64,000 nucleotides of DNA, from the IMG/VR virus record IMGVR_UViG_3300032323_001214, positions 124,001 through 188,000 of that record; one strand, given 5' to 3'. Within the stretch, counting starts at the first letter, position 1; each line of letters begins with the position of its first letter. The stretch is from a virus. The notes below the pieces were generated by a model. That model was not told the origin of the DNA. It saw only the letters and a program-made list of their open reading frames with translations, and did no database searches. Positions 1 to 64,000 of this stretch are shown one piece after another. A program made the position numbers and the translations under genes.

Positions 1-1
1 T

Positions 2-184
2 AATTTACAAAAACATCTGCACGGTATTAAACAGCAGTTGATAAGTACTCCTGTTAATAAAGCAGAAGTTGCTAATTTAGTAGGTTTTTTAGATGAAATA
101 GATAGACGTAGAAATCGAAATTGGAGGAAGGTATTTCCACAAATCGAACAAATAGTAAATACTATTAACACAGGAGAATTATAA
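2..184 (+). CDS. C-terminal end of a protein cut by the window start
   Basis: An open frame runs from the window edge to TAA at 182-184, giving 60 residues. The tail reads FLDEIDRRRNRNWRKVFP and is rich in Arg, Asn and Lys. From memory, this D-x-x-R-x-x-x-W-x-x-x-FP style of ending resembles the C-termini of twitch-domain radical SAM proteins of aquatic phages, but the catalytic part lies outside the window, so the function stays open. Its stop overlaps the ATG of the next gene by one base, as expected inside a translationally coupled operon. Confidence 0.6.
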   Translation, partial: NLQKHLHGIKQQLISTPVNKAEVANLVGFLDEIDRRRNRNWRKVFPQIEQIVNTINTGEL

Positions 185-288
185 TGTTTAAATGGATTAA
201 AAATTTATACCACACTATTAAAGCAGAGATACGTTATAGAAAACGTATCAAAGAACTACGTAAACGTGACCCCTTCATTTATAAATGA
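184..288 (+). CDS. 34-residue basic small protein
   Basis: ATG at 184 follows GGAG (172-175) at a normal spacing and overlaps the preceding stop; its own TGA overlaps the next start as ATGA. The product is strongly basic with a central run of alternating Arg and Lys (RYRKRIKELRKRD) and ends DPFIYK. The coupled position and good ribosome site argue that it is a real gene. I do not recognise a domain. A nucleic-acid or membrane-surface contact is possible from charge alone. Confidence 0.6.
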   Translation: MFKWIKNLYHTIKAEIRYRKRIKELRKRDPFIYK

Positions 289-1133
289 GTACCGACATTG
301 CTAATCAAAAATCCAATCGCTATGCTACATTGAATTTAGTAAATTCGCAAGATATCACTGATCTTTTGCATTATGTACATAATGAAACACAATCTATAAA
401 ACCTGAAGGTGTAACAGTATTTGACTTTTATAGTATGGATGATTTGAACCATGCTGATAAATGGGACTATGAACACTTTGATTATAGAGTAAATCAATAT
501 GGCTTTAGGATGGAAGAGTTACCGAAAGAAGTAGATATTGCTGTATTCGGCTGTAGTTTTACCTTTGGTGTAGGTCTCCCCCCTCAATTTTTGTGGCATA
601 ACTTATTAGCAAAAGATTTAAATGTATCTTGCGCTAATTTTGGTATTGCAGGTGCCTCTGTCAAAACTATTATAGATGTATTTCTTATAGTATCTAAACA
701 TGTAAAGATTAAAAAAGCAATATTTTTATTTCCACCTTTTATGCGTTTTCAAGTGGCAAAGACAAACCTTCAAAATATTGTTAGTCATTTTGATGTTATA
801 CCGGGTCACAAATCACAGCTTTGTAAACGATATGGTATAGAAGGGGATATGGTTTACAAAACACTACCAAACGAAGAACTATTTAAGGTGGCAAAAGATT
901 CATTATATCTTGCAGAATATATTGCAAAAGATAGGAATATCGAAATTTTCTATAGTTGCTGGGAAGATGAATCTTGGTATTTTATCGAAAACATGAAATT
1001 TGAATATGCAAAATTGTTACCTAGATGGATGACGCCGGATGATTGTCAAGATGACTTAGCCAGAGATAAAATGCATCCAGGACCAAAGCATCATAATTAT
1101 TGGTTTTTATCAATTAACAGATTTTTAAAATGA
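285..1133 (+). CDS. SGNH/GDSL-like hydrolase
   Basis: The 282-residue protein has block I GCSFTFG (residues 89-95, nucleophile Ser91), a block II-like NFGIAGAS further on, and a C-terminal D-K-M-H-P-G (Asp261, His264) that would complete a Ser-Asp-His triad. SGNH hydrolases remove acyl or other ester groups from sugars and lipids. No signal peptide is visible, so it should act in the cytoplasm. It is coupled by ATGA to the carbamoyltransferase downstream, which suggests joint decoration or trimming of a sugar or surface-glycan precursor. The substrate cannot be read from the sequence. Confidence 0.8.
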   Translation: MSTDIANQKSNRYATLNLVNSQDITDLLHYVHNETQSIKPEGVTVFDFYSMDDLNHADKWDYEHFDYRVNQYGFRMEELPKEVDIAVFGCSFTFGVGLPPQFLWHNLLAKDLNVSCANFGIAGASVKTIIDVFLIVSKHVKIKKAIFLFPPFMRFQVAKTNLQNIVSHFDVIPGHKSQLCKRYGIEGDMVYKTLPNEELFKVAKDSLYLAEYIAKDRNIEIFYSCWEDESWYFIENMKFEYAKLLPRWMTPDDCQDDLARDKMHPGPKHHNYWFLSINRFLK

Positions 1134-2626
1134 ATTATTTAGGAATATCGTCGGGCTTCCATGATGCTGCCATTAGTGTAATAGATGACAACGGTAACAT
1201 TTTGTTTGCGGGTCATGGCGAACGTTATAGTAAACATAAACATGATAAACATTTGTCAATTGGTATAATTGAAGATGCATTGTCATACTGTACTAGCAAA
1301 GATATAGAAATTCATTACTACGAACGACCATGGATGAAATTTTTACGACAAGTTAGATCAGGTGAAAAGCCTAAATTATCTAATCTGTCTGTTAAAGAGA
1401 TAATTGGTACTGGATTGTTACACAAATTACAAGACGGCCGCAAGGGCAAAATTCACACGCATAATCATCATTTAAGTCATGCAGCCGCGGGTTTCCAAAC
1501 AAGTAGCTATGATGATGCTACTATAGTTATAATCGATGCTATCGGTGAGTTTGATACTATTAGTATTTGGAACGCTTGGTATGATAAGAACGGCAAGACA
1601 CAGTATAAGAAGTTATGGGGACAACGCTATCCAGATAGTATTGGATTGTTTTACTCGGCAATGACTGAACGTGTAGGTCTACGCCCATTAGATGAAGAAT
1701 ACATATTGATGGGTATGGCTGCATATGGTAATGACCGTCCGGTGAAAGATATGTCTAATGAGTTAATATCATCATTCAGCGACATTACTTTTAAAGATAA
1801 TTTACATACAGGCGTATCAAAATCTTTTCTTGAAGGGGAAGATGAAATGAACATAGCATGTAGCGCACAATTGATTGTTGAACAATTGATAATGAATGTT
1901 ATCAGTAAAGCAAAGATGTTAGGTGGTAGTAAGAACTTAGTGTATGGTGGTGGTGTCGCATTAAATTGTTTAGCAAATAGATTATTAGGAAACTTTTATG
2001 AAAACATTTGGATTATGCCTAATCCTGGCGATGCTGGTTCTAGTTTGGGCGCTGCCTGCCTTGGATACCGTAAACGTGTTAATTGGAATAACAGCTTTAT
2101 TGGTCATTGTATTGAAGGGACTTATCCCGTTAATTCTATTCTTGACTATCTGCTTAGTGATAGTATTGTTGGTGTTGCTAGTGGGCGGGCCGAATTCGGC
2201 CCGAGGGCCCTCGGGAACAGAAGTCTACTCGCCGACCCAAGAGGAAAAGAAATAAAGGATAAAGTAAATGAAATTAAACGAAGACAAAAATTCAGACCTT
2301 TTGCGCCAGTCATTTTGGAGGAGTATGCTGATATGTATTTTGATATGCCTCCTGGGTTCAGTAACAGTAGGTATATGCAAGTCGTCGCTCGTTGTAGGCA
2401 TCCTGACTTATTTCCTGCTATCGTTCACGCTGACGGGACTAGTCGTGTACAGACAGTTCCAAAAGATGGAAGTGGAATCAGAGAACTCCTTGAAAAATGG
2501 TATGTATTGACCGGTTGTCCAATGTTATTGAATACGTCATTGAACATCAGAGGTGAACCAATGGTAAATGATCGAAATGACGCAGATAGATTTGAATTAA
2601 AGTATAATGTAAAAGTTATATCATAA
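1130..2626 (+). CDS. NodU/CmcH/TobZ-family carbamoyltransferase
   Basis: The 498-residue protein has the N-terminal ASKHA-type half (GISSGFHDAAIS, residues 5-16; the HHLSH metal/catalytic motif at 113-117; GGGVALNCLANR; PNPGDAGSSLGAA) and the YrdC-like C-terminal half (GRAEFGPRALGNRS, then RPFAPVILEE and LLNTSLNIRGEP). This family moves a carbamoyl group from carbamoyl phosphate via carbamoyl-AMP to a hydroxyl on a sugar or antibiotic. It is somewhat shorter than the roughly 550-600 residues usual for NodU-like enzymes but keeps both halves. It overlaps the SGNH hydrolase gene by ATGA, so the pair probably modifies the same glycan. The codons for the GRAEFGPRALGNRS motif form a local GC-rich double palindrome, listed separately. 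Confidence 0.93.
   Translation: MNYLGISSGFHDAAISVIDDNGNILFAGHGERYSKHKHDKHLSIGIIEDALSYCTSKDIEIHYYERPWMKFLRQVRSGEKPKLSNLSVKEIIGTGLLHKLQDGRKGKIHTHNHHLSHAAAGFQTSSYDDATIVIIDAIGEFDTISIWNAWYDKNGKTQYKKLWGQRYPDSIGLFYSAMTERVGLRPLDEEYILMGMAAYGNDRPVKDMSNELISSFSDITFKDNLHTGVSKSFLEGEDEMNIACSAQLIVEQLIMNVISKAKMLGGSKNLVYGGGVALNCLANRLLGNFYENIWIMPNPGDAGSSLGAACLGYRKRVNWNNSFIGHCIEGTYPVNSILDYLLSDSIVGVASGRAEFGPRALGNRSLLADPRGKEIKDKVNEIKRRQKFRPFAPVILEEYADMYFDMPPGFSNSRYMQVVARCRHPDLFPAIVHADGTSRVQTVPKDGSGIRELLEKWYVLTGCPMLLNTSLNIRGEPMVNDRNDADRFELKYNVKVIS
2187..2215. repeat. Two interlocked perfect 16-bp palindromes in the carbamoyltransferase gene
   Basis: GGGCCGAATTCGGCCC (2187-2202) and CCCGAGGGCCCTCGGG (2200-2215) are each perfect inverted repeats and share three bases. 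The block is almost all G and C, unlike the surrounding AT-rich codons, and contains EcoRI and ApaI sites. It encodes the conserved AEFGPRALG motif. Confidence 0.9.
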
Positions 2627-2636
2627 GTAAGTATCT

Positions 2637-5600
2637 ATGTTAAGAGATGTATTTTATTACGGTTTAAAACCAAACGCACACCCAAGAGAAAAACATGCCA
2701 TTGATTTAGCTGATGCTAGACAGCAATGTACTACCGAACATTTTTGGATAATCAATGAACATTGTGACTATAAACATTTTGATTGGGACTGGAGCTTTGA
2801 TTTTTTGCCAGATGAAGATGTCTGGGCAGAAGAACACAACAATGTCTGGCCTAGTCAATATCAGAAAGATAGTGGCACCTGGCTATGTTCAAAAGAATAC
2901 AGTGAAATAATAATTTATCGAGCCGATGTAGATCCAGTACCATTAAAAGATGAGATACTATCTAATTGGAAAATTATAGAATATATTGAAAAAAATAAAT
3001 TCGACTTCAAGTGGCATCCTGACCCAAGCGATCCCCCATATGTATATGTTTTTGGTAATCAGTGGTATCCTGGTACAGTTATGCCTACTGTTGAGTATCA
3101 CGTTAAAGGTGCTACATCACGTAAATACATAACAGAAAATATAGCGCACTTGTTACCTATACCTAAATTATTCAACATACTGCACGAAGTAGAATCATTT
3201 GATTATAGTTGGCGTCCTGACCCAACAAGTCCCCCTTACATATATGTATTTGGTAATACTCAATATCCTGCAAGTGTGATGCCTACAATAGAATTTCACG
3301 TAGAAGGTGCAACCGAACGTAAATTTATTGAAAATATAAAACCAAAACTAGTACAGCATCCTCAAGATTTTACTATACTTGATGATATCGATCCTGATAG
3401 CTTTGACTTCAGTTGGGTTCCTGATCCAAATGCGCCCCCATATATTTACGTATGGGGCAATCAATGGAATAAACCTGAAGACAAGGCAAGTATACAATAT
3501 GCAGTAGAAGGTGCAACTGAATATAAGTATATGGAAAAGCGAGTTAAACGCAAGCCTTCAATGACAAATTGGACAATCCCACATCAGGTAGTACGACAGA
3601 GTTTTGATTTTAGTTGGGAACCAAATCCTAACGACCCTCCATATTTGTATCAATTTGGTTCGCAATGGCAAAAGACAGGTGGACCTATTTTTACTGCACC
3701 TGGATGTAATACGGATACTGAAATCAAATATATTAATGTCATTAGCAGTAAACGAATTCCTGATGTTGAAAATAAAAATTGGAAAACGTTGTTACCTATA
3801 GCAAAATTTGATTATAGCTGGCACCCTGACAGCACAGAAGAACCATACATCTATGTTTTTGGTAATCAGTGGAATAGTGCTGAGTTAGAACCAACTATAG
3901 AGTATCGTGTACCTGGTGCAACACAGAAAAAATATGTTCATGATGTTGTAGCAGAAGTAGCTGCATATGAAGAGGGTTGGGAACTGATAGAAGAAATTCA
4001 CACCTTTGATTTTAGCTGGAGACCTAATCCAACTGATCCTCCCTACATATATGTGTTTGGTACTACTCAGTATCCCGGAACAATAATGCCATCAGTAAAA
4101 CTACATAAAGCTGGCGCAACACAAGAAAAGTTTATAGACGATATTGTAGCAAAACTTGTACAGAAACCTGAGTTATTTAAGAATACTGAGTTGATTAAAG
4201 AGTTTGATTATTCATGGAGACCGAATCCTAAGGATCCCCCATTCGTGTATCAGTTTGGTACACAATGGGCTAAAACACATGGTCCACAATTTACGGTAGA
4301 GGGGGCACTTGAGCACAAGTTTATTAGTGAACCTGTTGCTACTATTTTACCTGACATGTCTTATTGGGAAATTCCTAAAGATGTAGATACAACTAAGTTT
4401 GACTTTAGTTGGCACCCTGATAGTACTAGCCCTCCCTACATATATCAGTTTGGTACTATACTTGATGAAGATGATGGTCCTAAATATATTGTACCCGGCA
4501 ATACTGGTATAATTGTTAAACTTGAACGTCCAGAGATTATTCTTTCTGAATTAGATTTTCCTAAGTACTACTTAAAAACAACACTAGAAGATTTGATTGA
4601 AGAACACGAAGGTGAGATATTTTGGGCATTGAATCCAGAACTTGATTATTCTAATTTTGACTTCAAGTGGGTTCCAGATAAACAAAATGTTTATCACGTA
4701 AACGCATTTGGTAGTAAAGATAACATCAACACTCAAACTTACTTTGTTAACGGTAAGATGTGGCAGCGTGGATACAAAGATATAAACTACATCGAGGATA
4801 AAACAATTGATATTAGAACTAAAATTGATATGTTCTTTGTTGATAGAGGTAACAGCGAATCCAATGAGAGATTTGAAAAACTAAAAGAAAAACATAGTAA
4901 TATAATTAAGACACGATATTTAAATAGTTGGGTTGATACCATTAACCGTTGTATTAAAAAATCAAACACTAATTTATGTTGGATACTGAATAGTGAATTA
5001 GATTATAGTGAATTTGAATTTGATTTTTATCCTAGCCCATGGCAAATGAGACATGTGCATGTATTTGGTACTCAGTGGAGTCACTGGGGTACAACATTTA
5101 TGGTTAATAAAAACTCATTTGCAGATGATACCAAATATATCAAAATCATTGAGCATTTGAGCAACTTGAATTTTGTTAAGAGAAGAACGGCAAAAGCATC
5201 TAATTGTCTGTATAATATTTACGTGATAGATCATAAAAACAGTCACACACCAGATGTTGTAAAGCAGTTAGAAAGTAAAGCTACTGGTAAACAAGTAACT
5301 GTAGTTAAGTATGATACTAGCTATCTAAAAACATTTAAGGAAATTTTAAGATCATGTGAGAACAAAAACGAACATTATATTTGGGTTTGTGCAAGTGTGT
5401 GTGATTATGAAAATTTTGATTTTACATATGTGTGCGATCCGTTTGCAAAAGAGCAGTTGCATGTGTTCCCTAGTGATAAGCAAAAGTTTGGAGATACCTT
5501 TTTAATCGATGTTAATAAACTACGTGATTTGATTTCTAACATGTCAATGTTAGAAGACTATGAAAAAATAAATTATAATCAACATCAACGAGCTAAAAGA

Positions 5601-6569
5601 TTACCTGCTCCTAAAATTACAAGTTTAGATGATACTCACGTTAAAGATGCTAGCCAGCAGTTTGACTTCCCCTATGCAATACTTACAACACATGACAATA
5701 CTAATTTACAGGAAGTTGACCATGAACCAATGAGTTTATGGACTCCGGACAGTAAAAACTTAATTATCACCAGTACTGGTGCAACGAGAGTAGTAGTTCC
5801 TCAAGAAGCAAAGAACTATATAGAACGTGAGTTATATGATTACCCATATATAACTAGTTCTAGTAAACTTGCAAAATCTAAGCCACTGGATATAGTCTTC
5901 CTAAGCAACGGTGAAACTGGTGCTGACGAGAACTATGAACACTTACTAAAAGTGACTAAAGGATTATCCAATCGTGTTGTAAGAGTTGATGGAGTTAACG
6001 GTCGTGTTCAAGCCTACCATGCAGCGGCAGAAGCAAGCGAAACACCATGGATGTTTACTGTTTTTGCTAAGTTGCGTATAGATGATAAATTTGATTTTTC
6101 ATGGCAACCCGACAGATTGCAGGTATCAAAACATTATATTTTCAACGCAACTAATCCAGTCAATGGTTTAGTATACGGTCATCAAGCTATGATTGCTTAT
6201 AACAAAAAAATAGTGTTATCTAATAGTGGCAAGGGACTAGACTTCACGTTGGATGATGAGCACGAAGTTGTTGATATTAATTCAGGAATTGCAGTATACA
6301 ACACGGATGAATATATTACATGGAGAACTGCTTTTAGAGAGGCATTGAAATTAAAAAACACTATAGTCAAAAATCCAAATGACAATGCTTCTATTAGCCG
6401 TTTAATGACATGGTCTACCAAAGGTGACGGAAATTATGGGGAATACAGCGTAAAGGGTGCGTTGGATGCGATTGAATACTATGACGAAGTTAACGGTGAC
6501 ATGGATAAACTTAAATTGAGTTACGAATGGGCATGGCTCAAAGATAAATTTTCCTCATCGACTAAATAA
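2637..6569 (+). CDS. Giant repeat protein with GT-A-like segments
   Basis: A 1310-residue protein built from about 14 copies of a module with the core FDFSWxPDPxxPPYIYxFG followed by a GATxxKYI-type element. Copies are near-identical in the first two thirds and diverged later. The last three copies follow Rossmann-like stretches (for example DMFFVDRGNSES and DIVFLSNGETGADENYEHL) and a region ending WILNSELDY or MFTVFAKLRIDD, which resembles the sugar-nucleotide-binding half of GT-A glycosyltransferases. The C-terminus (YNTDEYITWRTAFREALKL, then WAWLKDKF) resembles glycosyltransferase-like proteins I remember from marine phages. No signal peptide or membrane segment is seen. Neighbouring sugar-modification genes support a glycan role. 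A repeat scaffold or virion-surface protein is the alternative. Confidence 0.6.
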   Translation: MLRDVFYYGLKPNAHPREKHAIDLADARQQCTTEHFWIINEHCDYKHFDWDWSFDFLPDEDVWAEEHNNVWPSQYQKDSGTWLCSKEYSEIIIYRADVDPVPLKDEILSNWKIIEYIEKNKFDFKWHPDPSDPPYVYVFGNQWYPGTVMPTVEYHVKGATSRKYITENIAHLLPIPKLFNILHEVESFDYSWRPDPTSPPYIYVFGNTQYPASVMPTIEFHVEGATERKFIENIKPKLVQHPQDFTILDDIDPDSFDFSWVPDPNAPPYIYVWGNQWNKPEDKASIQYAVEGATEYKYMEKRVKRKPSMTNWTIPHQVVRQSFDFSWEPNPNDPPYLYQFGSQWQKTGGPIFTAPGCNTDTEIKYINVISSKRIPDVENKNWKTLLPIAKFDYSWHPDSTEEPYIYVFGNQWNSAELEPTIEYRVPGATQKKYVHDVVAEVAAYEEGWELIEEIHTFDFSWRPNPTDPPYIYVFGTTQYPGTIMPSVKLHKAGATQEKFIDDIVAKLVQKPELFKNTELIKEFDYSWRPNPKDPPFVYQFGTQWAKTHGPQFTVEGALEHKFISEPVATILPDMSYWEIPKDVDTTKFDFSWHPDSTSPPYIYQFGTILDEDDGPKYIVPGNTGIIVKLERPEIILSELDFPKYYLKTTLEDLIEEHEGEIFWALNPELDYSNFDFKWVPDKQNVYHVNAFGSKDNINTQTYFVNGKMWQRGYKDINYIEDKTIDIRTKIDMFFVDRGNSESNERFEKLKEKHSNIIKTRYLNSWVDTINRCIKKSNTNLCWILNSELDYSEFEFDFYPSPWQMRHVHVFGTQWSHWGTTFMVNKNSFADDTKYIKIIEHLSNLNFVKRRTAKASNCLYNIYVIDHKNSHTPDVVKQLESKATGKQVTVVKYDTSYLKTFKEILRSCENKNEHYIWVCASVCDYENFDFTYVCDPFAKEQLHVFPSDKQKFGDTFLIDVNKLRDLISNMSMLEDYEKINYNQHQRAKRLPAPKITSLDDTHVKDASQQFDFPYAILTTHDNTNLQEVDHEPMSLWTPDSKNLIITSTGATRVVVPQEAKNYIERELYDYPYITSSSKLAKSKPLDIVFLSNGETGADENYEHLLKVTKGLSNRVVRVDGVNGRVQAYHAAAEASETPWMFTVFAKLRIDDKFDFSWQPDRLQVSKHYIFNATNPVNGLVYGHQAMIAYNKKIVLSNSGKGLDFTLDDEHEVVDINSGIAVYNTDEYITWRTAFREALKLKNTIVKNPNDNASISRLMTWSTKGDGNYGEYSVKGALDAIEYYDEVNGDMDKLKLSYEWAWLKDKFSSSTK

Positions 6570-6592
6570 TTATGTTTACACAGGAGAACCGT

Positions 6593-7276
6593 ATGATAAA
6601 AAATATAGCAATTGCACTTACCGTAGCTGTCATGACAGTCGGGTGTGCCACCAACAATGATTACAAGTTATATGCTGAAACACAGCAAAAAATTGCACAC
6701 GCTCATGCCATGGCTGAGACTGCAAGATATGCTGCTCTCGCAGAAATTGCCAAAACCGCTGATCCCGGTGCACGGGTTGCTGCCGTTATGAGCATTAATT
6801 TTGGATCACAGTCTGGAAACAGCCCTAGACTTAACCAAGTTGCTGCCCCGAAAACATTAGGTGACACTGCCCTACAATGGACTAGCGTGTTGTTGCCAAG
6901 TTTAACACAATTTTACGGTATCAGTGCTAACCGTCAAGTTGCTATTACACAAAGCAACAATCAAGCAGCCATAGCACAGAGTACAAATGCAACATTTGCC
7001 ACAATGAACAGCAATATGGCAAAATCTAATACTGACATTGCTACCGCTGGATTTACGGCTGTAACCAATGTAGCTAACACAGGTATTGCACAAGTAGGAG
7101 CAACTGCGGCGGCTGGATTGACTGCGGTTACCACAGTAAATGCTAATAGCAACACTGCTATTACCAACGTAGCTAATGCGGCTAATAACAGTATTAAAGC
7201 AGTTGCGGATATTATTCCTTTGTTGCAACCAAATGTAACCACAACTACTACGAATAATAACACTGTGGCACCATAA
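6593..7276 (+). CDS. Phage lipoprotein with Ala/Thr/Asn-rich tail
   Basis: I take ATG 6593 as the start because AGGAG lies about 6 bases before it; an in-frame ATG at 6572 has no ribosome site. The protein begins MIKNIAIALTVAVMTVGC, a lipoprotein signal with Cys at about residue 18. A helical segment and a long low-complexity stretch of Ala, Thr, Asn and Val in roughly 7-11-residue periods (NTGIAQVGATAAAGLTAV) follow, which suggests a coiled or fibrous region. It should be anchored in a membrane facing the periplasm. It may affect superinfection or lysis, but no family is recognised. Confidence 0.7.
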   Translation: MIKNIAIALTVAVMTVGCATNNDYKLYAETQQKIAHAHAMAETARYAALAEIAKTADPGARVAAVMSINFGSQSGNSPRLNQVAAPKTLGDTALQWTSVLLPSLTQFYGISANRQVAITQSNNQAAIAQSTNATFATMNSNMAKSNTDIATAGFTAVTNVANTGIAQVGATAAAGLTAVTTVNANSNTAITNVANAANNSIKAVADIIPLLQPNVTTTTTNNNTVAP

Positions 7277-7290
7277 TATACCCAAAATAG

Positions 7291-7319
7291 TTGTAATCAA
7301 CTATGTGTTATAATATAAT
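7291..7319 (+). promoter_or_regulatory. Sigma70 promoter of the permuted tmRNA gene
   Basis: TTGTAA (7291-7296), a 17-base spacer and TATAAT (7314-7319). Transcription would start near 7326, just before the tmRNA acceptor piece. No protein start lies downstream until 7403. Confidence 0.75.
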
Positions 7320-7325
7320 GTAAGT

Positions 7326-7390
7326 TAAGACTGTATGAAGTAGACAGAAAAGGATTCAAGACGCGGGGGCAGTGCCCGCCAGGTCCACCA
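7326..7390 (+). ncRNA. ssrA: tmRNA acceptor piece (3' part, placed first)
   Basis: The segment ends GCCAGGTCCACCA with an encoded CCA at 7388-7390. The 3' acceptor strand CAGGTCC pairs over all seven positions with GGGCCTG at 7764-7770, including a G3-U70 wobble (the alanyl-tRNA synthetase identity element) and discriminator A. The T stem is GCGGG/CCCGC around a 7-base loop GGCAGTG, which departs from the usual TTCGANN. GATTCAA and GACTGT upstream can pair with TTGGGTC and ACAGTC of the coding piece to form the long tmRNA helix. The 5' end is estimated from the promoter. Confidence 0.9.
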
Positions 7391-7402
7391 TAAGGAAATT
7401 TG

Positions 7403-7762
7403 ATGCGTATTAAAGAACTAACCGAGAGTGTGAATATTCCTAGTGTGTTGTATCACGCTACGTACCGTCCATTGCTGAAAAGTATTAGGCAACACGGTTT
7501 AGGCGGAGATAAGGCCCAGGCTAAATGGGAAGATAGCAAGCCCGGTGTAGTCTATCTTGCGTTAGATCCTAACGTTGCGGAAAGTTACGCTGAAACAAGC
7601 GAAGCGGTACCCGACGAATGGTTAGATGAAATCATTATATTGAAGATTTCAACTGCTGGATTGGATCTATCTAAACTCAAGGTAGATGCTAATGTTCTTG
7701 ACAACGAAGGTGATACATTGGAGTATCACGGAGTAATACCCACTAAATTAGTTTCTTTATAA
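7403..7762 (+). CDS. ADP-ribosyltransferase-like capsid-targeted protein inside the tmRNA gene
   Basis: ATG 7403 has AAGGA 7 bases upstream; the in-frame TTG at 7400 is too close. The 119-residue product starts MRIKELTES, matching the T4 internal-protein capsid-targeting type (MKTYQEFIAE) with an LTE cleavage site for a gp21-like prohead protease. The body reads LYHATYRPLLKSIRQHGL, then GVVYLALDPNVAESYA, then LEYHGVIP. These fit the H-Y-E signature of ADP-ribosyltransferase/KptA-like folds (His18, Tyr62, Glu107). By analogy with T4 Alt it could be packaged, injected and modify a host target. The ribosome site begins right after the tmRNA CCA, and the stop lies one base before the 5' end of the tmRNA coding piece. 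The enzymatic role is inference. Confidence 0.75.
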   Translation: MRIKELTESVNIPSVLYHATYRPLLKSIRQHGLGGDKAQAKWEDSKPGVVYLALDPNVAESYAETSEAVPDEWLDEIIILKISTAGLDLSKLKVDANVLDNEGDTLEYHGVIPTKLVSL

Positions 7763-7763
7763 T

Positions 7764-7935
7764 GGGCCTGACACAGGATCGATTGGGTCAAGAGTACGGA
7801 AATGGACAGTCCGGCAATGTAGAAGCCGTTAGGATTGGGGTTACCCGGTCGAAGACACGCAAAAAGTAATCGCAAACGATTCACAATTCCTTCAAGCCGT
7901 TAACGCTTGATAGCGAGGGTGGTACCCTTGTCAAA
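7764..7935 (+). ncRNA. ssrA: tmRNA coding piece (5' part with the tag frame)
   Basis: It begins GGGCCTGACACAGGATCGATTGGG, the tmRNA acceptor strand and D-loop, then carries the hallmark CGCAAAAAGTAATCGCAAACGAT that precedes the resume codon in bacterial tmRNAs. The tag frame ends in tandem stops TGA TAG, with small hairpins CAAGC/GCTTG and AGGGT/ACCCT around and after it. The piece has no 3' tRNA-like half of its own; that half lies upstream at 7326-7390, so the gene is circularly permuted and the mature RNA should have two pieces. The 3' boundary is an estimate. Confidence 0.92.
7872..7913 (+). other. tmRNA tag frame ANDSQFLQAVNA
   Basis: GCA resume codon at 7872, 12 codons, then TGA and TAG. 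The AND start is typical of proteobacterial tags, but the end is AVNA rather than the usual ALAA that ClpXP recognises. With the alanine from the charged tmRNA the appended peptide would be A-ANDSQFLQAVNA. Confidence 0.85.
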
Positions 7936-7940
7936 GAATA

Positions 7941-7976
7941 ACCCAAATAGGAGTGTACGCTCCTATTTGTTTGGGT
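7941..7976. terminator. Strong hairpin between tmRNA and homing endonuclease
   Basis: ACCCAAATAGGAG pairs with CTCCTATTTGTTTGGGT around the loop TGTACG. It ends the tmRNA transcript on the plus strand and overlaps the 3' end of the minus-strand endonuclease gene, so it could work in both directions. No long T tract follows. Confidence 0.6.
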
Positions 7977-8628
7977 ATTCATATGTCCATGTTCCATCAG
8001 GCAAATATTTTCTTTTTCTACCAGTGACCGTCGCTGATTGTTTTCCTGCACTTTTCTTTCCATTCTCAGCCGCAGTTGGATTCGGCAAGCCCTTATTCCA
8101 GGCAGTACGCCCTTTTAATGATTCTCGCAGTTTTAAGTTTGATTTACCCAAAGATTTTTTACCACTACGCACCCCGTTACATTTATGCCCGCATACAAAT
8201 TCTTCTCTTATAGGATGATGACAAAATTCTAATCTAATAAAAACACCATTACAAATGACACATGTATAAGTTCGTTCTTCTTTTGGTTTAGTTTTTGCTT
8301 TTCGATTATATTCAGCTAAATCCTCTCGTTTAGATCCAGACATCGAAAACTTGGACATTGACTTCTGATAATGCCTGTTAAGTAAAAGTGGGTTACCCCA
8401 ATGGTCTTTTATGAGGTTATTTTCAAATTCAAACGCTGATATTTGGTCAACAAAATATGCTAGAATTTCAGAATCATATTCTGAAAAATTGTTTTTAACA
8501 TGCTTAGATGAAGTAAAATAGCAAATACCAAGGTCTTGCTCGGCCACTACTGTATTAGCTGACCTCATTCCTATATAAAATTTTCCTGTCGTGCGATGCT
8601 TCATGATGTAAACATATGGTAAAAACAT
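7963..8628 (-). CDS. GIY-YIG homing endonuclease
   Basis: The 221-residue protein opens with PYVYIMKHRTTGKFYIGMRS, the GIY-YIG catalytic core. A Cys/His cluster follows (CVICNGVF...CHH...CGHKC), probably zinc-binding, then a NUMOD3-like DNA-binding stretch (GRTAWNKGLPNP). Such enzymes cut an allele that lacks the gene and spread by recombination. It lies antisense to its neighbours, has its own late-type promoter (8644-8651) and AAGGA site, and its stop falls in the hairpin right behind the tmRNA coding piece, so the tmRNA locus is the likely homing target. Confidence 0.88.
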   Translation of the reverse strand: MFLPYVYIMKHRTTGKFYIGMRSANTVVAEQDLGICYFTSSKHVKNNFSEYDSEILAYFVDQISAFEFENNLIKDHWGNPLLLNRHYQKSMSKFSMSGSKREDLAEYNRKAKTKPKEERTYTCVICNGVFIRLEFCHHPIREEFVCGHKCNGVRSGKKSLGKSNLKLRESLKGRTAWNKGLPNPTAAENGKKSAGKQSATVTGRKRKYLPDGTWTYEYPNK

Positions 8629-8643
8629 ATTCTATCCTTTCTT

Positions 8644-8651
8644 CTATTTAT
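8644..8651 (-). promoter_or_regulatory. Late-type promoter box for the endonuclease
   Basis: ATAAATAG on the minus strand, in the context TTGATAAATAGA that also precedes the GIY-YIG gene at 34892. It lies about 16 bases before the minus-strand ATG. Confidence 0.55.
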
Positions 8652-8709
8652 CAAATTATGATGAAAACGGTGCTATAGCAGCCTAATTTATACCTCGTAA
8701 CAGAAACTC

Positions 8710-8736
8710 AATAAAGGGCACTAGTTGCCCTTTATT
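8710..8736 (+). terminator. 11-bp stem-loop before pstS
   Basis: AATAAAGGGCA pairs perfectly with TGCCCTTTATT around a 5-base loop. It separates the tmRNA/endonuclease region from the phosphate module. The T run is short. Confidence 0.6.
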
Positions 8737-8751
8737 CTTGGTTTCACGCAT

Positions 8752-8786
8752 TTGTCATCGTATTGTCACAATTCTTGAAGTAAATA
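8752..8786 (+). promoter_or_regulatory. Pho box and -10 of pstS
   Basis: Two direct repeats, TTGTCAT (8752-8758) and TTGTCAC (8763-8769), lie exactly 11 bases apart, the geometry of a PhoB site (CTGTCAT-4-CTGTCAC). A -10-like TAAATA lies at 8781-8786, 11 bases downstream, as in class II Pho promoters where PhoB replaces the -35 contact. This predicts induction by the host PhoB under phosphate limitation. Confidence 0.72.
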
Positions 8787-8820
8787 CTTGTGTAATACTA
8801 ACACACAAGGAGACTATTAC

Positions 8821-9828
8821 ATGAAAAAACTAACAGCACTATTAGGTGCATTGTTAATATCAACTGTTGCATTCAGTGCAGACATAACAGGTGCAGGTGC
8901 TACCTTCCCATTCCCAATCTATGCCAAGTGGGCAGAAGCCTACAAGAAAGAAACTGGCATTGGGCTTAACTATCAATCAATTGGATCATCCGGCGGCATT
9001 CGTCAAATCAATGCTCGCACAGTGACTTTTGGTGCTACAGACGCTCCAGTCAAGGGCGAAGACTTAGACAAGCAGGGACAGGTGCAGTTTCCTGCTATCA
9101 TCGGCGGAACAGTTCCTGTAGTAAACTTAGATGGTTTTAAACCAGGTGAACTACGCATCACTGGACCAGTTATGGCAGAAGTGTTCTTGGGCACGATCAA
9201 TCGTTGGAATGATCCTAAACTAACAGCATTAAATCCTGGCAAAGCATTGCCAAACGCAGAAATCACAGTGGTGCACCGCGCTGATGGAAGTGGTACAACA
9301 TTTAACTGGACAGACTATCTTGCCACAGTCAGCCCCGAATGGTTACAACGTGCAGGTCGTGGTGCTACAATTAAATGGCCAGCTGCTAGTTCAGTAGGCG
9401 GCAAAGGCAACGAAGGTGTTGCTGCCAACGTGGCCAGAATCAAAGGTAGCATCGGTTATGTAGAGTATGCTTATGTTAAGAAAAACAATATGACTTTTCT
9501 ACAAATACAGAACAAAGCAGGTCGTTGGGTCAGTCCAGATGACTTGACATTTGCCGCAGCCGCTGACGGTGCTGATTGGTTCAGTGTTCCAGGTATGGGA
9601 TTGAGCATTGTGGATCAACGCAATCCCAATGCTTGGCCAGTGAGTTCTGCCAGTTTCATCATCATGTACAAGGATCCTGCTGACAAAAAAGCCAGTCAAG
9701 AAGTGTTGAAGTTTTTTGATTGGGCATTCCGCAACGGCAAGAAAGATGCTATTGATTTAGACTATGTACCATTGCCCGATGCATTGACACGCCAGATCCG
9801 TGAACGTGTTTGGACACAGATCAAATAA
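8821..9828 (+). CDS. pstS: Phosphate ABC transporter substrate-binding protein
   Basis: I start at ATG 8821, which has AAGGAG at a normal distance; an upstream in-frame TTG has none. The 335-residue product has a Sec signal peptide (MKKLTALLGALLISTVAFSA) and the PstS body: GAGATFPFPIYAKW, SIGSSGGIRQI, FGATDAPV and ADGSGTTFNWTDYL, the phosphate-cage segments. PstS binds phosphate in the periplasm and feeds the host PstCAB importer, none of which is encoded here. Phage pstS genes are well known in cyanophages. The Pho box upstream implies that the gene is switched on by the starving host. Confidence 0.96.
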   Translation: MKKLTALLGALLISTVAFSADITGAGATFPFPIYAKWAEAYKKETGIGLNYQSIGSSGGIRQINARTVTFGATDAPVKGEDLDKQGQVQFPAIIGGTVPVVNLDGFKPGELRITGPVMAEVFLGTINRWNDPKLTALNPGKALPNAEITVVHRADGSGTTFNWTDYLATVSPEWLQRAGRGATIKWPAASSVGGKGNEGVAANVARIKGSIGYVEYAYVKKNNMTFLQIQNKAGRWVSPDDLTFAAAADGADWFSVPGMGLSIVDQRNPNAWPVSSASFIIMYKDPADKKASQEVLKFFDWAFRNGKKDAIDLDYVPLPDALTRQIRERVWTQIK

Positions 9829-9830
9829 AC

Positions 9831-9870
9831 CGCACACAAGATAGAGTGTGGCTGGAACTCGTAACCAGCA
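9831..9870 (+). repeat. Direct repeat copy 1, a two-hairpin element with T tract
   Basis: CACAC/GTGTG and GCTGG/CCAGC hairpins, then ATTTTTT (9870-9876), so it probably terminates pstS transcripts. 33 of 40 bases match 11521-11560, with compensating or tolerated changes. Confidence 0.7.
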
Positions 9871-9891
9871 TTTTTTAAGGTTGGGAAAATT

Positions 9892-10734
9892 GTGAAAACA
9901 TACCGTTCAATCTTTGTCAGCGATGTTCATCTAGGTACTAAAGACTGCCAAGCGGACAAGTTGAACAATTTTCTCAAACACAACACCTGTGACGCATTGT
10001 ATCTTGTGGGTGATATAATAGATGCTTGGCGCATACAACAAAACAAATGGCGTTGGAAACAAAGTCATACCAATGTTGTTCGTAGGGTGTTGGGTCATGC
10101 TAAACGTGGCACTAAAGTCGTTTATATTGCAGGCAACCACGATGAGTTTTTAAGACCAATGATACCTTATGGTTTTAGTTTTGGTCTAGTAGAAATACAC
10201 AATCAAATAGAACACATAGGTGCTGACGGCAAACACTATCTAGTCACACACGGAGACTTGTTCGACGGTATCACTAGACTAGCACCTTGGCTGGGATTTT
10301 TAGGTGACAAGGCCTACGATTTTATTCTATATATAAACGGTAAGTTCAACTGGATACGGCACAAGATGGGTTTCGGTTATTGGTCATTGAGCAAGTATCT
10401 CAAATATAAAGTAAAAAAAGCAGTTGACTTTATGTTTCAGTTTGAAAAGAATCTTGCTGGCTACTGTAAGAAACGTGGCTTTGATGGAGTCATCTGTGGT
10501 CACATACATCACGCAGAGATTAAAGAGATAGACGGTGTTATGTATATGAATGATGGTGACTGGGTTGAGTCGTGTACTGCACTAGTTGAACACTGGGACG
10601 GACGCTGGGAAATCATAACTTGGACCAAGGAGAGAGATGATGTGGACATTGATACTACTGGCAGTTCACTTAAACGATCCAAAAGACGTGCCGGGACGAG
10701 TGGAACTCTTGTTCCAGGACCGAGCAACGTGTGA
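9892..10734 (+). CDS. PlcP/LpxH-type calcineurin-like metallophosphoesterase
   Basis: A 280-residue protein from a GTG start (9892, preceded by AAGG). It has the metallophosphoesterase metal ligands in order: SDVHLG, LVGDIIDAW, AGNHDEF, THGDLFD and GHIHHAEI, then MNDGDWVESCTALVEH. This fits the UDP-2,3-diacylglucosamine pyrophosphatase-like family that includes PlcP, the phospholipase C which releases diacylglycerol during phosphate starvation. The position between a Pho-box pstS and a glycosyltransferase favours the PlcP role (phospholipid breakdown followed by glycolipid synthesis) over LpxH in lipid A synthesis, but motifs alone cannot separate them. Confidence 0.85.
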   Translation: MKTYRSIFVSDVHLGTKDCQADKLNNFLKHNTCDALYLVGDIIDAWRIQQNKWRWKQSHTNVVRRVLGHAKRGTKVVYIAGNHDEFLRPMIPYGFSFGLVEIHNQIEHIGADGKHYLVTHGDLFDGITRLAPWLGFLGDKAYDFILYINGKFNWIRHKMGFGYWSLSKYLKYKVKKAVDFMFQFEKNLAGYCKKRGFDGVICGHIHHAEIKEIDGVMYMNDGDWVESCTALVEHWDGRWEIITWTKERDDVDIDTTGSSLKRSKRRAGTSGTLVPGPSNV

Positions 10735-10794
10735 ACAAAGTTTACAAACTATGACATATTGGTTAAAGTTTAGTCAATTCAAGATTGAAGGAAA

Positions 10795-11517
10795 GTGCGT
10801 AAAGAAATGAAACTGAGTGAAAAAATTACCATTGTTGTTCCTTGCAAGAATGAGGAAAACTATATTGCACATTTGCTAATGCATTTACGCCAGCAAAATA
10901 TAGGTGATACTAGAATTATCATCGCTGATTGTTCTACAGACTCAACAAGACAAGTTATACAAAACAACAGTACTGGATTGAATGTTGAAATTATTGAAGG
11001 CGGTCCTGTTAGTATTGCCAAAAACAACGGGGCACGTTTGGTCACTACGCCCTACATCCTGTTTATCGATGCGGACGTTCGCTTCTTTAAGAACACTGTA
11101 ATTCGTGACGCTGTTGACACAATTGAATCAAAGAATTTGGATCTTATCGGATTGAGTATCAAATGTTATGACAAGGACCCGAGAGCCAAGCTTGGGTTTA
11201 TTATTTTCAACACTATAAATCATGCATTAAAGTATTTCTCTCCTTTTGCAGTAGGAGCATTTATGCTGACACGCAGAGATCGGTTTGAAGAATTTGGTGG
11301 GTTTCCCGAAAAGTTTTCAACATCAGAGGATTATTTCTTATCAAAACTGTACAGTCCAAAAAAGTTTAGAATCATCAAACACCACTTTGGGCAAGACAGT
11401 CGCAGATTCAAGAAGATGGGCTACTTTGGCATGGCTCAGTATCTTGTGAAAAATTTTGTAAACCGCAACAACAAAGCCTACTGGGAAAATTTAGATTCCA
11501 CTCGATACTGGAATTAA
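10795..11517 (+). CDS. Family 2 glycosyltransferase
   Basis: GT-A fold signature: ITIVVPCKNEENYI, then IIIADCSTDST and the DxD motif in LFIDADVRF, followed by a GAFMLTRRDRFEEFGGF acceptor region and a C-terminal basic segment. A hydrophobic stretch (FIIFNTINHALKYFSPFAVGAFML) could sit on a membrane. The start may be GTG 10795 or ATG 10807; AAGGA at 10788-10792 is rather close for the first and far for the second. Next to the metallophosphoesterase it could glycosylate diacylglycerol. Known Agt enzymes paired with PlcP are, as I recall, mostly of another family, so this is a hypothesis. It could equally decorate a surface glycan. Confidence 0.85.
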   Translation: MRKEMKLSEKITIVVPCKNEENYIAHLLMHLRQQNIGDTRIIIADCSTDSTRQVIQNNSTGLNVEIIEGGPVSIAKNNGARLVTTPYILFIDADVRFFKNTVIRDAVDTIESKNLDLIGLSIKCYDKDPRAKLGFIIFNTINHALKYFSPFAVGAFMLTRRDRFEEFGGFPEKFSTSEDYFLSKLYSPKKFRIIKHHFGQDSRRFKKMGYFGMAQYLVKNFVNRNNKAYWENLDSTRYWN

Positions 11518-11520
11518 AAT

Positions 11521-11560
11521 TGCACACAATATAGAGTGTTGCTGAACCTCGTATCCAGTA
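11521..11560 (+). repeat. Direct repeat copy 2
   Basis: Matches 9831-9870 at 33 of 40 bases, including CACACAA, ATAGAGTGT, GCTG and CTCGTA, but lacks the T tract and its second stem is weaker. The two copies bracket the metallophosphoesterase and glycosyltransferase genes exactly. Confidence 0.7.
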
Positions 11561-11598
11561 CTAATCCACTGTTAACATAGACACATACATAATTTTGG

Positions 11599-11627
11599 TT
11601 GACATAAATACCATAATATGCTATAAT
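11599..11627 (+). promoter_or_regulatory. Consensus sigma70 promoter, probably leaderless
   Basis: TTGACA (11599-11604), 17 bases, TATAAT (11622-11627). The next ATG is at 11634, six bases after the -10 box, where transcription should begin. An ATAAATAC octamer (11604-11611) lies in the spacer. Confidence 0.85.
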
Positions 11628-11633
11628 GTCACT

Positions 11634-11882
11634 ATGAAAATAAAACACGCAATCGACTTCCAAACGTTGGATCTAAAACGTGAGTTAGATTCAATTGGGT
11701 ACAATCCTGACCTTAAAAAAATGTACAACAATATTACTAATATGGTCACTGAATTGAGTAAACTTGAAGTCACTGCCCGTAGAATCAACAGAGACAGTTA
11801 TACCAGTCCATTGTTAGAAAAAATCAATTTGGCTATTGATCACCTTGAAAAACTGATTCTTATGGCTAAATTAATGAAATAG
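11634..11882 (+). CDS. 82-residue helical protein
   Basis: I start at ATG 11634 because the promoter -10 ends at 11627; an upstream in-frame start would lie before the transcript. The protein is predicted mostly helical with a heptad-like Leu/Ile pattern (NNITNMVTELSKLEVTARRI) and ends in a basic tail. No domain is recognised. It stands alone between two promoters and is probably early-expressed. Confidence 0.65.
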   Translation: MKIKHAIDFQTLDLKRELDSIGYNPDLKKMYNNITNMVTELSKLEVTARRINRDSYTSPLLEKINLAIDHLEKLILMAKLMK

Positions 11883-11883
11883 G

Positions 11884-11912
11884 TTGACAATAAATCCAAA
11901 TAGTGATACAAT
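11884..11912 (+). promoter_or_regulatory. TTGACAATAAAT-class promoter
   Basis: TTGACA (11884-11889), 17-base spacer beginning ATAAAT, TACAAT (11907-11912). The transcribed leader TACAATACATGTATTGACACTGA is nearly the same as the one at 36479. Confidence 0.85.
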
Positions 11913-11945
11913 ACATGTATTGACACTGAAATCAAGGATTAACAA

Positions 11946-12254
11946 ATGGCACTGACTCCACTCACAGAACGTCAAAAAACTCTGATTGTCTCTAACGTAG
12001 TTAAGGCATGCAAGAATATTGACAATCTGAACAAAACGGGTTACAAGTATATCAACCTTTGTTCTGGGTTCATTGCACACTACGACCTGTATGGTTTCAT
12101 TGCAGCCTACAGCACTCCAAATTCTCTCAAGCGTGATATCATATCTTACGCAGGACAGAATCAATGGAACAACTTTCGCCCCGGCGAACGTGACTACGAA
12201 TACATGATGGCAAAGAAGGATGTGTACAACCGCATCATTGCCCAAATCATGTAA
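11946..12254 (+). CDS. 102-residue conserved-looking hypothetical protein
   Basis: ATG 11946 has AAGGA 8-12 bases upstream and its own promoter. The product (MALTPLTERQKTLIVSNVVKA...) has several Tyr, Asn and Cys residues and a basic C-terminal half; no membrane segment or known motif is visible. It belongs to the set of genes driven by the shared TTGACAATAAAT promoters, immediately before the MoxR gene, so it may act with that module. Confidence 0.65.
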   Translation: MALTPLTERQKTLIVSNVVKACKNIDNLNKTGYKYINLCSGFIAHYDLYGFIAAYSTPNSLKRDIISYAGQNQWNNFRPGERDYEYMMAKKDVYNRIIAQIM

Positions 12255-12261
12255 AATAAAT

Positions 12262-12290
12262 TTGACGATAAATCAAATTTCTGATACACT
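12262..12290 (+). promoter_or_regulatory. TTGACAATAAAT-class promoter (variant) of the MoxR gene
   Basis: TTGACG (12262-12267), spacer beginning ATAAAT, TACACT (12285-12290), 17-base spacing. Confidence 0.8.
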
Positions 12291-12328
12291 ACACTTTCTT
12301 TCTTTTTAACACTATCTAGGAGCATATT

Positions 12329-13432
12329 ATGGCATCGCCCATCTCTGACAATCTGACAATCACTTCTGTTCAAGTCCGTAAAGCACTATTGACTGCATTC
12401 AAAGCAAAACGTCCCGTATTCTTGTGGGGCCCTCCCGGCATCGGTAAGAGTGAGGTTGTTGCCGAGGTAGCTGAGGAACTTAAAGGTCCTGTAATTGACT
12501 TGCGTATGGCACAGATGGAACCAACTGACATTCGTGGTATCCCTTACTTCAATAAAGATATCAACAAGATGGATTGGGCAGAACCAGTTGACTTGCCAAG
12601 CAAAGAGTTTGCCGCACAATATCCCATTGTTGTTTTGTTCCTTGATGAAATGAACTCAGCACCCCCAGCAGTGCAGGCTGCAGGTTATCAGTTGATTCTG
12701 AACCGTCGTGTTGGTAAGTATGTACTCCCCGATAACGTTGTTATCGTTGCGGCAGGTAATCGTGACAGTGACAAAGGTGTTACATATCGTATGCCGATGC
12801 CCCTCGCTAATCGTTTCGTTCACGTTGAAATGCGAGCCGACTTTGCTTCTTGGCAGAACTGGGCTGTGAACAAAGGCATTCACAAAGACGTTGTTGGCTA
12901 CTTGAGTTTTGCGAAACAAGACTTGTACGACTTTGATAGCAAATCTGCATCACGTGCGTTTGCTACACCTCGTAGCTGGTGCTTTGTGTCTGATTTGTTG
13001 AAGGATGAAGATGATGTTGACACCGACACATTGTTCAACCTCACTGCAGGTGCAGTCGGTGAAGGTCTTGCAGTTAAGTTTGCCGCACACCGAAAAATTG
13101 CAGGTCGTATGCCCGAGCCCTCAGATATTCTGAGTGGTAAAGTCAAGGATCTTGCTGTGAAAGAAATCTCAGCAATGTATTCGTTGACAATTTCTATGTG
13201 CTACGAATTGCGTGATGCACTCGAACACAAGAAAGTGGACAACAAAAAGTTTCACGAAATGGCAGATAACTTCTTCAACTACATCATGGCTAACTTTGAA
13301 ACTGAGTTGGTTGTTATGGGTGCAAAGATTGCATTGAAGACTTACAAACTCCCAATCGAGCCAAGTCAGTTGAAGAACTTTGACGAATTCCATAAGAAGT
13401 ACGGTAAGTACATCGTGGAGGCAGGTAACTGA
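12329..13432 (+). CDS. MoxR-type AAA+ ATPase
   Basis: A 367-residue AAA+ protein with Walker A GPPGIGKS (34-41), Walker B VVLFLDEMN (101-109) followed by SAPPAVQAAGYQLILNRR, sensor 1 in VIVAAGNRDSD and an arginine-finger region. This order is typical of MoxR ATPases, which act as chaperones that mature or activate protein partners, usually with a VWA protein encoded nearby. That partner is present at 13984. AGGAG precedes the ATG and a rho-independent terminator follows the gene. Confidence 0.9.
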   Translation: MASPISDNLTITSVQVRKALLTAFKAKRPVFLWGPPGIGKSEVVAEVAEELKGPVIDLRMAQMEPTDIRGIPYFNKDINKMDWAEPVDLPSKEFAAQYPIVVLFLDEMNSAPPAVQAAGYQLILNRRVGKYVLPDNVVIVAAGNRDSDKGVTYRMPMPLANRFVHVEMRADFASWQNWAVNKGIHKDVVGYLSFAKQDLYDFDSKSASRAFATPRSWCFVSDLLKDEDDVDTDTLFNLTAGAVGEGLAVKFAAHRKIAGRMPEPSDILSGKVKDLAVKEISAMYSLTISMCYELRDALEHKKVDNKKFHEMADNFFNYIMANFETELVVMGAKIALKTYKLPIEPSQLKNFDEFHKKYGKYIVEAGN

Positions 13433-13448
13433 TAGTTACATGCTTTAC

Positions 13449-13482
13449 AGGGTGAGTGTAGCAATATGCTCACCCTTTTTTT
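13449..13482 (+). terminator. Rho-independent terminator after the MoxR gene
   Basis: AGGGTGAG pairs with CTCACCCT around a 12-base loop and is followed by seven T residues (13476-13482). Confidence 0.85.
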
Positions 13483-13495
13483 ATTAAGGATTGTT

Positions 13496-13648
13496 ATGTC
13501 AGGTAAAAAGTATTTTTATGCACTTGGTCAACGGACCCGAGCAAATGGTCTTACAAAAGATCAAGGTATGACAATGTACGCTATTGAAAAGGCACAGTTT
13601 TATGCACGGATTGCATTTGACGCAGGTTATCGAGGTTTGTCTCTATGA
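13496..13648 (+). CDS. 50-residue small protein
   Basis: ATG 13496 has AAGGA upstream (TTAAGGATTGTT) directly after the terminator T tract. The product (MSGKKYFYALGQRTRANG...) is basic and aromatic at its N-terminus. It overlaps the next gene by ATGA. Function unknown. It needs read-through of the terminator or an unseen promoter. Confidence 0.5.
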   Translation: MSGKKYFYALGQRTRANGLTKDQGMTMYAIEKAQFYARIAFDAGYRGLSL

Positions 13649-13929
13649 CTGAAAAAAAGAAAATGGAAGTAGTGTTCGCACCAGGCTGTTTCGACCATTT
13701 CGATGGTACGCAGGAAGAATTGGATCAATTGATTAAAGAGATTCAGGAACATGCAGAAAATGGAACTCTGTTTGAAAACTCTAATCCAGTCTCTATTGAG
13801 AATCTGTTAGAAGAATTAAGCGAGGAAGAAGTCGATGACCTGCTAAGTACCATTGAAGGATTGAAACTTGACGGTAATGAAGAATTAGGACTTGCTAACC
13901 TCAATGGTCCTCGCCGAACATTGCAATAA
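13645..13929 (+). CDS. 94-residue acidic small protein
   Basis: Translation is coupled by ATGA to the preceding small gene. The product is very acidic, with a cluster LLEELSEEEVDDLLSTIEG near residues 53-71, and would be helical. No family is recognised. Position between the MoxR and VWA genes suggests an accessory role in that module. Confidence 0.6.
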   Translation: MTEKKKMEVVFAPGCFDHFDGTQEELDQLIKEIQEHAENGTLFENSNPVSIENLLEELSEEEVDDLLSTIEGLKLDGNEELGLANLNGPRRTLQ

Positions 13930-13930
13930 T

Positions 13931-13959
13931 TTGACAATAAATCACGGCTGTGCTATAAT
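13931..13959 (+). promoter_or_regulatory. TTGACAATAAAT-class promoter of the VWA gene
   Basis: TTGACA (13931-13936), spacer beginning ATAAAT, TATAAT (13954-13959), 17-base spacing. Confidence 0.88.
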
Positions 13960-13983
13960 GTTAGTAACAGTTAAGGAGTATAT

Positions 13984-15258
13984 ATGAGTGCAGTAATTGA
14001 TAAATCTAAGTCTAAAAAGACACGAAGCGACAAGTTTGAAAAGCTTGTTGGACCCACTGATCCCAAAATTGACTTGCAGGCCCGTGAGCGATTGGTGACC
14101 GCACGTATTGGTCTGTTGTTGCGTCAGTCATTTTTTGGTAATCTCGCTACTCGGCTGACACTAGTAAATGCCGATGAATGGTGTAGTACTGCGGCAACTG
14201 ACGGTTTGAAATTTTATTACAACAGCCGCTTCATTATGATGTTGAAGCCTAAAGAAGTTGAATTCTTAGTTGGTCACGAGGTCCTTCACGTTGTTTACGA
14301 TCACATGGGTCGCCGAGGTACACGTGACCCGCAACTCTTTAACATTGCAAACGATTATGCAGTCAATGCCGATTTGAAGCGACACAAGGTTGGACAATTC
14401 ATTACTACTGTACCTTGCTTGTATGAGCAAAAGTATGATGGCAAATCATCAGAGGAAATTTATGATGACTTGATGAAGAATGTTCAAAAAATTGATATTA
14501 ATTCATTGGTCGACCAAATGATTGACGATCACCTAGACGGTGATGGCGAAGGTGACGGTGAGGGCGATGGTGAAGGCAATGGTAAGCGTCCCAAGATGAG
14601 TCCTGAGGAACGTGAACGTGTTCGGCAAGAAGTTAAGCAAGCAATTATCAATGCCGCACAATCAGCAGAAGCAGGTACTCTACCGCTGGGTGTTGAACGA
14701 CTAATCAAGCAACATGTTAATCCAGTAATGCCCTGGCGTGAACTGATTCAGACTAACTTGACCAGTGCTATTCGCACTGACTTTAGTTGGATGCGTCCAT
14801 CACGTAGGTCTTGGCATATGGATGCTATCATGCCCGGTATGACTCCGGGTGAAGAGATTGACGTGGTTGTTGCAATCGACATGTCAGGCTCTATTTCTAA
14901 TCATCAAGCACAAGCATTCTTGGGTGAGATTGGTGGCATGATGGATAGTTTCGATGGTTACAAGGTCCATGTGTTCTGTTTCGATACTGACACATATAAC
15001 CCGCAAGATTTTACAAGTGAGAATCTTGACTCTATTGATTCATATGAGCCAATGGGCGGTGGCGGTACTGACTTTGATTGTATTTTTGATTATTTGAAGA
15101 AAGTGGGTAATGTGCCCAAGCGGTTGATCTGCTTCACTGACGGTTACCCTTGTGGTTCTTGGGGTGATGCTGATTACTGTGACACTACATGGATCATTCA
15201 TGGTGACCCTAATCCGAATCCCCCGTTCGGTACTTATGCACTGTATGATGAAAAGTGA
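13984..15258 (+). CDS. VWA protein with an HExxH metallopeptidase-like domain
   Basis: A 424-residue protein. The N-terminal half carries VGHEVLHVVYDH (HExxH at 98-102), as in VWA-like metallopeptidases of the DUF2201 type. A linker at about 180-195 is a tandem of GDGE units. The C-terminal half is a von Willebrand A domain with the MIDAS motif DMSGS, a GGGGTDF loop and an FTDG strand. It pairs with the MoxR ATPase through a promoter of the same class. In MoxR-VWA pairs the ATPase remodels or loads the VWA partner. The target in the infected cell is unknown. GGAG lies upstream of the ATG. Confidence 0.88.
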   Translation: MSAVIDKSKSKKTRSDKFEKLVGPTDPKIDLQARERLVTARIGLLLRQSFFGNLATRLTLVNADEWCSTAATDGLKFYYNSRFIMMLKPKEVEFLVGHEVLHVVYDHMGRRGTRDPQLFNIANDYAVNADLKRHKVGQFITTVPCLYEQKYDGKSSEEIYDDLMKNVQKIDINSLVDQMIDDHLDGDGEGDGEGDGEGNGKRPKMSPEERERVRQEVKQAIINAAQSAEAGTLPLGVERLIKQHVNPVMPWRELIQTNLTSAIRTDFSWMRPSRRSWHMDAIMPGMTPGEEIDVVVAIDMSGSISNHQAQAFLGEIGGMMDSFDGYKVHVFCFDTDTYNPQDFTSENLDSIDSYEPMGGGGTDFDCIFDYLKKVGNVPKRLICFTDGYPCGSWGDADYCDTTWIIHGDPNPNPPFGTYALYDEK

Positions 15259-15286
15259 TATATGATTTCATAGATGAAAGATATGG

Positions 15287-15529
15287 ATGATTAAGTCGCA
15301 TGAAGAAATAATTATTTACGAAGGTCAAGACGGCGATAAGACGATCTACTCACGCAAGAGTGGATCGTCTGACAGAACTTTGATAAAAGAAGATGCCGCA
15401 AAACATTATATCACTAGGTGGTATGACTGGCGAGAAATTCTTAAATTAGCAGAAACAGAACCTTCATTAGCAAACGCTATTAACAAAGCAGAGATGGTAT
15501 ATGCCCTCGTTAAGAAAGAACAAAACTAA
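15287..15529 (+). CDS. 80-residue hypothetical protein
   Basis: A charged, soluble small protein (MIKSHEEIIIYEGQDGDKT...) with a weak ribosome site. It follows the VWA gene and overlaps the next frame by 29 bases. No motif recognised. Confidence 0.55.
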   Translation: MIKSHEEIIIYEGQDGDKTIYSRKSGSSDRTLIKEDAAKHYITRWYDWREILKLAETEPSLANAINKAEMVYALVKKEQN

Positions 15530-15875
15530 ACACTACTTGGCAATGTGGGACTCTAACGGTCTTGAATGCTTGTATGATGTTGATTTATACATGTACAAGT
15601 ATAACGAATGGGAAAAGCTAAAAGTTGTTGCTATTCTTAAAGAAGAAAAACTTCCAGAAAAGCCACCTATAATCCCATTAGCAATGATGCTACTACGTGC
15701 AAGGGTCAACAGTCAACGTGTGTATGAGATTTATGAATTCAATAGCACTCTAGGGTATGATGAACTTAAAGAAGCATTTACCGGCGATCCTCAACCAGTT
15801 GTTGAATGGGTCAGAAAGAACGGTATAAAAGTTTACAGTGACTATGTTAAACAAGATAGAAAGATGATTGTATGA
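15501..15875 (+). CDS. 124-residue hypothetical protein
   Basis: The start at 15501 overlaps the preceding gene by 29 bases; a later Met (15543) is possible but has no better ribosome site. The C-terminal half (GDPQPVVEWVRKNGIKVYSDYV) looks like a small alpha/beta domain. Stop and next start overlap as ATGA. Function unknown. Confidence 0.55.
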   Translation: MPSLRKNKTKHYLAMWDSNGLECLYDVDLYMYKYNEWEKLKVVAILKEEKLPEKPPIIPLAMMLLRARVNSQRVYEIYEFNSTLGYDELKEAFTGDPQPVVEWVRKNGIKVYSDYVKQDRKMIV

Positions 15876-16282
15876 TGTATATTGGTACAAGTTTGGGTAG
15901 ATGTTTGCGTAGTATCCTCTTAGGCGAAGTGTCCGAGGATGATGTTTTATTGATTATTACTCGCACTATGACTCCTGATTTAGAAGGATTTCTTGCTGTG
16001 GTAAGACAGTACTACGATGAAGGTAATTATACATCACGTAATCCATCTGATTATGACCTTTCAGTTAAGTCTTGGGAAGAAGTAGAAGCACTTGCAACAC
16101 TTTTGTACACTACTGGCAAGATTCACCAACCTAGAAACTTTGTATCTTTAGGTAACCAGTTTGTTCATCCTGATCTACACAGTGATATTTGGGTAGAGGT
16201 ATCTCCCAAGAATCGCAACAGTACTCCTATGGTTGTCGAAGCTTATGAAAAGTATAAGATGTTGGATACACTTACAAAATGA
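15872..16282 (+). CDS. 136-residue hypothetical protein
   Basis: Coupled by ATGA on both sides. Contains SWEEVEALATLLYTTGKIHQPRNFVSLGNQFVHPD. No catalytic motif is recognised. The compact overlapping arrangement supports a real gene. Confidence 0.55.
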   Translation: MMYIGTSLGRCLRSILLGEVSEDDVLLIITRTMTPDLEGFLAVVRQYYDEGNYTSRNPSDYDLSVKSWEEVEALATLLYTTGKIHQPRNFVSLGNQFVHPDLHSDIWVEVSPKNRNSTPMVVEAYEKYKMLDTLTK

Positions 16283-16524
16283 TTGAGTATCATATTGATC
16301 CCATCGTCTGGTTTGCTGAACGACAAGTTAGTTATCCCCCTCCTCATTTCATTACATCTATTACGGCACTGACAACAGAATCAAAACAATGGGTACTGGA
16401 TCATTTGCGTGGCAGATTTTCTATTACAATTGATTATGACAGTTTTCTTAGTATAGATTCACTGGGTCGAATTAGTTTTGAAGATCCAAGTGAAGCTACT
16501 ATTTTTGAATTAAAATGGTCATGA
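16279..16524 (+). CDS. Small protein of the ATxFxLxW-ending type
   Basis: 81 residues ending EDPSEATIFELKWS. The ending matches the C-termini of several small proteins encoded at 43.2-45.1 kb (for example DAILFELTWG), so it appears to be a distant paralogue of that array. Coupled by ATGA on both sides. Confidence 0.6.
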   Translation: MIEYHIDPIVWFAERQVSYPPPHFITSITALTTESKQWVLDHLRGRFSITIDYDSFLSIDSLGRISFEDPSEATIFELKWS

Positions 16525-17732
16525 CAAAAATACATATCATACTATTATCGTTCTTATTGGTACTGACTGGCTGCGGCGGTGGCGGGGCCAATCAATCAAA
16601 AAATAATGAAACTGTAATCCCAACAGAATCGGTGTCTCATTTTGAGGCTCCCGGTATAATACCCCACAATAAATTAAGATTAGCAAAAATTGATTACAGA
16701 TATGATACACCGAATAATCAAGTAGATATTAACGGATATCATACTACTTCTTTTGAATCAGTAAAACCAGTAGTTGATAATATTAAACAAATAGGATTTA
16801 CTGGTGTAATTTTATTATTACAAACACCAGTCGATAAAAATACGGGAAAAGTTATTACTGAAAAACCTATCCCCAAAGATACGTGGAAGTTAGTTGACTA
16901 CATTAAATCTCAGGGATTACAAGTTTGGTTATCATTACAAATTGTAGACAGTGTGACGGATGTATTATTAATTCCAGATTTCAATAAGTATACTGAACAA
17001 TATATGTTCAATAACATCATTGAGTATCAGCGCAATATTTCTATTACTGCACAACAATATAAGGTTGACGGAATTTTTATCAGCGAAGGTAATTATAATT
17101 TAGAATCGTATGATCATTTATTTTATTGGCAACAGCTAATATCTGAAGTTAGGAAAGTTTATTCAGGCAAATTATCTTATGCTACCTATTTGATAATGCC
17201 CACTGCTATTTGGAATTACTTGGATTACGCTAGTATTAATATGAATGACACCTTATCAAAGACACCGGTGTATGATTTAAAAACAATTATAAGCTTATAC
17301 TTTGGTGATGCTTACGGCAAGGATCAAATACAATTAATTAAAAATTTTCACATGGTGTATGGTAAAAAATTTATATTGACAACATCACCTACTATCACTG
17401 ATATGGGTGTAGGACATCTACCTAGCACTTTTTGGGAAAATGTAATTAACAATGTTTGGACAACAGTGTACAGTACACACACTGATAAACAAATGCAACA
17501 ACTGAAAATTCGTGCATTTATGGAAGTAGTTAATAAACATTTAATAGATATTACAGATGGTGTGGGCTTTGGTGAATTTGATCCTTGGCTACAACATGTA
17601 AATTTTAGTAAACAAGGTACCGGAATATATCATTATTATTGTTGTGGATTCGACTTAACTACTAACAAGGATGCCCAAAAAACTATAAATTCATATTTTA
17701 GTAAACAATGGGGTCACTATTCTATCCAATAA
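16521..17732 (+). CDS. Secreted lipoprotein with a GH113-like TIM-barrel domain
   Basis: ATG 16521 overlaps the preceding stop (ATGA); ATG 16515 is in frame and also possible. The N-terminus is a lipoprotein signal (IILLSFLLVLTGC). The body shows alternating strands and helices: VVDNIKQIGFTGVILLLQTP, VDGIFISEGNYN, LISEVRKVYSGKLSYATYL and DGVGFGEFDPW. The last segments resemble the acid/base and nucleophile regions of GH113-like glycoside hydrolases (candidate Glu in ISEGN and GFGEFD). It would sit on a membrane facing the periplasm or the outside. Family assignment is by pattern only. Confidence 0.6.
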   Translation: MTKIHIILLSFLLVLTGCGGGGANQSKNNETVIPTESVSHFEAPGIIPHNKLRLAKIDYRYDTPNNQVDINGYHTTSFESVKPVVDNIKQIGFTGVILLLQTPVDKNTGKVITEKPIPKDTWKLVDYIKSQGLQVWLSLQIVDSVTDVLLIPDFNKYTEQYMFNNIIEYQRNISITAQQYKVDGIFISEGNYNLESYDHLFYWQQLISEVRKVYSGKLSYATYLIMPTAIWNYLDYASINMNDTLSKTPVYDLKTIISLYFGDAYGKDQIQLIKNFHMVYGKKFILTTSPTITDMGVGHLPSTFWENVINNVWTTVYSTHTDKQMQQLKIRAFMEVVNKHLIDITDGVGFGEFDPWLQHVNFSKQGTGIYHYYCCGFDLTTNKDAQKTINSYFSKQWGHYSIQ

Positions 17733-17738
17733 AAATAT

Positions 17739-17767
17739 TTGACACATTAATTTTAGTTAAATATATT
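17739..17767 (+). promoter_or_regulatory. Sigma70 promoter
   Basis: TTGACA (17739-17744), 17 bases, TATATT (17762-17767), then AAAGGA before the ATG at 17793. Confidence 0.75.
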
Positions 17768-17792
17768 CAACTTATACAAAAGGAAAAACAAT

Positions 17793-18458
17793 ATGGCTTT
17801 TTTAAGACACATCGGTAAACATGGAGACAGAAAAGTAGCTGTCGTATTCAGAGAAGTACCGGGCGAAACCCATATGTGCTTAGTTACATATACTGAAACA
17901 CTAAATCAACATATTCACGATCCAATGATGCAATGCATTGAAAGTGATATCGGACAAAATAGTGAAAATTTAGCTGACGCATTAAATCGTACTTATACTA
18001 AAGACGGTAGACCAATTCTTACATATCTTCACATGGAGGGTTTGTTGAAAAAAGTTAATACTGAACTAGTTATTATGACTCCCGCACCAAACACTAGAAT
18101 CAAGTTGAATGAACTAAACTCTATCCTAGACGAAATGAAGCAAGGTGAGAGTGCGGTGCGTAGACTAGCAGAACTTGATGCAAGTACAGGATTACAAGAC
18201 CCAGCTGATGTAGCTCGTAGACTACGCGGCGATCCTACTGCGACCTCAATTCCTAATGCACCTGATGGTATCTTAGGTGATACTACTTTAGCAAAACAAA
18301 GACTTGAACAAGCACACCGTATGGAACGTGAAGCAAAGGGATTACTAGCAGAAGCTCAACGATTAATCGAAGAAGCTAAGGCTATGGATCCGGGAGTTGC
18401 CCCAGTAGTAACACCAGCGCCTAAGGCAAGAAAAACAAAAGCAAAAGTTAGCGCATAA
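17793..18458 (+). CDS. 221-residue conserved phage protein of unknown function
   Basis: Begins MAFLRHIGKHGDRKVAVVFREVPGE, a start I associate with uncharacterised proteins of large aquatic myoviruses. The middle is globular. The C-terminal third is a charged helix (EQAHRMEREAKGLLAEAQRL) with an Ala/Pro/Lys tail. Good AAAGGA site and own promoter. It heads the operon that leads into folA and thyA. Confidence 0.65.
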   Translation: MAFLRHIGKHGDRKVAVVFREVPGETHMCLVTYTETLNQHIHDPMMQCIESDIGQNSENLADALNRTYTKDGRPILTYLHMEGLLKKVNTELVIMTPAPNTRIKLNELNSILDEMKQGESAVRRLAELDASTGLQDPADVARRLRGDPTATSIPNAPDGILGDTTLAKQRLEQAHRMEREAKGLLAEAQRLIEEAKAMDPGVAPVVTPAPKARKTKAKVSA

Positions 18459-18754
18459 TGTCACCTGAATTCATCGATAAGTGGGAACATATACTTGAAG
18501 ATGTTGAAAAAAATAAAATACCCGTACAGTTTATTAAAAAATTAATTATTAAACTGGAGGGTAAAAAACAACAGACAATCAATATTGAAAAATTTTTGTC
18601 ACAAGGATTGGACCCCGATCAGGTAGAAGATGCAGTTAGCAGAAAACTACATGAACTAGAAGACTTAATCGTCAGTGTAGAATTTATTCTAAACGTCCAA
18701 AGTATCGCTGATACAGTGCAACCAGAGACCGATAGACTACTAGGAAGATTATGA
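18458..18754 (+). CDS. 98-residue hypothetical protein
   Basis: Starts on the last base of the preceding stop (TAATG) and overlaps folA by ATGA. Helical, with a Leu/Glu-rich C-terminal half. No family recognised. Confidence 0.6.
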   Translation: MSPEFIDKWEHILEDVEKNKIPVQFIKKLIIKLEGKKQQTINIEKFLSQGLDPDQVEDAVSRKLHELEDLIVSVEFILNVQSIADTVQPETDRLLGRL

Positions 18755-19203
18755 AACTAATCGTAGCATGTGACCCTAGCGGTGGTATAGGCTACAACAA
18801 TAAATTGCCCTGGAGTAAAATCGAGGGCGATTTGCCAAGATTCAAGGAACTGACAACAGGTAAAGTGATTCTTATGGGTCGCAATACCTGGGAAAGTTTA
18901 CCTAAACAACCTCTACCCAATCGCATTAATGTTGTAGTGTCCAGTAAGGATATACCAGAAATAACTACATTGACTAGCCTACCTGCTAGAGACACAATGG
19001 ATTTAGCAGATGTTTGGTTAATAGGTGGTGCAAAGCTCATCAATTCAAGTTGGCACTTAATTGACGAAGTGCATTTGAGTAGGACATTTGCCGAATACAC
19101 TTGTGATACATTCATTAATGTTGTAAAATTAGAACAAGAATTTATGTGTTGGTTCAAGGAACAACATACTGACCACTCATATGAAATTTGGAAAAGAAAA
19201 TGA
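18751..19203 (+). CDS. folA: Dihydrofolate reductase
   Basis: 150 residues with the DHFR motifs MKLIVACDPSGGIGYNNKLPW, VILMGRNTWESLP, RINVVVSS and DVWLIGGAKL, in the usual order and length. It reduces dihydrofolate to tetrahydrofolate with NADPH and so regenerates the cofactor used up by the thymidylate synthase encoded directly after it (ATGA overlap). Phages use the pair to raise dTTP supply. Confidence 0.95.
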   Translation: MKLIVACDPSGGIGYNNKLPWSKIEGDLPRFKELTTGKVILMGRNTWESLPKQPLPNRINVVVSSKDIPEITTLTSLPARDTMDLADVWLIGGAKLINSSWHLIDEVHLSRTFAEYTCDTFINVVKLEQEFMCWFKEQHTDHSYEIWKRK

Positions 19204-20099
19204 AGCAATATCACGATTTACTACAAGATATATTAGACAACGGAGAACTTAAAGATGACAGAACTGGTGTTGGCACCTATAGTGTTTTTGGCCGTAATCT
19301 TCGCTTTGATTTGCGTAGGGGCTTTCCCGCAATCACTACTAAAAAGCTTGCATGGAAAGCTTGTGTCGGTGAACTTCTCTGGTTCATTGAAGGCTCTAGT
19401 GATGAGCGTAGACTGGCAGAACTCACCCATGGTACTGCCGAAGGCAAGGCTACTATCTGGACACCGAATGCGCTTGCGCCGTATTGGAAACCAAAAGCGA
19501 AATTTGAAGGTGATCTCGGCAGGGTCTATGGTGTTCAATGGCGGCATTGGAACAAAGACACGGTTGAAAAAGACATGGGTCCAGCGCACAAAGGTGGCAC
19601 ACGCCTCGCAGTAGACAGAACAGAAATTGATCAATTGACAAATCTCATAGAAGGACTGCAACAAGATCCTAATGGGCGCAGACACATTATAAGTGCCTGG
19701 AACGTGAGTGAGTTAGACCAAATGGCATTGCCACCTTGTCACGTTATGAGTCAATTCTATGTCAACAAAAATAAAGAACTATCTTGTCATATGTACCAGC
19801 GTAGTGTGGATGTGTTTCTTGGTTTACCTTTTAACATTGCTAGCTATGCGTTACTCACTCATTTGATTGCACATCACTGCGGATTGAAAGTAGGTGAGTT
19901 GATTATCAGTACAGGTGACACTCACATCTATAAGGATCATGTTGATCAAGTTAAAGAACAACTAACACGTGCTGAGTTTCCCGCTCCGTTATTGATGTTG
20001 AATTCTCAGAAGAATAACATCTTTGAAATGACAATGCAAGACATTCATTTAGAGAACTATCAAAGTCATGGCCCTATCAAAGCAACAATGGCAGTTTAA
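19200..20099 (+). CDS. thyA: Thymidylate synthase (ThyA type)
   Basis: I start at ATG 19200, which overlaps the folA stop; an upstream TTG is unlikely. The 299-residue product shows DDRTGVGTYSVFG, FPAITTKKL, the catalytic Cys in LPPCHVMSQFYV, the YQRSVDVFLGLPFNIASYA dUMP/folate-binding motif and the late TGDTHIYKDH. It methylates dUMP with methylene-tetrahydrofolate. It overlaps the next gene by 32 bases. Confidence 0.96.
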   Translation: MKQYHDLLQDILDNGELKDDRTGVGTYSVFGRNLRFDLRRGFPAITTKKLAWKACVGELLWFIEGSSDERRLAELTHGTAEGKATIWTPNALAPYWKPKAKFEGDLGRVYGVQWRHWNKDTVEKDMGPAHKGGTRLAVDRTEIDQLTNLIEGLQQDPNGRRHIISAWNVSELDQMALPPCHVMSQFYVNKNKELSCHMYQRSVDVFLGLPFNIASYALLTHLIAHHCGLKVGELIISTGDTHIYKDHVDQVKEQLTRAEFPAPLLMLNSQKNNIFEMTMQDIHLENYQSHGPIKATMAV

Positions 20100-20400
20100 A
20101 GACGAGTTCACTCGACCCAAATATCAGGTACGACTATCTGATAGTGGTGAAGAGATGGTATCTATCACTCATGTAGTTCATACTATTAAATTAAGTGATG
20201 TTGAAGATCCTGATTTGTTAGTAGCACAACCTATATATGAGTGGCAACAAACAGAAGCAGGTAAGTGGATAATGGAAAATTCTATGCCCTCTCCCAGTTG
20301 GCATCGTCACCATGACATATATAATTATGGCTACACATATCAAATTAGAGCATATCTAACACCTAAACAATTAACATTTTGGAAGTTGAAATACGAATGA
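20068..20400 (+). CDS. 110-residue hypothetical protein
   Basis: Begins inside the thyA end and stops at the epimerase start (ATGA). It contains SPSWHRHHDIYNYGYTYQIRAYLTPKQLTFWKLKYE-type sequence; the ending LTFWKLKYE is reminiscent of the small-protein array at 43-45 kb. No function assigned. Confidence 0.55.
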   Translation: MALSKQQWQFKDEFTRPKYQVRLSDSGEEMVSITHVVHTIKLSDVEDPDLLVAQPIYEWQQTEAGKWIMENSMPSPSWHRHHDIYNYGYTYQIRAYLTPKQLTFWKLKYE

Positions 20401-21362
20401 AAATACTAGTTACGGGCGGTCTCGGCCTTATAGGACACAACGTAGTAAATAAATTACAACAACAAGGTCATAGTGTTGTAATTACTGATACTCGCACTAC
20501 TTATGGTATTATTCCACAAGATGAAATTGATTATTTAATGGCTGAACGACTAAAAAAGATTCAGCCAGGCCAAATACATGCTATAGATATTATTAGTGAC
20601 AGTATTGATTGGTTGTTTGAAAGATATAAGTTTGATATGGTGATACACATGGCAAGCTTCCCTAGACAAAAAGTTGTTAATGCTAATCCTAGACTAGGAG
20701 CAAAAACAATGATGGAAGGTTTATTAAACTTATGTGAAGCAAGTAAAAAACATAATGTAAAGAAGTTCATTTACATTAGTTCAAGTATGGTATACGGAGA
20801 TTTCACTAATGATGTGACTGAGGATTATGACTGTAAACCTCAAGGTCAATATGGAATTATGAAATTAGCAGGGGAACACCTTGTCAAGGATTATAGCCGT
20901 CGTGGTTGCTTCACTCATACTATCATTCGTCCTAGTGCTGTATACGGAGAACTAGATGTTGAAGACCGTGTCATTGCTAAGTTTATGCTTACTGCAATGC
21001 GTGGCGGCACATTGAACGTTAATGGTGAAAATGAAACATTAGACTTTACGTATGTTGAGGATGCCGCAGATGGTATCGTTGGTGCCGCATTAAGTGATAA
21101 TACTGATAACAAAACATATAATATCACTAAGTCACATAGCAGAACATTACTTGATGCCGCAAACTTAGCAGTTAAATGTGCAGGTAAAGGTTCAATCAAT
21201 GTCAGGGGCAAGGACGCAGACTTCCCAAGTCGTGGTGCATTAAATATTGATGCGGCACGTAGAGACTTTGGGTATGATCCTAAAGTAGACGTAGAAGAAG
21301 GCTTTGAAAGATATTATGAGTGGCTTATTAATTCCCCATTTTGGTCTAGCAAGACAATATAA
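20397..21362 (+). CDS. NAD-dependent sugar epimerase/dehydratase
   Basis: ATG 20397 overlaps the preceding stop. The 321-residue short-chain dehydrogenase fold has TGGLGLIGHNVV (nucleotide binding), MVIHMAS, SSSMVYGD and the catalytic YGIMKLAGE (Tyr-x-x-x-Lys). Members convert nucleotide-diphosphate sugars. The aminotransferase that follows overlaps it by 47 bases, so together they probably make an amino sugar for a surface glycan. Confidence 0.9.
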   Translation: MKILVTGGLGLIGHNVVNKLQQQGHSVVITDTRTTYGIIPQDEIDYLMAERLKKIQPGQIHAIDIISDSIDWLFERYKFDMVIHMASFPRQKVVNANPRLGAKTMMEGLLNLCEASKKHNVKKFIYISSSMVYGDFTNDVTEDYDCKPQGQYGIMKLAGEHLVKDYSRRGCFTHTIIRPSAVYGELDVEDRVIAKFMLTAMRGGTLNVNGENETLDFTYVEDAADGIVGAALSDNTDNKTYNITKSHSRTLLDAANLAVKCAGKGSINVRGKDADFPSRGALNIDAARRDFGYDPKVDVEEGFERYYEWLINSPFWSSKTI

Positions 21363-22389
21363 GAATATCGGTGAAGAGTTGCTAGATGCAACTCACCGTG
21401 TCCTTAAAGATGGGCAATTAGTAGGTGGACATTATACCCGCTCGTTTGAAGAATGGCTTAAACACTGTACTAAAACAAAGTATGCTATAACAGTTCACAG
21501 TGGGACCCAAGCACTAGAAATTATTGCACGATGGAAAAAGATCAAGCATAATCAAACTATGGAGGGTAATCCTAAAGTTCGTCTACCTAATCTGACATAT
21601 CCAGCAACACTAAATGCATTTTTAACTGCGGGCTGGGACGTTGAATTAGGTGATACTGACAAGAATGGTATATTGAGCCGAGAGCCTAGAACAAGTGGGA
21701 TTTATGATTGTCTTATGGGATTTGCCGGACGTAAGCCATGGCCCGATGCACGATATGAAGATAGCTATGGAATCATAGTCGACGGAGCACAGCATTGGCT
21801 AGTAGCTGGCGGCAATGTTGGCAGTGGTATGGCAATAAGTTTTGACCCTACAAAGAATTTAAATAGTAGTGGCAACGGTGGTGCTATTGTAACTAATGAT
21901 GAAAAATTATATTTGTATGCATCAAGTTACAGGGACAATTGTAAACCTTACTTCCATGATGTAGGAACTAACAGTAAGATGAGTGAGATAGACTGCGCAC
22001 ACCTGTTAGTTAGAATAAAACACATTGATGCTTGGCAAATTCGTAGAGCAACAATAAGCAATTACTGGTGTGAGCAATTTAAAAATTTACCTATGACTTG
22101 CTTATCTGATACTAGAGATCCACACGCACATCAGAAATTTGTAATGTATATGGCTGATCGTAATTCACTTCATACTCATTTAATAACTGATGGTATAGAT
22201 AGTAAGATTCATTATGAGTATGTGCTTGGAGATTTACCGATAGCACAAGATAGAAACATTAGCAGACCAGATTTAATGGCTACCAGCGTAATGCTTTCTA
22301 GGGGAGTATTGAGTCTACCTATATACCCTGAACTTACGGATGTTGAAGTAGAGTATATCGCTGGTAAAGTTACAGACTTTTATAAATAA
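21316..22389 (+). CDS. DegT/DnrJ/EryC1-family aminotransferase
   Basis: ATG 21316 (MSGLLIPHFGLARQY) gives 357 residues and lies inside the epimerase end. Recognisable motifs: VHSGTQALEII, GIIVDGAQHW and the PLP-lysine segment SFDPTKNLNSSGNGGAIV. These enzymes transfer an amino group from Glu or Gln to a keto-sugar nucleotide. No second sugar-aminotransferase is present in the window. It ends the sugar operon. Confidence 0.88.
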   Translation: MSGLLIPHFGLARQYKNIGEELLDATHRVLKDGQLVGGHYTRSFEEWLKHCTKTKYAITVHSGTQALEIIARWKKIKHNQTMEGNPKVRLPNLTYPATLNAFLTAGWDVELGDTDKNGILSREPRTSGIYDCLMGFAGRKPWPDARYEDSYGIIVDGAQHWLVAGGNVGSGMAISFDPTKNLNSSGNGGAIVTNDEKLYLYASSYRDNCKPYFHDVGTNSKMSEIDCAHLLVRIKHIDAWQIRRATISNYWCEQFKNLPMTCLSDTRDPHAHQKFVMYMADRNSLHTHLITDGIDSKIHYEYVLGDLPIAQDRNISRPDLMATSVMLSRGVLSLPIYPELTDVEVEYIAGKVTDFYK

Positions 22390-22449
22390 TTGGTGAAAAT
22401 ATTTTCTTTTTTTGACCAAAATACTTCTTAAAATTAAACACCCGACGGC

Positions 22450-22457
22450 ATAAATAC
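22450..22457 (+). promoter_or_regulatory. Late-type promoter box of the spanin operon
   Basis: ATAAATAC, with only 7 bases to the ATG at 22465. Confidence 0.65.
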
Positions 22458-22464
22458 GAATACT

Positions 22465-22962
22465 ATGTGGATACTAACAATTTTACCAGAAGCCGCAATA
22501 CATATAATCTTTGGATTAGGTGTTTTGGGCACAATAGCAGGATTCGTCCTAGGATTCATTCCTTTTGTCAAAGCCTATAAACTAGCTATTCAGGTCATAA
22601 GCCTGTTAGTATTAGTTTTAGGTGTCTATCTTGAGGGTGGATTAGCCGACTATAAAGAGTGGGAACTTAAAGTCAAAGAGATGGAAGCTAAAGTTGCACA
22701 GGCTGAAGCACAATCTGCAAACAAGAATGTAGAAATACAGGAAAAAGTTGTAGAAACAACTAAAATTGTACGTGAAAAAGGTCGAGATATCATCAAATAT
22801 GTTGATAGATGGAACACTAAAGAAGTAATCAAGGAAGTTGAAGGTCCTGAAAGAATCAGGCGTGAAGAAGTTATCAAGTACATCGAAAACTGCCCTGTTC
22901 CTAAGGAAATGATAGATATTCATAATCAAGCAACTGAACTGAATAAGGGCATTAAGAAATGA
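22465..22962 (+). CDS. Inner-membrane spanin (Rz-like)
   Basis: 165 residues. Two hydrophobic segments at about 4-31 and 36-57 are followed by a long charged coiled coil (KVKEMEAKVAQAEAQSANKN...) and a C-terminal ENCPVPKEM. This fits an i-spanin with the helix in the periplasm. The next gene, overlapping by ATGA, is a small lipoprotein, the expected o-spanin partner. The pair would fuse inner and outer membranes at lysis. Two membrane segments instead of one is a departure from lambda Rz. Confidence 0.75.
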   Translation: MWILTILPEAAIHIIFGLGVLGTIAGFVLGFIPFVKAYKLAIQVISLLVLVLGVYLEGGLADYKEWELKVKEMEAKVAQAEAQSANKNVEIQEKVVETTKIVREKGRDIIKYVDRWNTKEVIKEVEGPERIRREEVIKYIENCPVPKEMIDIHNQATELNKGIKK

Positions 22963-23219
22963 AATATCTATTAATTGTTCTATTACTTGCCGGATGTACT
23001 ACCACAGTACCGGTAACTCGCAAATTTCCAAACCCTACCCCGGAGTTAATGAAACAATGCGAAAATCTCAAAAGAGTTGACGGAGATAGAGTTTCTATCA
23101 CTGATATGTTAAAAGTTGTGGTCCATAACTATTCACTGTATTACGAATGTTCAACTAAAGTGGATGGTTGGCAAGAATGGTACAATGAGCAGAAAAAGAT
23201 ATTCGATTCTGCTAAATGA
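22959..23219 (+). CDS. Outer-membrane lipoprotein spanin (Rz1-like)
   Basis: 86 residues with lipoprotein signal MKYLLIVLLLAGC (Cys13) and a mature part with Pro near its N-terminus (FPNPTPELM). It overlaps the i-spanin gene by ATGA rather than being embedded in it. No endolysin or holin gene is adjacent. Confidence 0.75.
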   Translation: MKYLLIVLLLAGCTTTVPVTRKFPNPTPELMKQCENLKRVDGDRVSITDMLKVVVHNYSLYYECSTKVDGWQEWYNEQKKIFDSAK

Positions 23220-23291
23220 TTTTATACAAAATACAGCAATAAAATCTACTATATTCGTCAAATATCTAAAGCAGAATTGGTTTAGCTTCTG

Positions 23292-23299
23292 ATAAATAC
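23292..23299 (+). promoter_or_regulatory. Late-type promoter box
   Basis: ATAAATAC, 21 bases before ATG 23321, with AGGA in between. Confidence 0.65.
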
Positions 23300-23320
23300 A
23301 TTATAGACTAGGATTTTATA

Positions 23321-24172
23321 ATGACCACGCCAGAGATAATTAATACAGGTGATTTGCCCAACGATGGTTCCGGTGACCCTCTACGTCTAGCATTTGATAA
23401 AATTAATAATAACTTTGCAAACTTGTTTGCTATTACTGCGGTTGAAGGGGAGCTGATTCCAGTAGAAGAATTAGTTGATGAACAGATATCTGGAAATGTA
23501 TTCAGTGGTAATATTAACATAGGGTTAGTTGCAAACAATGTCTACTATACTTTACCCGATAGTGCAACACCAGTGCAAGTTGCACAATTTGATACTTTTG
23601 CGTATGTTGCTAATTTAATTACCCCTACTGGCCCATACGGTGCTCAAGAATATATCAATATTGGTGCTCAGGCCAACGATGGTGAAGGTGACCCACTACG
23701 CACAGCGTTTGCAAAGATTAATAATAACTTTTCAAACTTATTTTTTACTACGACTAGTACAAGCAATACGTTTACTGTTGGCTTAGATACTAACCAAGTT
23801 ATTTACGAAACACCCGCAGATACATTTTCACAGGCTAGATTTCAGATTAGGTCTAGTGATCCGGGAACTGATGATATGCAAGATATCACTATTACCGCAT
23901 CTATTACTAACAATCTAGCGGGAGTAAGATTTACCGGTTATGGCACGTTATTTGAAGGTAATCCGTTATGTCGATATGACATGGATGTACTAGACGGCAA
24001 TGTTAGATTATTAATCAATCCTATAAAAGATGCTGTAATATTGCATTTTATCGCTTCAGAAGTAACTTTTATTGGTACTTCTCCACCGGGCGTGGAAATA
24101 GCATTAGATGGCTATCCTCCAAACTCATTATTGGGAACTGAAGACGACTTAATATTGACGACTGAATCATAA
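23321..24172 (+). CDS. Virion structural protein with two GDPLRxAFxKINNNF repeats
   Basis: 283 residues. The motif NDGSGDPLRLAFDKINNNFANLF near the N-terminus is repeated as NDGEGDPLRTAFAKINNNFSNLF about 110 residues later. Such NDGTGD-type repeats are common in tail-associated proteins of T4-like aquatic phages. The C-terminal half is beta-rich. The late promoter supports a particle component, probably fibre or baseplate. Confidence 0.7.
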   Translation: MTTPEIINTGDLPNDGSGDPLRLAFDKINNNFANLFAITAVEGELIPVEELVDEQISGNVFSGNINIGLVANNVYYTLPDSATPVQVAQFDTFAYVANLITPTGPYGAQEYINIGAQANDGEGDPLRTAFAKINNNFSNLFFTTTSTSNTFTVGLDTNQVIYETPADTFSQARFQIRSSDPGTDDMQDITITASITNNLAGVRFTGYGTLFEGNPLCRYDMDVLDGNVRLLINPIKDAVILHFIASEVTFIGTSPPGVEIALDGYPPNSLLGTEDDLILTTES

Positions 24173-24173
24173 A

Positions 24174-24569
24174 ATGAGAGCAAAAGAATTTATTACAGAA
24201 CAAAGAACAGATGGACTAACAGTTGTATCTTACTCTTTGCCCAACACCTACATCATGCCTGATTTAAAAAATAATGATTTCTATGAGTTATATAGATTTG
24301 GCGTAGCGTTTGCTGCTGTTAGAGGTGAAGGCGGTCAAGATGACGGTGTTCAAAATGAATTTAAAAATGAATTTCAGGCAGAAACATCTTGGGGAGAGCA
24401 TCAATTAGTTTCTTCCGAATTCGATGAAGACCTAGGCAATACTATTGACAAAACCTTGAAAAAAGTAGGAAAGACTGGTAAAAAATTAGTCACCAGTGCT
24501 AATAGTAATGAAATACCTAACACCAATGTACAATCAACTCTCAAACCCTTTAAAGGATACACAAGATGA
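24174..24569 (+). CDS. Small protein with capsid-targeting-like N-terminus (1)
   Basis: 131 residues beginning MRAKEFITEQ, which matches the pattern of T4 internal head proteins (MKTYQEFIAE), with a predicted cleavage after ITE. The C-terminus NTNVQSTLKPFKGYTR is shared with the next gene. The middle contains an acidic region then a Lys-rich one. By analogy it would be packaged in the head and ejected with DNA. No enzymatic motif is seen. Confidence 0.65.
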   Translation: MRAKEFITEQRTDGLTVVSYSLPNTYIMPDLKNNDFYELYRFGVAFAAVRGEGGQDDGVQNEFKNEFQAETSWGEHQLVSSEFDEDLGNTIDKTLKKVGKTGKKLVTSANSNEIPNTNVQSTLKPFKGYTR

Positions 24570-24943
24570 GAGCAAATGAATTTGTGTCTGAATCTAAGAT
24601 GGGTAAAATATCTGACCACCAACAACAAGCAACTCGTGGGTTAAATATTTTTTCAAAGAAGATAGACAGCTATGATAGACTATATGATTTAAATCGTTTA
24701 ATGATGGCTGTAGCAAGTAGCGATGGAATAAACCCAATTGAAATGCCTGCAGAAAGTTGGGTAGGTAAACACAATACTGCACACGCCTACACTAAAGAAG
24801 AACAAGATATGCTCAAATTAGCATATGAAGCCGCGGGTCTAGAGTATATAGATATAAACAAAGGTGATTTAGATAGTGAAGAATTAGAGTCAACTAACAC
24901 CCAAAGCATTGCAAAACCCTTCAAGGGCTATAAAAGAAAATAA
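24566..24943 (+). CDS. Small protein with capsid-targeting-like N-terminus (2)
   Basis: 125 residues beginning MRANEFVSES, with C-terminus STNTQSIAKPFKGYKRK. Both ends match the preceding gene while the middles differ, as expected for modular internal head proteins. The middle (SDGINPIEMPAESWVGKHNTAHAYTKEEQDMLKLAYEA) is predicted helical. ATGA overlap with the preceding gene. Confidence 0.65.
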   Translation: MRANEFVSESKMGKISDHQQQATRGLNIFSKKIDSYDRLYDLNRLMMAVASSDGINPIEMPAESWVGKHNTAHAYTKEEQDMLKLAYEAAGLEYIDINKGDLDSEELESTNTQSIAKPFKGYKRK

Positions 24944-24995
24944 TTTCACTGTCAGTTTTGAGAATAAGTAATTGTATCAAATTACAGGATTTTCA

Positions 24996-25688
24996 ATGCT
25001 TATAGATATAAACACAACACTAGACCTAATCAAACTCAAATTTTATAATGAGTGGCTATATACTGCACACATTTACGATGAGGGGGATAGTCAGTTTCAC
25101 AAAGACCTGACTGCACAGGTTGTAAAACAATATATAGACCCACTTAACATTCCTAAAAATGCTAAAATCTTAGACCTGGGTTGCGGTCCTGGATATTTCT
25201 TAGATGAGATGAAAGCACGTGAATATACCGATCTTACCGGAGTTACATTAAGTCCAGGAGATATCAAGCTATGTGAAAGTAAAGGTCACACAATCAAACC
25301 ATATGATTTGACTTTTATTCCACAAAAAGATGGGTATCATGACGAATCAGTGGATTTTGTATTTTTGCGACATGCATTGGAACACAGTCCATATCCTATC
25401 TTTAGTTTAATGGAGTATAATCGTATACTAAAACAATTTGGCAAGATTTACATTGAAGTGCCTGCACCAAATTGCGATAGAAAACACGAATGGAATTTAA
25501 ATCACTACAGCATTTTAGGTGAACAGCAGTTGGCTGCACTATTAGTTCGTTGCGGTTTTAACATAGACAAATTTGAAAACTTAGAGTTTGAATTAGGTGT
25601 ACCTGATGAAACTGGAGAAATCAAAAAAGTAAAAGAAAAATACTATTGTATTGTTGCGACTAAGCAAAGACCACTAGATATTAAATAA
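24996..25688 (+). CDS. SAM-dependent methyltransferase
   Basis: ATG 24996 has AGGA upstream; an in-frame TTG at 24972 does not. The 230-residue class I methyltransferase has motif I ILDLGCGPGYFLDEM, FVFLRHALEHSPYP and a C-terminal sheet. It is of the type that often methylates sugars or small molecules. The substrate is not evident. Confidence 0.85.
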   Translation: MLIDINTTLDLIKLKFYNEWLYTAHIYDEGDSQFHKDLTAQVVKQYIDPLNIPKNAKILDLGCGPGYFLDEMKAREYTDLTGVTLSPGDIKLCESKGHTIKPYDLTFIPQKDGYHDESVDFVFLRHALEHSPYPIFSLMEYNRILKQFGKIYIEVPAPNCDRKHEWNLNHYSILGEQQLAALLVRCGFNIDKFENLEFELGVPDETGEIKKVKEKYYCIVATKQRPLDIK

Positions 25689-25691
25689 ACG

Positions 25692-25724
25692 ATAAATACT
25701 CACTAACAAGTGAGTATTTTTTTT
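25692..25724 (+). promoter_or_regulatory. Late-type promoter box overlapping a terminator hairpin
   Basis: ATAAATAC (25692-25699) runs into the stem ATACTCACT/AGTGAGTAT (25696-25717, loop AACA), followed by a T tract that ends at the ATG (25725). The hairpin should end transcripts from the methyltransferase. A late transcript would start inside it and so lack the 5' arm. Confidence 0.75.
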
Positions 25725-27566
25725 ATGGCCTATCCAGAACCAAGTAACGTTGCGCCGTGGTATTTACGCAACATCAATCAAGCATTAGCATTAGATGAAG
25801 CATCCGGGAACGTTTTTGTTCGTACTGGATTCGAAGGTAATATTATCATTACTGGTAATGTTGAAATTCCAGGCACAGTAACAGTAAATAGTTCTGCTGA
25901 AGATCCCGTACACGTTCACCTAGATGAAATTGGTACATCCGGTATTCTTGATGTACCTTATATGCCAATCGGCGGCAATGTAATAGTAACTTCAGGTAAC
26001 ATTAATGCTAATGTAACTGGTAGTAATGTTGGATTAACTGGTAATCTTGCTGGTATAACGGGTAATGTTAATATTGGCACTATGCCGGCAATTACGGGTA
26101 ATGTAAATGCTAATATTACCGGTGGCAATGTTAATGCCGCAGTAACCGGTACAGTGACAGTAAGCACTATATCATCTAATGTTACTGTGGTAGACGGTGG
26201 TGGTAGTTTAACTATTGACGGTAATGTTGGAGTTACCGGTAATGTTAACATTGGCACAATGCCAAATGTTAATGCAAACATCACTGGTGGCAATGTAACC
26301 GTAAGTCAGGGTACAAATCCATGGGTAGTGACTGGTAATCTTACTGCTACTATCGACAATAACACTAGTGTAATCATTTCAGGCTTCAGTGGTGCAACAA
26401 GTGATGCGTTTGGTAGATTGCGTGTAAGCGAACCATATACACTATTTGATACTCAATCTCGCTATTACGATCATGGTCAATTTTCTAGTTCAATATCAGG
26501 CACCGCTAATGTGGTGTATGTAGAAGCACAAAGTTCTTTCCAATTAAATGTAGGAACTACTAACGGTGATTCAGTAATTAGAGAAACAAAACGAGTTTTT
26601 CCTTATCAACCTGGTAAGAGCCAACTAACATTAAACACATTCTGTTTCAGCACACCCAAAACAAACTTGCGTCAGCGTGTTGGTTTGTTTGGTGCCACTG
26701 ATGGTGTGTTCTTTGAGAATGACGGAACATATAATTATATGGTTATTCGTTCAGGGTCCACTGGGGTAGAAGAACGAGTAAGACAAGATGCTTGGAATGG
26801 TGATAGGTTGACAGGTGCCGGCGGAGTCAACAATCCATCAGGAATTACATTATATCCAGATCGTACACAGATTTATTATGCTGATGTTGAATGGTTAGGT
26901 GTAGGTAGTGTACGTGTTGGATTTGTTATCAACGGAGCTTATGTACTATGCCACACATTTAACCACGCTAACCAAACTGGCAATACCAAAGTGTATATGA
27001 CCACTGCTACATTACCAATTCGTTATGAGATAACTAACACGGGCGCAACTGCTGGTGCTAGTATGATGACGCAAATTTGTAGTACAGTTATCAGTGAGGG
27101 TGGTTACAACAGTTTTGGAACTACACAAACAGCAGGAACCGGCACCACACAAAAACGATTAGCTAACGCAAATACATATTATCCTGTTGTAAGCATTAGA
27201 TTGGCATCAAATAGATTAGATAGTATTGTTTTCCCTAGACAGGTTGATGTATTAAGCCCTAGTGTTAACTACTACCGCTGGGTATTGTTGCTGAATCCAA
27301 CATTAACCGGTGCTACTTTTGCCGGAACCAGTCCAACTGGTACGGTCCAATATGATTTGGCAGCCACAGCGATATCGGGTGGAACAGAAATTCAATCAGG
27401 ATATGCTGCATCCAGAGAACTTACTCAACTGAGTGCTATTGACTTCTTCCAGTTTCAATTAGGAAGAACATTAGCTGGTGTTAGTGATGTTGTTACATTG
27501 GCTCTTGCTGCTACTGCAAATAACGCTGATGTACTAGCTGAGTTGGGCTGGCAAGAATTAACTTAA
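25725..27566 (+). CDS. Tail fibre-like virion protein with GNV-type repeats
   Basis: I start at ATG 25725 (MAYPEPSNVAPWYLRN). Residues of about 45-225 are short beta repeats rich in Gly, Asn, Val and Thr, with GNVNIGTMP and NANITGGNV each occurring twice. The following domain (FGRLRVSEPYTLFDTQSRYYD and later) resembles particle proteins of large phages. 613 residues. No ribosome site is visible because the T tract abuts the start. Confidence 0.75.
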   Translation: MAYPEPSNVAPWYLRNINQALALDEASGNVFVRTGFEGNIIITGNVEIPGTVTVNSSAEDPVHVHLDEIGTSGILDVPYMPIGGNVIVTSGNINANVTGSNVGLTGNLAGITGNVNIGTMPAITGNVNANITGGNVNAAVTGTVTVSTISSNVTVVDGGGSLTIDGNVGVTGNVNIGTMPNVNANITGGNVTVSQGTNPWVVTGNLTATIDNNTSVIISGFSGATSDAFGRLRVSEPYTLFDTQSRYYDHGQFSSSISGTANVVYVEAQSSFQLNVGTTNGDSVIRETKRVFPYQPGKSQLTLNTFCFSTPKTNLRQRVGLFGATDGVFFENDGTYNYMVIRSGSTGVEERVRQDAWNGDRLTGAGGVNNPSGITLYPDRTQIYYADVEWLGVGSVRVGFVINGAYVLCHTFNHANQTGNTKVYMTTATLPIRYEITNTGATAGASMMTQICSTVISEGGYNSFGTTQTAGTGTTQKRLANANTYYPVVSIRLASNRLDSIVFPRQVDVLSPSVNYYRWVLLLNPTLTGATFAGTSPTGTVQYDLAATAISGGTEIQSGYAASRELTQLSAIDFFQFQLGRTLAGVSDVVTLALAATANNADVLAELGWQELT

Positions 27567-27581
27567 TAGGTTAATGCCCAA

Positions 27582-27589
27582 ATAAATAC
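27582..27589 (+). promoter_or_regulatory. Late-type promoter box of terL
   Basis: ATAAATAC, only 5 bases before ATG 27595. Confidence 0.65.
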
Positions 27590-27594
27590 TCATT

Positions 27595-29142
27595 ATGAGT
27601 AACGCACCTTCGTTAGTTAAAAATCCTTATACTAAAACAGTTTTTAAAACTGATAAAGAACTACAGGATTTCATCAAATGCTGTGATCCGGATACAGGTT
27701 ATCTATACTTCATGGATAACTTCTTCTACATACAACACCCTACAAAGGGTAGTATGTTGTATCATCCATGGGATTATCAAAAACGATTGATTGATACATA
27801 TCATAGATATCGCTATTCGATCAGCCTGATGCCTCGTCAATCAGGTAAGTCTACATCAGCCGCAGGATACTTACTTTGGTACGCAATGTTTTGTCCAGAC
27901 AGTACTATCTTAGTTGCCGCACACAAGTATACAGGCGCACAAGAGATTATGCAACGGATACGCTATGCATATGAAAATTGTCCTGACTACATTAAAGCAG
28001 GTGTAACAACATATAATAAAGGCTCACTAGACTTTGAGAACGGCAGTCGTATCGTTTCGGCAACCACTACTGAAAATACTGGTCGTGGTATGTCTATTAC
28101 ACTACTATACCTAGACGAATTTGCATTCGTTCGTCCAAGTATTGCTAAAGAATTCTGGACAGCTATTACACCCACATTGTCAACTGGTGGTAAAGCAATT
28201 ATTACAAGTACCCCAAACAGCGATGAAGATCAGTTTGCGTTCATTTGGAAAAGTGCTAACAAGACAGAAGATGAGTTTGGTAACACTACTGAACTTGGCA
28301 TAAATGGCTTTAGAGCATATAGAGCATATTGGAATGAACAGCCTGGTAGAGATCAAAAGTGGGCTGATGAAATGAAAGCACAGCTTGGTGAGGATCGTTT
28401 CAACCGAGAGATTGGTTGCGAGTTTATTATTGCTGATGAAACATTGATTAATCCAAACACACTAATTCAGTTAGAAGGTATTGAACCTATATCACGCATG
28501 GGTCAAGTACGCTGGTATAAGAAGCCTACAAAGGGCAATATATATTGTGTAGGTCTAGATCCAAGTTTAGGCACGGGTGGTGATCCAGCCGCAATTCAAA
28601 TATTTGAAGCAAACACTACTACACAAATAGGTGAATGGAAACACAATAAAACCGATATCCCTAATCAAATCAAGCTATTAGCTGAAATTAACAAATATAT
28701 AGTAGAATGCACCGGTGAACCCAATAGTATATATTATTCTGTAGAAAACAACAGTATAGGAGAGGCTTCACTTATATCACTCAATGAATACGGAGAAAGT
28801 AATATCCCGGGTTTATTTTTGAGCGAAGCTGGTAAAAAGCGTAAGGGCTTCAATACTACTCAAAAAGTCAAATTAACTGCTTGTGCTAAATTTAAAACAT
28901 TATTAGAGAGCAAAAAAATGAAGATCCATAGTAGGTCTTTAATTAGTGAATTAAAAGCATTTGTTGCTAATGGCGGAAGTTATGCGGCTAAAATAGGCGA
29001 TACTGACGATTTGGTCATGAGTTCATTGTTGGTGATTAGAATGCTACAAACATTAAGCGATTATCACTATAATTTGGAAGAACAGATTAGAGATCACGAT
29101 GAATATATCGCACCCTTACCGTTTTTTGCTGTTATATCCTAA
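27595..29142 (+). CDS. terL: Terminase large subunit (gp17-like)
   Basis: 515 residues. The ATPase domain has Walker A PRQSGKST (80-87), Walker B LLYLDEFAF (about 170-177) and the coupling motif TSTPN. The nuclease domain has GLDPSLGTGGDPAA (metal Asp) and a late DTDDLVMS. It packages DNA into proheads and cuts the concatemer. Similarity in order and size is to T4 gp17, though it is shorter than the 610 residues of T4. No small terminase gene is recognised nearby. Confidence 0.95.
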   Translation: MSNAPSLVKNPYTKTVFKTDKELQDFIKCCDPDTGYLYFMDNFFYIQHPTKGSMLYHPWDYQKRLIDTYHRYRYSISLMPRQSGKSTSAAGYLLWYAMFCPDSTILVAAHKYTGAQEIMQRIRYAYENCPDYIKAGVTTYNKGSLDFENGSRIVSATTTENTGRGMSITLLYLDEFAFVRPSIAKEFWTAITPTLSTGGKAIITSTPNSDEDQFAFIWKSANKTEDEFGNTTELGINGFRAYRAYWNEQPGRDQKWADEMKAQLGEDRFNREIGCEFIIADETLINPNTLIQLEGIEPISRMGQVRWYKKPTKGNIYCVGLDPSLGTGGDPAAIQIFEANTTTQIGEWKHNKTDIPNQIKLLAEINKYIVECTGEPNSIYYSVENNSIGEASLISLNEYGESNIPGLFLSEAGKKRKGFNTTQKVKLTACAKFKTLLESKKMKIHSRSLISELKAFVANGGSYAAKIGDTDDLVMSSLLVIRMLQTLSDYHYNLEEQIRDHDEYIAPLPFFAVIS

Positions 29143-29150
29143 GGAAAAAG

Positions 29151-29158
29151 ATAAATAC
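29151..29158 (+). promoter_or_regulatory. Late-type promoter box
   Basis: ATAAATAC, 3 bases before ATG 29162, so a late transcript would begin at or within the start codon. Confidence 0.6.
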
Positions 29159-29161
29159 ATT

Positions 29162-31459
29162 ATGCCAAAAAGCAACGACTCAATAAACCGTGAATTATTT
29201 GACCTATTAAGCACCCGTGGGTATAGACCTACCATGCTTGATACCTCAGGTAAGGAAATTCCAGTACCGGAAGAAGCTGAAGTCTTTCAATTTAATTTTG
29301 TCAAAGACGATGTAGATTATGGTGTAGTCACTATATCTATTGATGGACTACACAAACTAGTCATATATTTTAATGATAAAATAGCAGATAGCGAAAAAGA
29401 AACATCAGATACTGATGATGTGTCTTGGTATAGGTTGTTAAATCACTTAAAACGTTTTGCAAAAAACCGTCAACTTAGCTTCCAAGTTAAAAATACAGAC
29501 CATTTGAAACATGATATGGCGAAAAGGGATCATATGAAAAAATTAGACGAAGGATATTACCCAATGGGTAAAAATAAGAGTTACAGTGATGCTGTTCCTC
29601 AAGTTAAAATTGTTATCGAACACACTAGAAATATAGTCGAAGGTGAACAACGATATCGCAATGTAGCCCGTATATTTGTAGAAAACACTGACGGAGAGCG
29701 TTTCTTGTTACCTACAACTAAGCCAGGTATCGCTAGAGTTTATGCTAGACACATAGCTGAAGGTGGCACACCATATGATGATAGAGCCAATCATATTACA
29801 TCACTTGTTGAAGAATACAACAAAATGGCAGGATTCGTTCGTGCTACTAGAAACGGTCAATTTAATGAATCTGCACAACGTCTAGTATTAGAGGGTGCAA
29901 ATCACTATACTAAATTACGTGAGACATTAAGTCGTATGGCTGGTAGTAGAGGTTACAATACATATTTTGAAAGTTGGACTCCATCATTGATGGAAGATGA
30001 AATTGAAGAAGCTAACCTGAATGAATTGTTTGTTCAAGAAACACTTGACCCTCGTATTGAAAGTGTAATGCCAATATTATCTAAGTTACAAAAGAACTTA
30101 GGTGAAATGAAAGAAGTTAATGCGTTGGCTGAATGGGCAGATAGTTTGCTTGAGGGCGGTGATGGTGGTGAAGCGAGTGAAGAACCGCCCGAGTCCAAAG
30201 AAGGTGAAACTGCCGAAGACGGTAATGAATCTCCGGAAGATGATTTGTCAGAAGCTGCTGGTGCAGAAACATTAGCACATAATGATGAAACTGAAGAAGG
30301 TAACTTAAAAGCTTTTGACTTAGACGAAGGTATATTAGATACTGTTAAAAAAGTCGGTGGTAAAGTGCTAGACAAACTAGGTCACAGTAGTGATGAAGAT
30401 TTGTTGAAAGACTTGAAAAAGAGAGCAGGCGTCCGTAACCCAGAAACAGGGAAACCAAGTATGGCACAATCTGATGTTGAGAAGCGTGTCGATGAAGTTG
30501 ACATGGGTCAGTATGATGCTCGTAAATCAACTACCAAAGGTGAAACTACTCCGGAACAGGAAAAAAGCTTCCGTGAAAAAGTAAAGCAATATTCTAAAGA
30601 ATTAGAGCAACGTCAAAATAAAAAGCAAGGCATGACAGAAAGCAATTCTTGGGATCGGTTATCAGGTGATACTAGCAATGTAGATCCTGAACATCTGGAA
30701 TATTTACAAAAACAAGCTGAGATTTCAAGAAGAACAGGGTTAGCAGTTGGTGATCGTGTTACCTTAAAAAATAGACCTGGCTTTGAAGGCGAAATAGTAC
30801 ACGATTGGGGCGGTGGAGATTATACTATTTCCGGTGAAGGTGGTGGAATGAAGCAAAGCAATAATCATAGAGCAAATGCAAGGATTATACAAAAAATCCA
30901 AGGCATGGCGGAAGGCGGTGCAAAAGATCGTCAATGGTCTAACAAAGACATGGAGAGGTTGCGTGTTGCCACCCGAGACTTTGATGATATAATGGCATCT
31001 GATGGGCCTGACCAAACCAAACAAGATTTAATCAAGAAGCGAATTCAAACAAAACCCATGGCAGGTCCCAGGGGAGTATTGCCCGAGCAAGGTGTAGCGG
31101 AAGCAGCAACACCAGCCAGTGTCAGCAAAGTATTGAGACTAATACAACGACATAAACCAGAATGGTTTGACAATTATGGCATAGGCGAAGTTGAAGACGT
31201 TGTAGTTGATATGGCAGAAATGGGTCAGTTTCGAGGCACGAGCGATCGGGTCGCCATGGCTCTAGTAGGCCAAGAACTTGAATCAATGTACGGTCAGCAA
31301 GGTATGGCAGAAGGTGAGTTTGCAGGCGACTATGCTACAGGTGAAGCAGGTCAATGGCGTAACAAAGGACCCAAAGCACACAAACCGGCAACAATCGGTG
31401 ATTTAGTTGGTGAAGGCCAAGAAGACTTAAACGCAATAAAGCGTTTATTGGGTAAGTAA
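29162..31459 (+). CDS. Long virion/internal protein with repeated QG(M/V)(A/T)E sites
   Basis: ATG 29162 (MPKSNDSINREL) gives 765 residues. An N-terminal alpha/beta region is followed by a very acidic linker (about 355-395), a region with VGDRVTLKNRPGFEGEIVHDW, and short modules divided by QGMTES, QGMAEG, QGVAEA and QGMAEG. These x-x-E sites resemble T4 prohead-protease sites (Leu/Ile-x-Glu) and suggest cleavage into several internal peptides. The late promoter and position after terL fit a head component. No portal or capsid signature is seen. Confidence 0.6.
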   Translation: MPKSNDSINRELFDLLSTRGYRPTMLDTSGKEIPVPEEAEVFQFNFVKDDVDYGVVTISIDGLHKLVIYFNDKIADSEKETSDTDDVSWYRLLNHLKRFAKNRQLSFQVKNTDHLKHDMAKRDHMKKLDEGYYPMGKNKSYSDAVPQVKIVIEHTRNIVEGEQRYRNVARIFVENTDGERFLLPTTKPGIARVYARHIAEGGTPYDDRANHITSLVEEYNKMAGFVRATRNGQFNESAQRLVLEGANHYTKLRETLSRMAGSRGYNTYFESWTPSLMEDEIEEANLNELFVQETLDPRIESVMPILSKLQKNLGEMKEVNALAEWADSLLEGGDGGEASEEPPESKEGETAEDGNESPEDDLSEAAGAETLAHNDETEEGNLKAFDLDEGILDTVKKVGGKVLDKLGHSSDEDLLKDLKKRAGVRNPETGKPSMAQSDVEKRVDEVDMGQYDARKSTTKGETTPEQEKSFREKVKQYSKELEQRQNKKQGMTESNSWDRLSGDTSNVDPEHLEYLQKQAEISRRTGLAVGDRVTLKNRPGFEGEIVHDWGGGDYTISGEGGGMKQSNNHRANARIIQKIQGMAEGGAKDRQWSNKDMERLRVATRDFDDIMASDGPDQTKQDLIKKRIQTKPMAGPRGVLPEQGVAEAATPASVSKVLRLIQRHKPEWFDNYGIGEVEDVVVDMAEMGQFRGTSDRVAMALVGQELESMYGQQGMAEGEFAGDYATGEAGQWRNKGPKAHKPATIGDLVGEGQEDLNAIKRLLGK

Positions 31460-31467
31460 GTTCACAA

Positions 31468-31492
31468 AAACCTCACATAAAAAGTGAGGTTT
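31468..31492 (+). terminator. Stem-loop terminator
   Basis: AAACCTCAC pairs with GTGAGGTTT around ATAAAAA. The T tract is weak. Confidence 0.65.
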
Positions 31493-31504
31493 ACCATATC
31501 TGGC

Positions 31505-31543
31505 ATAAATATACTTGACACTAGAAGAAAGTACTGCTATACT
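31505..31543 (+). promoter_or_regulatory. Promoters of the gene 32 homologue
   Basis: A late-type ATAAATAT (31505-31512) lies just before a sigma70 promoter TTGACA (31515-31520), 17 bases, TATACT (31538-31543). The gene may thus be expressed early and late. Confidence 0.75.
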
Positions 31544-31555
31544 TACTCTTGTGTT

Positions 31556-31581
31556 AGTCACTAATAGGTAGTGGCGACTAT
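31556..31581 (+). promoter_or_regulatory. Structured leader of the gene 32 homologue
   Basis: TAGTC pairs with GACTA and the inner ACTA with TAGT, forming a bulged hairpin in the 5' leader, followed by a run of A residues. T4 gp32 represses its own mRNA through leader structure; this could be the same kind of control. Confidence 0.45.
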
Positions 31582-31621
31582 TAAAAAAAGAGACCATCTC
31601 AATTTATAAGGAAATAAAATC

Positions 31622-32620
31622 ATGGCATCATTAGCAGAAATTCGTGCTCGTATCGCGGCACAAGAAAACAAGTCACAAAACAAGGGTTCTAACACCCAAA
31701 CAGACAATTCAGTTTACCCCCACTGGAATATGGATGAAGGCACTACTGCTACAATTCGTTTCTTGCCGGATGGTGATTCAAAGAATGATTTCTTCTGGGT
31801 TGAAAAACAAATCATCAAATTGCCATTTAATGGCGTCAAAGGTGATCCTAATATCAAACAAACAGTTGTACAAGTTCCATGCATGGAAATGTATGGCGAT
31901 GCTTGCCCTATCTTGGCAGAAGTTCGTCCTTGGTACAAAGACGAAACATTGAAAGAAATGGCAAACAAATACTGGAAGAAGCGTAGTTATTTGTTTCAGG
32001 GCTTTGTTCGTCAAAACCCACTAGGCGATGACAAGACTCCTGCAAATCCTATTCGTAGATTCATCATCAGCCCACAAATCATTCCAATCGTTAAAGCTGG
32101 ATTGATGGATCCAGAGATTGAAGAATTGCCAACAGATTTTATGCGTGGTCTTGATTTTAATATTAAGAAAACGTCTAAAGGCGGTTATGCAGATTATTCT
32201 ACAAGTAACTGGGCACGTAAAGAAAGTGCATTGACCGAAGCAGAACAAACCGCTATTGAAGCACACGGCTTGTTCAACTTGAAAGACTTCTTGCCTAAGA
32301 AGCCTACAGAGGCAGAAGTACGTATCATCAAAGAAATGTTTGAAGCATCAGTAGATGGTCAGCCATTCGACAATGAGCGTTGGGGTGCATACTATCGTCC
32401 TTATGGACTAGAGGCCCCATCTGGAGCGACAGCGGAAAAACCAACAGCGTCTGCTGGTACCAGCGCCCCCGCAGTGGCATCTAGTACTGAATCAACTCCA
32501 CCTTGGGAAGATGAACCAGTCGCAACTACTGCACCTATTCAAGTACCAAGCGCGGGTACGTCAAGTGACAAAGCACAAGACATTCTAGCAATGATTCGTG
32601 CTAGACAAAACAAGTCTTGA
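31622..32620 (+). CDS. 32: Single-stranded DNA-binding protein (gp32-like)
   Basis: 332 residues. N-terminus MASLAEIRARIAAQENK (basic, cooperative-binding type); core with TATIRFLPDGD, NDFFWVEKQIIKLPF and YLFQGFVRQNP as in gp32 of T4-like phages; acidic Pro-rich linker; and a C-terminal AQDILAMIRARQNKS. Only Cys residues in CMEMYGDAC remain where T4 has a zinc site, so zinc binding is doubtful. It coats single strands and recruits the replisome and UvsX/UvsY encoded downstream. Confidence 0.9.
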   Translation: MASLAEIRARIAAQENKSQNKGSNTQTDNSVYPHWNMDEGTTATIRFLPDGDSKNDFFWVEKQIIKLPFNGVKGDPNIKQTVVQVPCMEMYGDACPILAEVRPWYKDETLKEMANKYWKKRSYLFQGFVRQNPLGDDKTPANPIRRFIISPQIIPIVKAGLMDPEIEELPTDFMRGLDFNIKKTSKGGYADYSTSNWARKESALTEAEQTAIEAHGLFNLKDFLPKKPTEAEVRIIKEMFEASVDGQPFDNERWGAYYRPYGLEAPSGATAEKPTASAGTSAPAVASSTESTPPWEDEPVATTAPIQVPSAGTSSDKAQDILAMIRARQNKS

Positions 32621-32628
32621 TAGGTGAT

Positions 32629-32645
32629 AGGGGCTTCGGCCCCTT
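32629..32645 (+). terminator. UUCG-tetraloop terminator after gene 32
   Basis: AGGGGC-TTCG-GCCCCT, a very stable cUUCGg hairpin followed by TTCCTT. The T tract is imperfect, so partial read-through is likely. Confidence 0.7.
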
Positions 32646-32660
32646 CCTTAGGAGAACAAC

Positions 32661-32888
32661 ATGACACTACCTGATGAACGCTACCGCGCCCTTAAACAAG
32701 GTAAAAAGTTATTGGAAGAATTATGCGACCCCGGTCGTACTCCTCGTGTTCCTAGCCTTGTTAGGGACAGAGCAAGAGGTGCATTGCGACATTACCCATC
32801 TGACTATGAATTGGAGCGTATGGCAGAAAAATGCCCCGAATTACTTGATACACAACCATTTGGTGTGTACACTACAATAAACAAATAA
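32661..32888 (+). CDS. BPSL0761-like small protein
   Basis: 75 residues beginning MTLPDERYRALKQGKKLLEEL, with RTPRVPSLVRDRARGALRHYPSDYEL. This matches, from memory, the BPSL0761 family of betaproteobacteria and their phages, whose function is unknown. AGGAG precedes the ATG. It is the clearest hint of a betaproteobacterial host. Confidence 0.65.
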   Translation: MTLPDERYRALKQGKKLLEELCDPGRTPRVPSLVRDRARGALRHYPSDYELERMAEKCPELLDTQPFGVYTTINK

Positions 32889-32896
32889 GGATTATA

Positions 32897-33091
32897 ATGG
32901 CAAAAAAACTAAGTAAACTAGCAAAAGTAAATGAATCATTTACTGTTAATCGTTATGACAACGGCTACATGATTGAAGTCGGTGGAAGAGACAAAGAAAA
33001 TGATTGGAAGACTGCTAAGGTAATGTGTGCCACTGATGCAGAACTCTTTGACGTAATCAAAGAAGCACTATCAATGGAATTGGATAATTAA
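32897..33091 (+). CDS. 64-residue hypothetical protein
   Basis: Small soluble protein (MAKKLSKLAKVNESFTVNRY...) with AAGGA upstream, in line with uvsX. It shows a basic start and an acidic end. No family recognised. Confidence 0.6.
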   Translation: MAKKLSKLAKVNESFTVNRYDNGYMIEVGGRDKENDWKTAKVMCATDAELFDVIKEALSMELDN

Positions 33092-33092
33092 A

Positions 33093-34160
33093 ATGGCAAA
33101 ACCTTTTGATATCAGTAAATTCCGTAAGGACATTACAAAAAGTATTGATGGTCTATCAATAGGATTCAACGATCCTACTGATTGGATCTCGACAGGAAAT
33201 TATGCTCTCAACTATCTCATTAGTGGTGATTTTAATAAAGGCGTTCCTCTTGGTAAAGTTACTGTCTTTGCCGGAGAGTCAGGAGCAGGAAAGAGTTTCA
33301 TCTGCTCAGGAAACCTTGTTAGACACGCACAAGAACAAGGAATCTTTGTAGTCTTAATCGATACAGAAAATGCACTTGATGAAGCATGGCTACATGCTCT
33401 CGGTGTATCAACAGCAGAAGATAAACTATTGAAACTAAACATGGCTATGATTGATGACGTAGCTAAAACTATTTCAGAGTTTATGAAGTCATACAAAACA
33501 TTACCTGAAACAGATAAACCTAAAGTCTTATTTGTGCTTGACTCATTGGGTATGTTGTTGACACCCACTGACGTTAATCAGTTTGAAGCAGGTGATATGA
33601 AAGGTGATATGGGTCGTAAACCCAAAGCACTAACAGCACTTGTTCGTAACTGTGTTAATATGTTCGGTAGTCACAATGTAGGATTAGTTGCGACTAATCA
33701 CACGTATGCTTCACAAGATATGTTTGACCCAGATGATAAAATCAGTGGTGGTCAAGGCTTTGTTTATGCATCAAGTATTGTTGTTGCTATGAAGAAATTG
33801 AAACTGAAAGAAGATGAAGATGGTAATAAGATTAGTGATGTTCGAGGTATTCGTGCGTCATGTAAGATTATGAAAACTCGTTATGCGAAACCATTTGAAT
33901 CTGTGCAAGTTAAGATTCCTTATGAAACAGGTATGAGTCCTTACTCAGGTATGCTAGACATGATTGAGAAGGCTGAACTTGTTAAGAAAGAAGGCAACAG
34001 TCTTGTGTACACAACACTTGACGGTGAAATCATTAAGAAGTTTCGTAAAGCATGGGAAGCAAATGCAGATGGATGCTTAGACAAAGTTATGAGCGAATAT
34101 GGACAAAAGGCAACAACAAAGATAAGTAATGTAACATCGGAGGAGGATGTTGCAGAATGA
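33093..34160 (+). CDS. uvsX: UvsX RecA-like recombinase
   Basis: 355 residues with Walker A GESGAGKS (61-68), VLIDTENALDEAWL, Walker B VLFVLDSLGML and a Gln-rich sensor region before TNHTYA. It forms filaments on gp32-coated single strands and drives strand exchange and recombination-dependent replication. The order gp32, uvsX, uvsY supports the call. Confidence 0.94.
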   Translation: MAKPFDISKFRKDITKSIDGLSIGFNDPTDWISTGNYALNYLISGDFNKGVPLGKVTVFAGESGAGKSFICSGNLVRHAQEQGIFVVLIDTENALDEAWLHALGVSTAEDKLLKLNMAMIDDVAKTISEFMKSYKTLPETDKPKVLFVLDSLGMLLTPTDVNQFEAGDMKGDMGRKPKALTALVRNCVNMFGSHNVGLVATNHTYASQDMFDPDDKISGGQGFVYASSIVVAMKKLKLKEDEDGNKISDVRGIRASCKIMKTRYAKPFESVQVKIPYETGMSPYSGMLDMIEKAELVKKEGNSLVYTTLDGEIIKKFRKAWEANADGCLDKVMSEYGQKATTKISNVTSEEDVAE

Positions 34161-34408
34161 ACTTAGATTTTGTTGCAGAAGTATGGGACGCATTGCGTTC
34201 TCATATTGATTTCAATGACCGTAGCGATGCGGCCGATTCACTAGTCAATCTACTGATTGATAATAATTACGAAGCTGAAGATATCAAAGACGCCTTTAAA
34301 GGTGAAAAAGAAGTGCTAACTGCTGTTAAAGAGTATATGGCACAACAAGATACTGAAGAATCGTATGAAGATTATGATGAAGATGACGCAGACGAAGACT
34401 GGGATTAA
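34157..34408 (+). CDS. 83-residue acidic protein
   Basis: Coupled to uvsX by ATGA. Ends in a long acidic stretch (EDYDEDDADEDWD) that could mimic DNA or bind a basic partner. No family recognised. Confidence 0.65.
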   Translation: MNLDFVAEVWDALRSHIDFNDRSDAADSLVNLLIDNNYEAEDIKDAFKGEKEVLTAVKEYMAQQDTEESYEDYDEDDADEDWD

Positions 34409-34867
34409 ATGAATTGGTATACACGCATCACCCAAAATCTTGGTGTGATACCCGATTTCATAACTCACTATGAAGCTGAATTAATTTCGGCTAAACATGA
34501 AGTCAAGATATACGGCAATGTTGAAAAGAACATTGCCGCTATCCCTGGCGTCACTGAACATCGTTTCAATCAACTACAAGAGATAGAAGCCGTATTGAAC
34601 TATCTCAATATTCAATTACGGAAAATTCGCCGAAAACATTTTCAAAAATATTTAGAAGCGTATAATAGAGCATTGACAAGTCGTGATGCTGAAAAGTATG
34701 CTGAAGGTGAAGATGAAGTTATTGATATGGAAGTATTGATTAACGAAGTAGCACTATTACGTAATAGATGGCTTGGCATTATGAAGGCTTTGGAATCAAA
34801 GAATTTTATGCTAGGTCACATTGTTCGTTTGAGGGCGGCCGGAATGGAAGATATATCAATGCCTTGA
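34409..34867 (+). CDS. uvsY: UvsY-like recombination mediator
   Basis: 152 residues, helical, with YLEAYNRALTSRDAEKYAEG, a middle VIDMEVLINEVALLRNRW and a C-terminal ALESKNFMLGHIVRLRAAG. This fits UvsY of T4-like phages in size, pattern and position. It loads UvsX onto gp32-covered DNA. It starts one base after the preceding stop. Confidence 0.75.
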   Translation: MNWYTRITQNLGVIPDFITHYEAELISAKHEVKIYGNVEKNIAAIPGVTEHRFNQLQEIEAVLNYLNIQLRKIRRKHFQKYLEAYNRALTSRDAEKYAEGEDEVIDMEVLINEVALLRNRWLGIMKALESKNFMLGHIVRLRAAGMEDISMP

Positions 34868-34874
34868 TAAATAG
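34867..34874 (+). promoter_or_regulatory. Late-type promoter box of a homing endonuclease
   Basis: ATAAATAG in TTGATAAATAGA, overlapping the uvsY stop; the same context occurs at 8644 on the minus strand. Confidence 0.55.
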
Positions 34875-34891
34875 ATTAGAGGCGAAACAAA

Positions 34892-35554
34892 ATGTCAACA
34901 ATCTACTATGTATATCAATTAATCGATCCAAATACCGATCAACCATTTTATATAGGAAAGGGCAAGGGAGACCGAGCCCTTTCCCATTTAACACCAAATA
35001 AAAAGACCAACAATCCGCGAAAGGATGCTAAAATTGCTGAGATTAGAAGTTGCGGGCATGAACCTAAAATAATATACTTGTTTGAAAATCTTATGGATAC
35101 AGAAGCATATGTCAAAGAAGAAGAATTAATTAAGACTTTGGGAAGAATAGGATATGATGAAAATGGAATTTTAACTAATATAAAACTTAATGCAAAACCA
35201 CCTTCACAAAAAGGAAAAAAGAGAGTTTTTTCCGAAGAACATAAAAAAAAGCTATCAGCAAAATTAAAAGGCAAGAAAAAAACAACACCACCCTGGAATA
35301 AAGGTTTGACTAAAGATTCTGATAATAGGATTAAAGAAGGTGCAAAAAATAGAAGTATAGTAGGAAATCTTCATCAAGTAGGTCAACAATATTCTGATGA
35401 CCGAGTACAAAAAATAAAAGAAAAGCTAACCGGAAGAACAATGACAGACACCCAAATAGAAAAAATGTCAGTAGCAAAAAAGGGAAAGACATGGGAAGAA
35501 ATCTTTGGTGAAGAAGGAGCCAAACTTCGCCGCAATAGGGTAAAAAAAGTTTGA
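34892..35554 (+). CDS. GIY-YIG homing endonuclease with NUMOD3 repeats
   Basis: 220 residues. GIY-YIG core IYYVYQLIDPNTDQPFYIGKG at the start, then several NUMOD3-like units (FSEEHKKKLSAKLKGKK, TPPWNKGLTKDS, DTQIEKMSVAKKGK). Inserted directly behind uvsY. The AT-richer sequence and its own promoter fit a mobile gene. Confidence 0.92.
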   Translation: MSTIYYVYQLIDPNTDQPFYIGKGKGDRALSHLTPNKKTNNPRKDAKIAEIRSCGHEPKIIYLFENLMDTEAYVKEEELIKTLGRIGYDENGILTNIKLNAKPPSQKGKKRVFSEEHKKKLSAKLKGKKKTTPPWNKGLTKDSDNRIKEGAKNRSIVGNLHQVGQQYSDDRVQKIKEKLTGRTMTDTQIEKMSVAKKGKTWEEIFGEEGAKLRRNRVKKV

Positions 35555-35579
35555 CATTTACTGCCATATAAGATATACT
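35551..35579 (+). promoter_or_regulatory. Sigma70 promoter
   Basis: TTGACA (35551-35556), 17 bases, TATACT (35574-35579); it overlaps the endonuclease stop. AGGA precedes ATG 35613. Confidence 0.8.
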
Positions 35580-35612
35580 ATATTTTATCGAATACATATC
35601 GATAGGATAAAA

Positions 35613-36443
35613 ATGTCACATTGGAATAATAATCAAATAGCAATTAGTGGATCTGGCGTTGCGTTACAATCGCCTGGTCGTCATCTCAATACAATTTCAC
35701 TATCTAACATTGCAGGCGCACAGGGTTCAAGTCATAGTCTTAACTTTGATGAACTTGTGAATGGTATGAATAGATCCGATATTAAAAAATATGAAGTTTA
35801 TGAAATAAGCAAAGACCTACTTGCATTAAGTGTATGTTGGTCACGCCTACGTAAAGAACGTGATCAAGCTTATAATTTACTCTCGCCTACAATTACTAAA
35901 CTGTTAGACAGTGAATTATTCCGACTAACAACTCACGAAGATATTGAAAAAGCTAATATTATCCGTGATTATTATAGTAAGAAGATTATGGTATGGAAAC
36001 TTAAAAATATTAATCTATCTACATTTAGGCAAGATTTAAGTTCATTTATTCACAGTAATGGTCAAACTTTTAAAGAGTCTATGCTACCATTAGCATATCG
36101 TTTACCTGAGTTTTATGAATATGATGTTGAATTTGAAAAAATGACATTTGATTATAATAAAGAAATTAAATCTCATGACCCATATGCCGCCAGTGAAACA
36201 AAGCAGTTAACATTTGTAAAAAAATTATCAGTTAATAAAAGACATTCTAAAACTAAAGAATACTGGTTTAGTGACACACATAATAATCTGGTAAATCTTA
36301 ATTTAGATTCTAATAATCCGTTATTATCTCTATTGGATAATGTAGTTACTAAGGGTAATTTAGTTATTAATGCAAGATACAAGAAAAGTTGTCGGGACGG
36401 TAATGAACATTTGACATTAACTAATAAGTTTACAATTGTGTAA
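35613..36443 (+). CDS. 276-residue hypothetical protein
   Basis: Soluble protein with a Ser/Gly-rich start (MSHWNNNQIAISGSGVAL), then a helical centre (ISKDLLALSVCWSRLRKERDQAYNLL) and a C-terminal sheet. It has its own promoter and AGGA site. I do not recognise a family. Confidence 0.6.
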   Translation: MSHWNNNQIAISGSGVALQSPGRHLNTISLSNIAGAQGSSHSLNFDELVNGMNRSDIKKYEVYEISKDLLALSVCWSRLRKERDQAYNLLSPTITKLLDSELFRLTTHEDIEKANIIRDYYSKKIMVWKLKNINLSTFRQDLSSFIHSNGQTFKESMLPLAYRLPEFYEYDVEFEKMTFDYNKEIKSHDPYAASETKQLTFVKKLSVNKRHSKTKEYWFSDTHNNLVNLNLDSNNPLLSLLDNVVTKGNLVINARYKKSCRDGNEHLTLTNKFTIV

Positions 36444-36455
36444 CAATACCAAAAT

Positions 36456-36484
36456 TTGACAATAAATGGTCTTTGTGTTACAAT
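36456..36484 (+). promoter_or_regulatory. TTGACAATAAAT-class promoter
   Basis: TTGACA (36456-36461), spacer ATAAATGG..., TACAAT (36479-36484). Its leader matches that of 11884. Confidence 0.88.
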
Positions 36485-36517
36485 ACTTGTATTGACACTG
36501 AGAACTAGGAGTTGTTT

Positions 36518-36730
36518 ATGGGTTACAAAGTTGTTGCTGATAAGTATCAAATGGATGATATGCGTGACAAGTACGGTCCACGCAAAGGCTTAGAAGGTCC
36601 GTTCAACTTCAGCGGTCGAGTGTTGTATTATGACAACAAAGAGGGTCAGTACTACGACCCTCGTTCCGATTTCTATGTAGAGCAGTCGGAAATGAACGAA
36701 ATCCATGCTAATTTGATAGCCAAAATTTGA
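36518..36730 (+). CDS. 70-residue hypothetical protein
   Basis: ATG 36518 follows AGGAG; an in-frame TTG at 36512 is too close. Contains several Tyr and Asp residues (VVADKYQMDDMRDKYGPRKG). The next shared-class promoter overlaps its stop. Function unknown. Confidence 0.6.
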   Translation: MGYKVVADKYQMDDMRDKYGPRKGLEGPFNFSGRVLYYDNKEGQYYDPRSDFYVEQSEMNEIHANLIAKI

Positions 36731-36755
36731 CAATAAATGGGCATTGTGTTATACT
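36727..36755 (+). promoter_or_regulatory. TTGACAATAAAT-class promoter
   Basis: TTGACA (36727-36732), spacer ATAAATGG..., TATACT (36750-36755). Confidence 0.88.
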
Positions 36756-36785
36756 ATGTCTATAGATTGATTAAAGGAGTTCGAA

Positions 36786-37022
36786 ATGAAAGTTCTGTAC
36801 ACTAGCCCAGTTTTCAAAAATGCCGATGGTTCTGGTCGTCAATTTATGATTCCCCTGAACGCAATCAAAACATATGCAAAACGTGACGCCGCACTGTTGG
36901 CAATGATGGAAATGGGTGGCATCTACGCTAAACTGACTCCTGAGTTCGTAGCACAGCGTAAGGCTATGATGTCCGCAAAGCGTAAGATTGAACGTGAAGG
37001 TTGGTTCTGCACAGTGGTTTAA
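36786..37022 (+). CDS. 78-residue basic hypothetical protein
   Basis: ATG with AAAGGAG upstream. Basic C-terminal half (AQRKAMMSAKRKIEREGW). Soluble, no known motif. Expressed from its own shared-class promoter. Confidence 0.6.
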   Translation: MKVLYTSPVFKNADGSGRQFMIPLNAIKTYAKRDAALLAMMEMGGIYAKLTPEFVAQRKAMMSAKRKIEREGWFCTVV

Positions 37023-37024
37023 AT

Positions 37025-37053
37025 TTGACAATAAATGGGTATTGTGCTATAAT
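37025..37053 (+). promoter_or_regulatory. TTGACAATAAAT-class promoter of the AAA+ gene
   Basis: TTGACA (37025-37030), spacer ATAAATGG..., TATAAT (37048-37053). Confidence 0.9.
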
Positions 37054-37085
37054 AGAGTCTTATTCAGTTAACTAAAGGAAACAAA

Positions 37086-38093
37086 ATGTCAAGCATCGTT
37101 CGCATCACTTCTGGTTCTTATCGCAACGAATCTATCAAAGGTGAAGTGTTCACCTTGGTAAAAGGTTATCAACTTGGAAGTAAAGGTGGTTTTGTGACAG
37201 TAAAAAATGAAGGTCAGTTCCCCGGTCGTCCCGATCAAGTTCGTGTGAATGTTGACAATCAATCAATGATTGAATTTGTGTCAGGTCGTGATGCTGTGAA
37301 AGTTGAGACACCTAAAGAATCTGACGAAGAAGCAATGGACCGTATTGCTTCACGTTTTGCTGTTCTTGACGAAATGTCTGGTGCATGTATCGCTGGTAAC
37401 ATTCGTGCTATGATTGTGACAGGTCCTGCAGGTATTGGCAAGTCACACGGTGTGACATTGCAAATGGAAAAGGCATCTATGTTTGATAAAATCTCAGGCA
37501 AGCGCCCTCGCTTTGAGATTGTCAAAGGTGCTATCAGTGGTATCGGTCTGTTCGCTACACTGTACAAGTACTCCGATGCTAAAAACGTTTTGGTGTTTGA
37601 TGATTGTGATGTGTGGGAAGATCAGGATGCATTGAACGTACTGAAAGGTGCGTTGGATTCAGGTAAGACTCGCCGTATCTCTTGGAACAAGGATAGTCGT
37701 CTGTTGCGTGAAGAAGGTGTGCCAAACACTTTCAACTTCAATGGATCCATCATCTTTATCACTAACAAGACTTTTGACAGCAAAAAGGCTAGCAAAATTC
37801 AACCTCACTTGGATGCTCTCCAGTCTCGTTGTCACTTTCTGGACTTGACTGTGGACAGTGAGCGTGACAAGATGCTCCGCATCAAGCAAGTTCACCGCGA
37901 TGCCGATGGTGGTTTGTTCGCTGACTATGATTTTACTCAGGAACAAACTGACGAAATTATGTCGTTTATTGACACCAATCACGGCAAATTGCGTGAAGTG
38001 TCCTTGCGTATGTGTCTCAAGATTGCAGACTTGGTTAAGATTAGTGCTAACTGGCGCGAACTGGCTAAGGCAACTTGCATGAAGGCTATTTGA
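37086..38093 (+). CDS. AAA+ family ATPase
   Basis: 335 residues. After an N-terminal beta-rich domain of about 80 residues comes Walker A TGPAGIGKS, Walker B NVLVFDDCDVW and a sensor region GSIIFITNKTFD, with a C-terminal helical lid. No helicase or protease domain is attached. It lacks strong similarity to MoxR but shares its promoter class and may act with the small proteins before it. Confidence 0.82.
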   Translation: MSSIVRITSGSYRNESIKGEVFTLVKGYQLGSKGGFVTVKNEGQFPGRPDQVRVNVDNQSMIEFVSGRDAVKVETPKESDEEAMDRIASRFAVLDEMSGACIAGNIRAMIVTGPAGIGKSHGVTLQMEKASMFDKISGKRPRFEIVKGAISGIGLFATLYKYSDAKNVLVFDDCDVWEDQDALNVLKGALDSGKTRRISWNKDSRLLREEGVPNTFNFNGSIIFITNKTFDSKKASKIQPHLDALQSRCHFLDLTVDSERDKMLRIKQVHRDADGGLFADYDFTQEQTDEIMSFIDTNHGKLREVSLRMCLKIADLVKISANWRELAKATCMKAI

Positions 38094-38121
38094 TATATTC
38101 GGTAACTGGTGGTAGCATTTT

Positions 38122-38145
38122 AGGGGACTTAGGTCCCCTTTTTTT
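38122..38145 (+). terminator. Rho-independent terminator
   Basis: AGGGGAC-TTAG-GTCCCCT followed by six T residues. Confidence 0.88.
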
Positions 38146-38155
38146 GCCTATAGAT

Positions 38156-38184
38156 TTGTCATTCAATATACAATATGCTATAAT
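38156..38184 (+). promoter_or_regulatory. Sigma70 promoter, probably leaderless
   Basis: TTGTCA (38156-38161), 17 bases, TATAAT (38179-38184); ATG at 38190, five bases later. Confidence 0.82.
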
Positions 38185-38189
38185 ATTGA

Positions 38190-39200
38190 ATGGATTTTAA
38201 AACATTAAATGATGTAGCTGGGTGGATGCTTACTAACATACGGTTAAGTAGGTATGATGAACAGTTTGTCAATAATTTAACTTTTTACTCGCTTCAACAT
38301 AATAGAATTACTAGTAATCAGGATTTATTGTTTAAAAAAGTTACCAGTAAATACAAAAAACAATTTACATACAATAAGATTGTAGTAGAAGATTTACTAA
38401 AGTTACCCTGGAATGTAAAAGTAGTAGCCAGTATTCCTGAATATACCGGTGCCTCTATTACAGTAGAAGATGATAGAATCATTTTTCGGTCACCTTATAA
38501 CAAAAACTTTTTAACTGCGCTTAGGAAAAACCCTTTGTACTCACTAGAATGGCATAAGGATAAGAGGCAATATGAAGCAAAGTATAGCCCAACTACATTA
38601 AAACAATTAATATATCTGTCAGCGGATTATTATGAAACTTTGAATTATTGTGACAAAGTTACACACATCATCAATAGTTTGGGAGAGTATGAAACAATTA
38701 AGTATTGGGTTCCAACATTGATATATAAAGATAATAGATATTATATTGCCGCTATCAACGAACACCTTTATAACGCAATCAAACATGTTGAAATAAAAAG
38801 TGAATTAAAAACTGTAGCCACTCTAGTCAAGTACGGAGTCAACATCGATGAATCGGTAATATCACACTTTTTAAAAACTGAACCTCCCGAAAAGGTTCGT
38901 TTTGCATCAAGCTTTGAAGCACAAGTTGAAATTAAAGATGCAAATACAGTTATGAATTGGTTACATGAGTTTGGGTGTGATGCAATCAGTGAACCTAAAT
39001 CATTTTTGACTAAGAATACAATTCAGGTTGATGCAACTGATATAACTATATGTAAGAATATCAAAGATTTGATAGACTATGATAATCCTGTTATAGCTTA
39101 TCAGAAGGGTACTTTTTCATTAGCAAGTGAAAAGCCCTTGAAGTTGTTTAAGATAATCAAATTCATAAACTCAGAGCCAGTAGATTTAGGACCCAAATGA
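38190..39200 (+). CDS. 336-residue hypothetical protein coupled to uvsW
   Basis: Overlaps uvsW by ATGA and starts at a leaderless promoter. The region FRSPYNKNFLTALRKNPLYSLEWHKDKRQYEAKYSP looks like the short beta domains found before helicase cores (HARP-like), but this is only a resemblance. A role with UvsW in branch migration or repair is a reasonable guess from position. Confidence 0.65.
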   Translation: MDFKTLNDVAGWMLTNIRLSRYDEQFVNNLTFYSLQHNRITSNQDLLFKKVTSKYKKQFTYNKIVVEDLLKLPWNVKVVASIPEYTGASITVEDDRIIFRSPYNKNFLTALRKNPLYSLEWHKDKRQYEAKYSPTTLKQLIYLSADYYETLNYCDKVTHIINSLGEYETIKYWVPTLIYKDNRYYIAAINEHLYNAIKHVEIKSELKTVATLVKYGVNIDESVISHFLKTEPPEKVRFASSFEAQVEIKDANTVMNWLHEFGCDAISEPKSFLTKNTIQVDATDITICKNIKDLIDYDNPVIAYQKGTFSLASEKPLKLFKIIKFINSEPVDLGPK

Positions 39201-40675
39201 AACAATGTAAATTACTAATTAAAGATGAAGTAAACGCTAAGATTGAAGGATTGGAATTAGGTGATCGCAAAACACTAATGAAGATGTTTGAATTTGAGGT
39301 GCCAGGAGCGAGGTATTTGCCGAGTGTCCGGTTAGGTAGATGGAATGGCAAGACAAGTTATTTCAGCTTGGGAGGTAGTACATACATTAATTTGTTACCA
39401 GAGATATTACCTCTATTAGATCAAGCCGGATATGATATTGAGTTAACTGATACTAGGGATTATAGAACTACTTTTGAGTTTGCAAAGGTAACAGAAGATA
39501 CATTCAAACATAAAGTATGGCCTGCAAAACATCCAATGGCAGGACAGCCCATTGTACTGCGTGATTATCAAATTGAAATCATCAACAACTATCTAACAAG
39601 CCTACAGAGTCTGCAAGAAATTGCTACGGGTGCAGGTAAGACATTAATAACTGCGGCATTGAGTTCAAGCATTGAACCATATGGTCGTTCAATAGTTATT
39701 GTCCCTAACACTAGTCTTGTTACACAAACAGAAGCAGACTATATCAATTTGGGTCTTGATGTGGGTGTGTATTATGGTGGTAGAAAAGAATACGACAGGA
39801 CACATACTATCTGCACTTGGCAAAGTCTTGGTAACATGTTAAAGAAAACAAAAGCCGATGAAGCAGAAGTTCCCTTCCAAGACTTTATCGAGGGTGTGGT
39901 CTGTGTTATTGTAGATGAGGTTCATCAAGCTAAAGCCGATGTATTGAAGTCACTGCTTACCGGTGTCATGAGTCAGATACCAATTCGTTGGGGACTAACA
40001 GGAACTATTCCTAAAGCTAAAGCCGAATCAATGTCATTGACAGTTAGCTTAGGTCCGGTTATAGGCAGTTTATCAGCAAGTACACTACAAGAGATGGGTG
40101 TGTTAAGTAATTGCCATGTCAATATTGTTCAACTTCAAGACAGTGTAGAGTTTACTAACTATCAAAGTGAACTTAAATTCCTAACCAGTGACGACAAAAG
40201 AATGCAAAAGATTGCTGAGTTGGCTAATACAGTCAAAGATACAGGTAATACATTGATTCTTGTTGACAGGATTGAAGCCGGTCAACTACTTCACTTGAAA
40301 CTAGAAGAACTGGGCGTACCCGAAGAGAATGTTGTGTTCGTATCCGGTGGTACTAAAGGTACAACAAGAACCGAACACTATGATGATATTGCTACTGCCA
40401 CTAATAAGATTATCATTGCTACATATGGTGTTGCGGCAGTTGGTATTAACATTCCTCGCATCTTTAATGTAATGTTGCTTGAACCGGGCAAGAGTTTTGT
40501 TCGGGTAATTCAGAGTATTGGGCGAGGCATCCGTAAAGCAGAAGACAAAGATTTTGTGCAGATTTGGGACATAACAAGTTCATGTAAGTTTGCCAAACGA
40601 CACTTGACACAACGGAAAGCATTTTACAAAGATGCGTCATACCCGTTCTCAATTGAAAAACTCAAATATAAATGA
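39197..40675 (+). CDS. uvsW: UvsW superfamily 2 helicase
   Basis: 492 residues. N-terminal UvsW domain, then LRDYQIEIINNYL (Q-like), Walker A ATGAGKT (143-149), DEVH box VIVDEVHQAK, TGTIPK motif III, and motif VI QSIGRGIRKAEDK. UvsW unwinds R-loops and branches, and in T4 switches origin replication to recombination-driven replication. ATGA overlap with the gene before. Confidence 0.93.
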   Translation: MKQCKLLIKDEVNAKIEGLELGDRKTLMKMFEFEVPGARYLPSVRLGRWNGKTSYFSLGGSTYINLLPEILPLLDQAGYDIELTDTRDYRTTFEFAKVTEDTFKHKVWPAKHPMAGQPIVLRDYQIEIINNYLTSLQSLQEIATGAGKTLITAALSSSIEPYGRSIVIVPNTSLVTQTEADYINLGLDVGVYYGGRKEYDRTHTICTWQSLGNMLKKTKADEAEVPFQDFIEGVVCVIVDEVHQAKADVLKSLLTGVMSQIPIRWGLTGTIPKAKAESMSLTVSLGPVIGSLSASTLQEMGVLSNCHVNIVQLQDSVEFTNYQSELKFLTSDDKRMQKIAELANTVKDTGNTLILVDRIEAGQLLHLKLEELGVPEENVVFVSGGTKGTTRTEHYDDIATATNKIIIATYGVAAVGINIPRIFNVMLLEPGKSFVRVIQSIGRGIRKAEDKDFVQIWDITSSCKFAKRHLTQRKAFYKDASYPFSIEKLKYK

Positions 40676-40681
40676 TATAAT
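40653..40681 (+). promoter_or_regulatory. Sigma70 promoter inside the uvsW end, probably leaderless
   Basis: TTGAAA (40653-40658), 17 bases, TATAAT (40676-40681); ATG at 40687, five bases later. Confidence 0.78.
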
Positions 40682-40686
40682 ACATT

Positions 40687-41187
40687 ATGCGTATATTAAC
40701 TTTAGAAAATTCCTACTACAACTTAGAAACATTACCGGATGAAATCGATGATCTTAGATTTGCCATACTAGATAATTCAAATCCCGGCAATGTAGATTAT
40801 CATTATATTCCGTTGATTTTTTTAGAATCATTCAACAGTCCTGCACTGGTACTACGAATAGGTAATCAAACTATCAAGATGCCAGTTGATTGGCAAATAC
40901 TAATAGGAGAACAAGAACACGGTGACTTAGAGACACTGCCATTGACTAGTATCAATGACAGAGGATTTAATGCATTCGAATTTAATCCTCTTAGTGCGTT
41001 CAGTCCTAGCTTTTTACCCATAGAGATCGTGGATATATATCATGATGTAACTTGGTATGCTCCTAGATTGAAGAACGGACAATTCTTGTGTGTTCCTATC
41101 GAAGATGGTCCTAAGCCTAGATGTGTATATTTTGTAAAAGAGATTAGTCGTAACTGTGAAATAGTAGACTATTCAATGGCTTTCTGA
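40687..41187 (+). CDS. 166-residue conserved phage protein
   Basis: Contains MPVDWQILIGEQEHGDLETLPLTSINDRGF, FEFNPLSAF, VTWYAPRLKNGQFLCVPI and CVYFVKEISRNCEIVDY. The pattern is familiar from uncharacterised proteins of aquatic T4-like phages, with no assigned role. No ribosome site exists because the start is at the transcript end. Confidence 0.7.
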   Translation: MRILTLENSYYNLETLPDEIDDLRFAILDNSNPGNVDYHYIPLIFLESFNSPALVLRIGNQTIKMPVDWQILIGEQEHGDLETLPLTSINDRGFNAFEFNPLSAFSPSFLPIEIVDIYHDVTWYAPRLKNGQFLCVPIEDGPKPRCVYFVKEISRNCEIVDYSMAF

Positions 41188-41190
41188 CAT

Positions 41191-41236
41191 ATAAATATTA
41201 GTGTAGTTCGCGGGCGTAGGAACCCCAACTACTCTA
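41191..41236 (+). promoter_or_regulatory. Late-type promoter box and structured leader of a homing endonuclease
   Basis: ATAAATAT (41191-41198) followed by a hairpin with GTAGTT (41203-41208) paired to AACTAC (41227-41232). Confidence 0.6.
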
Positions 41237-41257
41237 ATGCTATATAGGAGCACCAGC

Positions 41258-41995
41258 ATGACTATTTACTATTTGTGTGTAAAAACACATTCTATTACCG
41301 GCTTGAAATATCTTTGTCAAACTACAAAATCCGACCCATATAAATATCTGGGATCAGGAAAATATTGGAGGTTACACCTTAAAAAACATGGATATGAGCA
41401 TTTAACTGAAGTGATTAAAGAATGTAATACCAAAGAAGAAGTCAAAGAGTGGGGAGTTCATTTTAGTAAGCTTTGGAATGTAATAGAAAGTGATGAATGG
41501 GCAAACTTAATGGAAGAGAACGGCGGAGGTGGCAAAACAACACCTGTGCCGTGGAACAAAGGAAAGAAGTCCTCACATAAAACAATACAAAAACAAAAAG
41601 ATGCTGTTACTAAAAGAACAACCGAAACTAAACAAAAAATGATTGAATCTGGTAAACGATCCTACGAAAAAACCTTTAAGCTCTTAACAAAAGAACAACG
41701 ACAAGAAAAGTATAAAAATAGTCTAGGTAAACTTACTACAGAACAACGTAGAGAAATAGGAAAAAAATCAGAAAACAAGGGCGGAGAAGTATGGAGTAAA
41801 GCATCAGCTGGCAAGGTTACGGTTACTGATAAGTTAGGAAATAGTAAACGGATACCGCAAGACTTGTTTAATCAAATGAAAAATGATATGATTATTAATA
41901 ATGTTCCGATGCTAGACTGGGAATTTGTTCAAGTTAGTTCATTGGAGTCAAAGCGTAGAAGAAATAATGGCAACGAAAAAGAATACCCCAACTGA
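41258..41995 (+). CDS. GIY-YIG/SegB-like homing endonuclease
   Basis: ATG 41258 follows AGGAG at 9 bases; the in-frame ATG 41237 precedes the ribosome site. The 245-residue product begins IYYLCVKTHSITGLKYLCQTT, a degenerate GIY-YIG core, with KYLGSGKYWRLHLKKHG, then a basic, repeated tail (VPWNKGKKSSH, LTKEQRQEKY, LTTEQRREIG). Its end overlaps the next gene by 29 bases, so it was inserted tightly against it. Confidence 0.82.
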   Translation: MTIYYLCVKTHSITGLKYLCQTTKSDPYKYLGSGKYWRLHLKKHGYEHLTEVIKECNTKEEVKEWGVHFSKLWNVIESDEWANLMEENGGGGKTTPVPWNKGKKSSHKTIQKQKDAVTKRTTETKQKMIESGKRSYEKTFKLLTKEQRQEKYKNSLGKLTTEQRREIGKKSENKGGEVWSKASAGKVTVTDKLGNSKRIPQDLFNQMKNDMIINNVPMLDWEFVQVSSLESKRRRNNGNEKEYPN

Positions 41996-42557
41996 TGAGA
42001 AGTTTGAAGGGCAAGACTTCAATTTGTTTGAAGCACTTGCAGCCATGGATCGAAAAGATTATGGGTACTATGATAGACTAACAGAAGAACAACAGAAAAA
42101 GTTTGTACCGTATATGATGACTCATTGGATGAGTGCTATTAAGGGCGCAGGTGATCTGCAAGGATACTATATACGTAGCACAGACCTTCATGCAAATAAA
42201 CATTTGTTCAATGAAAATATTCAGAAACATCCTAAACTACAATGGTATATGTTATGCACAATAAGCCCGGGATTAGGAAAACAAGATCATAAATGGGTAC
42301 CTCAACTGGGTGTAAGTATTCGCACTCTAAGAGAACCTGCTAAACTAAAAGACGTTAAGGAATATTTTACTAAAATTTATCCTAAAGCAAATATAGACGA
42401 TATTGCAGAATTTGCAAATTCATTTGTAGCAGACCATAAAAAAAAATGTTATCTAGCTACAACATATCCTAATCTAAAACAAAGCGACATTGAAGTTTTA
42501 TCACAACTGATAACAAATGAAGATATTAAACAGTATGAAAAAGAAAGAGGAAATTGA
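41967..42557 (+). CDS. Possible clamp-loader small subunit (gp62-like)
   Basis: 196 residues from ATG 41967. NLFEALAAMDRKDYGYYDRL, KKFVPYMMTHWMSA and the later helices resemble gp62 of T4-like phages, whose subunit works with gp44 to load the sliding clamp. No gp44 or gp45 gene is in the window, so the call rests on a weak pattern and the replication context. Confidence 0.45.
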   Translation: MATKKNTPTDEKFEGQDFNLFEALAAMDRKDYGYYDRLTEEQQKKFVPYMMTHWMSAIKGAGDLQGYYIRSTDLHANKHLFNENIQKHPKLQWYMLCTISPGLGKQDHKWVPQLGVSIRTLREPAKLKDVKEYFTKIYPKANIDDIAEFANSFVADHKKKCYLATTYPNLKQSDIEVLSQLITNEDIKQYEKERGN

Positions 42558-43239
42558 TAAAGCAGAAGTATTCGGGTGTGAATTCTGCAACAGAGAATTC
42601 CTACGAAAATCTACTGTAATTAAACATCTATGCGAAAATAAACAACGCTGGTTAAACAAAGACCTTCAAGGTAATCGTTTGGGTTTTCAATCTTGGTTGC
42701 AATTTTATAAAAAGAATACTGCAAGTAAGAAAAACAAAACTTACGAAGAATTTATTCGTAGTGCATATTATAGTGCTTTTGTAAAGTTTGGTAATTACTG
42801 TGTAGACGTTAATGTTATCAATGTCAGTAGATATGCAGATTGGTTACTAAAGAATCAAATTAGTATTGACACATGGACAAAAGATACAAATTATACAAAA
42901 TTTCTAATTGAGTATATACGCAGCGAAGATCCACTGGATGCAATCGCTAGAAGTATTCAAACAACGATTGACCTTGCTCAAATTGAACAGATACAAAGTA
43001 AAGATTATTTGCGTTATGGTAATGTAAATAAAATATGCTATGAGATTACTAAGGGAAAAATTAATCCATGGATTTTATATCAGTCTGAAAGTGGTTTGAA
43101 ATTTTTAGATAGTTTAAATGAATCTCATGTTGCTATGATAATCGACTATATTAATCCAGAATTGTGGAAGATCAAGTTCAATCGTGAACCCGAGAATGTT
43201 AAACAAGTCAAGGAGTTGTTGAATGCCGGCGGGTACTAG
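42517..43239 (+). CDS. Protein with an N-terminal zinc-finger-like motif
   Basis: About 240 residues; the start may be ATG 42517 or 42535, both inside the preceding gene. CEFCNREFLRKSTVIKHLC (C-x2-C...H-x3-C) is a C2HC finger, suggesting nucleic-acid binding, followed by a helical body (FIRSAYYSAFVKFGNYCVDVN). Function unknown. It lies at the front of the small-gene array. Confidence 0.65.
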   Translation: MKILNSMKKKEEIDKAEVFGCEFCNREFLRKSTVIKHLCENKQRWLNKDLQGNRLGFQSWLQFYKKNTASKKNKTYEEFIRSAYYSAFVKFGNYCVDVNVINVSRYADWLLKNQISIDTWTKDTNYTKFLIEYIRSEDPLDAIARSIQTTIDLAQIEQIQSKDYLRYGNVNKICYEITKGKINPWILYQSESGLKFLDSLNESHVAMIIDYINPELWKIKFNREPENVKQVKELLNAGGY

Positions 43240-43408
43240 AGTTCGTATTCCTTGGCTAAGAAATGACTGGAATGTAGCCTGCGCCTGGGCAATAGAACAG
43301 TATGGATTGCCTGATGCGAGATTTACCACACAACCAAGTGATGAAGGAATGGATTTCTATTTTGCAGATGAACGTGACGCTATTTTATTTGAGTTGACTT
43401 GGGGATGA
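43223..43408 (+). CDS. Array protein 1 (61 aa)
   Basis: AAGGAG precedes ATG 43223. Ends FADERDAILFELTWG, the family ending. Contains WNVACAWAIEQYGLPDARF. Overlaps the next gene by ATGA. Unknown function. Confidence 0.7.
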   Translation: MPAGTRVRIPWLRNDWNVACAWAIEQYGLPDARFTTQPSDEGMDFYFADERDAILFELTWG

Positions 43409-43620
43409 AACAAGTAACTCTATACATTGATGTTAATAAAACACTACAAATAGTCAGTGAATTAAAACAAATGGGTTGGGTTACTGGTATAGATTTTGAT
43501 TTTGCCTATAATAAAGCAGTTTGGGATGGTTTTAGTTCAGGTCTCAACCAAGAGCAACATTGTGTGTTCACTTTTTATAATGATAGTAATGCTAGTTATT
43601 TTATGTTGAGGTGGGGATGA
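43405..43620 (+). CDS. Array protein 2 (71 aa)
   Basis: MKQVTLYIDVNKTL..., with GIDFDFAYNKAVWDGF and ending FTFYNDSNASYFMLRWG. It is clearly homologous to array protein 7 (GMDFDFAYYQSNWDDY), pointing to local duplication. ATGA overlaps on both sides. Confidence 0.72.
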   Translation: MKQVTLYIDVNKTLQIVSELKQMGWVTGIDFDFAYNKAVWDGFSSGLNQEQHCVFTFYNDSNASYFMLRWG

Positions 43621-43865
43621 AACATCATCTAGAATATTATGATTGGACTAGGGGTTGGGAAGATGACCACCCTTACTGGTATATTCATGATGTAGTTGCC
43701 CAAAATCAAACTGAACTAGATTTATTACATAAAGAAGTAGTACATTGGCTATATAAAAATACAGATAACCCAGAGAGACATTGCCGTTGGACTAGACAAG
43801 TATTGACTATTAGTGTAAAATTCAGACATGAGCGGGATTACTTGTGGTTTAAATTGAGATTTTGA
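43617..43865 (+). CDS. Array protein 3 (82 aa)
   Basis: MKHHLEYYDWTRGWEDDHPY..., ending FRHERDYLWFKLRF. Aromatic and charged. ATGA overlap upstream; its TGA shares a base with the next ATG. Confidence 0.68.
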   Translation: MKHHLEYYDWTRGWEDDHPYWYIHDVVAQNQTELDLLHKEVVHWLYKNTDNPERHCRWTRQVLTISVKFRHERDYLWFKLRF

Positions 43866-44113
43866 TGACATTAGAAAATGAAATATTAGACAAATTGGCG
43901 GATGATATGGCAAAAGAAATGGACTATGATATGCTTTCTGAATTGTTAAACTGGACAAAAGTTGAACTGCCGCCGTTTACTGATAGATATAGTGCTATTG
44001 ATATTGCTGAATGGTGCAATGATAACTGTACAGGTAAGTTTATGAGTTTTGGCGTTAAGTTTGCGTTTGAAAAAAGTAAAGATGCTGAGTGGTTCATCCT
44101 GAGATGGAAATGA
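43865..44113 (+). CDS. Array protein 4 (82 aa)
   Basis: MTLENEILDKLADDMAKEM..., ending AFEKSKDAEWFILRWK. It has an acidic helical front half and the family ending. Confidence 0.7.
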   Translation: MTLENEILDKLADDMAKEMDYDMLSELLNWTKVELPPFTDRYSAIDIAEWCNDNCTGKFMSFGVKFAFEKSKDAEWFILRWK

Positions 44114-44439
44114 AAAATCAATGGAACCGAAGCATTGTATGGAATATTGACAACGATATTGTATTAGGTAAAGACGGAAGTTATTATTTACGCTGGGGCG
44201 ACAAGGAGAAGAAATTGGATTACACTATTGTTACAGACGGAGCAGATTGCTATCCATGGACAGAAACATTTGTTATCTGGCCAAGAAGAAGTATCAGTGG
44301 TGCACCTCTATTCTTTACTAAAGCATACAAGCGTAAAGTTTGGGTAATATGGGGTAGAGGCTTTCATATGGAGCCTGAAACTCAATATGCAACATTATTT
44401 GATTTATTAACACATGGCGATCAAAATACCTTTACTTAA
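44110..44439 (+). CDS. Array-embedded protein 5 (109 aa), different type
   Basis: MKNQWNRSIVWNIDNDIVLG..., rich in Trp. It does not end with the family motif, so it may be an unrelated gene within the array. ATGA overlap upstream. Confidence 0.62.
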   Translation: MKNQWNRSIVWNIDNDIVLGKDGSYYLRWGDKEKKLDYTIVTDGADCYPWTETFVIWPRRSISGAPLFFTKAYKRKVWVIWGRGFHMEPETQYATLFDLLTHGDQNTFT

Positions 44440-44635
44440 TAATTTGACAGGAGAGCAAGAACAGTGGCTTGCTAAGAATGTGGGTCCACGTATGCACTAT
44501 CTTCATAATAGTATTGGCGGACAAGGATGGATTGCCAAACATGAATGGGATCCGGGTTTGGTAAACAAACGATGGTATCTCACTTTAGAAGATGAAAAAT
44601 TAGCTACATTCTTTACAATTAAGTTTTCATCATGA
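44414..44635 (+). CDS. Array protein 6 (73 aa)
   Basis: MAIKIPLLNNLTGEQEQWL..., ending TLEDEKLATFFTIKFSS. Overlaps protein 5 by 26 bases and the next gene by ATGA. Confidence 0.68.
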   Translation: MAIKIPLLNNLTGEQEQWLAKNVGPRMHYLHNSIGGQGWIAKHEWDPGLVNKRWYLTLEDEKLATFFTIKFSS

Positions 44636-44844
44636 TTCAAATTAAGTTATCAACCATGAAGCCTGATACGATACTAAACATAGTAAAGGAATTACGTTCC
44701 AAAGGGTACGTTCAGGGTATGGATTTTGATTTCGCTTATTATCAAAGCAATTGGGACGATTATATTGGAGAAATCCCTAGCGAAACTATCTTTACTTTTT
44801 ACAAAGACGAACTAGCTACATGGTTTGAACTACTATACAAATGA
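44632..44844 (+). CDS. Array protein 7 (70 aa)
   Basis: MIQIKLSTMKPDTILNIVKEL..., GMDFDFAYYQSNWDDY and ending FTFYKDELATWFELLYK. Paralogue of array protein 2. Confidence 0.72.
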   Translation: MIQIKLSTMKPDTILNIVKELRSKGYVQGMDFDFAYYQSNWDDYIGEIPSETIFTFYKDELATWFELLYK

Positions 44845-45116
44845 GTAAAATACCTAAAGATTTTCAAGATTACGATGACGATGATCCTAATATAGAACAA
44901 CGTAAAAAACGATGGGACTATTGGGCGGCATTAAAACTTGTGCGTAGAGAATATCAGGAACAAAACAAATATACAGATTTTGATGCATATGATTTTGAAG
45001 ATTACCTTGAAGGTAAGTACGGTGTAAAGATGAATATAGTCAATGGTAACATAACAGATGGTTATCAGATAGTAGACGAGAAGAAATACCTAATATTTTT
45101 ATTAAAATTCCAATGA
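44841..45116 (+). CDS. Array protein 8 (91 aa)
   Basis: Very acidic start (FQDYDDDDPNIEQRKKRWDYW), ending VDEKKYLIFLLKFQ. ATGA overlaps on both sides. Confidence 0.66.
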   Translation: MSKIPKDFQDYDDDDPNIEQRKKRWDYWAALKLVRREYQEQNKYTDFDAYDFEDYLEGKYGVKMNIVNGNITDGYQIVDEKKYLIFLLKFQ

Positions 45117-45463
45117 ACAATTCACCCTTTGAATTATACACAACTGATTTTGGCAATCATGTGGTACACTGGCCTACATTTAAAAACATCAGAGATGTAG
45201 ATACTAGAATAAAATTCCTAGACATTTTGTTTGGAGAAGTAAAATGTTTTGAAGTAGGATTAGGTCTGTTGTTACAAGGCGGTGATCTTGACACATTGTG
45301 GATTAAATTTAGTGCTTGGGCACAAGATACTAATCATAGTTATAGTGAATACTTACAGGACATGTATGAGATTCGTGCTGTTGTGTTCCGAGACAAGACT
45401 GAAGCAATAAAGTTTCAAGACATACTAGAAAAGAAATACATATGGAAAATGTTAAAGGCATAA
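45113..45463 (+). CDS. Array protein 9 (116 aa)
   Basis: Longer relative with EIRAVVFRDKTEAIKFQ near its end, a weaker form of the family ending, then a short extension. Last gene of the array, one base before the exonuclease gene. Confidence 0.62.
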   Translation: MNNSPFELYTTDFGNHVVHWPTFKNIRDVDTRIKFLDILFGEVKCFEVGLGLLLQGGDLDTLWIKFSAWAQDTNHSYSEYLQDMYEIRAVVFRDKTEAIKFQDILEKKYIWKMLKA

Positions 45464-45464
45464 T

Positions 45465-46028
45465 ATGGCAAATGATATAATGGTTGACATTGAAAGTTTA
45501 GATACAACACCTAACTGTGTTATCTTAACTATCGGTGCAGTAAGATTCGATCCTAAAGGTAGTGGTGTAGTTGAACGACTAGAATTACGACCTACTGTTG
45601 AGGATCAAACAGAGATTTACAATAGAAGCATCAACGAAGATACATTGCGTTGGTGGAGTGAGCAGAGTCCTGAGGCACTTGAAGAAGCTATGGGAGACAA
45701 TGGACGTATGCCATTTAAAGAATGTATGGAGATATTGTATAAGTTTTGTTGGAACCGTCGTGCTGTTTGGAGCAACGGTGCATCATTCGATTGTGTAGTG
45801 ATGGAACATGCTTGGAGACAAACAAGTGACAAGCCCAATCCTATTCCCTGGCCTTTCTGGACAGTTAGAGATACACGAACATTATATGAAATAACGGGTG
45901 TAAGTCTCAAAGATGGTGGGCATAGTACAAGTCACAAAGCAGTAGAAGATGCCGAACGACAAGCAATTGTTGTACAAAAAGCGTATACTAAACTAATTAA
46001 AGCAGAATTGGTAGCACTCCCAAGATGA
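45465..46028 (+). CDS. dexA: DexA-like 3'-5' exonuclease (DEDDh)
   Basis: 187 residues. DnaQ-type residues Asp8 and Glu10 in MVDIESLD, Asp109 in ASFDCVV, His157 and Asp162 in SHKAVEDAERQA give the DEDDh set. Similar in size and start to T4 exonuclease A. It degrades DNA ends 3' to 5', perhaps host DNA or as a repair partner. ATGA overlap with the next gene. Confidence 0.85.
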   Translation: MANDIMVDIESLDTTPNCVILTIGAVRFDPKGSGVVERLELRPTVEDQTEIYNRSINEDTLRWWSEQSPEALEEAMGDNGRMPFKECMEILYKFCWNRRAVWSNGASFDCVVMEHAWRQTSDKPNPIPWPFWTVRDTRTLYEITGVSLKDGGHSTSHKAVEDAERQAIVVQKAYTKLIKAELVALPR

Positions 46029-46609
46029 GAATAGATTCAGATATTGATATTGACTTTGGATCAAGGGATGACTTATTAAAGTTGATACCGCATACAGCAG
46101 CGGCAATGCGTAATGTTACTCCAAATCGTAAACATGCTACTGGTGTGTATGTTACCGATATACCATACGATCCAATCAATGATATGGCAAGTATTGATTA
46201 CACTGAAGCAGATAAACGAGGATACTTTAAACTTGACTTGTTAAATGTACATGTTTACAGTCAAGTACGTGATGAAATGCACTTAATCGAATTGATGGGA
46301 GATCCAGATTGGTCGCGCCTTAAAGATAAAAACTTTGTAGAGAAACTGATTCACTTGAACAATCAATATTATAATCTACAAAAGATGCCAGAACCGGTGG
46401 ACAGTATCCCAAGATTAGCTATGTTCTTAGCTGTTATAAGACCGGGCAAGAAGCATCTGATAGGAAAAAACTGGGTTGAAGTTGCAAAAACTGTATGGGA
46501 TAAAGGTACAGATGGGTATACATTCAAAAAAAGTCATAGTCTTGCCTACAGTCAATTAGTAGTAGTTCACATGAATTTATTATGTGAGCAGGAACGTAAA
46601 GGTATATGA
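46025..46609 (+). CDS. Miniature PolIII-alpha (C-family) palm-like protein
   Basis: 194 residues. DIDIDFGSR (6-14) matches the catalytic PDxDxDF strand of DnaE; KHATGVYV and GYFKLDLLNV (Asp71) match the HAAGV and KFDFLGL motifs; IRPG and GYTFKKSHSLAYSQLVVVHM (about 164-183) match the RPG and FNKSHAAAYA motifs. All three catalytic Asp positions are present in order, but the PHP, most of the fingers, clamp-binding and OB parts are absent. Function is unknown. It could be a remnant, a decoy or a regulator of the host polymerase. Coupled to the exonuclease gene. Confidence 0.62.
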   Translation: MRIDSDIDIDFGSRDDLLKLIPHTAAAMRNVTPNRKHATGVYVTDIPYDPINDMASIDYTEADKRGYFKLDLLNVHVYSQVRDEMHLIELMGDPDWSRLKDKNFVEKLIHLNNQYYNLQKMPEPVDSIPRLAMFLAVIRPGKKHLIGKNWVEVAKTVWDKGTDGYTFKKSHSLAYSQLVVVHMNLLCEQERKGI

Positions 46610-46990
46610 TTACAAGAGGCGTTTAACTAACGTGATACTACGGCGTTTAGATCGCCTTTTGTTAAGATCGCTTATACTGCACGTGGGCCCGTGTAGTATA
46701 GTTAAACTTTTGTTATTGAATGTTCTTAAATAAGGCTTGAAAATAGTCCATTCATCCTTGAGGAATAGATTGATAGGAATTAGTCTATTAGATTCCCACC
46801 ACCATATATCACCCAATTCTAAGAATTTTTCTCTAACAATAGTATCTACAATAGAACCATAGTCGTATATAGTGGTGACAATATCATCTCTATTCTGTAC
46901 TATTCCAACATAGTCTTGGTTGGCGTATGAACAGATAGTGATAAACGGGTGATTTTCGCTTAGTTTCTTGAAAAAATCGTTTTGAATCAT
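46610..46990 (-). CDS. Minus-strand 126-residue phage protein
   Basis: I start at Met on the complement of 46988-46990, downstream of a late box at 47010-47017; the upstream Met lies before it. The product contains HPFITICSYANQDYVGIVQN, LELGDIWWWESNRLIPINLFL and a basic C-terminus, a pattern familiar from uncharacterised phage proteins. It converges on the DnaE-like gene with no gap. Confidence 0.65.
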   Translation of the reverse strand: MIQNDFFKKLSENHPFITICSYANQDYVGIVQNRDDIVTTIYDYGSIVDTIVREKFLELGDIWWWESNRLIPINLFLKDEWTIFKPYLRTFNNKSLTILHGPTCSISDLNKRRSKRRSITLVKRLL

Positions 46991-47009
46991 TATTGTTGTA
47001 TTTACCGAA

Positions 47010-47017
47010 ATATTTAT
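47010..47017 (-). promoter_or_regulatory. Late-type promoter box, minus strand
   Basis: ATAAATAT on the minus strand, 19 bases before ATG at 46990. Confidence 0.55.
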
Positions 47018-47044
47018 CATAGGATTAAACAGTATTATATTTTG

Positions 47045-47052
47045 ATAAATAT
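47045..47052 (+). promoter_or_regulatory. Late-type promoter box
   Basis: ATAAATAT upstream of the virion gene at 47135; back-to-back with the minus-strand box at 47010-47017. Confidence 0.55.
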
Positions 47053-47134
47053 GACTATGTATTCAACTCAAGTTTTCGTCTATACACAGCGACAGATCGT
47101 TGTACTTTTAACCGGATTTTCACCTAGGAGCTAT

Positions 47135-47830
47135 ATGCCTCAGTATGCCAAGCCATTAACTCTACACAAGGGTGTAGACAATCAAATTCAATTTCAGTTC
47201 TTAAATCAGGAACAAAAACCTGTCAATATTACAGGTAAATCTATTACATGCCGTATCATCAATTCGCAAGGTAATGCAACACTTATTCAAAAGGCTTTAA
47301 CTTTGCAATTGCCGGCTACTGGTATTGCTAGTTTATACCTAAATGCTGCTGATATTGAAAATATTGACACACAAAAAGCATACTATTCACTGGAGATTCC
47401 TACAGGAGAATTTGACTTCCCCGTGTTTGTAGACCAAAATGCAGGAGCACGTGGTGATATGAATATTGTCAACAGCGTTCTACCTAGTTTTGTTCCTAGT
47501 TATCCTGTTACTATTCCAACTGGCCAACCTTTCCCTAATTTAGATCCTAACGCCAATTCAAGTAGCAATTCTCAAACTTATTATACCAGTGTGATTTCAT
47601 CGGATGACAATCCTATCATGACTTTCCAAGCAACATATACAGATTATTATGGGAATGTTTTAGTAGAAGGTTCTACAATACCCGATGGTGACTGGTATCC
47701 AATTCTAGCGGATACTGGGTATAGCAATGTCAATGATACTAAAGGGTATGTTATTAACGGATATCACCCATATGTCCGAATTCAATTTGAAAGTAACGTC
47801 GGTGCAGTAACTAATGTATTGGTAAGATAA
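47135..47830 (+). CDS. Virion protein with a BppU-like N-terminal domain
   Basis: ATG 47135 has TAGGAG upstream; an in-frame extension upstream is unlikely because it would precede the late promoter. The 231-residue product has LHKGVDNQIQFQFLNQEQKPVNITGKSI, the beta domain of baseplate/tail proteins of aquatic phages, then YYTSVISSDDNPIMTFQATYTDYYGN. Probably a tail or neck component. Confidence 0.7.
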   Translation: MPQYAKPLTLHKGVDNQIQFQFLNQEQKPVNITGKSITCRIINSQGNATLIQKALTLQLPATGIASLYLNAADIENIDTQKAYYSLEIPTGEFDFPVFVDQNAGARGDMNIVNSVLPSFVPSYPVTIPTGQPFPNLDPNANSSSNSQTYYTSVISSDDNPIMTFQATYTDYYGNVLVEGSTIPDGDWYPILADTGYSNVNDTKGYVINGYHPYVRIQFESNVGAVTNVLVR

Positions 47831-47834
47831 TCTC

Positions 47835-47863
47835 TTGATTATCTGTATCAACTATGTTATACT
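47835..47863 (+). promoter_or_regulatory. Sigma70 promoter of the primase gene, probably leaderless
   Basis: TTGATT (47835-47840), 17 bases, TATACT (47858-47863); ATG at 47870, six bases later. Confidence 0.8.
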
Positions 47864-47869
47864 GACTAG

Positions 47870-48850
47870 ATGTTTGATATTCTATCAATAATTCCCGGTA
47901 AGAAAAAACTCACACAAGGTGGATGGCACAGCTTCAATGCTGTATGCTGTAACCATCGTGGGCACAAGATCGACACCCGTAGTCGAGGTGGTGTGAAGTT
48001 TGACGGACAAACAAATTGGTCGTATCATTGTTTTAATTGTGGGTTCAAATGTGGGTTTAGTTTAGGTAAGAGTTTATCAAAGAACACACGACAATTACTA
48101 TTATGGTCTGGAGTTGATGATACGCAAATTAGTAAGTGGAGTTTAGAAAGTTTACAACAAAAAGATATACTAGACTTTACTAAGCCTAAAAAGAAAATTA
48201 AGATTAAGTTTGATGAACACAAGTTACCCGAAGATGCAGAACTACTTGATAAAAATAATACCTTACACAAAAAATATGTAGACTATCTGGAAGCGAGAGG
48301 TATAAGTAGTAGTGAATATCCCTTCATGGTCACACCCAACGAACCAAGTCGCATGGGAAATCGCATCATTATTCCCTATACGTACAAAAATAAGATTGTT
48401 GGTCACACTAGTAGATTCTTAGATAATAAGATTCCAAAATATATCAATGAACAACAGCCTGGTTATGTATTTGGATATGATTTTCAACAACCTCAACAAA
48501 GTGTTTGTATTCTAGTCGAGGGCATTTTTGATGCACTAAGTCTAGGCGCTTGTGCATTAACTCATAATACAATTAATGATGATCAAGCAGAACTACTAGC
48601 ACAACTTAACAGACAAATCATCTTTGTCCCCGACCGTGATAAAACAGGATTTGATTCTTGTGACAGGGCTATTCAACTAGGCTATAGTGTTAGCATTCCT
48701 AATTGGGGGAGTGATGTAAAAGACGTTAATGATGCCGTTGTCAAATATGGCAGACTACCTACACTACTCAGTATATTACGGTCTGCAACGATGAGCAAAA
48801 TTAAAATAGAAATACAAAGGAAGAAAATTGCAAAACAAAACGGATTCTAA
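47870..48850 (+). CDS. 61: DNA primase (gp61-like)
   Basis: 326 residues. N-terminal zinc-ribbon-like set (VCCNHRGHK at about 25-33, then HCFNCGFKCGF at about 53-63), and a TOPRIM domain with CILVEGIFDAL (Glu) and FVPDRDKTG (Asp-x-Asp). It makes RNA primers on the lagging strand for the gp41-like helicase encoded next, with 23 bases of overlap. The start is leaderless from the promoter position. Confidence 0.9.
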   Translation: MFDILSIIPGKKKLTQGGWHSFNAVCCNHRGHKIDTRSRGGVKFDGQTNWSYHCFNCGFKCGFSLGKSLSKNTRQLLLWSGVDDTQISKWSLESLQQKDILDFTKPKKKIKIKFDEHKLPEDAELLDKNNTLHKKYVDYLEARGISSSEYPFMVTPNEPSRMGNRIIIPYTYKNKIVGHTSRFLDNKIPKYINEQQPGYVFGYDFQQPQQSVCILVEGIFDALSLGACALTHNTINDDQAELLAQLNRQIIFVPDRDKTGFDSCDRAIQLGYSVSIPNWGSDVKDVNDAVVKYGRLPTLLSILRSATMSKIKIEIQRKKIAKQNGF

Positions 48851-50288
48851 GAAGCAGATTGATTACACACCGGAAGTACAAAAGCTTTTTTTAAGAATGA
48901 TGATGACTAACGCTGAGTTATATACTCGGGTTATGAACATTATGAATAGCGAAAACTTTGACAAAAGCCTGCGCCCAGTTGCAGATATGTTCAAAGAACA
49001 CACAGACAAATACAAAGTATTACCTGATGTAAATCAAGTTAAAGCTATGACAGGTGTAGAGATAGAACCTATTCCTGAGATGAGCGAAGGTCACAGTGAA
49101 TGGTTCTTTGATGCATTTGAATCATTTACAAAAAGACAAGAACTAGAACGAGCTATTCTTAAAGCGGCTGACTTACTTGAGAAAGGTGACTTTAGTCCTG
49201 TTGAAAAACTAATCAAAGATGCAGTGCAGATTAGTCTACAGCGAGACATGGGTACCGATTATTTCTTTGACCCTAAAGGTCGTATTAACAAATACTTCAA
49301 TGCAGGCGGACAAGTCTCGACAGGCTGGCCGCAAATGGATCGTATCTTGTATGGTGGCATGAGTCGAGGTGAACTCAACATCTTTGCAGGTGGTTCGGGT
49401 TCAGGCAAATCTCTTGTTATGATGAACATTGCATTGAACTGGTTACAGACAGGTATGAGCGGTGTATACATCACACTTGAATTGAGTGAGGAGCTAACAT
49501 CACTGCGTACTGATGCTATGTTGACACAGATGGGCACGAAGTCAATTCGCAAAGACATTGATACTACCGATCTTAAAGTTAAGATGGTAGGTAAGAAGTC
49601 TGGTAAGTATCGTGTTAAAGGATTGCCCGCACAAAGTAATGTGAATGATATTCGTGCTTATCTTAAAGAAGTGCAGATTCAAACAGGTATTAAAATTGAC
49701 TTTGTTATGGTGGACTATCTTGATTTGGTTATGCCTGTTTCTGTTAAAGTTAATCCTAACGATCAGTTCATCAAGGACAAGTATGTTGCAGAAGAATTGC
49801 GTAACTTGGCAAAAGAGATGGGTATCTTATTAGTGACAGCAAGTCAGTTGAATCGTAGCGCGGTTGATGAAATTGAATTCGATCATAGTCACATTGCAGG
49901 TGGTATCAGTAAGATTAACACTGCTGACAACGTGTTTGGTATTTTCACAAGTCGTAGTATGCGTGAACGCGGTAAGTATCAGATTCAATGTATGAAAAGT
50001 CGCAGTTCAACTGGTGTAGGTATGAAGATTGATTTAGATTACGACATTGAAACAATGCGTATCAGTGACAGTGATCCTGATGGCTATGCTGACCAACAAG
50101 CAAAATACAGACCCTCCCCTAGCCCAACCGACATTATGAAACAAGTAAAAACACAATCAACATTAGTATCATCAGATCCTATCATAAATCAAGCTACAGG
50201 AGAGATATTAGAACCGGAAAACAAGCGTATTATAGCAGATGTTCAGAGTAATAAACTCAAATCTCTGCTTAATTCTTTAAAGAAATAA
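48828..50288 (+). CDS. 41: Replicative DNA helicase (gp41/DnaB-like)
   Basis: TTG 48828 is the start: AAGGAAG lies about 8 bases before it and no in-frame ATG with a ribosome site is near. 486 residues with an N-terminal helical domain, linker, then Walker A GGSGSGKS (188-195), VYITLELSEEL, Walker B DFVMVDYLDL, and LLVTASQLNRS. A hexameric helicase of the replication fork. It follows the primase as in a primosome operon. Confidence 0.93.
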   Translation: MQNKTDSKKQIDYTPEVQKLFLRMMMTNAELYTRVMNIMNSENFDKSLRPVADMFKEHTDKYKVLPDVNQVKAMTGVEIEPIPEMSEGHSEWFFDAFESFTKRQELERAILKAADLLEKGDFSPVEKLIKDAVQISLQRDMGTDYFFDPKGRINKYFNAGGQVSTGWPQMDRILYGGMSRGELNIFAGGSGSGKSLVMMNIALNWLQTGMSGVYITLELSEELTSLRTDAMLTQMGTKSIRKDIDTTDLKVKMVGKKSGKYRVKGLPAQSNVNDIRAYLKEVQIQTGIKIDFVMVDYLDLVMPVSVKVNPNDQFIKDKYVAEELRNLAKEMGILLVTASQLNRSAVDEIEFDHSHIAGGISKINTADNVFGIFTSRSMRERGKYQIQCMKSRSSTGVGMKIDLDYDIETMRISDSDPDGYADQQAKYRPSPSPTDIMKQVKTQSTLVSSDPIINQATGEILEPENKRIIADVQSNKLKSLLNSLKK

Positions 50289-50302
50289 TTATTGCTGTTA
50301 GA

Positions 50303-50310
50303 ATAAATAC
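50303..50310 (+). promoter_or_regulatory. Late-type promoter box
   Basis: ATAAATAC, 15 bases before ATG 50326, with TAGGAT in between. Confidence 0.65.
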
Positions 50311-50325
50311 TATTAGGATAATTAT

Positions 50326-50574
50326 ATGCAAAAACAAACTCGCAGCCTGTTACAGGAATTAGAGGCTATCGGTAATCACCGTGATACTAATCATATCATT
50401 GAAAGCCGAGGCCACAATATTATCACTAGTGCAATTAATCTATTAGAAATGATTAACCGTCACTATACGCCTGAACAAGCGGCAGTATTAGAGAGAAAAT
50501 TGCTACATGCTATCAAAAGCAAGGATCAAACTAAATTTGCCAAATCTTTAAGGAAAAATCGTGAAATTGAATGA
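50326..50574 (+). CDS. 82-residue helical virion-operon protein
   Basis: Helical, basic, with RSLLQELEAIGNHRDTNHII and HYTPEQAAVLERKLLHAIKS. First of a late operon that includes a likely internal head protein. Overlaps the next gene by 14 bases. Function unknown. Confidence 0.62.
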   Translation: MQKQTRSLLQELEAIGNHRDTNHIIESRGHNIITSAINLLEMINRHYTPEQAAVLERKLLHAIKSKDQTKFAKSLRKNREIE

Positions 50575-52111
50575 ATTTAAACAAAAAACAAGTAACCGTA
50601 AATTAAATGAATCACAACTGTCTGAACTAGATATGAGTGACGTTATAGGTAATTACGGAGCAGCCGGCGTAAAAACGATAGCTGATAAGATCAATCCTTT
50701 TAGCAAAGGTTCTGGAAAGATCAGCGTTAAAGATAAAATGGCTAGTGAAATGTTCGTTAAAGATTTCATAGGTCGTGCAAGTGAAGATTTAGCTAGGGGA
50801 ATAAAAGCCGGTTTAGTAAATCCAAAGCCAGCAGTGGCAGCAGCTCCTGACTCAGAAAAGGTTGATCCTTATAAGCCGGCCGGTAAAACACCAGCTACAA
50901 CACCCACTGGATCAGACGATAGAATTGAACCTACAATGGACCCGGTAAAAGCAACTGCACCGACTGCTCCAACAGCGCCCGGCGCCACAGCACCTGGACC
51001 TGCATCATTAGCGGCAGCAGGCGCAAAGGCTCAAAAACAGACTAACCAAAACTTAAATGCTTATGTGCAAAATGCAGCCAAGACTTTAAATTCTGCAACA
51101 AGTCCGCAACAGAAAATGGCTCTAACTAAAGAGTTGGTTAATTTTATGGCTGACCGCAAATCTTATCCTGAATGGGATAACGCAGTAGCAACAGTACAAC
51201 AAGTCATCAAGCGTGGCGGTTTAAATCCTAACTTTGCTAATTCTGCTATGAATAGGGTTAAAGCTGGTCAGACTATGGCAGAATCATGGCAAATATATGC
51301 TATTAACAAATTACTTGAAGCAGTTAATATTTCTTGGGATGATTTGAATCTAGTAGCGTTGAACGAAAGTAAAAATTCTTGGAAAGTTGTTGATACAAAA
51401 TATCATAAACTAAACAATATATTTGAAAGCATATTAGAAGCAGACAATCAATACCCTGACACAATAAGTTCGTACTTGCAAAAAATGTTTAAGAAGTACA
51501 CAAAGGATATTGTGGTAGACCCTGCTGTCATCAATAGCGTTAAGCAAATTGCTGACCAAGCAGAACAAAATTATAACAGCATGAATCCAATGAAACGAGG
51601 TGCAAGACAAGAACTTGCAAAGCTTGGTAACATGGCGTATGCTCTATCTTACAGAGATAGTGAAGGCTATAAGCACGATAAATTTAGCGCAGCCGATGCA
51701 CAGTCTACACCGCAAACTGGTTCAGGTGAGACTTCTGGTTTAGATGCGCTAAGAGGCAGATCAAGTCCTGAAGCATCCTCAACTGCAGCCACAGCGGCAG
51801 CATCCGGTGAAGAAGGAATAGAACCGGCTACTAAGCAAATGGCTAACCTCATAAACAAAATGACTACCGCAGAGTCAGGCGATGATCTTTCACAGATTGT
51901 CAAGTTATCATTGCAGAAGTTATACAAAGTAGACAAAGCGGCATACAGTGCATTAATGAAGGAACTTAGAGGAAACACTAATGTTGCTAAAGCAGAAAAG
52001 CCGGCTACTTCATTCGTTCCACCTGCAGCACCCGCACCGGCTACTGCAAGTAGACCTGCAGTGACTGCTGAAAGCAAAATAAAAACATATAAAAAATGGG
52101 GACAGCCGTGA
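50561..52111 (+). CDS. Internal head-like protein with capsid-targeting-type N-terminus
   Basis: GTG start with AAGGA upstream. 516 residues beginning MKLNEFKQKT...LNESQLSELD, of the MKxxEF type. The next third is Pro/Ala/Thr-rich linker (about 95-150), then helical domains, then a second Ala/Pro-rich tail ending in AESKIKTYKKWGQP. GQTMAESW in the middle resembles the QGMAE sites of the protein at 29162. Probably a head or injected protein. No enzymatic motif. Confidence 0.6.
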   Translation: MKLNEFKQKTSNRKLNESQLSELDMSDVIGNYGAAGVKTIADKINPFSKGSGKISVKDKMASEMFVKDFIGRASEDLARGIKAGLVNPKPAVAAAPDSEKVDPYKPAGKTPATTPTGSDDRIEPTMDPVKATAPTAPTAPGATAPGPASLAAAGAKAQKQTNQNLNAYVQNAAKTLNSATSPQQKMALTKELVNFMADRKSYPEWDNAVATVQQVIKRGGLNPNFANSAMNRVKAGQTMAESWQIYAINKLLEAVNISWDDLNLVALNESKNSWKVVDTKYHKLNNIFESILEADNQYPDTISSYLQKMFKKYTKDIVVDPAVINSVKQIADQAEQNYNSMNPMKRGARQELAKLGNMAYALSYRDSEGYKHDKFSAADAQSTPQTGSGETSGLDALRGRSSPEASSTAATAAASGEEGIEPATKQMANLINKMTTAESGDDLSQIVKLSLQKLYKVDKAAYSALMKELRGNTNVAKAEKPATSFVPPAAPAPATASRPAVTAESKIKTYKKWGQP

Positions 52112-53253
52112 ATTTATCTGAATCCCTAAGGCTGTTAAAAGATAAAATCAATCAAATAGAATTGGTTGAAGATAAAGGACATTTAGATCATCCTGAAGAT
52201 TTGATATTTTTGGGAGGATCACAGGGGGCTAATCGTGCTGTTCAATCTACTATTGCTACAGTTAAAAATCCAGCGACAGTTACAATCAAGTGGGATGGCT
52301 ATCCTGCACTGATTTTTGGTCGTGGAACCAACGGCAAGTTTACTATTATGGACAAGCATATGTTCAATAAGAAAGACCAAACTGGCCGTCAAGTATTCAG
52401 CCCTCAACAGTTTGTTCAGTATGACCAAGCACGTGGTGTGGACCGTTCAGGGTTATATCAGATTATAGCAGACATATGGCCAGGGCTTGAAAAAGCAGAT
52501 AATAGCAAGGGTTTTTATTGGGGCGACTTGTTGTTCACTCAACCACTACAAGACCAAAACGGTATGTACAAGTTCAAAGCTAACCCCAATGGTATTACTT
52601 ATACAGTTGAAGCCGATAGTGAAGTAGGACAATTATTTAAAGGCAAGCAAGCTGCTATTGTTGTTCACCAATTTATTCCTGCAACTGCTGCAACTACAGA
52701 TGAAGCAACACCATTAGATGGTGGTATAGGTGCTTTAAAGAACAATAGCAATGTAGCGATTGTTCCTGCAAAAATGCCCAACACTCCTAAACTAACAATA
52801 AACAATAAGTTAGTTAATAAAGCTAATAGTGATATTAAAAAATATGGAGCCGCTGTGGATCAATTGATGAACACCGCCCCTCAAGCCGCTAATGCATTTA
52901 AAGGACTGTTTACAGTTTATATCAATAAGAAGATTGTTGCAGGTGACTTGAATAATCTAGTAGACGGATTCATGGAATTTTTTAATAGCAGACCAATGAC
53001 TGATTCTATGAGAACTAAGTTAACACAACACTTAGAAGCTAATAAAGAAGGACTAGTTGGTGCATTCACTATCTGGGCTAGCTTATATCAGTTGAAAATG
53101 TCTGTTGTAGACCAGCTTAACAAAGCCGCAGAAGCAAGCCCTGTCAAAGGCTATTTACAAGACGGAACACAAACCCAAGAGGGTTTTGTCGCTAACGGAC
53201 TCAAATTTGTAGATAGAATGGGATTTAGTCGGCAGAATCTAGCCGGAAGATAA
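52108..53253 (+). CDS. DUF6267-like protein with a ligase-type KxDG motif
   Basis: GTG 52108 overlaps the preceding stop (GTGA) with GGGGA 7 bases upstream; ATG 52096 is also possible. About 381 residues. TVTIKWDGYPALIFGR matches motif I of covalent nucleotidyltransferases (ligase/capping, K-x-D-G), and FYWGDLLFTQP could be motif III. Such a nucleic-acid ligase would join DNA or RNA, but remaining motifs are not clear. The DUF name is from memory. It sits in the late operon with a head-type protein. Confidence 0.6.
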   Translation: MNLSESLRLLKDKINQIELVEDKGHLDHPEDLIFLGGSQGANRAVQSTIATVKNPATVTIKWDGYPALIFGRGTNGKFTIMDKHMFNKKDQTGRQVFSPQQFVQYDQARGVDRSGLYQIIADIWPGLEKADNSKGFYWGDLLFTQPLQDQNGMYKFKANPNGITYTVEADSEVGQLFKGKQAAIVVHQFIPATAATTDEATPLDGGIGALKNNSNVAIVPAKMPNTPKLTINNKLVNKANSDIKKYGAAVDQLMNTAPQAANAFKGLFTVYINKKIVAGDLNNLVDGFMEFFNSRPMTDSMRTKLTQHLEANKEGLVGAFTIWASLYQLKMSVVDQLNKAAEASPVKGYLQDGTQTQEGFVANGLKFVDRMGFSRQNLAGR

Positions 53254-53283
53254 GCCCAAATCCTGGATTTTTTTGTACCAGGC

Positions 53284-53291
53284 ATAAATAA
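53284..53291 (+). promoter_or_regulatory. Late-type promoter box
   Basis: ATAAATAA, 44 bases before ATG 53336, with AAAGGA in the leader. Confidence 0.55.
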
Positions 53292-53335
53292 TACTATGAA
53301 TCAGTAGGATTCAAAATATTTAAAGGAATACTAAA

Positions 53336-53731
53336 ATGGCACAATTTACACGTGTAAACGGCGACTTTTTACCGTTGATCAACTATGATACAGATGCATA
53401 CACAAACTCTGGCGTTAACGCTATCACATCTGGCGCAACAGTACAACCAGCTGGTCCTAAGCTAGCTTTCGGAACTATCACATTCACTGGTGCAACTACA
53501 CCAAGTGGTGCTGACTTGCAAAAGACTTTCCAGATCATTCAGCAGTTAGCTACTATCATGACATATGAGTACACTGAAGTTGGTGACAACAGTGATACAT
53601 TAGCACTTGCTATCTATCCAGTTGGCGCATGGGACTTTACAAACGGTGGTGATCTTGATGCTGCATTGACAGCAGCTACAGGTCTAAACTATGCCGTAAC
53701 TACAGCAGCTACAGCTACATTCACAAACTAA
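53336..53731 (+). CDS. Small virion protein
   Basis: 131 residues, beta-rich, low in charge (MAQFTRVNGDFLPLINYDTD...), with a Thr/Ala-rich C-terminus. Strong codon use and late promoter with terminator fit an abundant structural protein, possibly a decoration protein. Confidence 0.68.
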   Translation: MAQFTRVNGDFLPLINYDTDAYTNSGVNAITSGATVQPAGPKLAFGTITFTGATTPSGADLQKTFQIIQQLATIMTYEYTEVGDNSDTLALAIYPVGAWDFTNGGDLDAALTAATGLNYAVTTAATATFTN

Positions 53732-53750
53732 TCTAATTAGTTTTGTAAAC

Positions 53751-53777
53751 AACCCGAGATTTATTCTCGGGTTTTTT
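53751..53777 (+). terminator. Rho-independent terminator
   Basis: AACCCGAGA pairs with TCTCGGGTT around TTTAT and is followed by T residues. Confidence 0.88.
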
Positions 53778-53796
53778 ACGGCTATTAAATAGCTGT

Positions 53797-54255
53797 ATGA
53801 GTTTTAAAATTTCTTGCTATACCCTATTTGACATCACTAATACCGGTGTGTTAAACCGTAGCAAACCTGATCCTGAAATAGAACTCAAAGAATGGTTACA
53901 AAAGAGAAATACTCAGTGTAACTTTGATACAATACTTCAAGCTATTTCGTTGCGTTCACAACCTGAAATTATTAATCTTCCTAATATAATGAAAATTAAA
54001 TTTGATGATACTCATGAGTTTGGATTTTTATTTGATCAAGAAGAGGTAACAGAATATAACTGTTGGACCTTTGACTTTGAGATACAACATCCTAGTGTTT
54101 TTGATAATGGTATTTCTGAACTAGGTGCATTATATGATGATTGTGACAGGGTACCCATGATAAAAGTAGGTACAGAATGGGAGAAACTTCCAGAGTTCCT
54201 AGATACGTCTGATGAATTGAAAAACATATATTTTAAGATTGCCCAACATGAATAA
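53797..54255 (+). CDS. 152-residue hypothetical protein
   Basis: Begins MSFKISCYTLFDITNTGVLN. A TATTAAATAG stretch, perhaps a variant late box, ends 4 bases before the ATG, which has no ribosome site. Acidic and soluble. It overlaps the next gene by 8 bases. No family assigned. Confidence 0.6.
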   Translation: MSFKISCYTLFDITNTGVLNRSKPDPEIELKEWLQKRNTQCNFDTILQAISLRSQPEIINLPNIMKIKFDDTHEFGFLFDQEEVTEYNCWTFDFEIQHPSVFDNGISELGALYDDCDRVPMIKVGTEWEKLPEFLDTSDELKNIYFKIAQHE

Positions 54256-54721
54256 TCAGCGCAGAATAGAAAAGTTTATAAACCAAGAGATTTTGCATAA
54301 TTTGCAAGATATCGTTATATTCCAAGAGGATGATGGTAGCTACAAATTGTTCAATGCTTATACTATCTCCAAGAATTCACAAAAAGAATACATTGTAACC
54401 GGTAATACTACTATTACTCCCAGCAAGTTTTATGTATTGAAAAATGCAGTTTCTTGGTGTATATTTGATAAACGAAACAAAATGTACGAAGCCAGAAGAA
54501 TTGCAGAATTAGACAATAAATTGATTTCGGTAGACGTTGACATACATATACACCAATCTTTATACAAAAAAGCTAAAACACCTGATGACAAATTGATATA
54601 TCTAGCCAAATTAAATGAAGACAGGATTAGAAAAAAGAATGTGATAAAGGAACTAGAAGATTATGTATCTGAGTCAAATATTTGGCAAAGTAAAAGATTT
54701 AACAGAAAACCACAACAATAA
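54248..54721 (+). CDS. 157-residue hypothetical protein
   Basis: ATG 54248 (MNNQRRIEKFINQEI) is preferred to an upstream TTG. Contains TITPSKFYVLKNAVSWCIFDKRNKMYEA and a long charged helix at the C-terminus. The pattern is known to me only from uncharacterised large-phage proteins. Confidence 0.6.
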   Translation: MNNQRRIEKFINQEILHNLQDIVIFQEDDGSYKLFNAYTISKNSQKEYIVTGNTTITPSKFYVLKNAVSWCIFDKRNKMYEARRIAELDNKLISVDVDIHIHQSLYKKAKTPDDKLIYLAKLNEDRIRKKNVIKELEDYVSESNIWQSKRFNRKPQQ

Positions 54722-54731
54722 GCCATAAAAG

Positions 54732-54739
54732 ATAAATAC
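54732..54739 (+). promoter_or_regulatory. Late-type promoter box
   Basis: ATAAATAC, 25 bases before ATG 54765. Confidence 0.62.
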
Positions 54740-54764
54740 TTTATACTAGTCTTGGAATAACACT

Positions 54765-55487
54765 ATGAAACTAAACGATTTTGATAATAAGCCAGTAGCA
54801 ACTGCTACTAAAGCACTTAAGCAACATTTTGAATTACCTTTCCAGGTAGAAAAAATGTCTATGCCTGCAACCCAAACTATGCTACGTAAAGTACGTGGTT
54901 TGATGAGCGAAACAAAACAACAACCAAAGTTTTATCAAAGCCAAAATAATGCAAGTTATATGAAATTGGTTTTTATGGAGCAAGCGTTGTCTCAACACTA
55001 CAGTGAACTAAGATCACATCCACAAACACGTATTGTTGTTGAAAACGAAGAAGTAGAAAAATCACAGACTATTCTTGCCGCACAAGATATGGTTGACTCC
55101 ATTCAGAAGATGGTTGAGCAAGTTAGTGATATGATTGTTAAAGAATTACCAGCATTGGTTGATTCAGTTCAATCTGAGATTGGTGTTAACGAGAGTTCAT
55201 CATTCCAACAACAAGCTTCAGAAGCATTGACTTCATTGCAAGCTGCATTGACCCAAAGCCAAACTACAATGAAGTCTGCCGTTAACGGTATCACTGGTCA
55301 AGGTGGTGCTGAAGCGTTTGACGATGCTTCAGGTATGGGTGGTGAATTAGCTGCTCCTATGCCAGGCGAAGAAGAAATTGGTATGGATGCATCCTTTGAT
55401 GACGATAACAGTGACATAGAAGTTTCTGCTGATATCGAAGAACCTGAAATCAGTGCTGTTGGTCCAGTAGGTCGTGCAAAAAGATAA
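54765..55487 (+). CDS. Possible prohead core/scaffold protein
   Basis: 240 residues beginning MKLNDFDNK, of the MKxxxF type. Long helices (VDSIQKMVEQVSDMIVKELPALVDSV, QASEALTSLQAALTQSQTT) then an acidic tail with FDDDNSDIEVS and a basic end GRAKR. Length, helicity and acidic tail resemble prohead core or scaffolding proteins of T4-like phages, but no capsid gene is next to it. Tentative. Confidence 0.5.
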   Translation: MKLNDFDNKPVATATKALKQHFELPFQVEKMSMPATQTMLRKVRGLMSETKQQPKFYQSQNNASYMKLVFMEQALSQHYSELRSHPQTRIVVENEEVEKSQTILAAQDMVDSIQKMVEQVSDMIVKELPALVDSVQSEIGVNESSSFQQQASEALTSLQAALTQSQTTMKSAVNGITGQGGAEAFDDASGMGGELAAPMPGEEEIGMDASFDDDNSDIEVSADIEEPEISAVGPVGRAKR

Positions 55488-55492
55488 TAACT

Positions 55493-55810
55493 ATGTTATT
55501 GCATGAACTTAGTCCTAGTCCATTGCTGGTTAAATTAGTAGCTGTTGTCAGTCAACTGAAAAGTCAAATTGACAATGGTGAAGAAAAAAGCGAATGGACT
55601 GTTGACGAATTTCTAGACTATTTGAAAAACAATGATATCATACTAGACAAGTCAGACTTGTATAACATGATACAGAAACCCCCGCTTAATTCAAAAATAT
55701 CTAACATACAAGCAAACAACGTTATATTCAAAGGATATGATACTGAGGCTGCACCAGAAGATGATAGTAAAAAAATCGTCAAACAAATGGCTAAAAATGC
55801 TATAAAATAA
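55493..55810 (+). CDS. 105-residue hypothetical protein
   Basis: Begins MLLHELSPSPLLVKL, then EWTVDEFLDYLKNNDIILDKSDLYNMI, a helical fold like small adaptor domains, with a basic end. Follows the core-like gene after 5 bases. Function unknown. Confidence 0.6.
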   Translation: MLLHELSPSPLLVKLVAVVSQLKSQIDNGEEKSEWTVDEFLDYLKNNDIILDKSDLYNMIQKPPLNSKISNIQANNVIFKGYDTEAAPEDDSKKIVKQMAKNAIK

Positions 55811-55812
55811 AC

Positions 55813-56133
55813 ATGATTAGTCTAACTGAAAAAGCATCAAACAGAGTTAAACAAACACTTACTAAGCGAGGCAAAGGCCTGGGAATTCGGATTGGCGTAA
55901 AGACAACGGGTTGCTCAGGCTTAGCCTATGTACTTGAGTATGTTGACAATCCACAAGAGCATGATATCAAAGTAGATTGTAACGGTTGTACTTTATTCAT
56001 TGATCCTAAAAGTTGTGCTTATATTCAAGGCTTAGAAATTGATTTTGTACGCAATGGCCTAAATGAAGGTTTTGAATTCAATAACCCTAACGAACGTGAC
56101 CGTTGTGGTTGTGGTGAATCTTTCCGTATTTGA
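55813..56133 (+). CDS. IscA/HesB-type iron-sulfur carrier
   Basis: 106 residues with the A-type carrier Cys set: Cys34 in TTGCSGLAY and Cys98, Cys100 in RCGCGESF. A-type carriers hand [2Fe-2S] or [4Fe-4S] clusters to target enzymes. Such genes recur in phages of aquatic bacteria. The likely recipient is not encoded in an obvious way here. It is followed by a nuclease gene. Confidence 0.92.
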   Translation: MISLTEKASNRVKQTLTKRGKGLGIRIGVKTTGCSGLAYVLEYVDNPQEHDIKVDCNGCTLFIDPKSCAYIQGLEIDFVRNGLNEGFEFNNPNERDRCGCGESFRI

Positions 56134-56162
56134 TTGCTTTAGCATTATAGAGGTGCTATAAT
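56134..56162 (+). promoter_or_regulatory. Sigma70 promoter of the nuclease gene, probably leaderless
   Basis: TTGCTT (56134-56139), 17 bases, TATAAT (56157-56162); ATG at 56169, six bases later. Confidence 0.72.
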
Positions 56163-56168
56163 ATCTCT

Positions 56169-56855
56169 ATGTACATACCAAATAAATATAATTATATCCC
56201 TATGAGTAGGGTTGAAATAGACGGCAAACGCCGATATGCTACCCCAGATGGTGAAAAGCTACCTAGCGTTACTACTATCTTAGACGCAACAAAACCCGAA
56301 GAAGCTAAAAAAGCATTACAAGAATGGCGTAATAGAGTCGGTCATAAACAAGCACAGCAAATCACTACAGAAGCAGCAGGTCGTGGCACACGAATGCACA
56401 AGTGGCTAGAAGATTTTGTAAAGACTGGACAAATAGGTACTCCGGGGTCCAATCCATATAGCATTCAAAGCCATAAAATGGCACAGTCTATCATTTACCA
56501 AGGTCTTAGTAAATGTAATGAATATTGGGGTACAGAAGTTCCACTTTACTTTCCCAAAGTATATGCAGGAACAACTGACTTAGTTGGCGTTCATGATGGT
56601 TCTCCTGCTATCATGGATCACAAACAAGCTAACAAACTAAAAAAGAAAGAATGGATTAGTGATTATTTTATTCAGTTAGCCGCGTATGCAAATGCACATA
56701 ACGAAGTGCATGGTACGGACATTCGTAAGGGTGTGATTTTTATGTGTACCGCTGACAATATCTATCAGGAATTCATCATTGAAGGAACTGAATTCGATTA
56801 TTGGACTAATGAGTGGTTTAAGCGAGTAGAACAATATTACATGCAATTCTTGTAA
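56169..56855 (+). CDS. PD-(D/E)XK nuclease (RecB/Cas4-like)
   Basis: 228 residues. Motifs: GTRMHKWLEDF, VYAGTTDLVGVHDG (Asp), the catalytic strand PAIMDHKQANK (D-x-K) and the downstream FIQLAAYANAH (Q-x3-Y) motif. This order is typical of RecB-family exonucleases. It has only two Cys, too few for the Cas4 iron-sulfur cluster. Leaderless start. Confidence 0.85.
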   Translation: MYIPNKYNYIPMSRVEIDGKRRYATPDGEKLPSVTTILDATKPEEAKKALQEWRNRVGHKQAQQITTEAAGRGTRMHKWLEDFVKTGQIGTPGSNPYSIQSHKMAQSIIYQGLSKCNEYWGTEVPLYFPKVYAGTTDLVGVHDGSPAIMDHKQANKLKKKEWISDYFIQLAAYANAHNEVHGTDIRKGVIFMCTADNIYQEFIIEGTEFDYWTNEWFKRVEQYYMQFL

Positions 56856-56864
56856 CCAATTATG

Positions 56865-56896
56865 ATAAATAAGTGTAATATTGAGAACTTACACTT
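56865..56896 (+). promoter_or_regulatory. Late-type promoter box with hairpin abutting the ATG
   Basis: ATAAATAA (56865-56872), then AAGTGTAA paired with TTACACTT (56871-56896), the ATG following directly at 56897. No ribosome site. Confidence 0.65.
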
Positions 56897-59539
56897 ATGG
56901 CCATTGTACAAATATCAAAGATTCAACAAAGATCCGGAAATCTAGTTGACCTACCTCAGCTGGATGATGCAGAATTCGGATGGGCTAATGATGAAAAACG
57001 ACTATTCATCGGTAAAACATCCCCCAACGAAAACATCGAAGTATTAACTTCATATTCTAACATCAGTTTCAGTCAAATTGACGGCGCTAGTAACGCAAAC
57101 TTAAATCTATCTAATACTGCTAATGGGCAAATTTTAGGTATTGAAACTATCGGGTCTAATGTTTATGTTGTGAATAAGGGTGGTAATCCCAACGTTTCTA
57201 ATAGTCCCGGTGGATTAGTTAACTTAGGTAATGTCAGTAACATAAAAATGTACGGCGGGGCTATTGGTTACGTATTAGAAACTGATGGTACTGGTAATCT
57301 ATCTTGGACAACTAAAGGTACAATATTAGCTAATATTATTGCATTGTCTAATGCTACTCCTATCATAATGCGAGTTGCAAACACTACTCCGTATGTTAAC
57401 TCTACTGAAATTACTATTACTGGCGTTAACGGTACTGCTAATTCAAACGTCAATAGTGTGAATTTTTTCGTGAAACTTGCAACGGATTATCCAACATCCG
57501 GCAATGTAGAATTATACACTGACTCGGGTTTATCAACACCTGCTATTGGTACAAGTCTTACATATACTAACTCACCCAATGCTATAGCAACAACATCTTT
57601 GGCAGGTGGTGGATCAGGTAATGTTGGTGGATCAAATACTACTATACAATTCAATAATAATAATATTTTAGACGGTGATGCTGATTTTACTTGGGACTAC
57701 ACTACCAATTTATTAGATGTAAACGGCACTGCTAACATCATTGATGTTAACGCAAATGGAAATGTTAGAGCTAATCTATTATTTTCAAACGTAGCGACTG
57801 GTACTGCGCCAATCACAGTAACATCTACTACCAGAGTTGCAAATCTCAACGTAAGCCATGCTAACGTAAGTGATTTTGAAGCAGTTACTACACAATCTAC
57901 GGGAACGTTTTATCCTGTATTTGTTAATGCAAATACAACAGCCAACTATGCATTAGGATCGAACGCTTCATTCAGATTCAATGCAGCAACAGGTAACCTG
58001 ATAGCAACATTGTTGACTGGCACAATAACAACGGCTGCTCAACCCAATATTACTAGTGTTGGTTCATTGACTTCATTAACTGTAACTGGTAATGCAAACG
58101 TAGGTAACTTGGGTACTGCAGGATTAATTACAGCAACAGGTAACATTACCGGAGGCAATCTAATAAGTTCTGGTATTTTAAGAATCACCGGCAACAGTAA
58201 TGTAGGGAATATAAACGTAACAGGTAACATAATACCAACTGCAAATATAACATATGATCTAGGAAATAATACAAACAGATTTAAAGATATATATTTGGCA
58301 AATAGCACAATTTATATTGGTAATCAAACTATAAGTAGTAATTCTACATCAGTTACAGTATCAGGCACATTGGTTGCAAATATTTCAGGTAATGTTTCTA
58401 CTGGCTTGATTACATTAACTAACGGTGCAATAATTAAAGATACAACAGGAAACGCAATATCGTTTGGTGAAAATGCAGGTACAACAACACAAGGGCAATC
58501 TGCTGTTGCTATTGGTATTAATGCCGGAACAAGTACTCAAGGTTTATCCGCAATCGCAGTAGGTAATGGGGCTGGTAGCACTACACAAGGATCAAATGCT
58601 ATAAGTATAGGCACAGATGCAGGTGCCCTTAATCAAGGAGTATCTGGCATTGGTTTAGGTGCGCAGGCAGCATTCACTGACCAACTATCTGATGCAATCG
58701 CTATTGGTAGAAACGCAGGTTATTTAAATCAAGGAACTGCTGCAATTGCGATTGGTGTTAACGCCGGGCAAACACTACAAGCAAATAATTCAATTATTTT
58801 AAATGCAACTGGTTCAGGTTTAAATCAAACAGTAGCGAACACATTCACCGTTGCACCAATAAGAAATGATGTTTCAAATGTAGGGCAAATATTATTTTAT
58901 AATACTACGAGCAAAGAAATTACATACGGAAATACTTTAAGTATTTCAGGAAACGCTACCGTTTCAGGTATCAAAACTAACAACTACTACTATGCGAATG
59001 GTGACTCCGTTAGTTTTGCTGGTACATATAGTAATAGTAATGTAGCTAACTATCTACCCACATTCACCGGTACAGTGGGTGCAACTCAATTAACAACTGG
59101 CGCAAATACCACAGCCGGAACAATCACAGGAAATTGGACTTTAACTTCTGGCTCACGTTTACAAGCGACTTATGCTGACTTGGCAGAATACTATGAAGCA
59201 GATTCTAACTATGAGCCCGGGACTGTATTATCGTTTGGTGGCGAAAAAGAAGTCACTATTGCTGAAGATGGTACTACTAGAGTTGCAGGAGTAGTATCAA
59301 CTAATCCTGCATATGCAATGAATGCAAACTGTAAAGGTATAGCAGTAGCTATCGCTCTACAAGGTCGTGTGCCTACTAAAGTACGAGGTACAGTTCGTAA
59401 AGGTGACATGATGGTTAGTGCAGGTAATGGATTTGCAAGACCATGGAATAACCCATTAATGGGAACAGTTATCGGCAAAGCATTAGAAAACTTTGATGGT
59501 GTTGAGGGCATTATTGAAGTTGCCGTCGGAAGATTATAA
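56897..59539 (+). CDS. Long tail fibre with YadA-like head repeats
   Basis: 880 residues. Start MAIVQISKIQQRSGNLVDLPQLDDAEFGWA is a typical phage fibre/attachment N-terminus. Low-complexity beta repeats (GNV, ITG) follow. Residues about 520-625 repeat AIGxNAGxxxQGxSAIAxGxxAG about six times, like YadA/Hia head beta-roll units. The C-terminus (RLQATYADLAEYYEADSNYEPG... and VPTKVRGTVRKGDMMVS) is shared with other fibre proteins and may be a trimerising or self-cleaving end. Probably the host-contacting fibre. Confidence 0.8.
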   Translation: MAIVQISKIQQRSGNLVDLPQLDDAEFGWANDEKRLFIGKTSPNENIEVLTSYSNISFSQIDGASNANLNLSNTANGQILGIETIGSNVYVVNKGGNPNVSNSPGGLVNLGNVSNIKMYGGAIGYVLETDGTGNLSWTTKGTILANIIALSNATPIIMRVANTTPYVNSTEITITGVNGTANSNVNSVNFFVKLATDYPTSGNVELYTDSGLSTPAIGTSLTYTNSPNAIATTSLAGGGSGNVGGSNTTIQFNNNNILDGDADFTWDYTTNLLDVNGTANIIDVNANGNVRANLLFSNVATGTAPITVTSTTRVANLNVSHANVSDFEAVTTQSTGTFYPVFVNANTTANYALGSNASFRFNAATGNLIATLLTGTITTAAQPNITSVGSLTSLTVTGNANVGNLGTAGLITATGNITGGNLISSGILRITGNSNVGNINVTGNIIPTANITYDLGNNTNRFKDIYLANSTIYIGNQTISSNSTSVTVSGTLVANISGNVSTGLITLTNGAIIKDTTGNAISFGENAGTTTQGQSAVAIGINAGTSTQGLSAIAVGNGAGSTTQGSNAISIGTDAGALNQGVSGIGLGAQAAFTDQLSDAIAIGRNAGYLNQGTAAIAIGVNAGQTLQANNSIILNATGSGLNQTVANTFTVAPIRNDVSNVGQILFYNTTSKEITYGNTLSISGNATVSGIKTNNYYYANGDSVSFAGTYSNSNVANYLPTFTGTVGATQLTTGANTTAGTITGNWTLTSGSRLQATYADLAEYYEADSNYEPGTVLSFGGEKEVTIAEDGTTRVAGVVSTNPAYAMNANCKGIAVAIALQGRVPTKVRGTVRKGDMMVSAGNGFARPWNNPLMGTVIGKALENFDGVEGIIEVAVGRL

Positions 59540-59552
59540 TCAGGAAAACAAA

Positions 59553-59840
59553 ATGTCATCAGCAATTTACACAGCAAACGGCACAAGCCAATTAACAGCA
59601 ATAGCAACTACTGATAAAGTACGTATTGCCACAACAACATCAGCAATCGCTGTAGCGGTAGGTAACTCTAGCATTACTGCTAATCTAACAACAGGTGAGA
59701 TTATTCCTGCAAACACAGTAGACAATAACTTTCTAGTTGGTCAAGGTAATTATATAGCATATATCAACGTTGCGGGTACAGCAGGCGCATTCAGTATTAG
59801 TACGTTGGGCATGAACCACGCTAATACAGGTACAGAATAA
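59553..59840 (+). CDS. 95-residue virion protein
   Basis: ATG 59553 has AGGA upstream (TCAGGAAAACAAA); a longer upstream frame lies inside the fibre gene. Beta-rich, low in charge (MSSAIYTANGTSQLTAIATT...). Probably a fibre partner or decoration protein. Confidence 0.65.
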   Translation: MSSAIYTANGTSQLTAIATTDKVRIATTTSAIAVAVGNSSITANLTTGEIIPANTVDNNFLVGQGNYIAYINVAGTAGAFSISTLGMNHANTGTE

Positions 59841-59852
59841 TACCCATTTAAG

Positions 59853-59921
59853 ATAAATACATAATACACTCTTAATTCTGAGAGTTTATGCAGTACCCAC
59901 TGCGTAGCGGCTAGAACCCGC
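59853..59921 (+). promoter_or_regulatory. Late-type promoter box and structured leader
   Basis: ATAAATAC (59853-59860), then hairpins ACTCT/AGAGT (59868-59885), GCAGT/ACTGC (59890-59903) and GCGG/CCGC (59907-59921), followed by AAGGA before ATG 59944. Confidence 0.6.
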
Positions 59922-59943
59922 AATCTATATTAAGGAAAATCAA

Positions 59944-61326
59944 ATGGGACGTCCTCTAAAAATCGCAAAGGCTCAAGCAGTCTTAACAATCACCGGCACT
60001 AATGCTACAACTGAAGAAGTAACTGTTTCACAAAATCTAACAACTTTGGGTGTCATCAAAGGTATGCCATTCGTCACAGCAAGTTCAACTGGTGGCCTAA
60101 TTGCTAACACAACTTACTGGATTTTAAATGTAACAGGTAATAGCACATTTACAGTATCGGCAACAGACTTAAGTGCAAACCCAACATACACTCCAGTTAA
60201 CTTATCCGGAACATCTGGTACATCAGTATCAGCCTCAGTCGGTGTTGTTGATGCTTATTTCAACAATCCAGTAGGTGGTGCAGGTTTCCCAGCAACTAAT
60301 GCTAATACTTATGGTGTAGTTGGTGGTAACACCGCAATCATTGGTAAACAAGTTCTATGTAACGTAGCATTTGGTCAAAATGGTACAGGTACAATTATTG
60401 CAGATACAGCAAGTGACATAGTAGTCGGTGTAGGTACTGACTTTGCAAACGTAGCGGCAGGTACAATTCTGTTTGCTGTATATGACGCCGGTGCTGGCCC
60501 AGCTACATTAGTTGGTACTACATCAGCAACCGGGGGTAATATAACTGTTGCTGTTGCTAACACGCAAAATACAGGTAACATCATTGGTACATCCGGTAAT
60601 GCTCAAACATTAGTAGAAGGTGGTCCAGTTACATTTAGTGCTAACTTAGGTGGCTTAGTGACAGGTACTCAATACTGGGTATTGAACGTTGCTAACGCAA
60701 GTGCATTCACTGTTTCTACTAGACCAGGTGGTGCTGAAGTTGATTTATCAAATGCAACAGGTACTCCAACTGCATCACAACAACAAGTTGTATTGACTGG
60801 TAATGCAGCAAATCCAGCAGTTGGTGTTACTAGTCAAGGTGACCCATTCGTTCAAGCATTACCAGAAGCAGGTTATATCGTTCGTCAGAAGGGTAAGACA
60901 AAGTACTTGGTAACAGGTGCAACTACAGGTATTACTGGTGCAGTATATACAGCTAACGTTGCTAACACTGCATTGACACCAAACACAATGTCTATCATTG
61001 GAACTAATGCGGCTTCAGGTACACAATATATTTCAAGTATCAATGATTACAACAGTGAAGTGTTCCCAGCAACAGTTGCTTCAGGTTCATTAAGTGCTGG
61101 TACTGTTTATACAATTTACAGTGCAGGTACTACAAACTGGACTTCAGTTGGTGCTATGGCTAACATGACAGGCATTACATTCACTGCAACTGGTACTGCT
61201 TCAGGTACAGGTCTTGCTGTATTGGCTAACGTCAATCCTGACATTATTGCTACATTCAACACAGCCGCTGTTGCGAATGCAGCTAATGGTCAGCCGAACC
61301 CAATCGTTACAATTAATGGCGTATAA
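59944..61326 (+). CDS. Repetitive beta-rich virion protein
   Basis: 460 residues with many Gly, Thr, Ala and Val. Two similar units: LIANTTYWILNVTGNSTFTVSA and LVTGTQYWVLNVANASAFTVST. Immunoglobulin- or fibre-like modules. Strong leader structure suggests high late expression. Probably a tail or head surface protein. Confidence 0.7.
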   Translation: MGRPLKIAKAQAVLTITGTNATTEEVTVSQNLTTLGVIKGMPFVTASSTGGLIANTTYWILNVTGNSTFTVSATDLSANPTYTPVNLSGTSGTSVSASVGVVDAYFNNPVGGAGFPATNANTYGVVGGNTAIIGKQVLCNVAFGQNGTGTIIADTASDIVVGVGTDFANVAAGTILFAVYDAGAGPATLVGTTSATGGNITVAVANTQNTGNIIGTSGNAQTLVEGGPVTFSANLGGLVTGTQYWVLNVANASAFTVSTRPGGAEVDLSNATGTPTASQQQVVLTGNAANPAVGVTSQGDPFVQALPEAGYIVRQKGKTKYLVTGATTGITGAVYTANVANTALTPNTMSIIGTNAASGTQYISSINDYNSEVFPATVASGSLSAGTVYTIYSAGTTNWTSVGAMANMTGITFTATGTASGTGLAVLANVNPDIIATFNTAAVANAANGQPNPIVTINGV

Positions 61327-61637
61327 TGTCTAGAACTATTAACATGCCAGCACAGACTACTAAAACCGATATCGCTGTACTTCAAGTTCAAGTTAAAAAT
61401 ATTGAACAAGATGTCAGCGAAATCAAAAGTAGCCTGAAAGAGATGCATGAATGTCTTGACCGTAACGCAACTGAAACTAGAGATATGTTGAAAGAAATGC
61501 GTGAGGAAGATACTAAGGCACACAAAGAACTAGGATCAAAAGTCTCTGCTTTAGAAAAGTGGAGATGGATGATGATGGGCGCAGGTATAGTGATAGGATC
61601 ACTTGGATTTGATACAGTAGCAAACTTACTAAAATAA
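61326..61637 (+). CDS. Coiled-coil protein with C-terminal membrane segment (XhlA/holin-like)
   Basis: 103 residues. A coiled coil (TDIAVLQVQVKNIEQDVSEIKSS to VSALEKW) followed by one membrane helix RWMMMGAGIVIGSLGFDTVA at the C-terminus. This is the XhlA/hemolysin-associated plan found next to lysis genes. It may be a holin component, but no endolysin is adjacent. Starts on the last base of the preceding stop. Confidence 0.55.
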   Translation: MSRTINMPAQTTKTDIAVLQVQVKNIEQDVSEIKSSLKEMHECLDRNATETRDMLKEMREEDTKAHKELGSKVSALEKWRWMMMGAGIVIGSLGFDTVANLLK

Positions 61638-61663
61638 AAAAAGCGACTTAGGTCGCTTTTTTT
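61636..61663. terminator. Bidirectional terminator
   Basis: AAAAAAAGCGAC-TTAG-GTCGCTTTTTTT, a 12-bp stem with A and T runs on both sides, between convergent genes. Confidence 0.92.
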
Positions 61664-62064
61664 GTTAATGTGTTTAATTTATCTTGTACTACATCAAAAT
61701 TAACTGTACTGAATAATCCCGGATGTAATGGTTTGGGATATTGATTTCCACCCACCCAAGCATACCCGCAATGTTCTTCATTTAGTGTTGGTGTAAATTC
61801 TTCTGATACTTCACAGAAGAAAGTATGGTATGTAAATGTGTGATTTACAAATTTTTGTATGGGAATCAACTTAGCTTTCTTTGGAAAATATCCAATTTCT
61901 TCTTCACATTCTCTAGCAATTCCCTCAAGTAGTGTTTCATCTGATTCTATTTTACCACCTGGAATTCCCCAATTGCCCGGGTTCTTATTATCAGTTCGTA
62001 GTAAGTAAAGGTAACGTTCTGTTTTTTTCGAATAAAAGAAAACACCACCGGACGTATTGTTCAT
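61648..62064 (-). CDS. Nudix hydrolase
   Basis: 138 residues on the minus strand. Nudix box GGKIESDETLLEGIARECEEEIG fits G-x5-E-x7-RE-x2-EE-x-G. Such enzymes hydrolyse NTPs, NAD-like compounds or RNA caps. It has no assigned substrate here. It could sanitise nucleotides or process mRNA 5' ends. Confidence 0.9.
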   Translation of the reverse strand: MNNTSGGVFFYSKKTERYLYLLRTDNKNPGNWGIPGGKIESDETLLEGIARECEEEIGYFPKKAKLIPIQKFVNHTFTYHTFFCEVSEEFTPTLNEEHCGYAWVGGNQYPKPLHPGLFSTVNFDVVQDKLNTLTKKAT

Positions 62065-62088
62065 TTTTAAATTATAACATTTAGTAAA

Positions 62089-63453
62089 TTAAATTACAAT
62101 ACTATAATCACCCTGTCCATACCAACCTTCCCAACTCTTCATCCAAATACCTTCAGTATATCGATACTGCACGTTAGTAGATAAATTAGTCACATATTGT
62201 ATGTCTGATAAATTAAAACTGTCAAATGCCACAGACCACGCACCTGAACTATATTCGATGATATCGTTTGCATTGGCTACCAGATCACCCCATGCAGTAG
62301 TAGTATCACCCGGACTTCCTATACTCTCAACAATCAAATATCTGCGACCGTTAACTGGTCCGGGTAATCCAGCATTGGGACCAGTAACTAACGGGTTTAT
62401 CACACCGTCAACCGGATCTAATGTATTTTGTGGTAGTGTGTCTGGATCGATAGTGTATATCAATAATCTATCATCAACTGGATCTGGTACAATAGTACCT
62501 ACAATCTCAGTATCCATATATGGGTTTTGTAACCATATCTGGCTAATACCGGGTCTTAATGTGCCGTACACGTTCAATAAACTGCTCCAATATAAACTTG
62601 TATTGGGGCTTGGTGGCAAATTCAAATCTTCATTATCAGGGTAAAAATCTTGATTAGCTGGTAATAACTGCAACGTGTTACCTAATAACAATAATTTATA
62701 ACCATATGGTGTAATCTTTTGACGAGTACCTAACAATAAATCATCATCTTGTATATCAGTGAGTGCTGTACCTCTGAATATACTTGCAATAATCTTTTGA
62801 ATGACACCAAACTTTTTAAGTTTAGCTGATGTGCTAATCCATATAGGCATGTAGAATTTCCAAGTTAACACATCGATCGGATTACCTGTGCCTTGTGGAA
62901 TACTGCGACTACTGAAAGTTAATCCATCTTGATATACCACACTCAAACTAGTCCAATCAATGAAGTTATCAGTGGATTGAATTTCTAATGAAGGATTGAA
63001 TAATGTTCCCAATTGTTCAATCAACTCTAATTTCTGATTGTAATTAGTAGTCCAAAAGTCAACAGTAATACGTAATGTATATGGTACTGGCATTAAACGT
63101 TCTACAGTAAATGCTTGTCCTTGTGTTTGTTCATAGCTTTGTGTATCAGCATTGTAAGCCCTCTGTCTAACGTTTATTCTATCAACAAACGTCGGGTCTT
63201 GTGTTCTTTTTTGATCATACTCTAAACCACTTATGTAGAATGTAATCAGAGGAGCACTTGGTAAGTTACTAGCGGTGTTATCAGCAAGGATAGTACTAGC
63301 TTGTCTACTACTATCACCATACATAACAGGTACACGAACATAGATATCGTTACCTGCAGGGTCTTTGCCTTTAGTTACTTGCCAGTTGCTAAAGATTTTT
63401 GCAAATTGAATTAAGAATCTGCGTATTTGATTATCGTAGAAAAATTGTGCCAT
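62089..63453 (-). CDS. 15: Tail sheath stabiliser (gp15-like)
   Basis: 454 residues. N-terminus QFFYDNQIRRFLIQFAKIFSNWQV and IYVRVPVMYGDSSRQASTIL, then LEQLGTLFNPSLEIQSTDN and IPQGTGNPIDVLTWKFYMPIWI match the gp15-type protein of T4-like phages. T4 gp15 is about 270 residues; this version has a long C-terminal extension. It closes the tail at the neck end. Confidence 0.8.
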   Translation of the reverse strand: MAQFFYDNQIRRFLIQFAKIFSNWQVTKGKDPAGNDIYVRVPVMYGDSSRQASTILADNTASNLPSAPLITFYISGLEYDQKRTQDPTFVDRINVRQRAYNADTQSYEQTQGQAFTVERLMPVPYTLRITVDFWTTNYNQKLELIEQLGTLFNPSLEIQSTDNFIDWTSLSVVYQDGLTFSSRSIPQGTGNPIDVLTWKFYMPIWISTSAKLKKFGVIQKIIASIFRGTALTDIQDDDLLLGTRQKITPYGYKLLLLGNTLQLLPANQDFYPDNEDLNLPPSPNTSLYWSSLLNVYGTLRPGISQIWLQNPYMDTEIVGTIVPDPVDDRLLIYTIDPDTLPQNTLDPVDGVINPLVTGPNAGLPGPVNGRRYLIVESIGSPGDTTTAWGDLVANANDIIEYSSGAWSVAFDSFNLSDIQYVTNLSTNVQYRYTEGIWMKSWEGWYGQGDYSIVI

Positions 63454-63456
63454 GTG

Positions 63457-64000
63457 TTAAGTTACCGGTGGTATTGGGTCTGGTGCTATTGTTAATATTG
63501 AAGACAACGGTTGTGCTTGTGTAGTCGTAGTGCCGTCTGTCAATACAGTAACATTACTGTTATTTATGAAGCTAGAAGTCTGTGACAAATCTCCTGACGT
63601 AAATCCAGTCTGCGTTCTTACATTTTCTGATATACGAACCCACAGTCTTCCGTCCCAGCGATATAATATATTAGGAAGATAATCAATCCGTAAGAAGTAA
63701 TCACCCACTTGAGGATTTTGCGGGAACACTATACCTGCCCCTGTAGGTAATCCGTTAGGAGCAGTACCGTCACCATCTAAATATCCCATTGTATAACCGA
63801 ATGTTCTAGGTGTACTACGTGCGATAAATTGGTATGCCGGATCACAGTCTGCTCTAAAGTCCATTTGAGTAGAAATAGTTCCAGTGAAACCTGGCAATTC
63901 TGGATTTTGGTCTGCTGTAGCATAAGTATTATCCGCAGTACCATATGGACCAGTTATTGCGCCTAGTGAATTGACAACTAGTACTCTGTCTCCCTCAACA
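63457..64000 (-). CDS. Virion protein cut by the window end
   Basis: The frame stays open through base 64000 (residues VEGDRVLVVNSLGAITGPYG... upstream of a TTG that would otherwise look like a start), so the N-terminus lies outside the window. The visible 180 residues include TMGYLDGDGT, PQVGDYFLRIDYLPNILYRWDGRLW and a Pro-rich end, a tail/neck protein pattern. It lies three bases upstream of gp15 in the same direction. Confidence 0.7.
   Translation of the reverse strand, partial: VEGDRVLVVNSLGAITGPYGTADNTYATADQNPELPGFTGTISTQMDFRADCDPAYQFIARSTPRTFGYTMGYLDGDGTAPNGLPTGAGIVFPQNPQVGDYFLRIDYLPNILYRWDGRLWVRISENVRTQTGFTSGDLSQTSSFINNSNVTVLTDGTTTTQAQPLSSILTIAPDPIPPVT

Follow-up and report, generated by a model that had tools for sequence, protein, structure and literature searches.

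Can the intervening sequence of a circularly permuted tmRNA, so far treated as discarded spacer, serve as the site of a gene? The question is raised by a 64,000-nt stretch of DNA (here called the window) from a 249,606-base virus record, a metagenomic virus contig. A preliminary description of the window, made from its letters, had reported a circularly permuted two-piece tmRNA gene with a complete 119-codon gene between its halves. The check by Rfam covariance models that it had proposed bore this out. The model RF04321 (tmRNA_permuted) matched positions 7329-7910 of the plus strand over its full length (1-213) with 78.8 bits, compared to a gathering cut-off of 47, and the alignment treated the cargo gene as one long insertion. 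The alpha model RF01849 scored 35.2 bits, below its cut-off of 50. The start given previously (7326) lies 3 bases upstream of the model start, which is immaterial. Likewise, the boundaries were as described: within an intervening segment of 373 nt, the ribosome site lies directly after the CCA region, and a single base (T7763) separates the cargo stop codon from the coding half. The two acceptor strands pair across the halves at all seven positions, including G7766-U7384, the G3-U70 pair (Table 1).

Table 1. Features of the permuted tmRNA locus and its flanks, in window coordinates.
Feature	Position	Strand	Details
Sigma-70-like promoter	7291-7319	+	TTGTAA-17-TATAAT; 10/12 consensus matches; consensus match only
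Acceptor half of permuted tmRNA	7329-7390	+	T arm 7363-7379; basis RF04321 match
Acceptor 3' strand and encoded ACCA	7380-7386, 7387-7390	+	CAGGTCC; CCA end at 7390
Extended helix, 5' strand	7391-7399	+	contains the Shine-Dalgarno sequence; pairs 9/9 with 7751-7759
Shine-Dalgarno sequence	7392-7397	+	AAGGAA; starts at second base after CCA
Cargo gene	7403-7762	+	ATG 7403, TAA 7760-7762; 119 codons; KptA/Tpt1-like ADP-ribosyltransferase-fold protein (predicted)
Extended helix, 3' strand	7751-7759	+	cargo-end codons V-S-L; complement of the Shine-Dalgarno sequence
Coding half of tmRNA	7764-7935	+	3' end approximate; RF04321 match to 7910
Acceptor 5' strand	7764-7770	+	GGGCCTG; start of coding half
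Tag reading frame	7872-7910	+	GCA 7872 to TGA 7908-7910, then TAG; ANDSQFLQAVNA and two stops; direct reading
Hairpin	7944-7969		CAAATAGGAG/CTCCTATTTG; after coding half; candidate transcript end
GIY-YIG-type homing endonuclease gene	7963-8628	-	directly after tmRNA, pointing toward it; PHROG 314, E 1.2e-8

A conventional tmRNA elsewhere in the phage, a possibility raised in the preliminary description, was not detected: neither ARAGORN nor cmscan found another tmRNA in the remainder of the 249,606-base record, and the sole RF00023 candidate (19.3 bits, below cut-off) overlapped a tRNA cluster. This remainder carries tRNAs at one end. ARAGORN missed the permuted tmRNA of the window, as did a fast first-look genome search, probably because of the 373-nt insertion. 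SmpB was not found in the phage record, which counts against the bifunctional reading given below; host SmpB would be needed. The acceptor half is 85 to 100% identical to those of related phages, and the coding half is 81 to 87% identical over 140 nt to many of theirs. The 22-nt acceptor sequence had no exact match among 399 Pseudomonadota genomes. A DNA search of INPHARED with the whole locus returned no match, while the acceptor half by itself retrieved Erythrobacter phage XM05, whose permuted tmRNA contains no evident ORF. A freshwater-2 RNA motif (61.9 bits) was also found in the window at 59869-59946 (plus strand), just before a gene at 59944.

As a second viral contig (L006) has the same anatomy, the locus in the window is not a product of chance. 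This contig carries a permuted tmRNA of 101.6 bits, on which the alpha model scored above its cut-off (73 bits), enclosing an ORF 65% identical to that of the window. Between the two cargo genes, pS was 0.74 and pN was 0.22, a substitution pattern showing that purifying selection acts on the window cargo as a protein.

The AlphaFold2 model of the window cargo (pLDDT 80.7) matched KptA/Tpt1 structures in a Foldseek search of the PDB (E 2e-4, probability 1.0). The best 16 PDB matches were all KptA/Tpt1, most with TM scores of 0.55 to 0.59 by query, and the best viral structure match was a putative RNA 2'-phosphotransferase of phage PaBG (E 1.6e-6). The PF01885 (KptA/Tpt1) profile scored 13.7 bits on the window cargo against a cut-off of 26, and all other profile scores were likewise below cut-off. 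Compared with the KptA/Tpt1 RNA 2'-phosphotransferases, the cargo shares the predicted fold but is shorter (119 aa, against about 177 to 180 aa in the matched chains) and has a subthreshold profile score. The motifs LYHAT and EYHG are conserved. On the structural model, the cargo is probably a KptA/Tpt1-fold ADP-ribosyltransferase, perhaps packaged in the phage head.

Relatives of the window cargo were found in ten viral contigs, and only in L006 do they lie inside a tmRNA; the remainder are the domain alone or part of larger proteins. More distant relatives (33 to 38% identity) occur in nine Prevotella Lak phage genomes (H1 to H9), at one place in each. The window and L006 cargos were sisters in only 2% of bootstrap trees, and no branch was well supported. 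These trees do not favor one common entry of the KptA-like gene into the tmRNA but suggest that the tmRNAs of the window and L006 captured it independently. The C-terminal residues SL, which are encoded within the extended helix, were considered as proof that the helix constrains the window protein. This was rejected, as homologs outside tmRNAs also have SL at that place and SL was therefore already present in the protein.

Packaging of the window cargo in the head is plausible from its N terminus, MRIKELTE, which resembles the MRANEFVSE, MRAKEFITE and other N termini found in the same record; KptA-like-domain proteins of other phages begin with MRALEFITE, MRAQEFVTE and the like. The phage record encodes an S77 prohead protease (97.7 bits). 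Internal proteins of the T4 type are a diverse set with only a capsid-targeting sequence in common (PMC3012670), which fits such a role for the cargo. A long protein of the window (29099-31459, plus strand) has repeated QG(V/M)(A/T)E linkers, and similar linkers precede domains, including a KptA-like domain, in L003, L005 and L010. It is possible that these linkers are prohead-protease sites.

Nested genes are not confined to these two phages. Three scans of viral contigs were made: one with an acceptor-half pattern blind to the segment after CCA (set A; at least 113 phage permuted tmRNAs with both halves), one with the acceptor pattern and AAGGA required after CCA (set B; at least 107) and one restricted to the window's own acceptor sequence. 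The pattern of set A was also applied to bacterial genomes (set G; at least 107 permuted tmRNAs). A strict ORF was defined by three criteria: a start codon shortly after CCA with an SD before it, a length of 20 codons or more and a stop close to the segment end. The three viral scans together contained at least 60 ORF-bearing phage permuted tmRNAs with at least 27 unrelated cargo clusters, while strict ORFs were present in 0 of the 107 bacterial permuted tmRNAs of set G among the matches listed. Judged from these contigs, the nested gene is not unique to the window phage, and dozens of other aquatic phages have one. Set A had at least 7 strict ORFs, compared to 0.5 in end-fixed shuffles (maximum, 4 in 200 shuffles), and among its segments no shorter than 75 nt, set B had at least 35, compared to 1.2 in shuffled segments (maximum, 4). 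As set B was chosen for an SD-like word, its ORF fraction is not a frequency. The median intervening length was 78 nt in set A (distinct segments) versus 30 nt in bacteria (set G) among the matches listed (p 7e-18). Permuted tmRNAs scored above the cut-off in 263 of 289 sampled genomes of Alphaproteobacteria and, among the matches listed, were much shorter in span than the window match (582 nt).

Most of the cargos have no known family. One type belongs to DUF2061 (75.7 bits; cut-off, 23.1), and an HNH endonuclease-like frame in L209 fell just under the cut-off and is outside the strict count. In a family of 62 codons, pN/pS was 0.20 to 0.67. The acceptor sequence is identical in L034 and L093 and their coding halves are nearly so, but they contain unrelated cargos, one of the DUF2061 type; in further pairs whose coding halves are 95% or more identical, the cargo was different or was absent in one. 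By these comparisons the cargo gene is mobile, near-identical tmRNA backbones holding unrelated cargos. If the intervening sequence is a recurrent gene site in phages, small phage genes of one class have so far escaped annotation.

The ends of the cargo genes follow a pattern. Among 69 distinct segments with such a frame, the stop codon lies exactly at position -1 relative to the coding half in 33, earlier (mostly at -12) in 15 and within the coding half in 21. Where the stop precedes the coding half (48 distinct segments), the last codons and the stop form part of the helix and boundary in 33, and C termini such as VSL or SF are common to unrelated cargo proteins. Cargo frames without a stop before the coding half occur in L031, L130, L142, L033, L212, L229 and others; in these, a cut by RNase P would leave a non-stop message.

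The helix concerned extends the acceptor stem. In the general register, one strand consists of the nine bases that follow CCA and the other of nine bases separated from the coding half by four more, and the first nine or so post-CCA bases usually include the cargo SD. In set A, 7.2 of 8 positions were paired versus 4.5 with shuffled partners, and other registers gave little or nothing; the values for set B were 7.6 and 6.5. Covariation was strong, reaching 67 two-sided changes in a single pair across the 136 distinct phage sequences, a count of sequences and not of independent events. In unconstrained folds of 20 precursors, the acceptor helix formed with a mean predicted probability of 0.99 and the extended helix with one of 0.93, and the SD region was unpaired with a mean probability of 0.04. 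For the window (7329-7935), the first six extended-helix pairs had a probability of 0.96. Bacterial permuted tmRNAs without ORFs have a weaker extended helix (5.2 versus 3.4 shuffled), so the helix may serve processing only. From its distribution, the extended helix is an older precursor feature, and many phage cargos have merged their SD and last codons into its strands. The pairing of the SD with the ORF end, the recurrence with unrelated cargos and the KptA/Tpt1-like fold with an N terminus like those of other probable head-packaged proteins were all missed in the preliminary description.

The sigma-70-like promoter of the window would start a transcript just before the acceptor half, and TTGACA...TATAAT boxes are present at the same place in relatives from its clade (e.g., L167, L225, L094 and L120). 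A T4-like late promoter sequence, TATAAATA, was found 55 to 140 bases before the CCA end in 51 of 111 cases in set A and 68 of 107 in set B, compared to 0 of 105 bacterial permuted tmRNAs (all among the matches listed); in the next 110 bases upstream it occurred at most once. It is close to TATAAAT, the T4 late-promoter query of PMC9004378. The window and several of its clade relatives have sigma-70-like boxes instead. The hairpin after the coding half is terminator-like on the minus strand, where it follows the convergent endonuclease gene, and has a weak T tail on the plus strand. Exchange of cassettes driven by homing endonucleases was considered as a general cause of cargo differences and rejected, as a relative of the GIY-YIG gene of the window lies just after the tmRNA in L032 only. 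A gene whose translation resembles a PstS-like phosphate-binding protein is also located near the tmRNA (window 8788-9828, plus strand).

From this organization, we infer that the acceptor half, the cargo gene and the coding half would be transcribed as one RNA. As is the standard expectation for permuted tmRNA (PMC3985003), host RNase P would cut at 7763/7764 and a 3' enzyme would cut after the CCA at 7390. These cuts would give two tmRNA pieces and an excised minimal mRNA with its SD at the 5' end and its stop codon one base from the 3' end; the earlier proposal, in which processing would mature the tmRNA and at the same time release or destroy an mRNA, is what the geometry would lead one to expect. 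Until the coding half has been transcribed, a ribosome could load and make the cargo; on arriving at the cargo stop, it would sit over the first bases of the coding half and hold the helix apart. Closure of the acceptor helix would bury the ribosome site and send the RNA on to tmRNA, with cargo synthesis and tmRNA maturation as competing fates of one transcript. We consider it fairly probable, on sequence evidence, that the intervening sequence of this permuted two-piece tmRNA has become a gene site within a bifunctional mRNA/pre-tmRNA in which the two fates compete. If so, one precursor serves for both an mRNA and a structured RNA, with a covarying helix that hides the ribosome site, and it becomes possible to test what phages carry tmRNA for: cargo expression, supply of rescue RNA or both.

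As the SD is paired into the stem that forms the tmRNA, one transcript may choose between message and rescue RNA. The precursor might then act as a switch, in which the helix buries the SD of a swappable cargo, each transcript yields either cargo or tmRNA, and boundary-crossing frames become, on maturation, non-stop mRNAs that the same tmRNA could tag. If true, the boundary-crossing variants (21 distinct segments) would provide feedback comparable to that reported for arfA. We offer this proposal tentatively. In truncated window transcripts without the coding half, the two central G residues of the SD were still predicted to be paired elsewhere, and the released window segment also kept its SD paired in predicted folds. 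A clean open/closed switch of the SD in nascent RNA is not supported by the folds of truncated transcripts, and folding alone is no proof of a switch.

The main rival of competition between cargo synthesis and maturation is compaction without regulatory coupling: the helix would be an old processing element, phages would have filled its loop with small genes to save space, the SD would lie in the helix because a tightly packed gene must start there, and the cargo would be translated cotranscriptionally. The weaker helix of ORF-less bacterial permuted tmRNAs is in line with this reading, as are the several cargos that keep their SD (L057, L085 and L107) and stop outside the helix and the frequent TATAAATA upstream of phage tmRNAs, which is expected for dense late operons. 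However, the merging of last codons and stop into helix and boundary in 33 of 48 distinct segments and the recurrence of C-terminal VSL or SF in unrelated proteins argue against it. Compaction alone is a possible explanation, to which we give less credence than to competition.

A tmRNA in decay, into which an ordinary gene had dropped, is an unlikely explanation of the window. The tag of the window ends in VNA and its 3' part diverges from relatives, while tags ending in AA were found in most phages (76 of 87 readable tags in set B) and in 98 of 98 readable tags of the bacterial set; the score of the window is also lower than that of L006 (78.8 versus 101.6 bits). The VNA end leaves some doubt whether this tmRNA still directs degradation. 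In contrast, the acceptor helix with its G3-U70 pair, the T arm, the open tag frame with a double stop and the extended helix (9/9) are all intact, and the tags of L006 and most ORF-bearing relatives end in AA. A chance open frame or an assembly chimera, which a metagenomic contig could suggest, is highly improbable given the pS and pN values, the homologs in ten viral contigs and Lak phages, the same anatomy in the independent contig L006 and the at least 27 cargo clusters.

The preliminary description knew of no phage case of this kind. This holds in part. Permuted two-piece tmRNAs are already known from aquatic phages: two-piece structures account for 53 of 133 phage tmRNA structures, 50 of them aquatic, in PMC9004378. 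The nested protein gene, its recurrence and the SD-masking helix appear to be new, as full-text searches of the open-licence literature returned no description of a protein gene placed between the halves of a permuted tmRNA. A tmRNA database published in 2025 comprises 11,946 permuted sequences and 79 phage sequences of all forms. Among the contents of permuted intervening sequences it mentions a tRNA-Ala and a repetitive element but no protein gene; the endonuclease genes that it mentions lie in group I introns (PMC11915505).

The permuted tmRNAs of Alphaproteobacteria, Betaproteobacteria and Cyanobacteria (RF04321, RF01849-51) share with the window the order of the halves, the acceptor pairing, the encoded CCA and the tag frame. 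They differ in their intervening sequence (median, 30 nt; ORFs in 0 of 107 among the matches listed), which in the window is 373 nt long and contains a complete gene with its SD in the extended helix. Intron-form tmRNAs with a homing-endonuclease gene (PMC11915505) also have a protein gene in the tmRNA precursor that is removed on maturation. There, however, the gene is in a self-splicing group I intron in the T loop, whereas the window has no intron and its gene occupies the segment that tRNA-processing enzymes would remove. The permuted tmRNA with tRNA-Ala (PMC11915505) likewise has an extra gene in the intervening sequence, but this is a tRNA in one nominally archaeal case, while the phages studied here have recurrent protein genes and one tRNA-Val. 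The latter (anticodon gac; predicted at 6101-6170 of L086) lies wholly within the intervening segment of a phage permuted tmRNA (6043-6188).

Another close known system is that of the Methylophilales phage Melnitz (MZ577095), which has the same phage-borne, alpha-type permuted two-piece tmRNA; the available part of its description (PMC9004378) reports no protein gene in the intervening sequence. Our rereading of this locus (L366, 1488-1940) revealed a 142-nt intervening sequence in which GGAG is followed by an unannotated frame that runs across the mature 5' end, together with a perfect 9-bp extended helix (TAAACACTT/AAGTGTTTA). Melnitz_84, encoded just upstream of the tmRNA, is related to the 62-codon cargo family, whose members lie within the tmRNAs of other phages. 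As a cultured phage thus has a version of the arrangement, experiments on it are possible.
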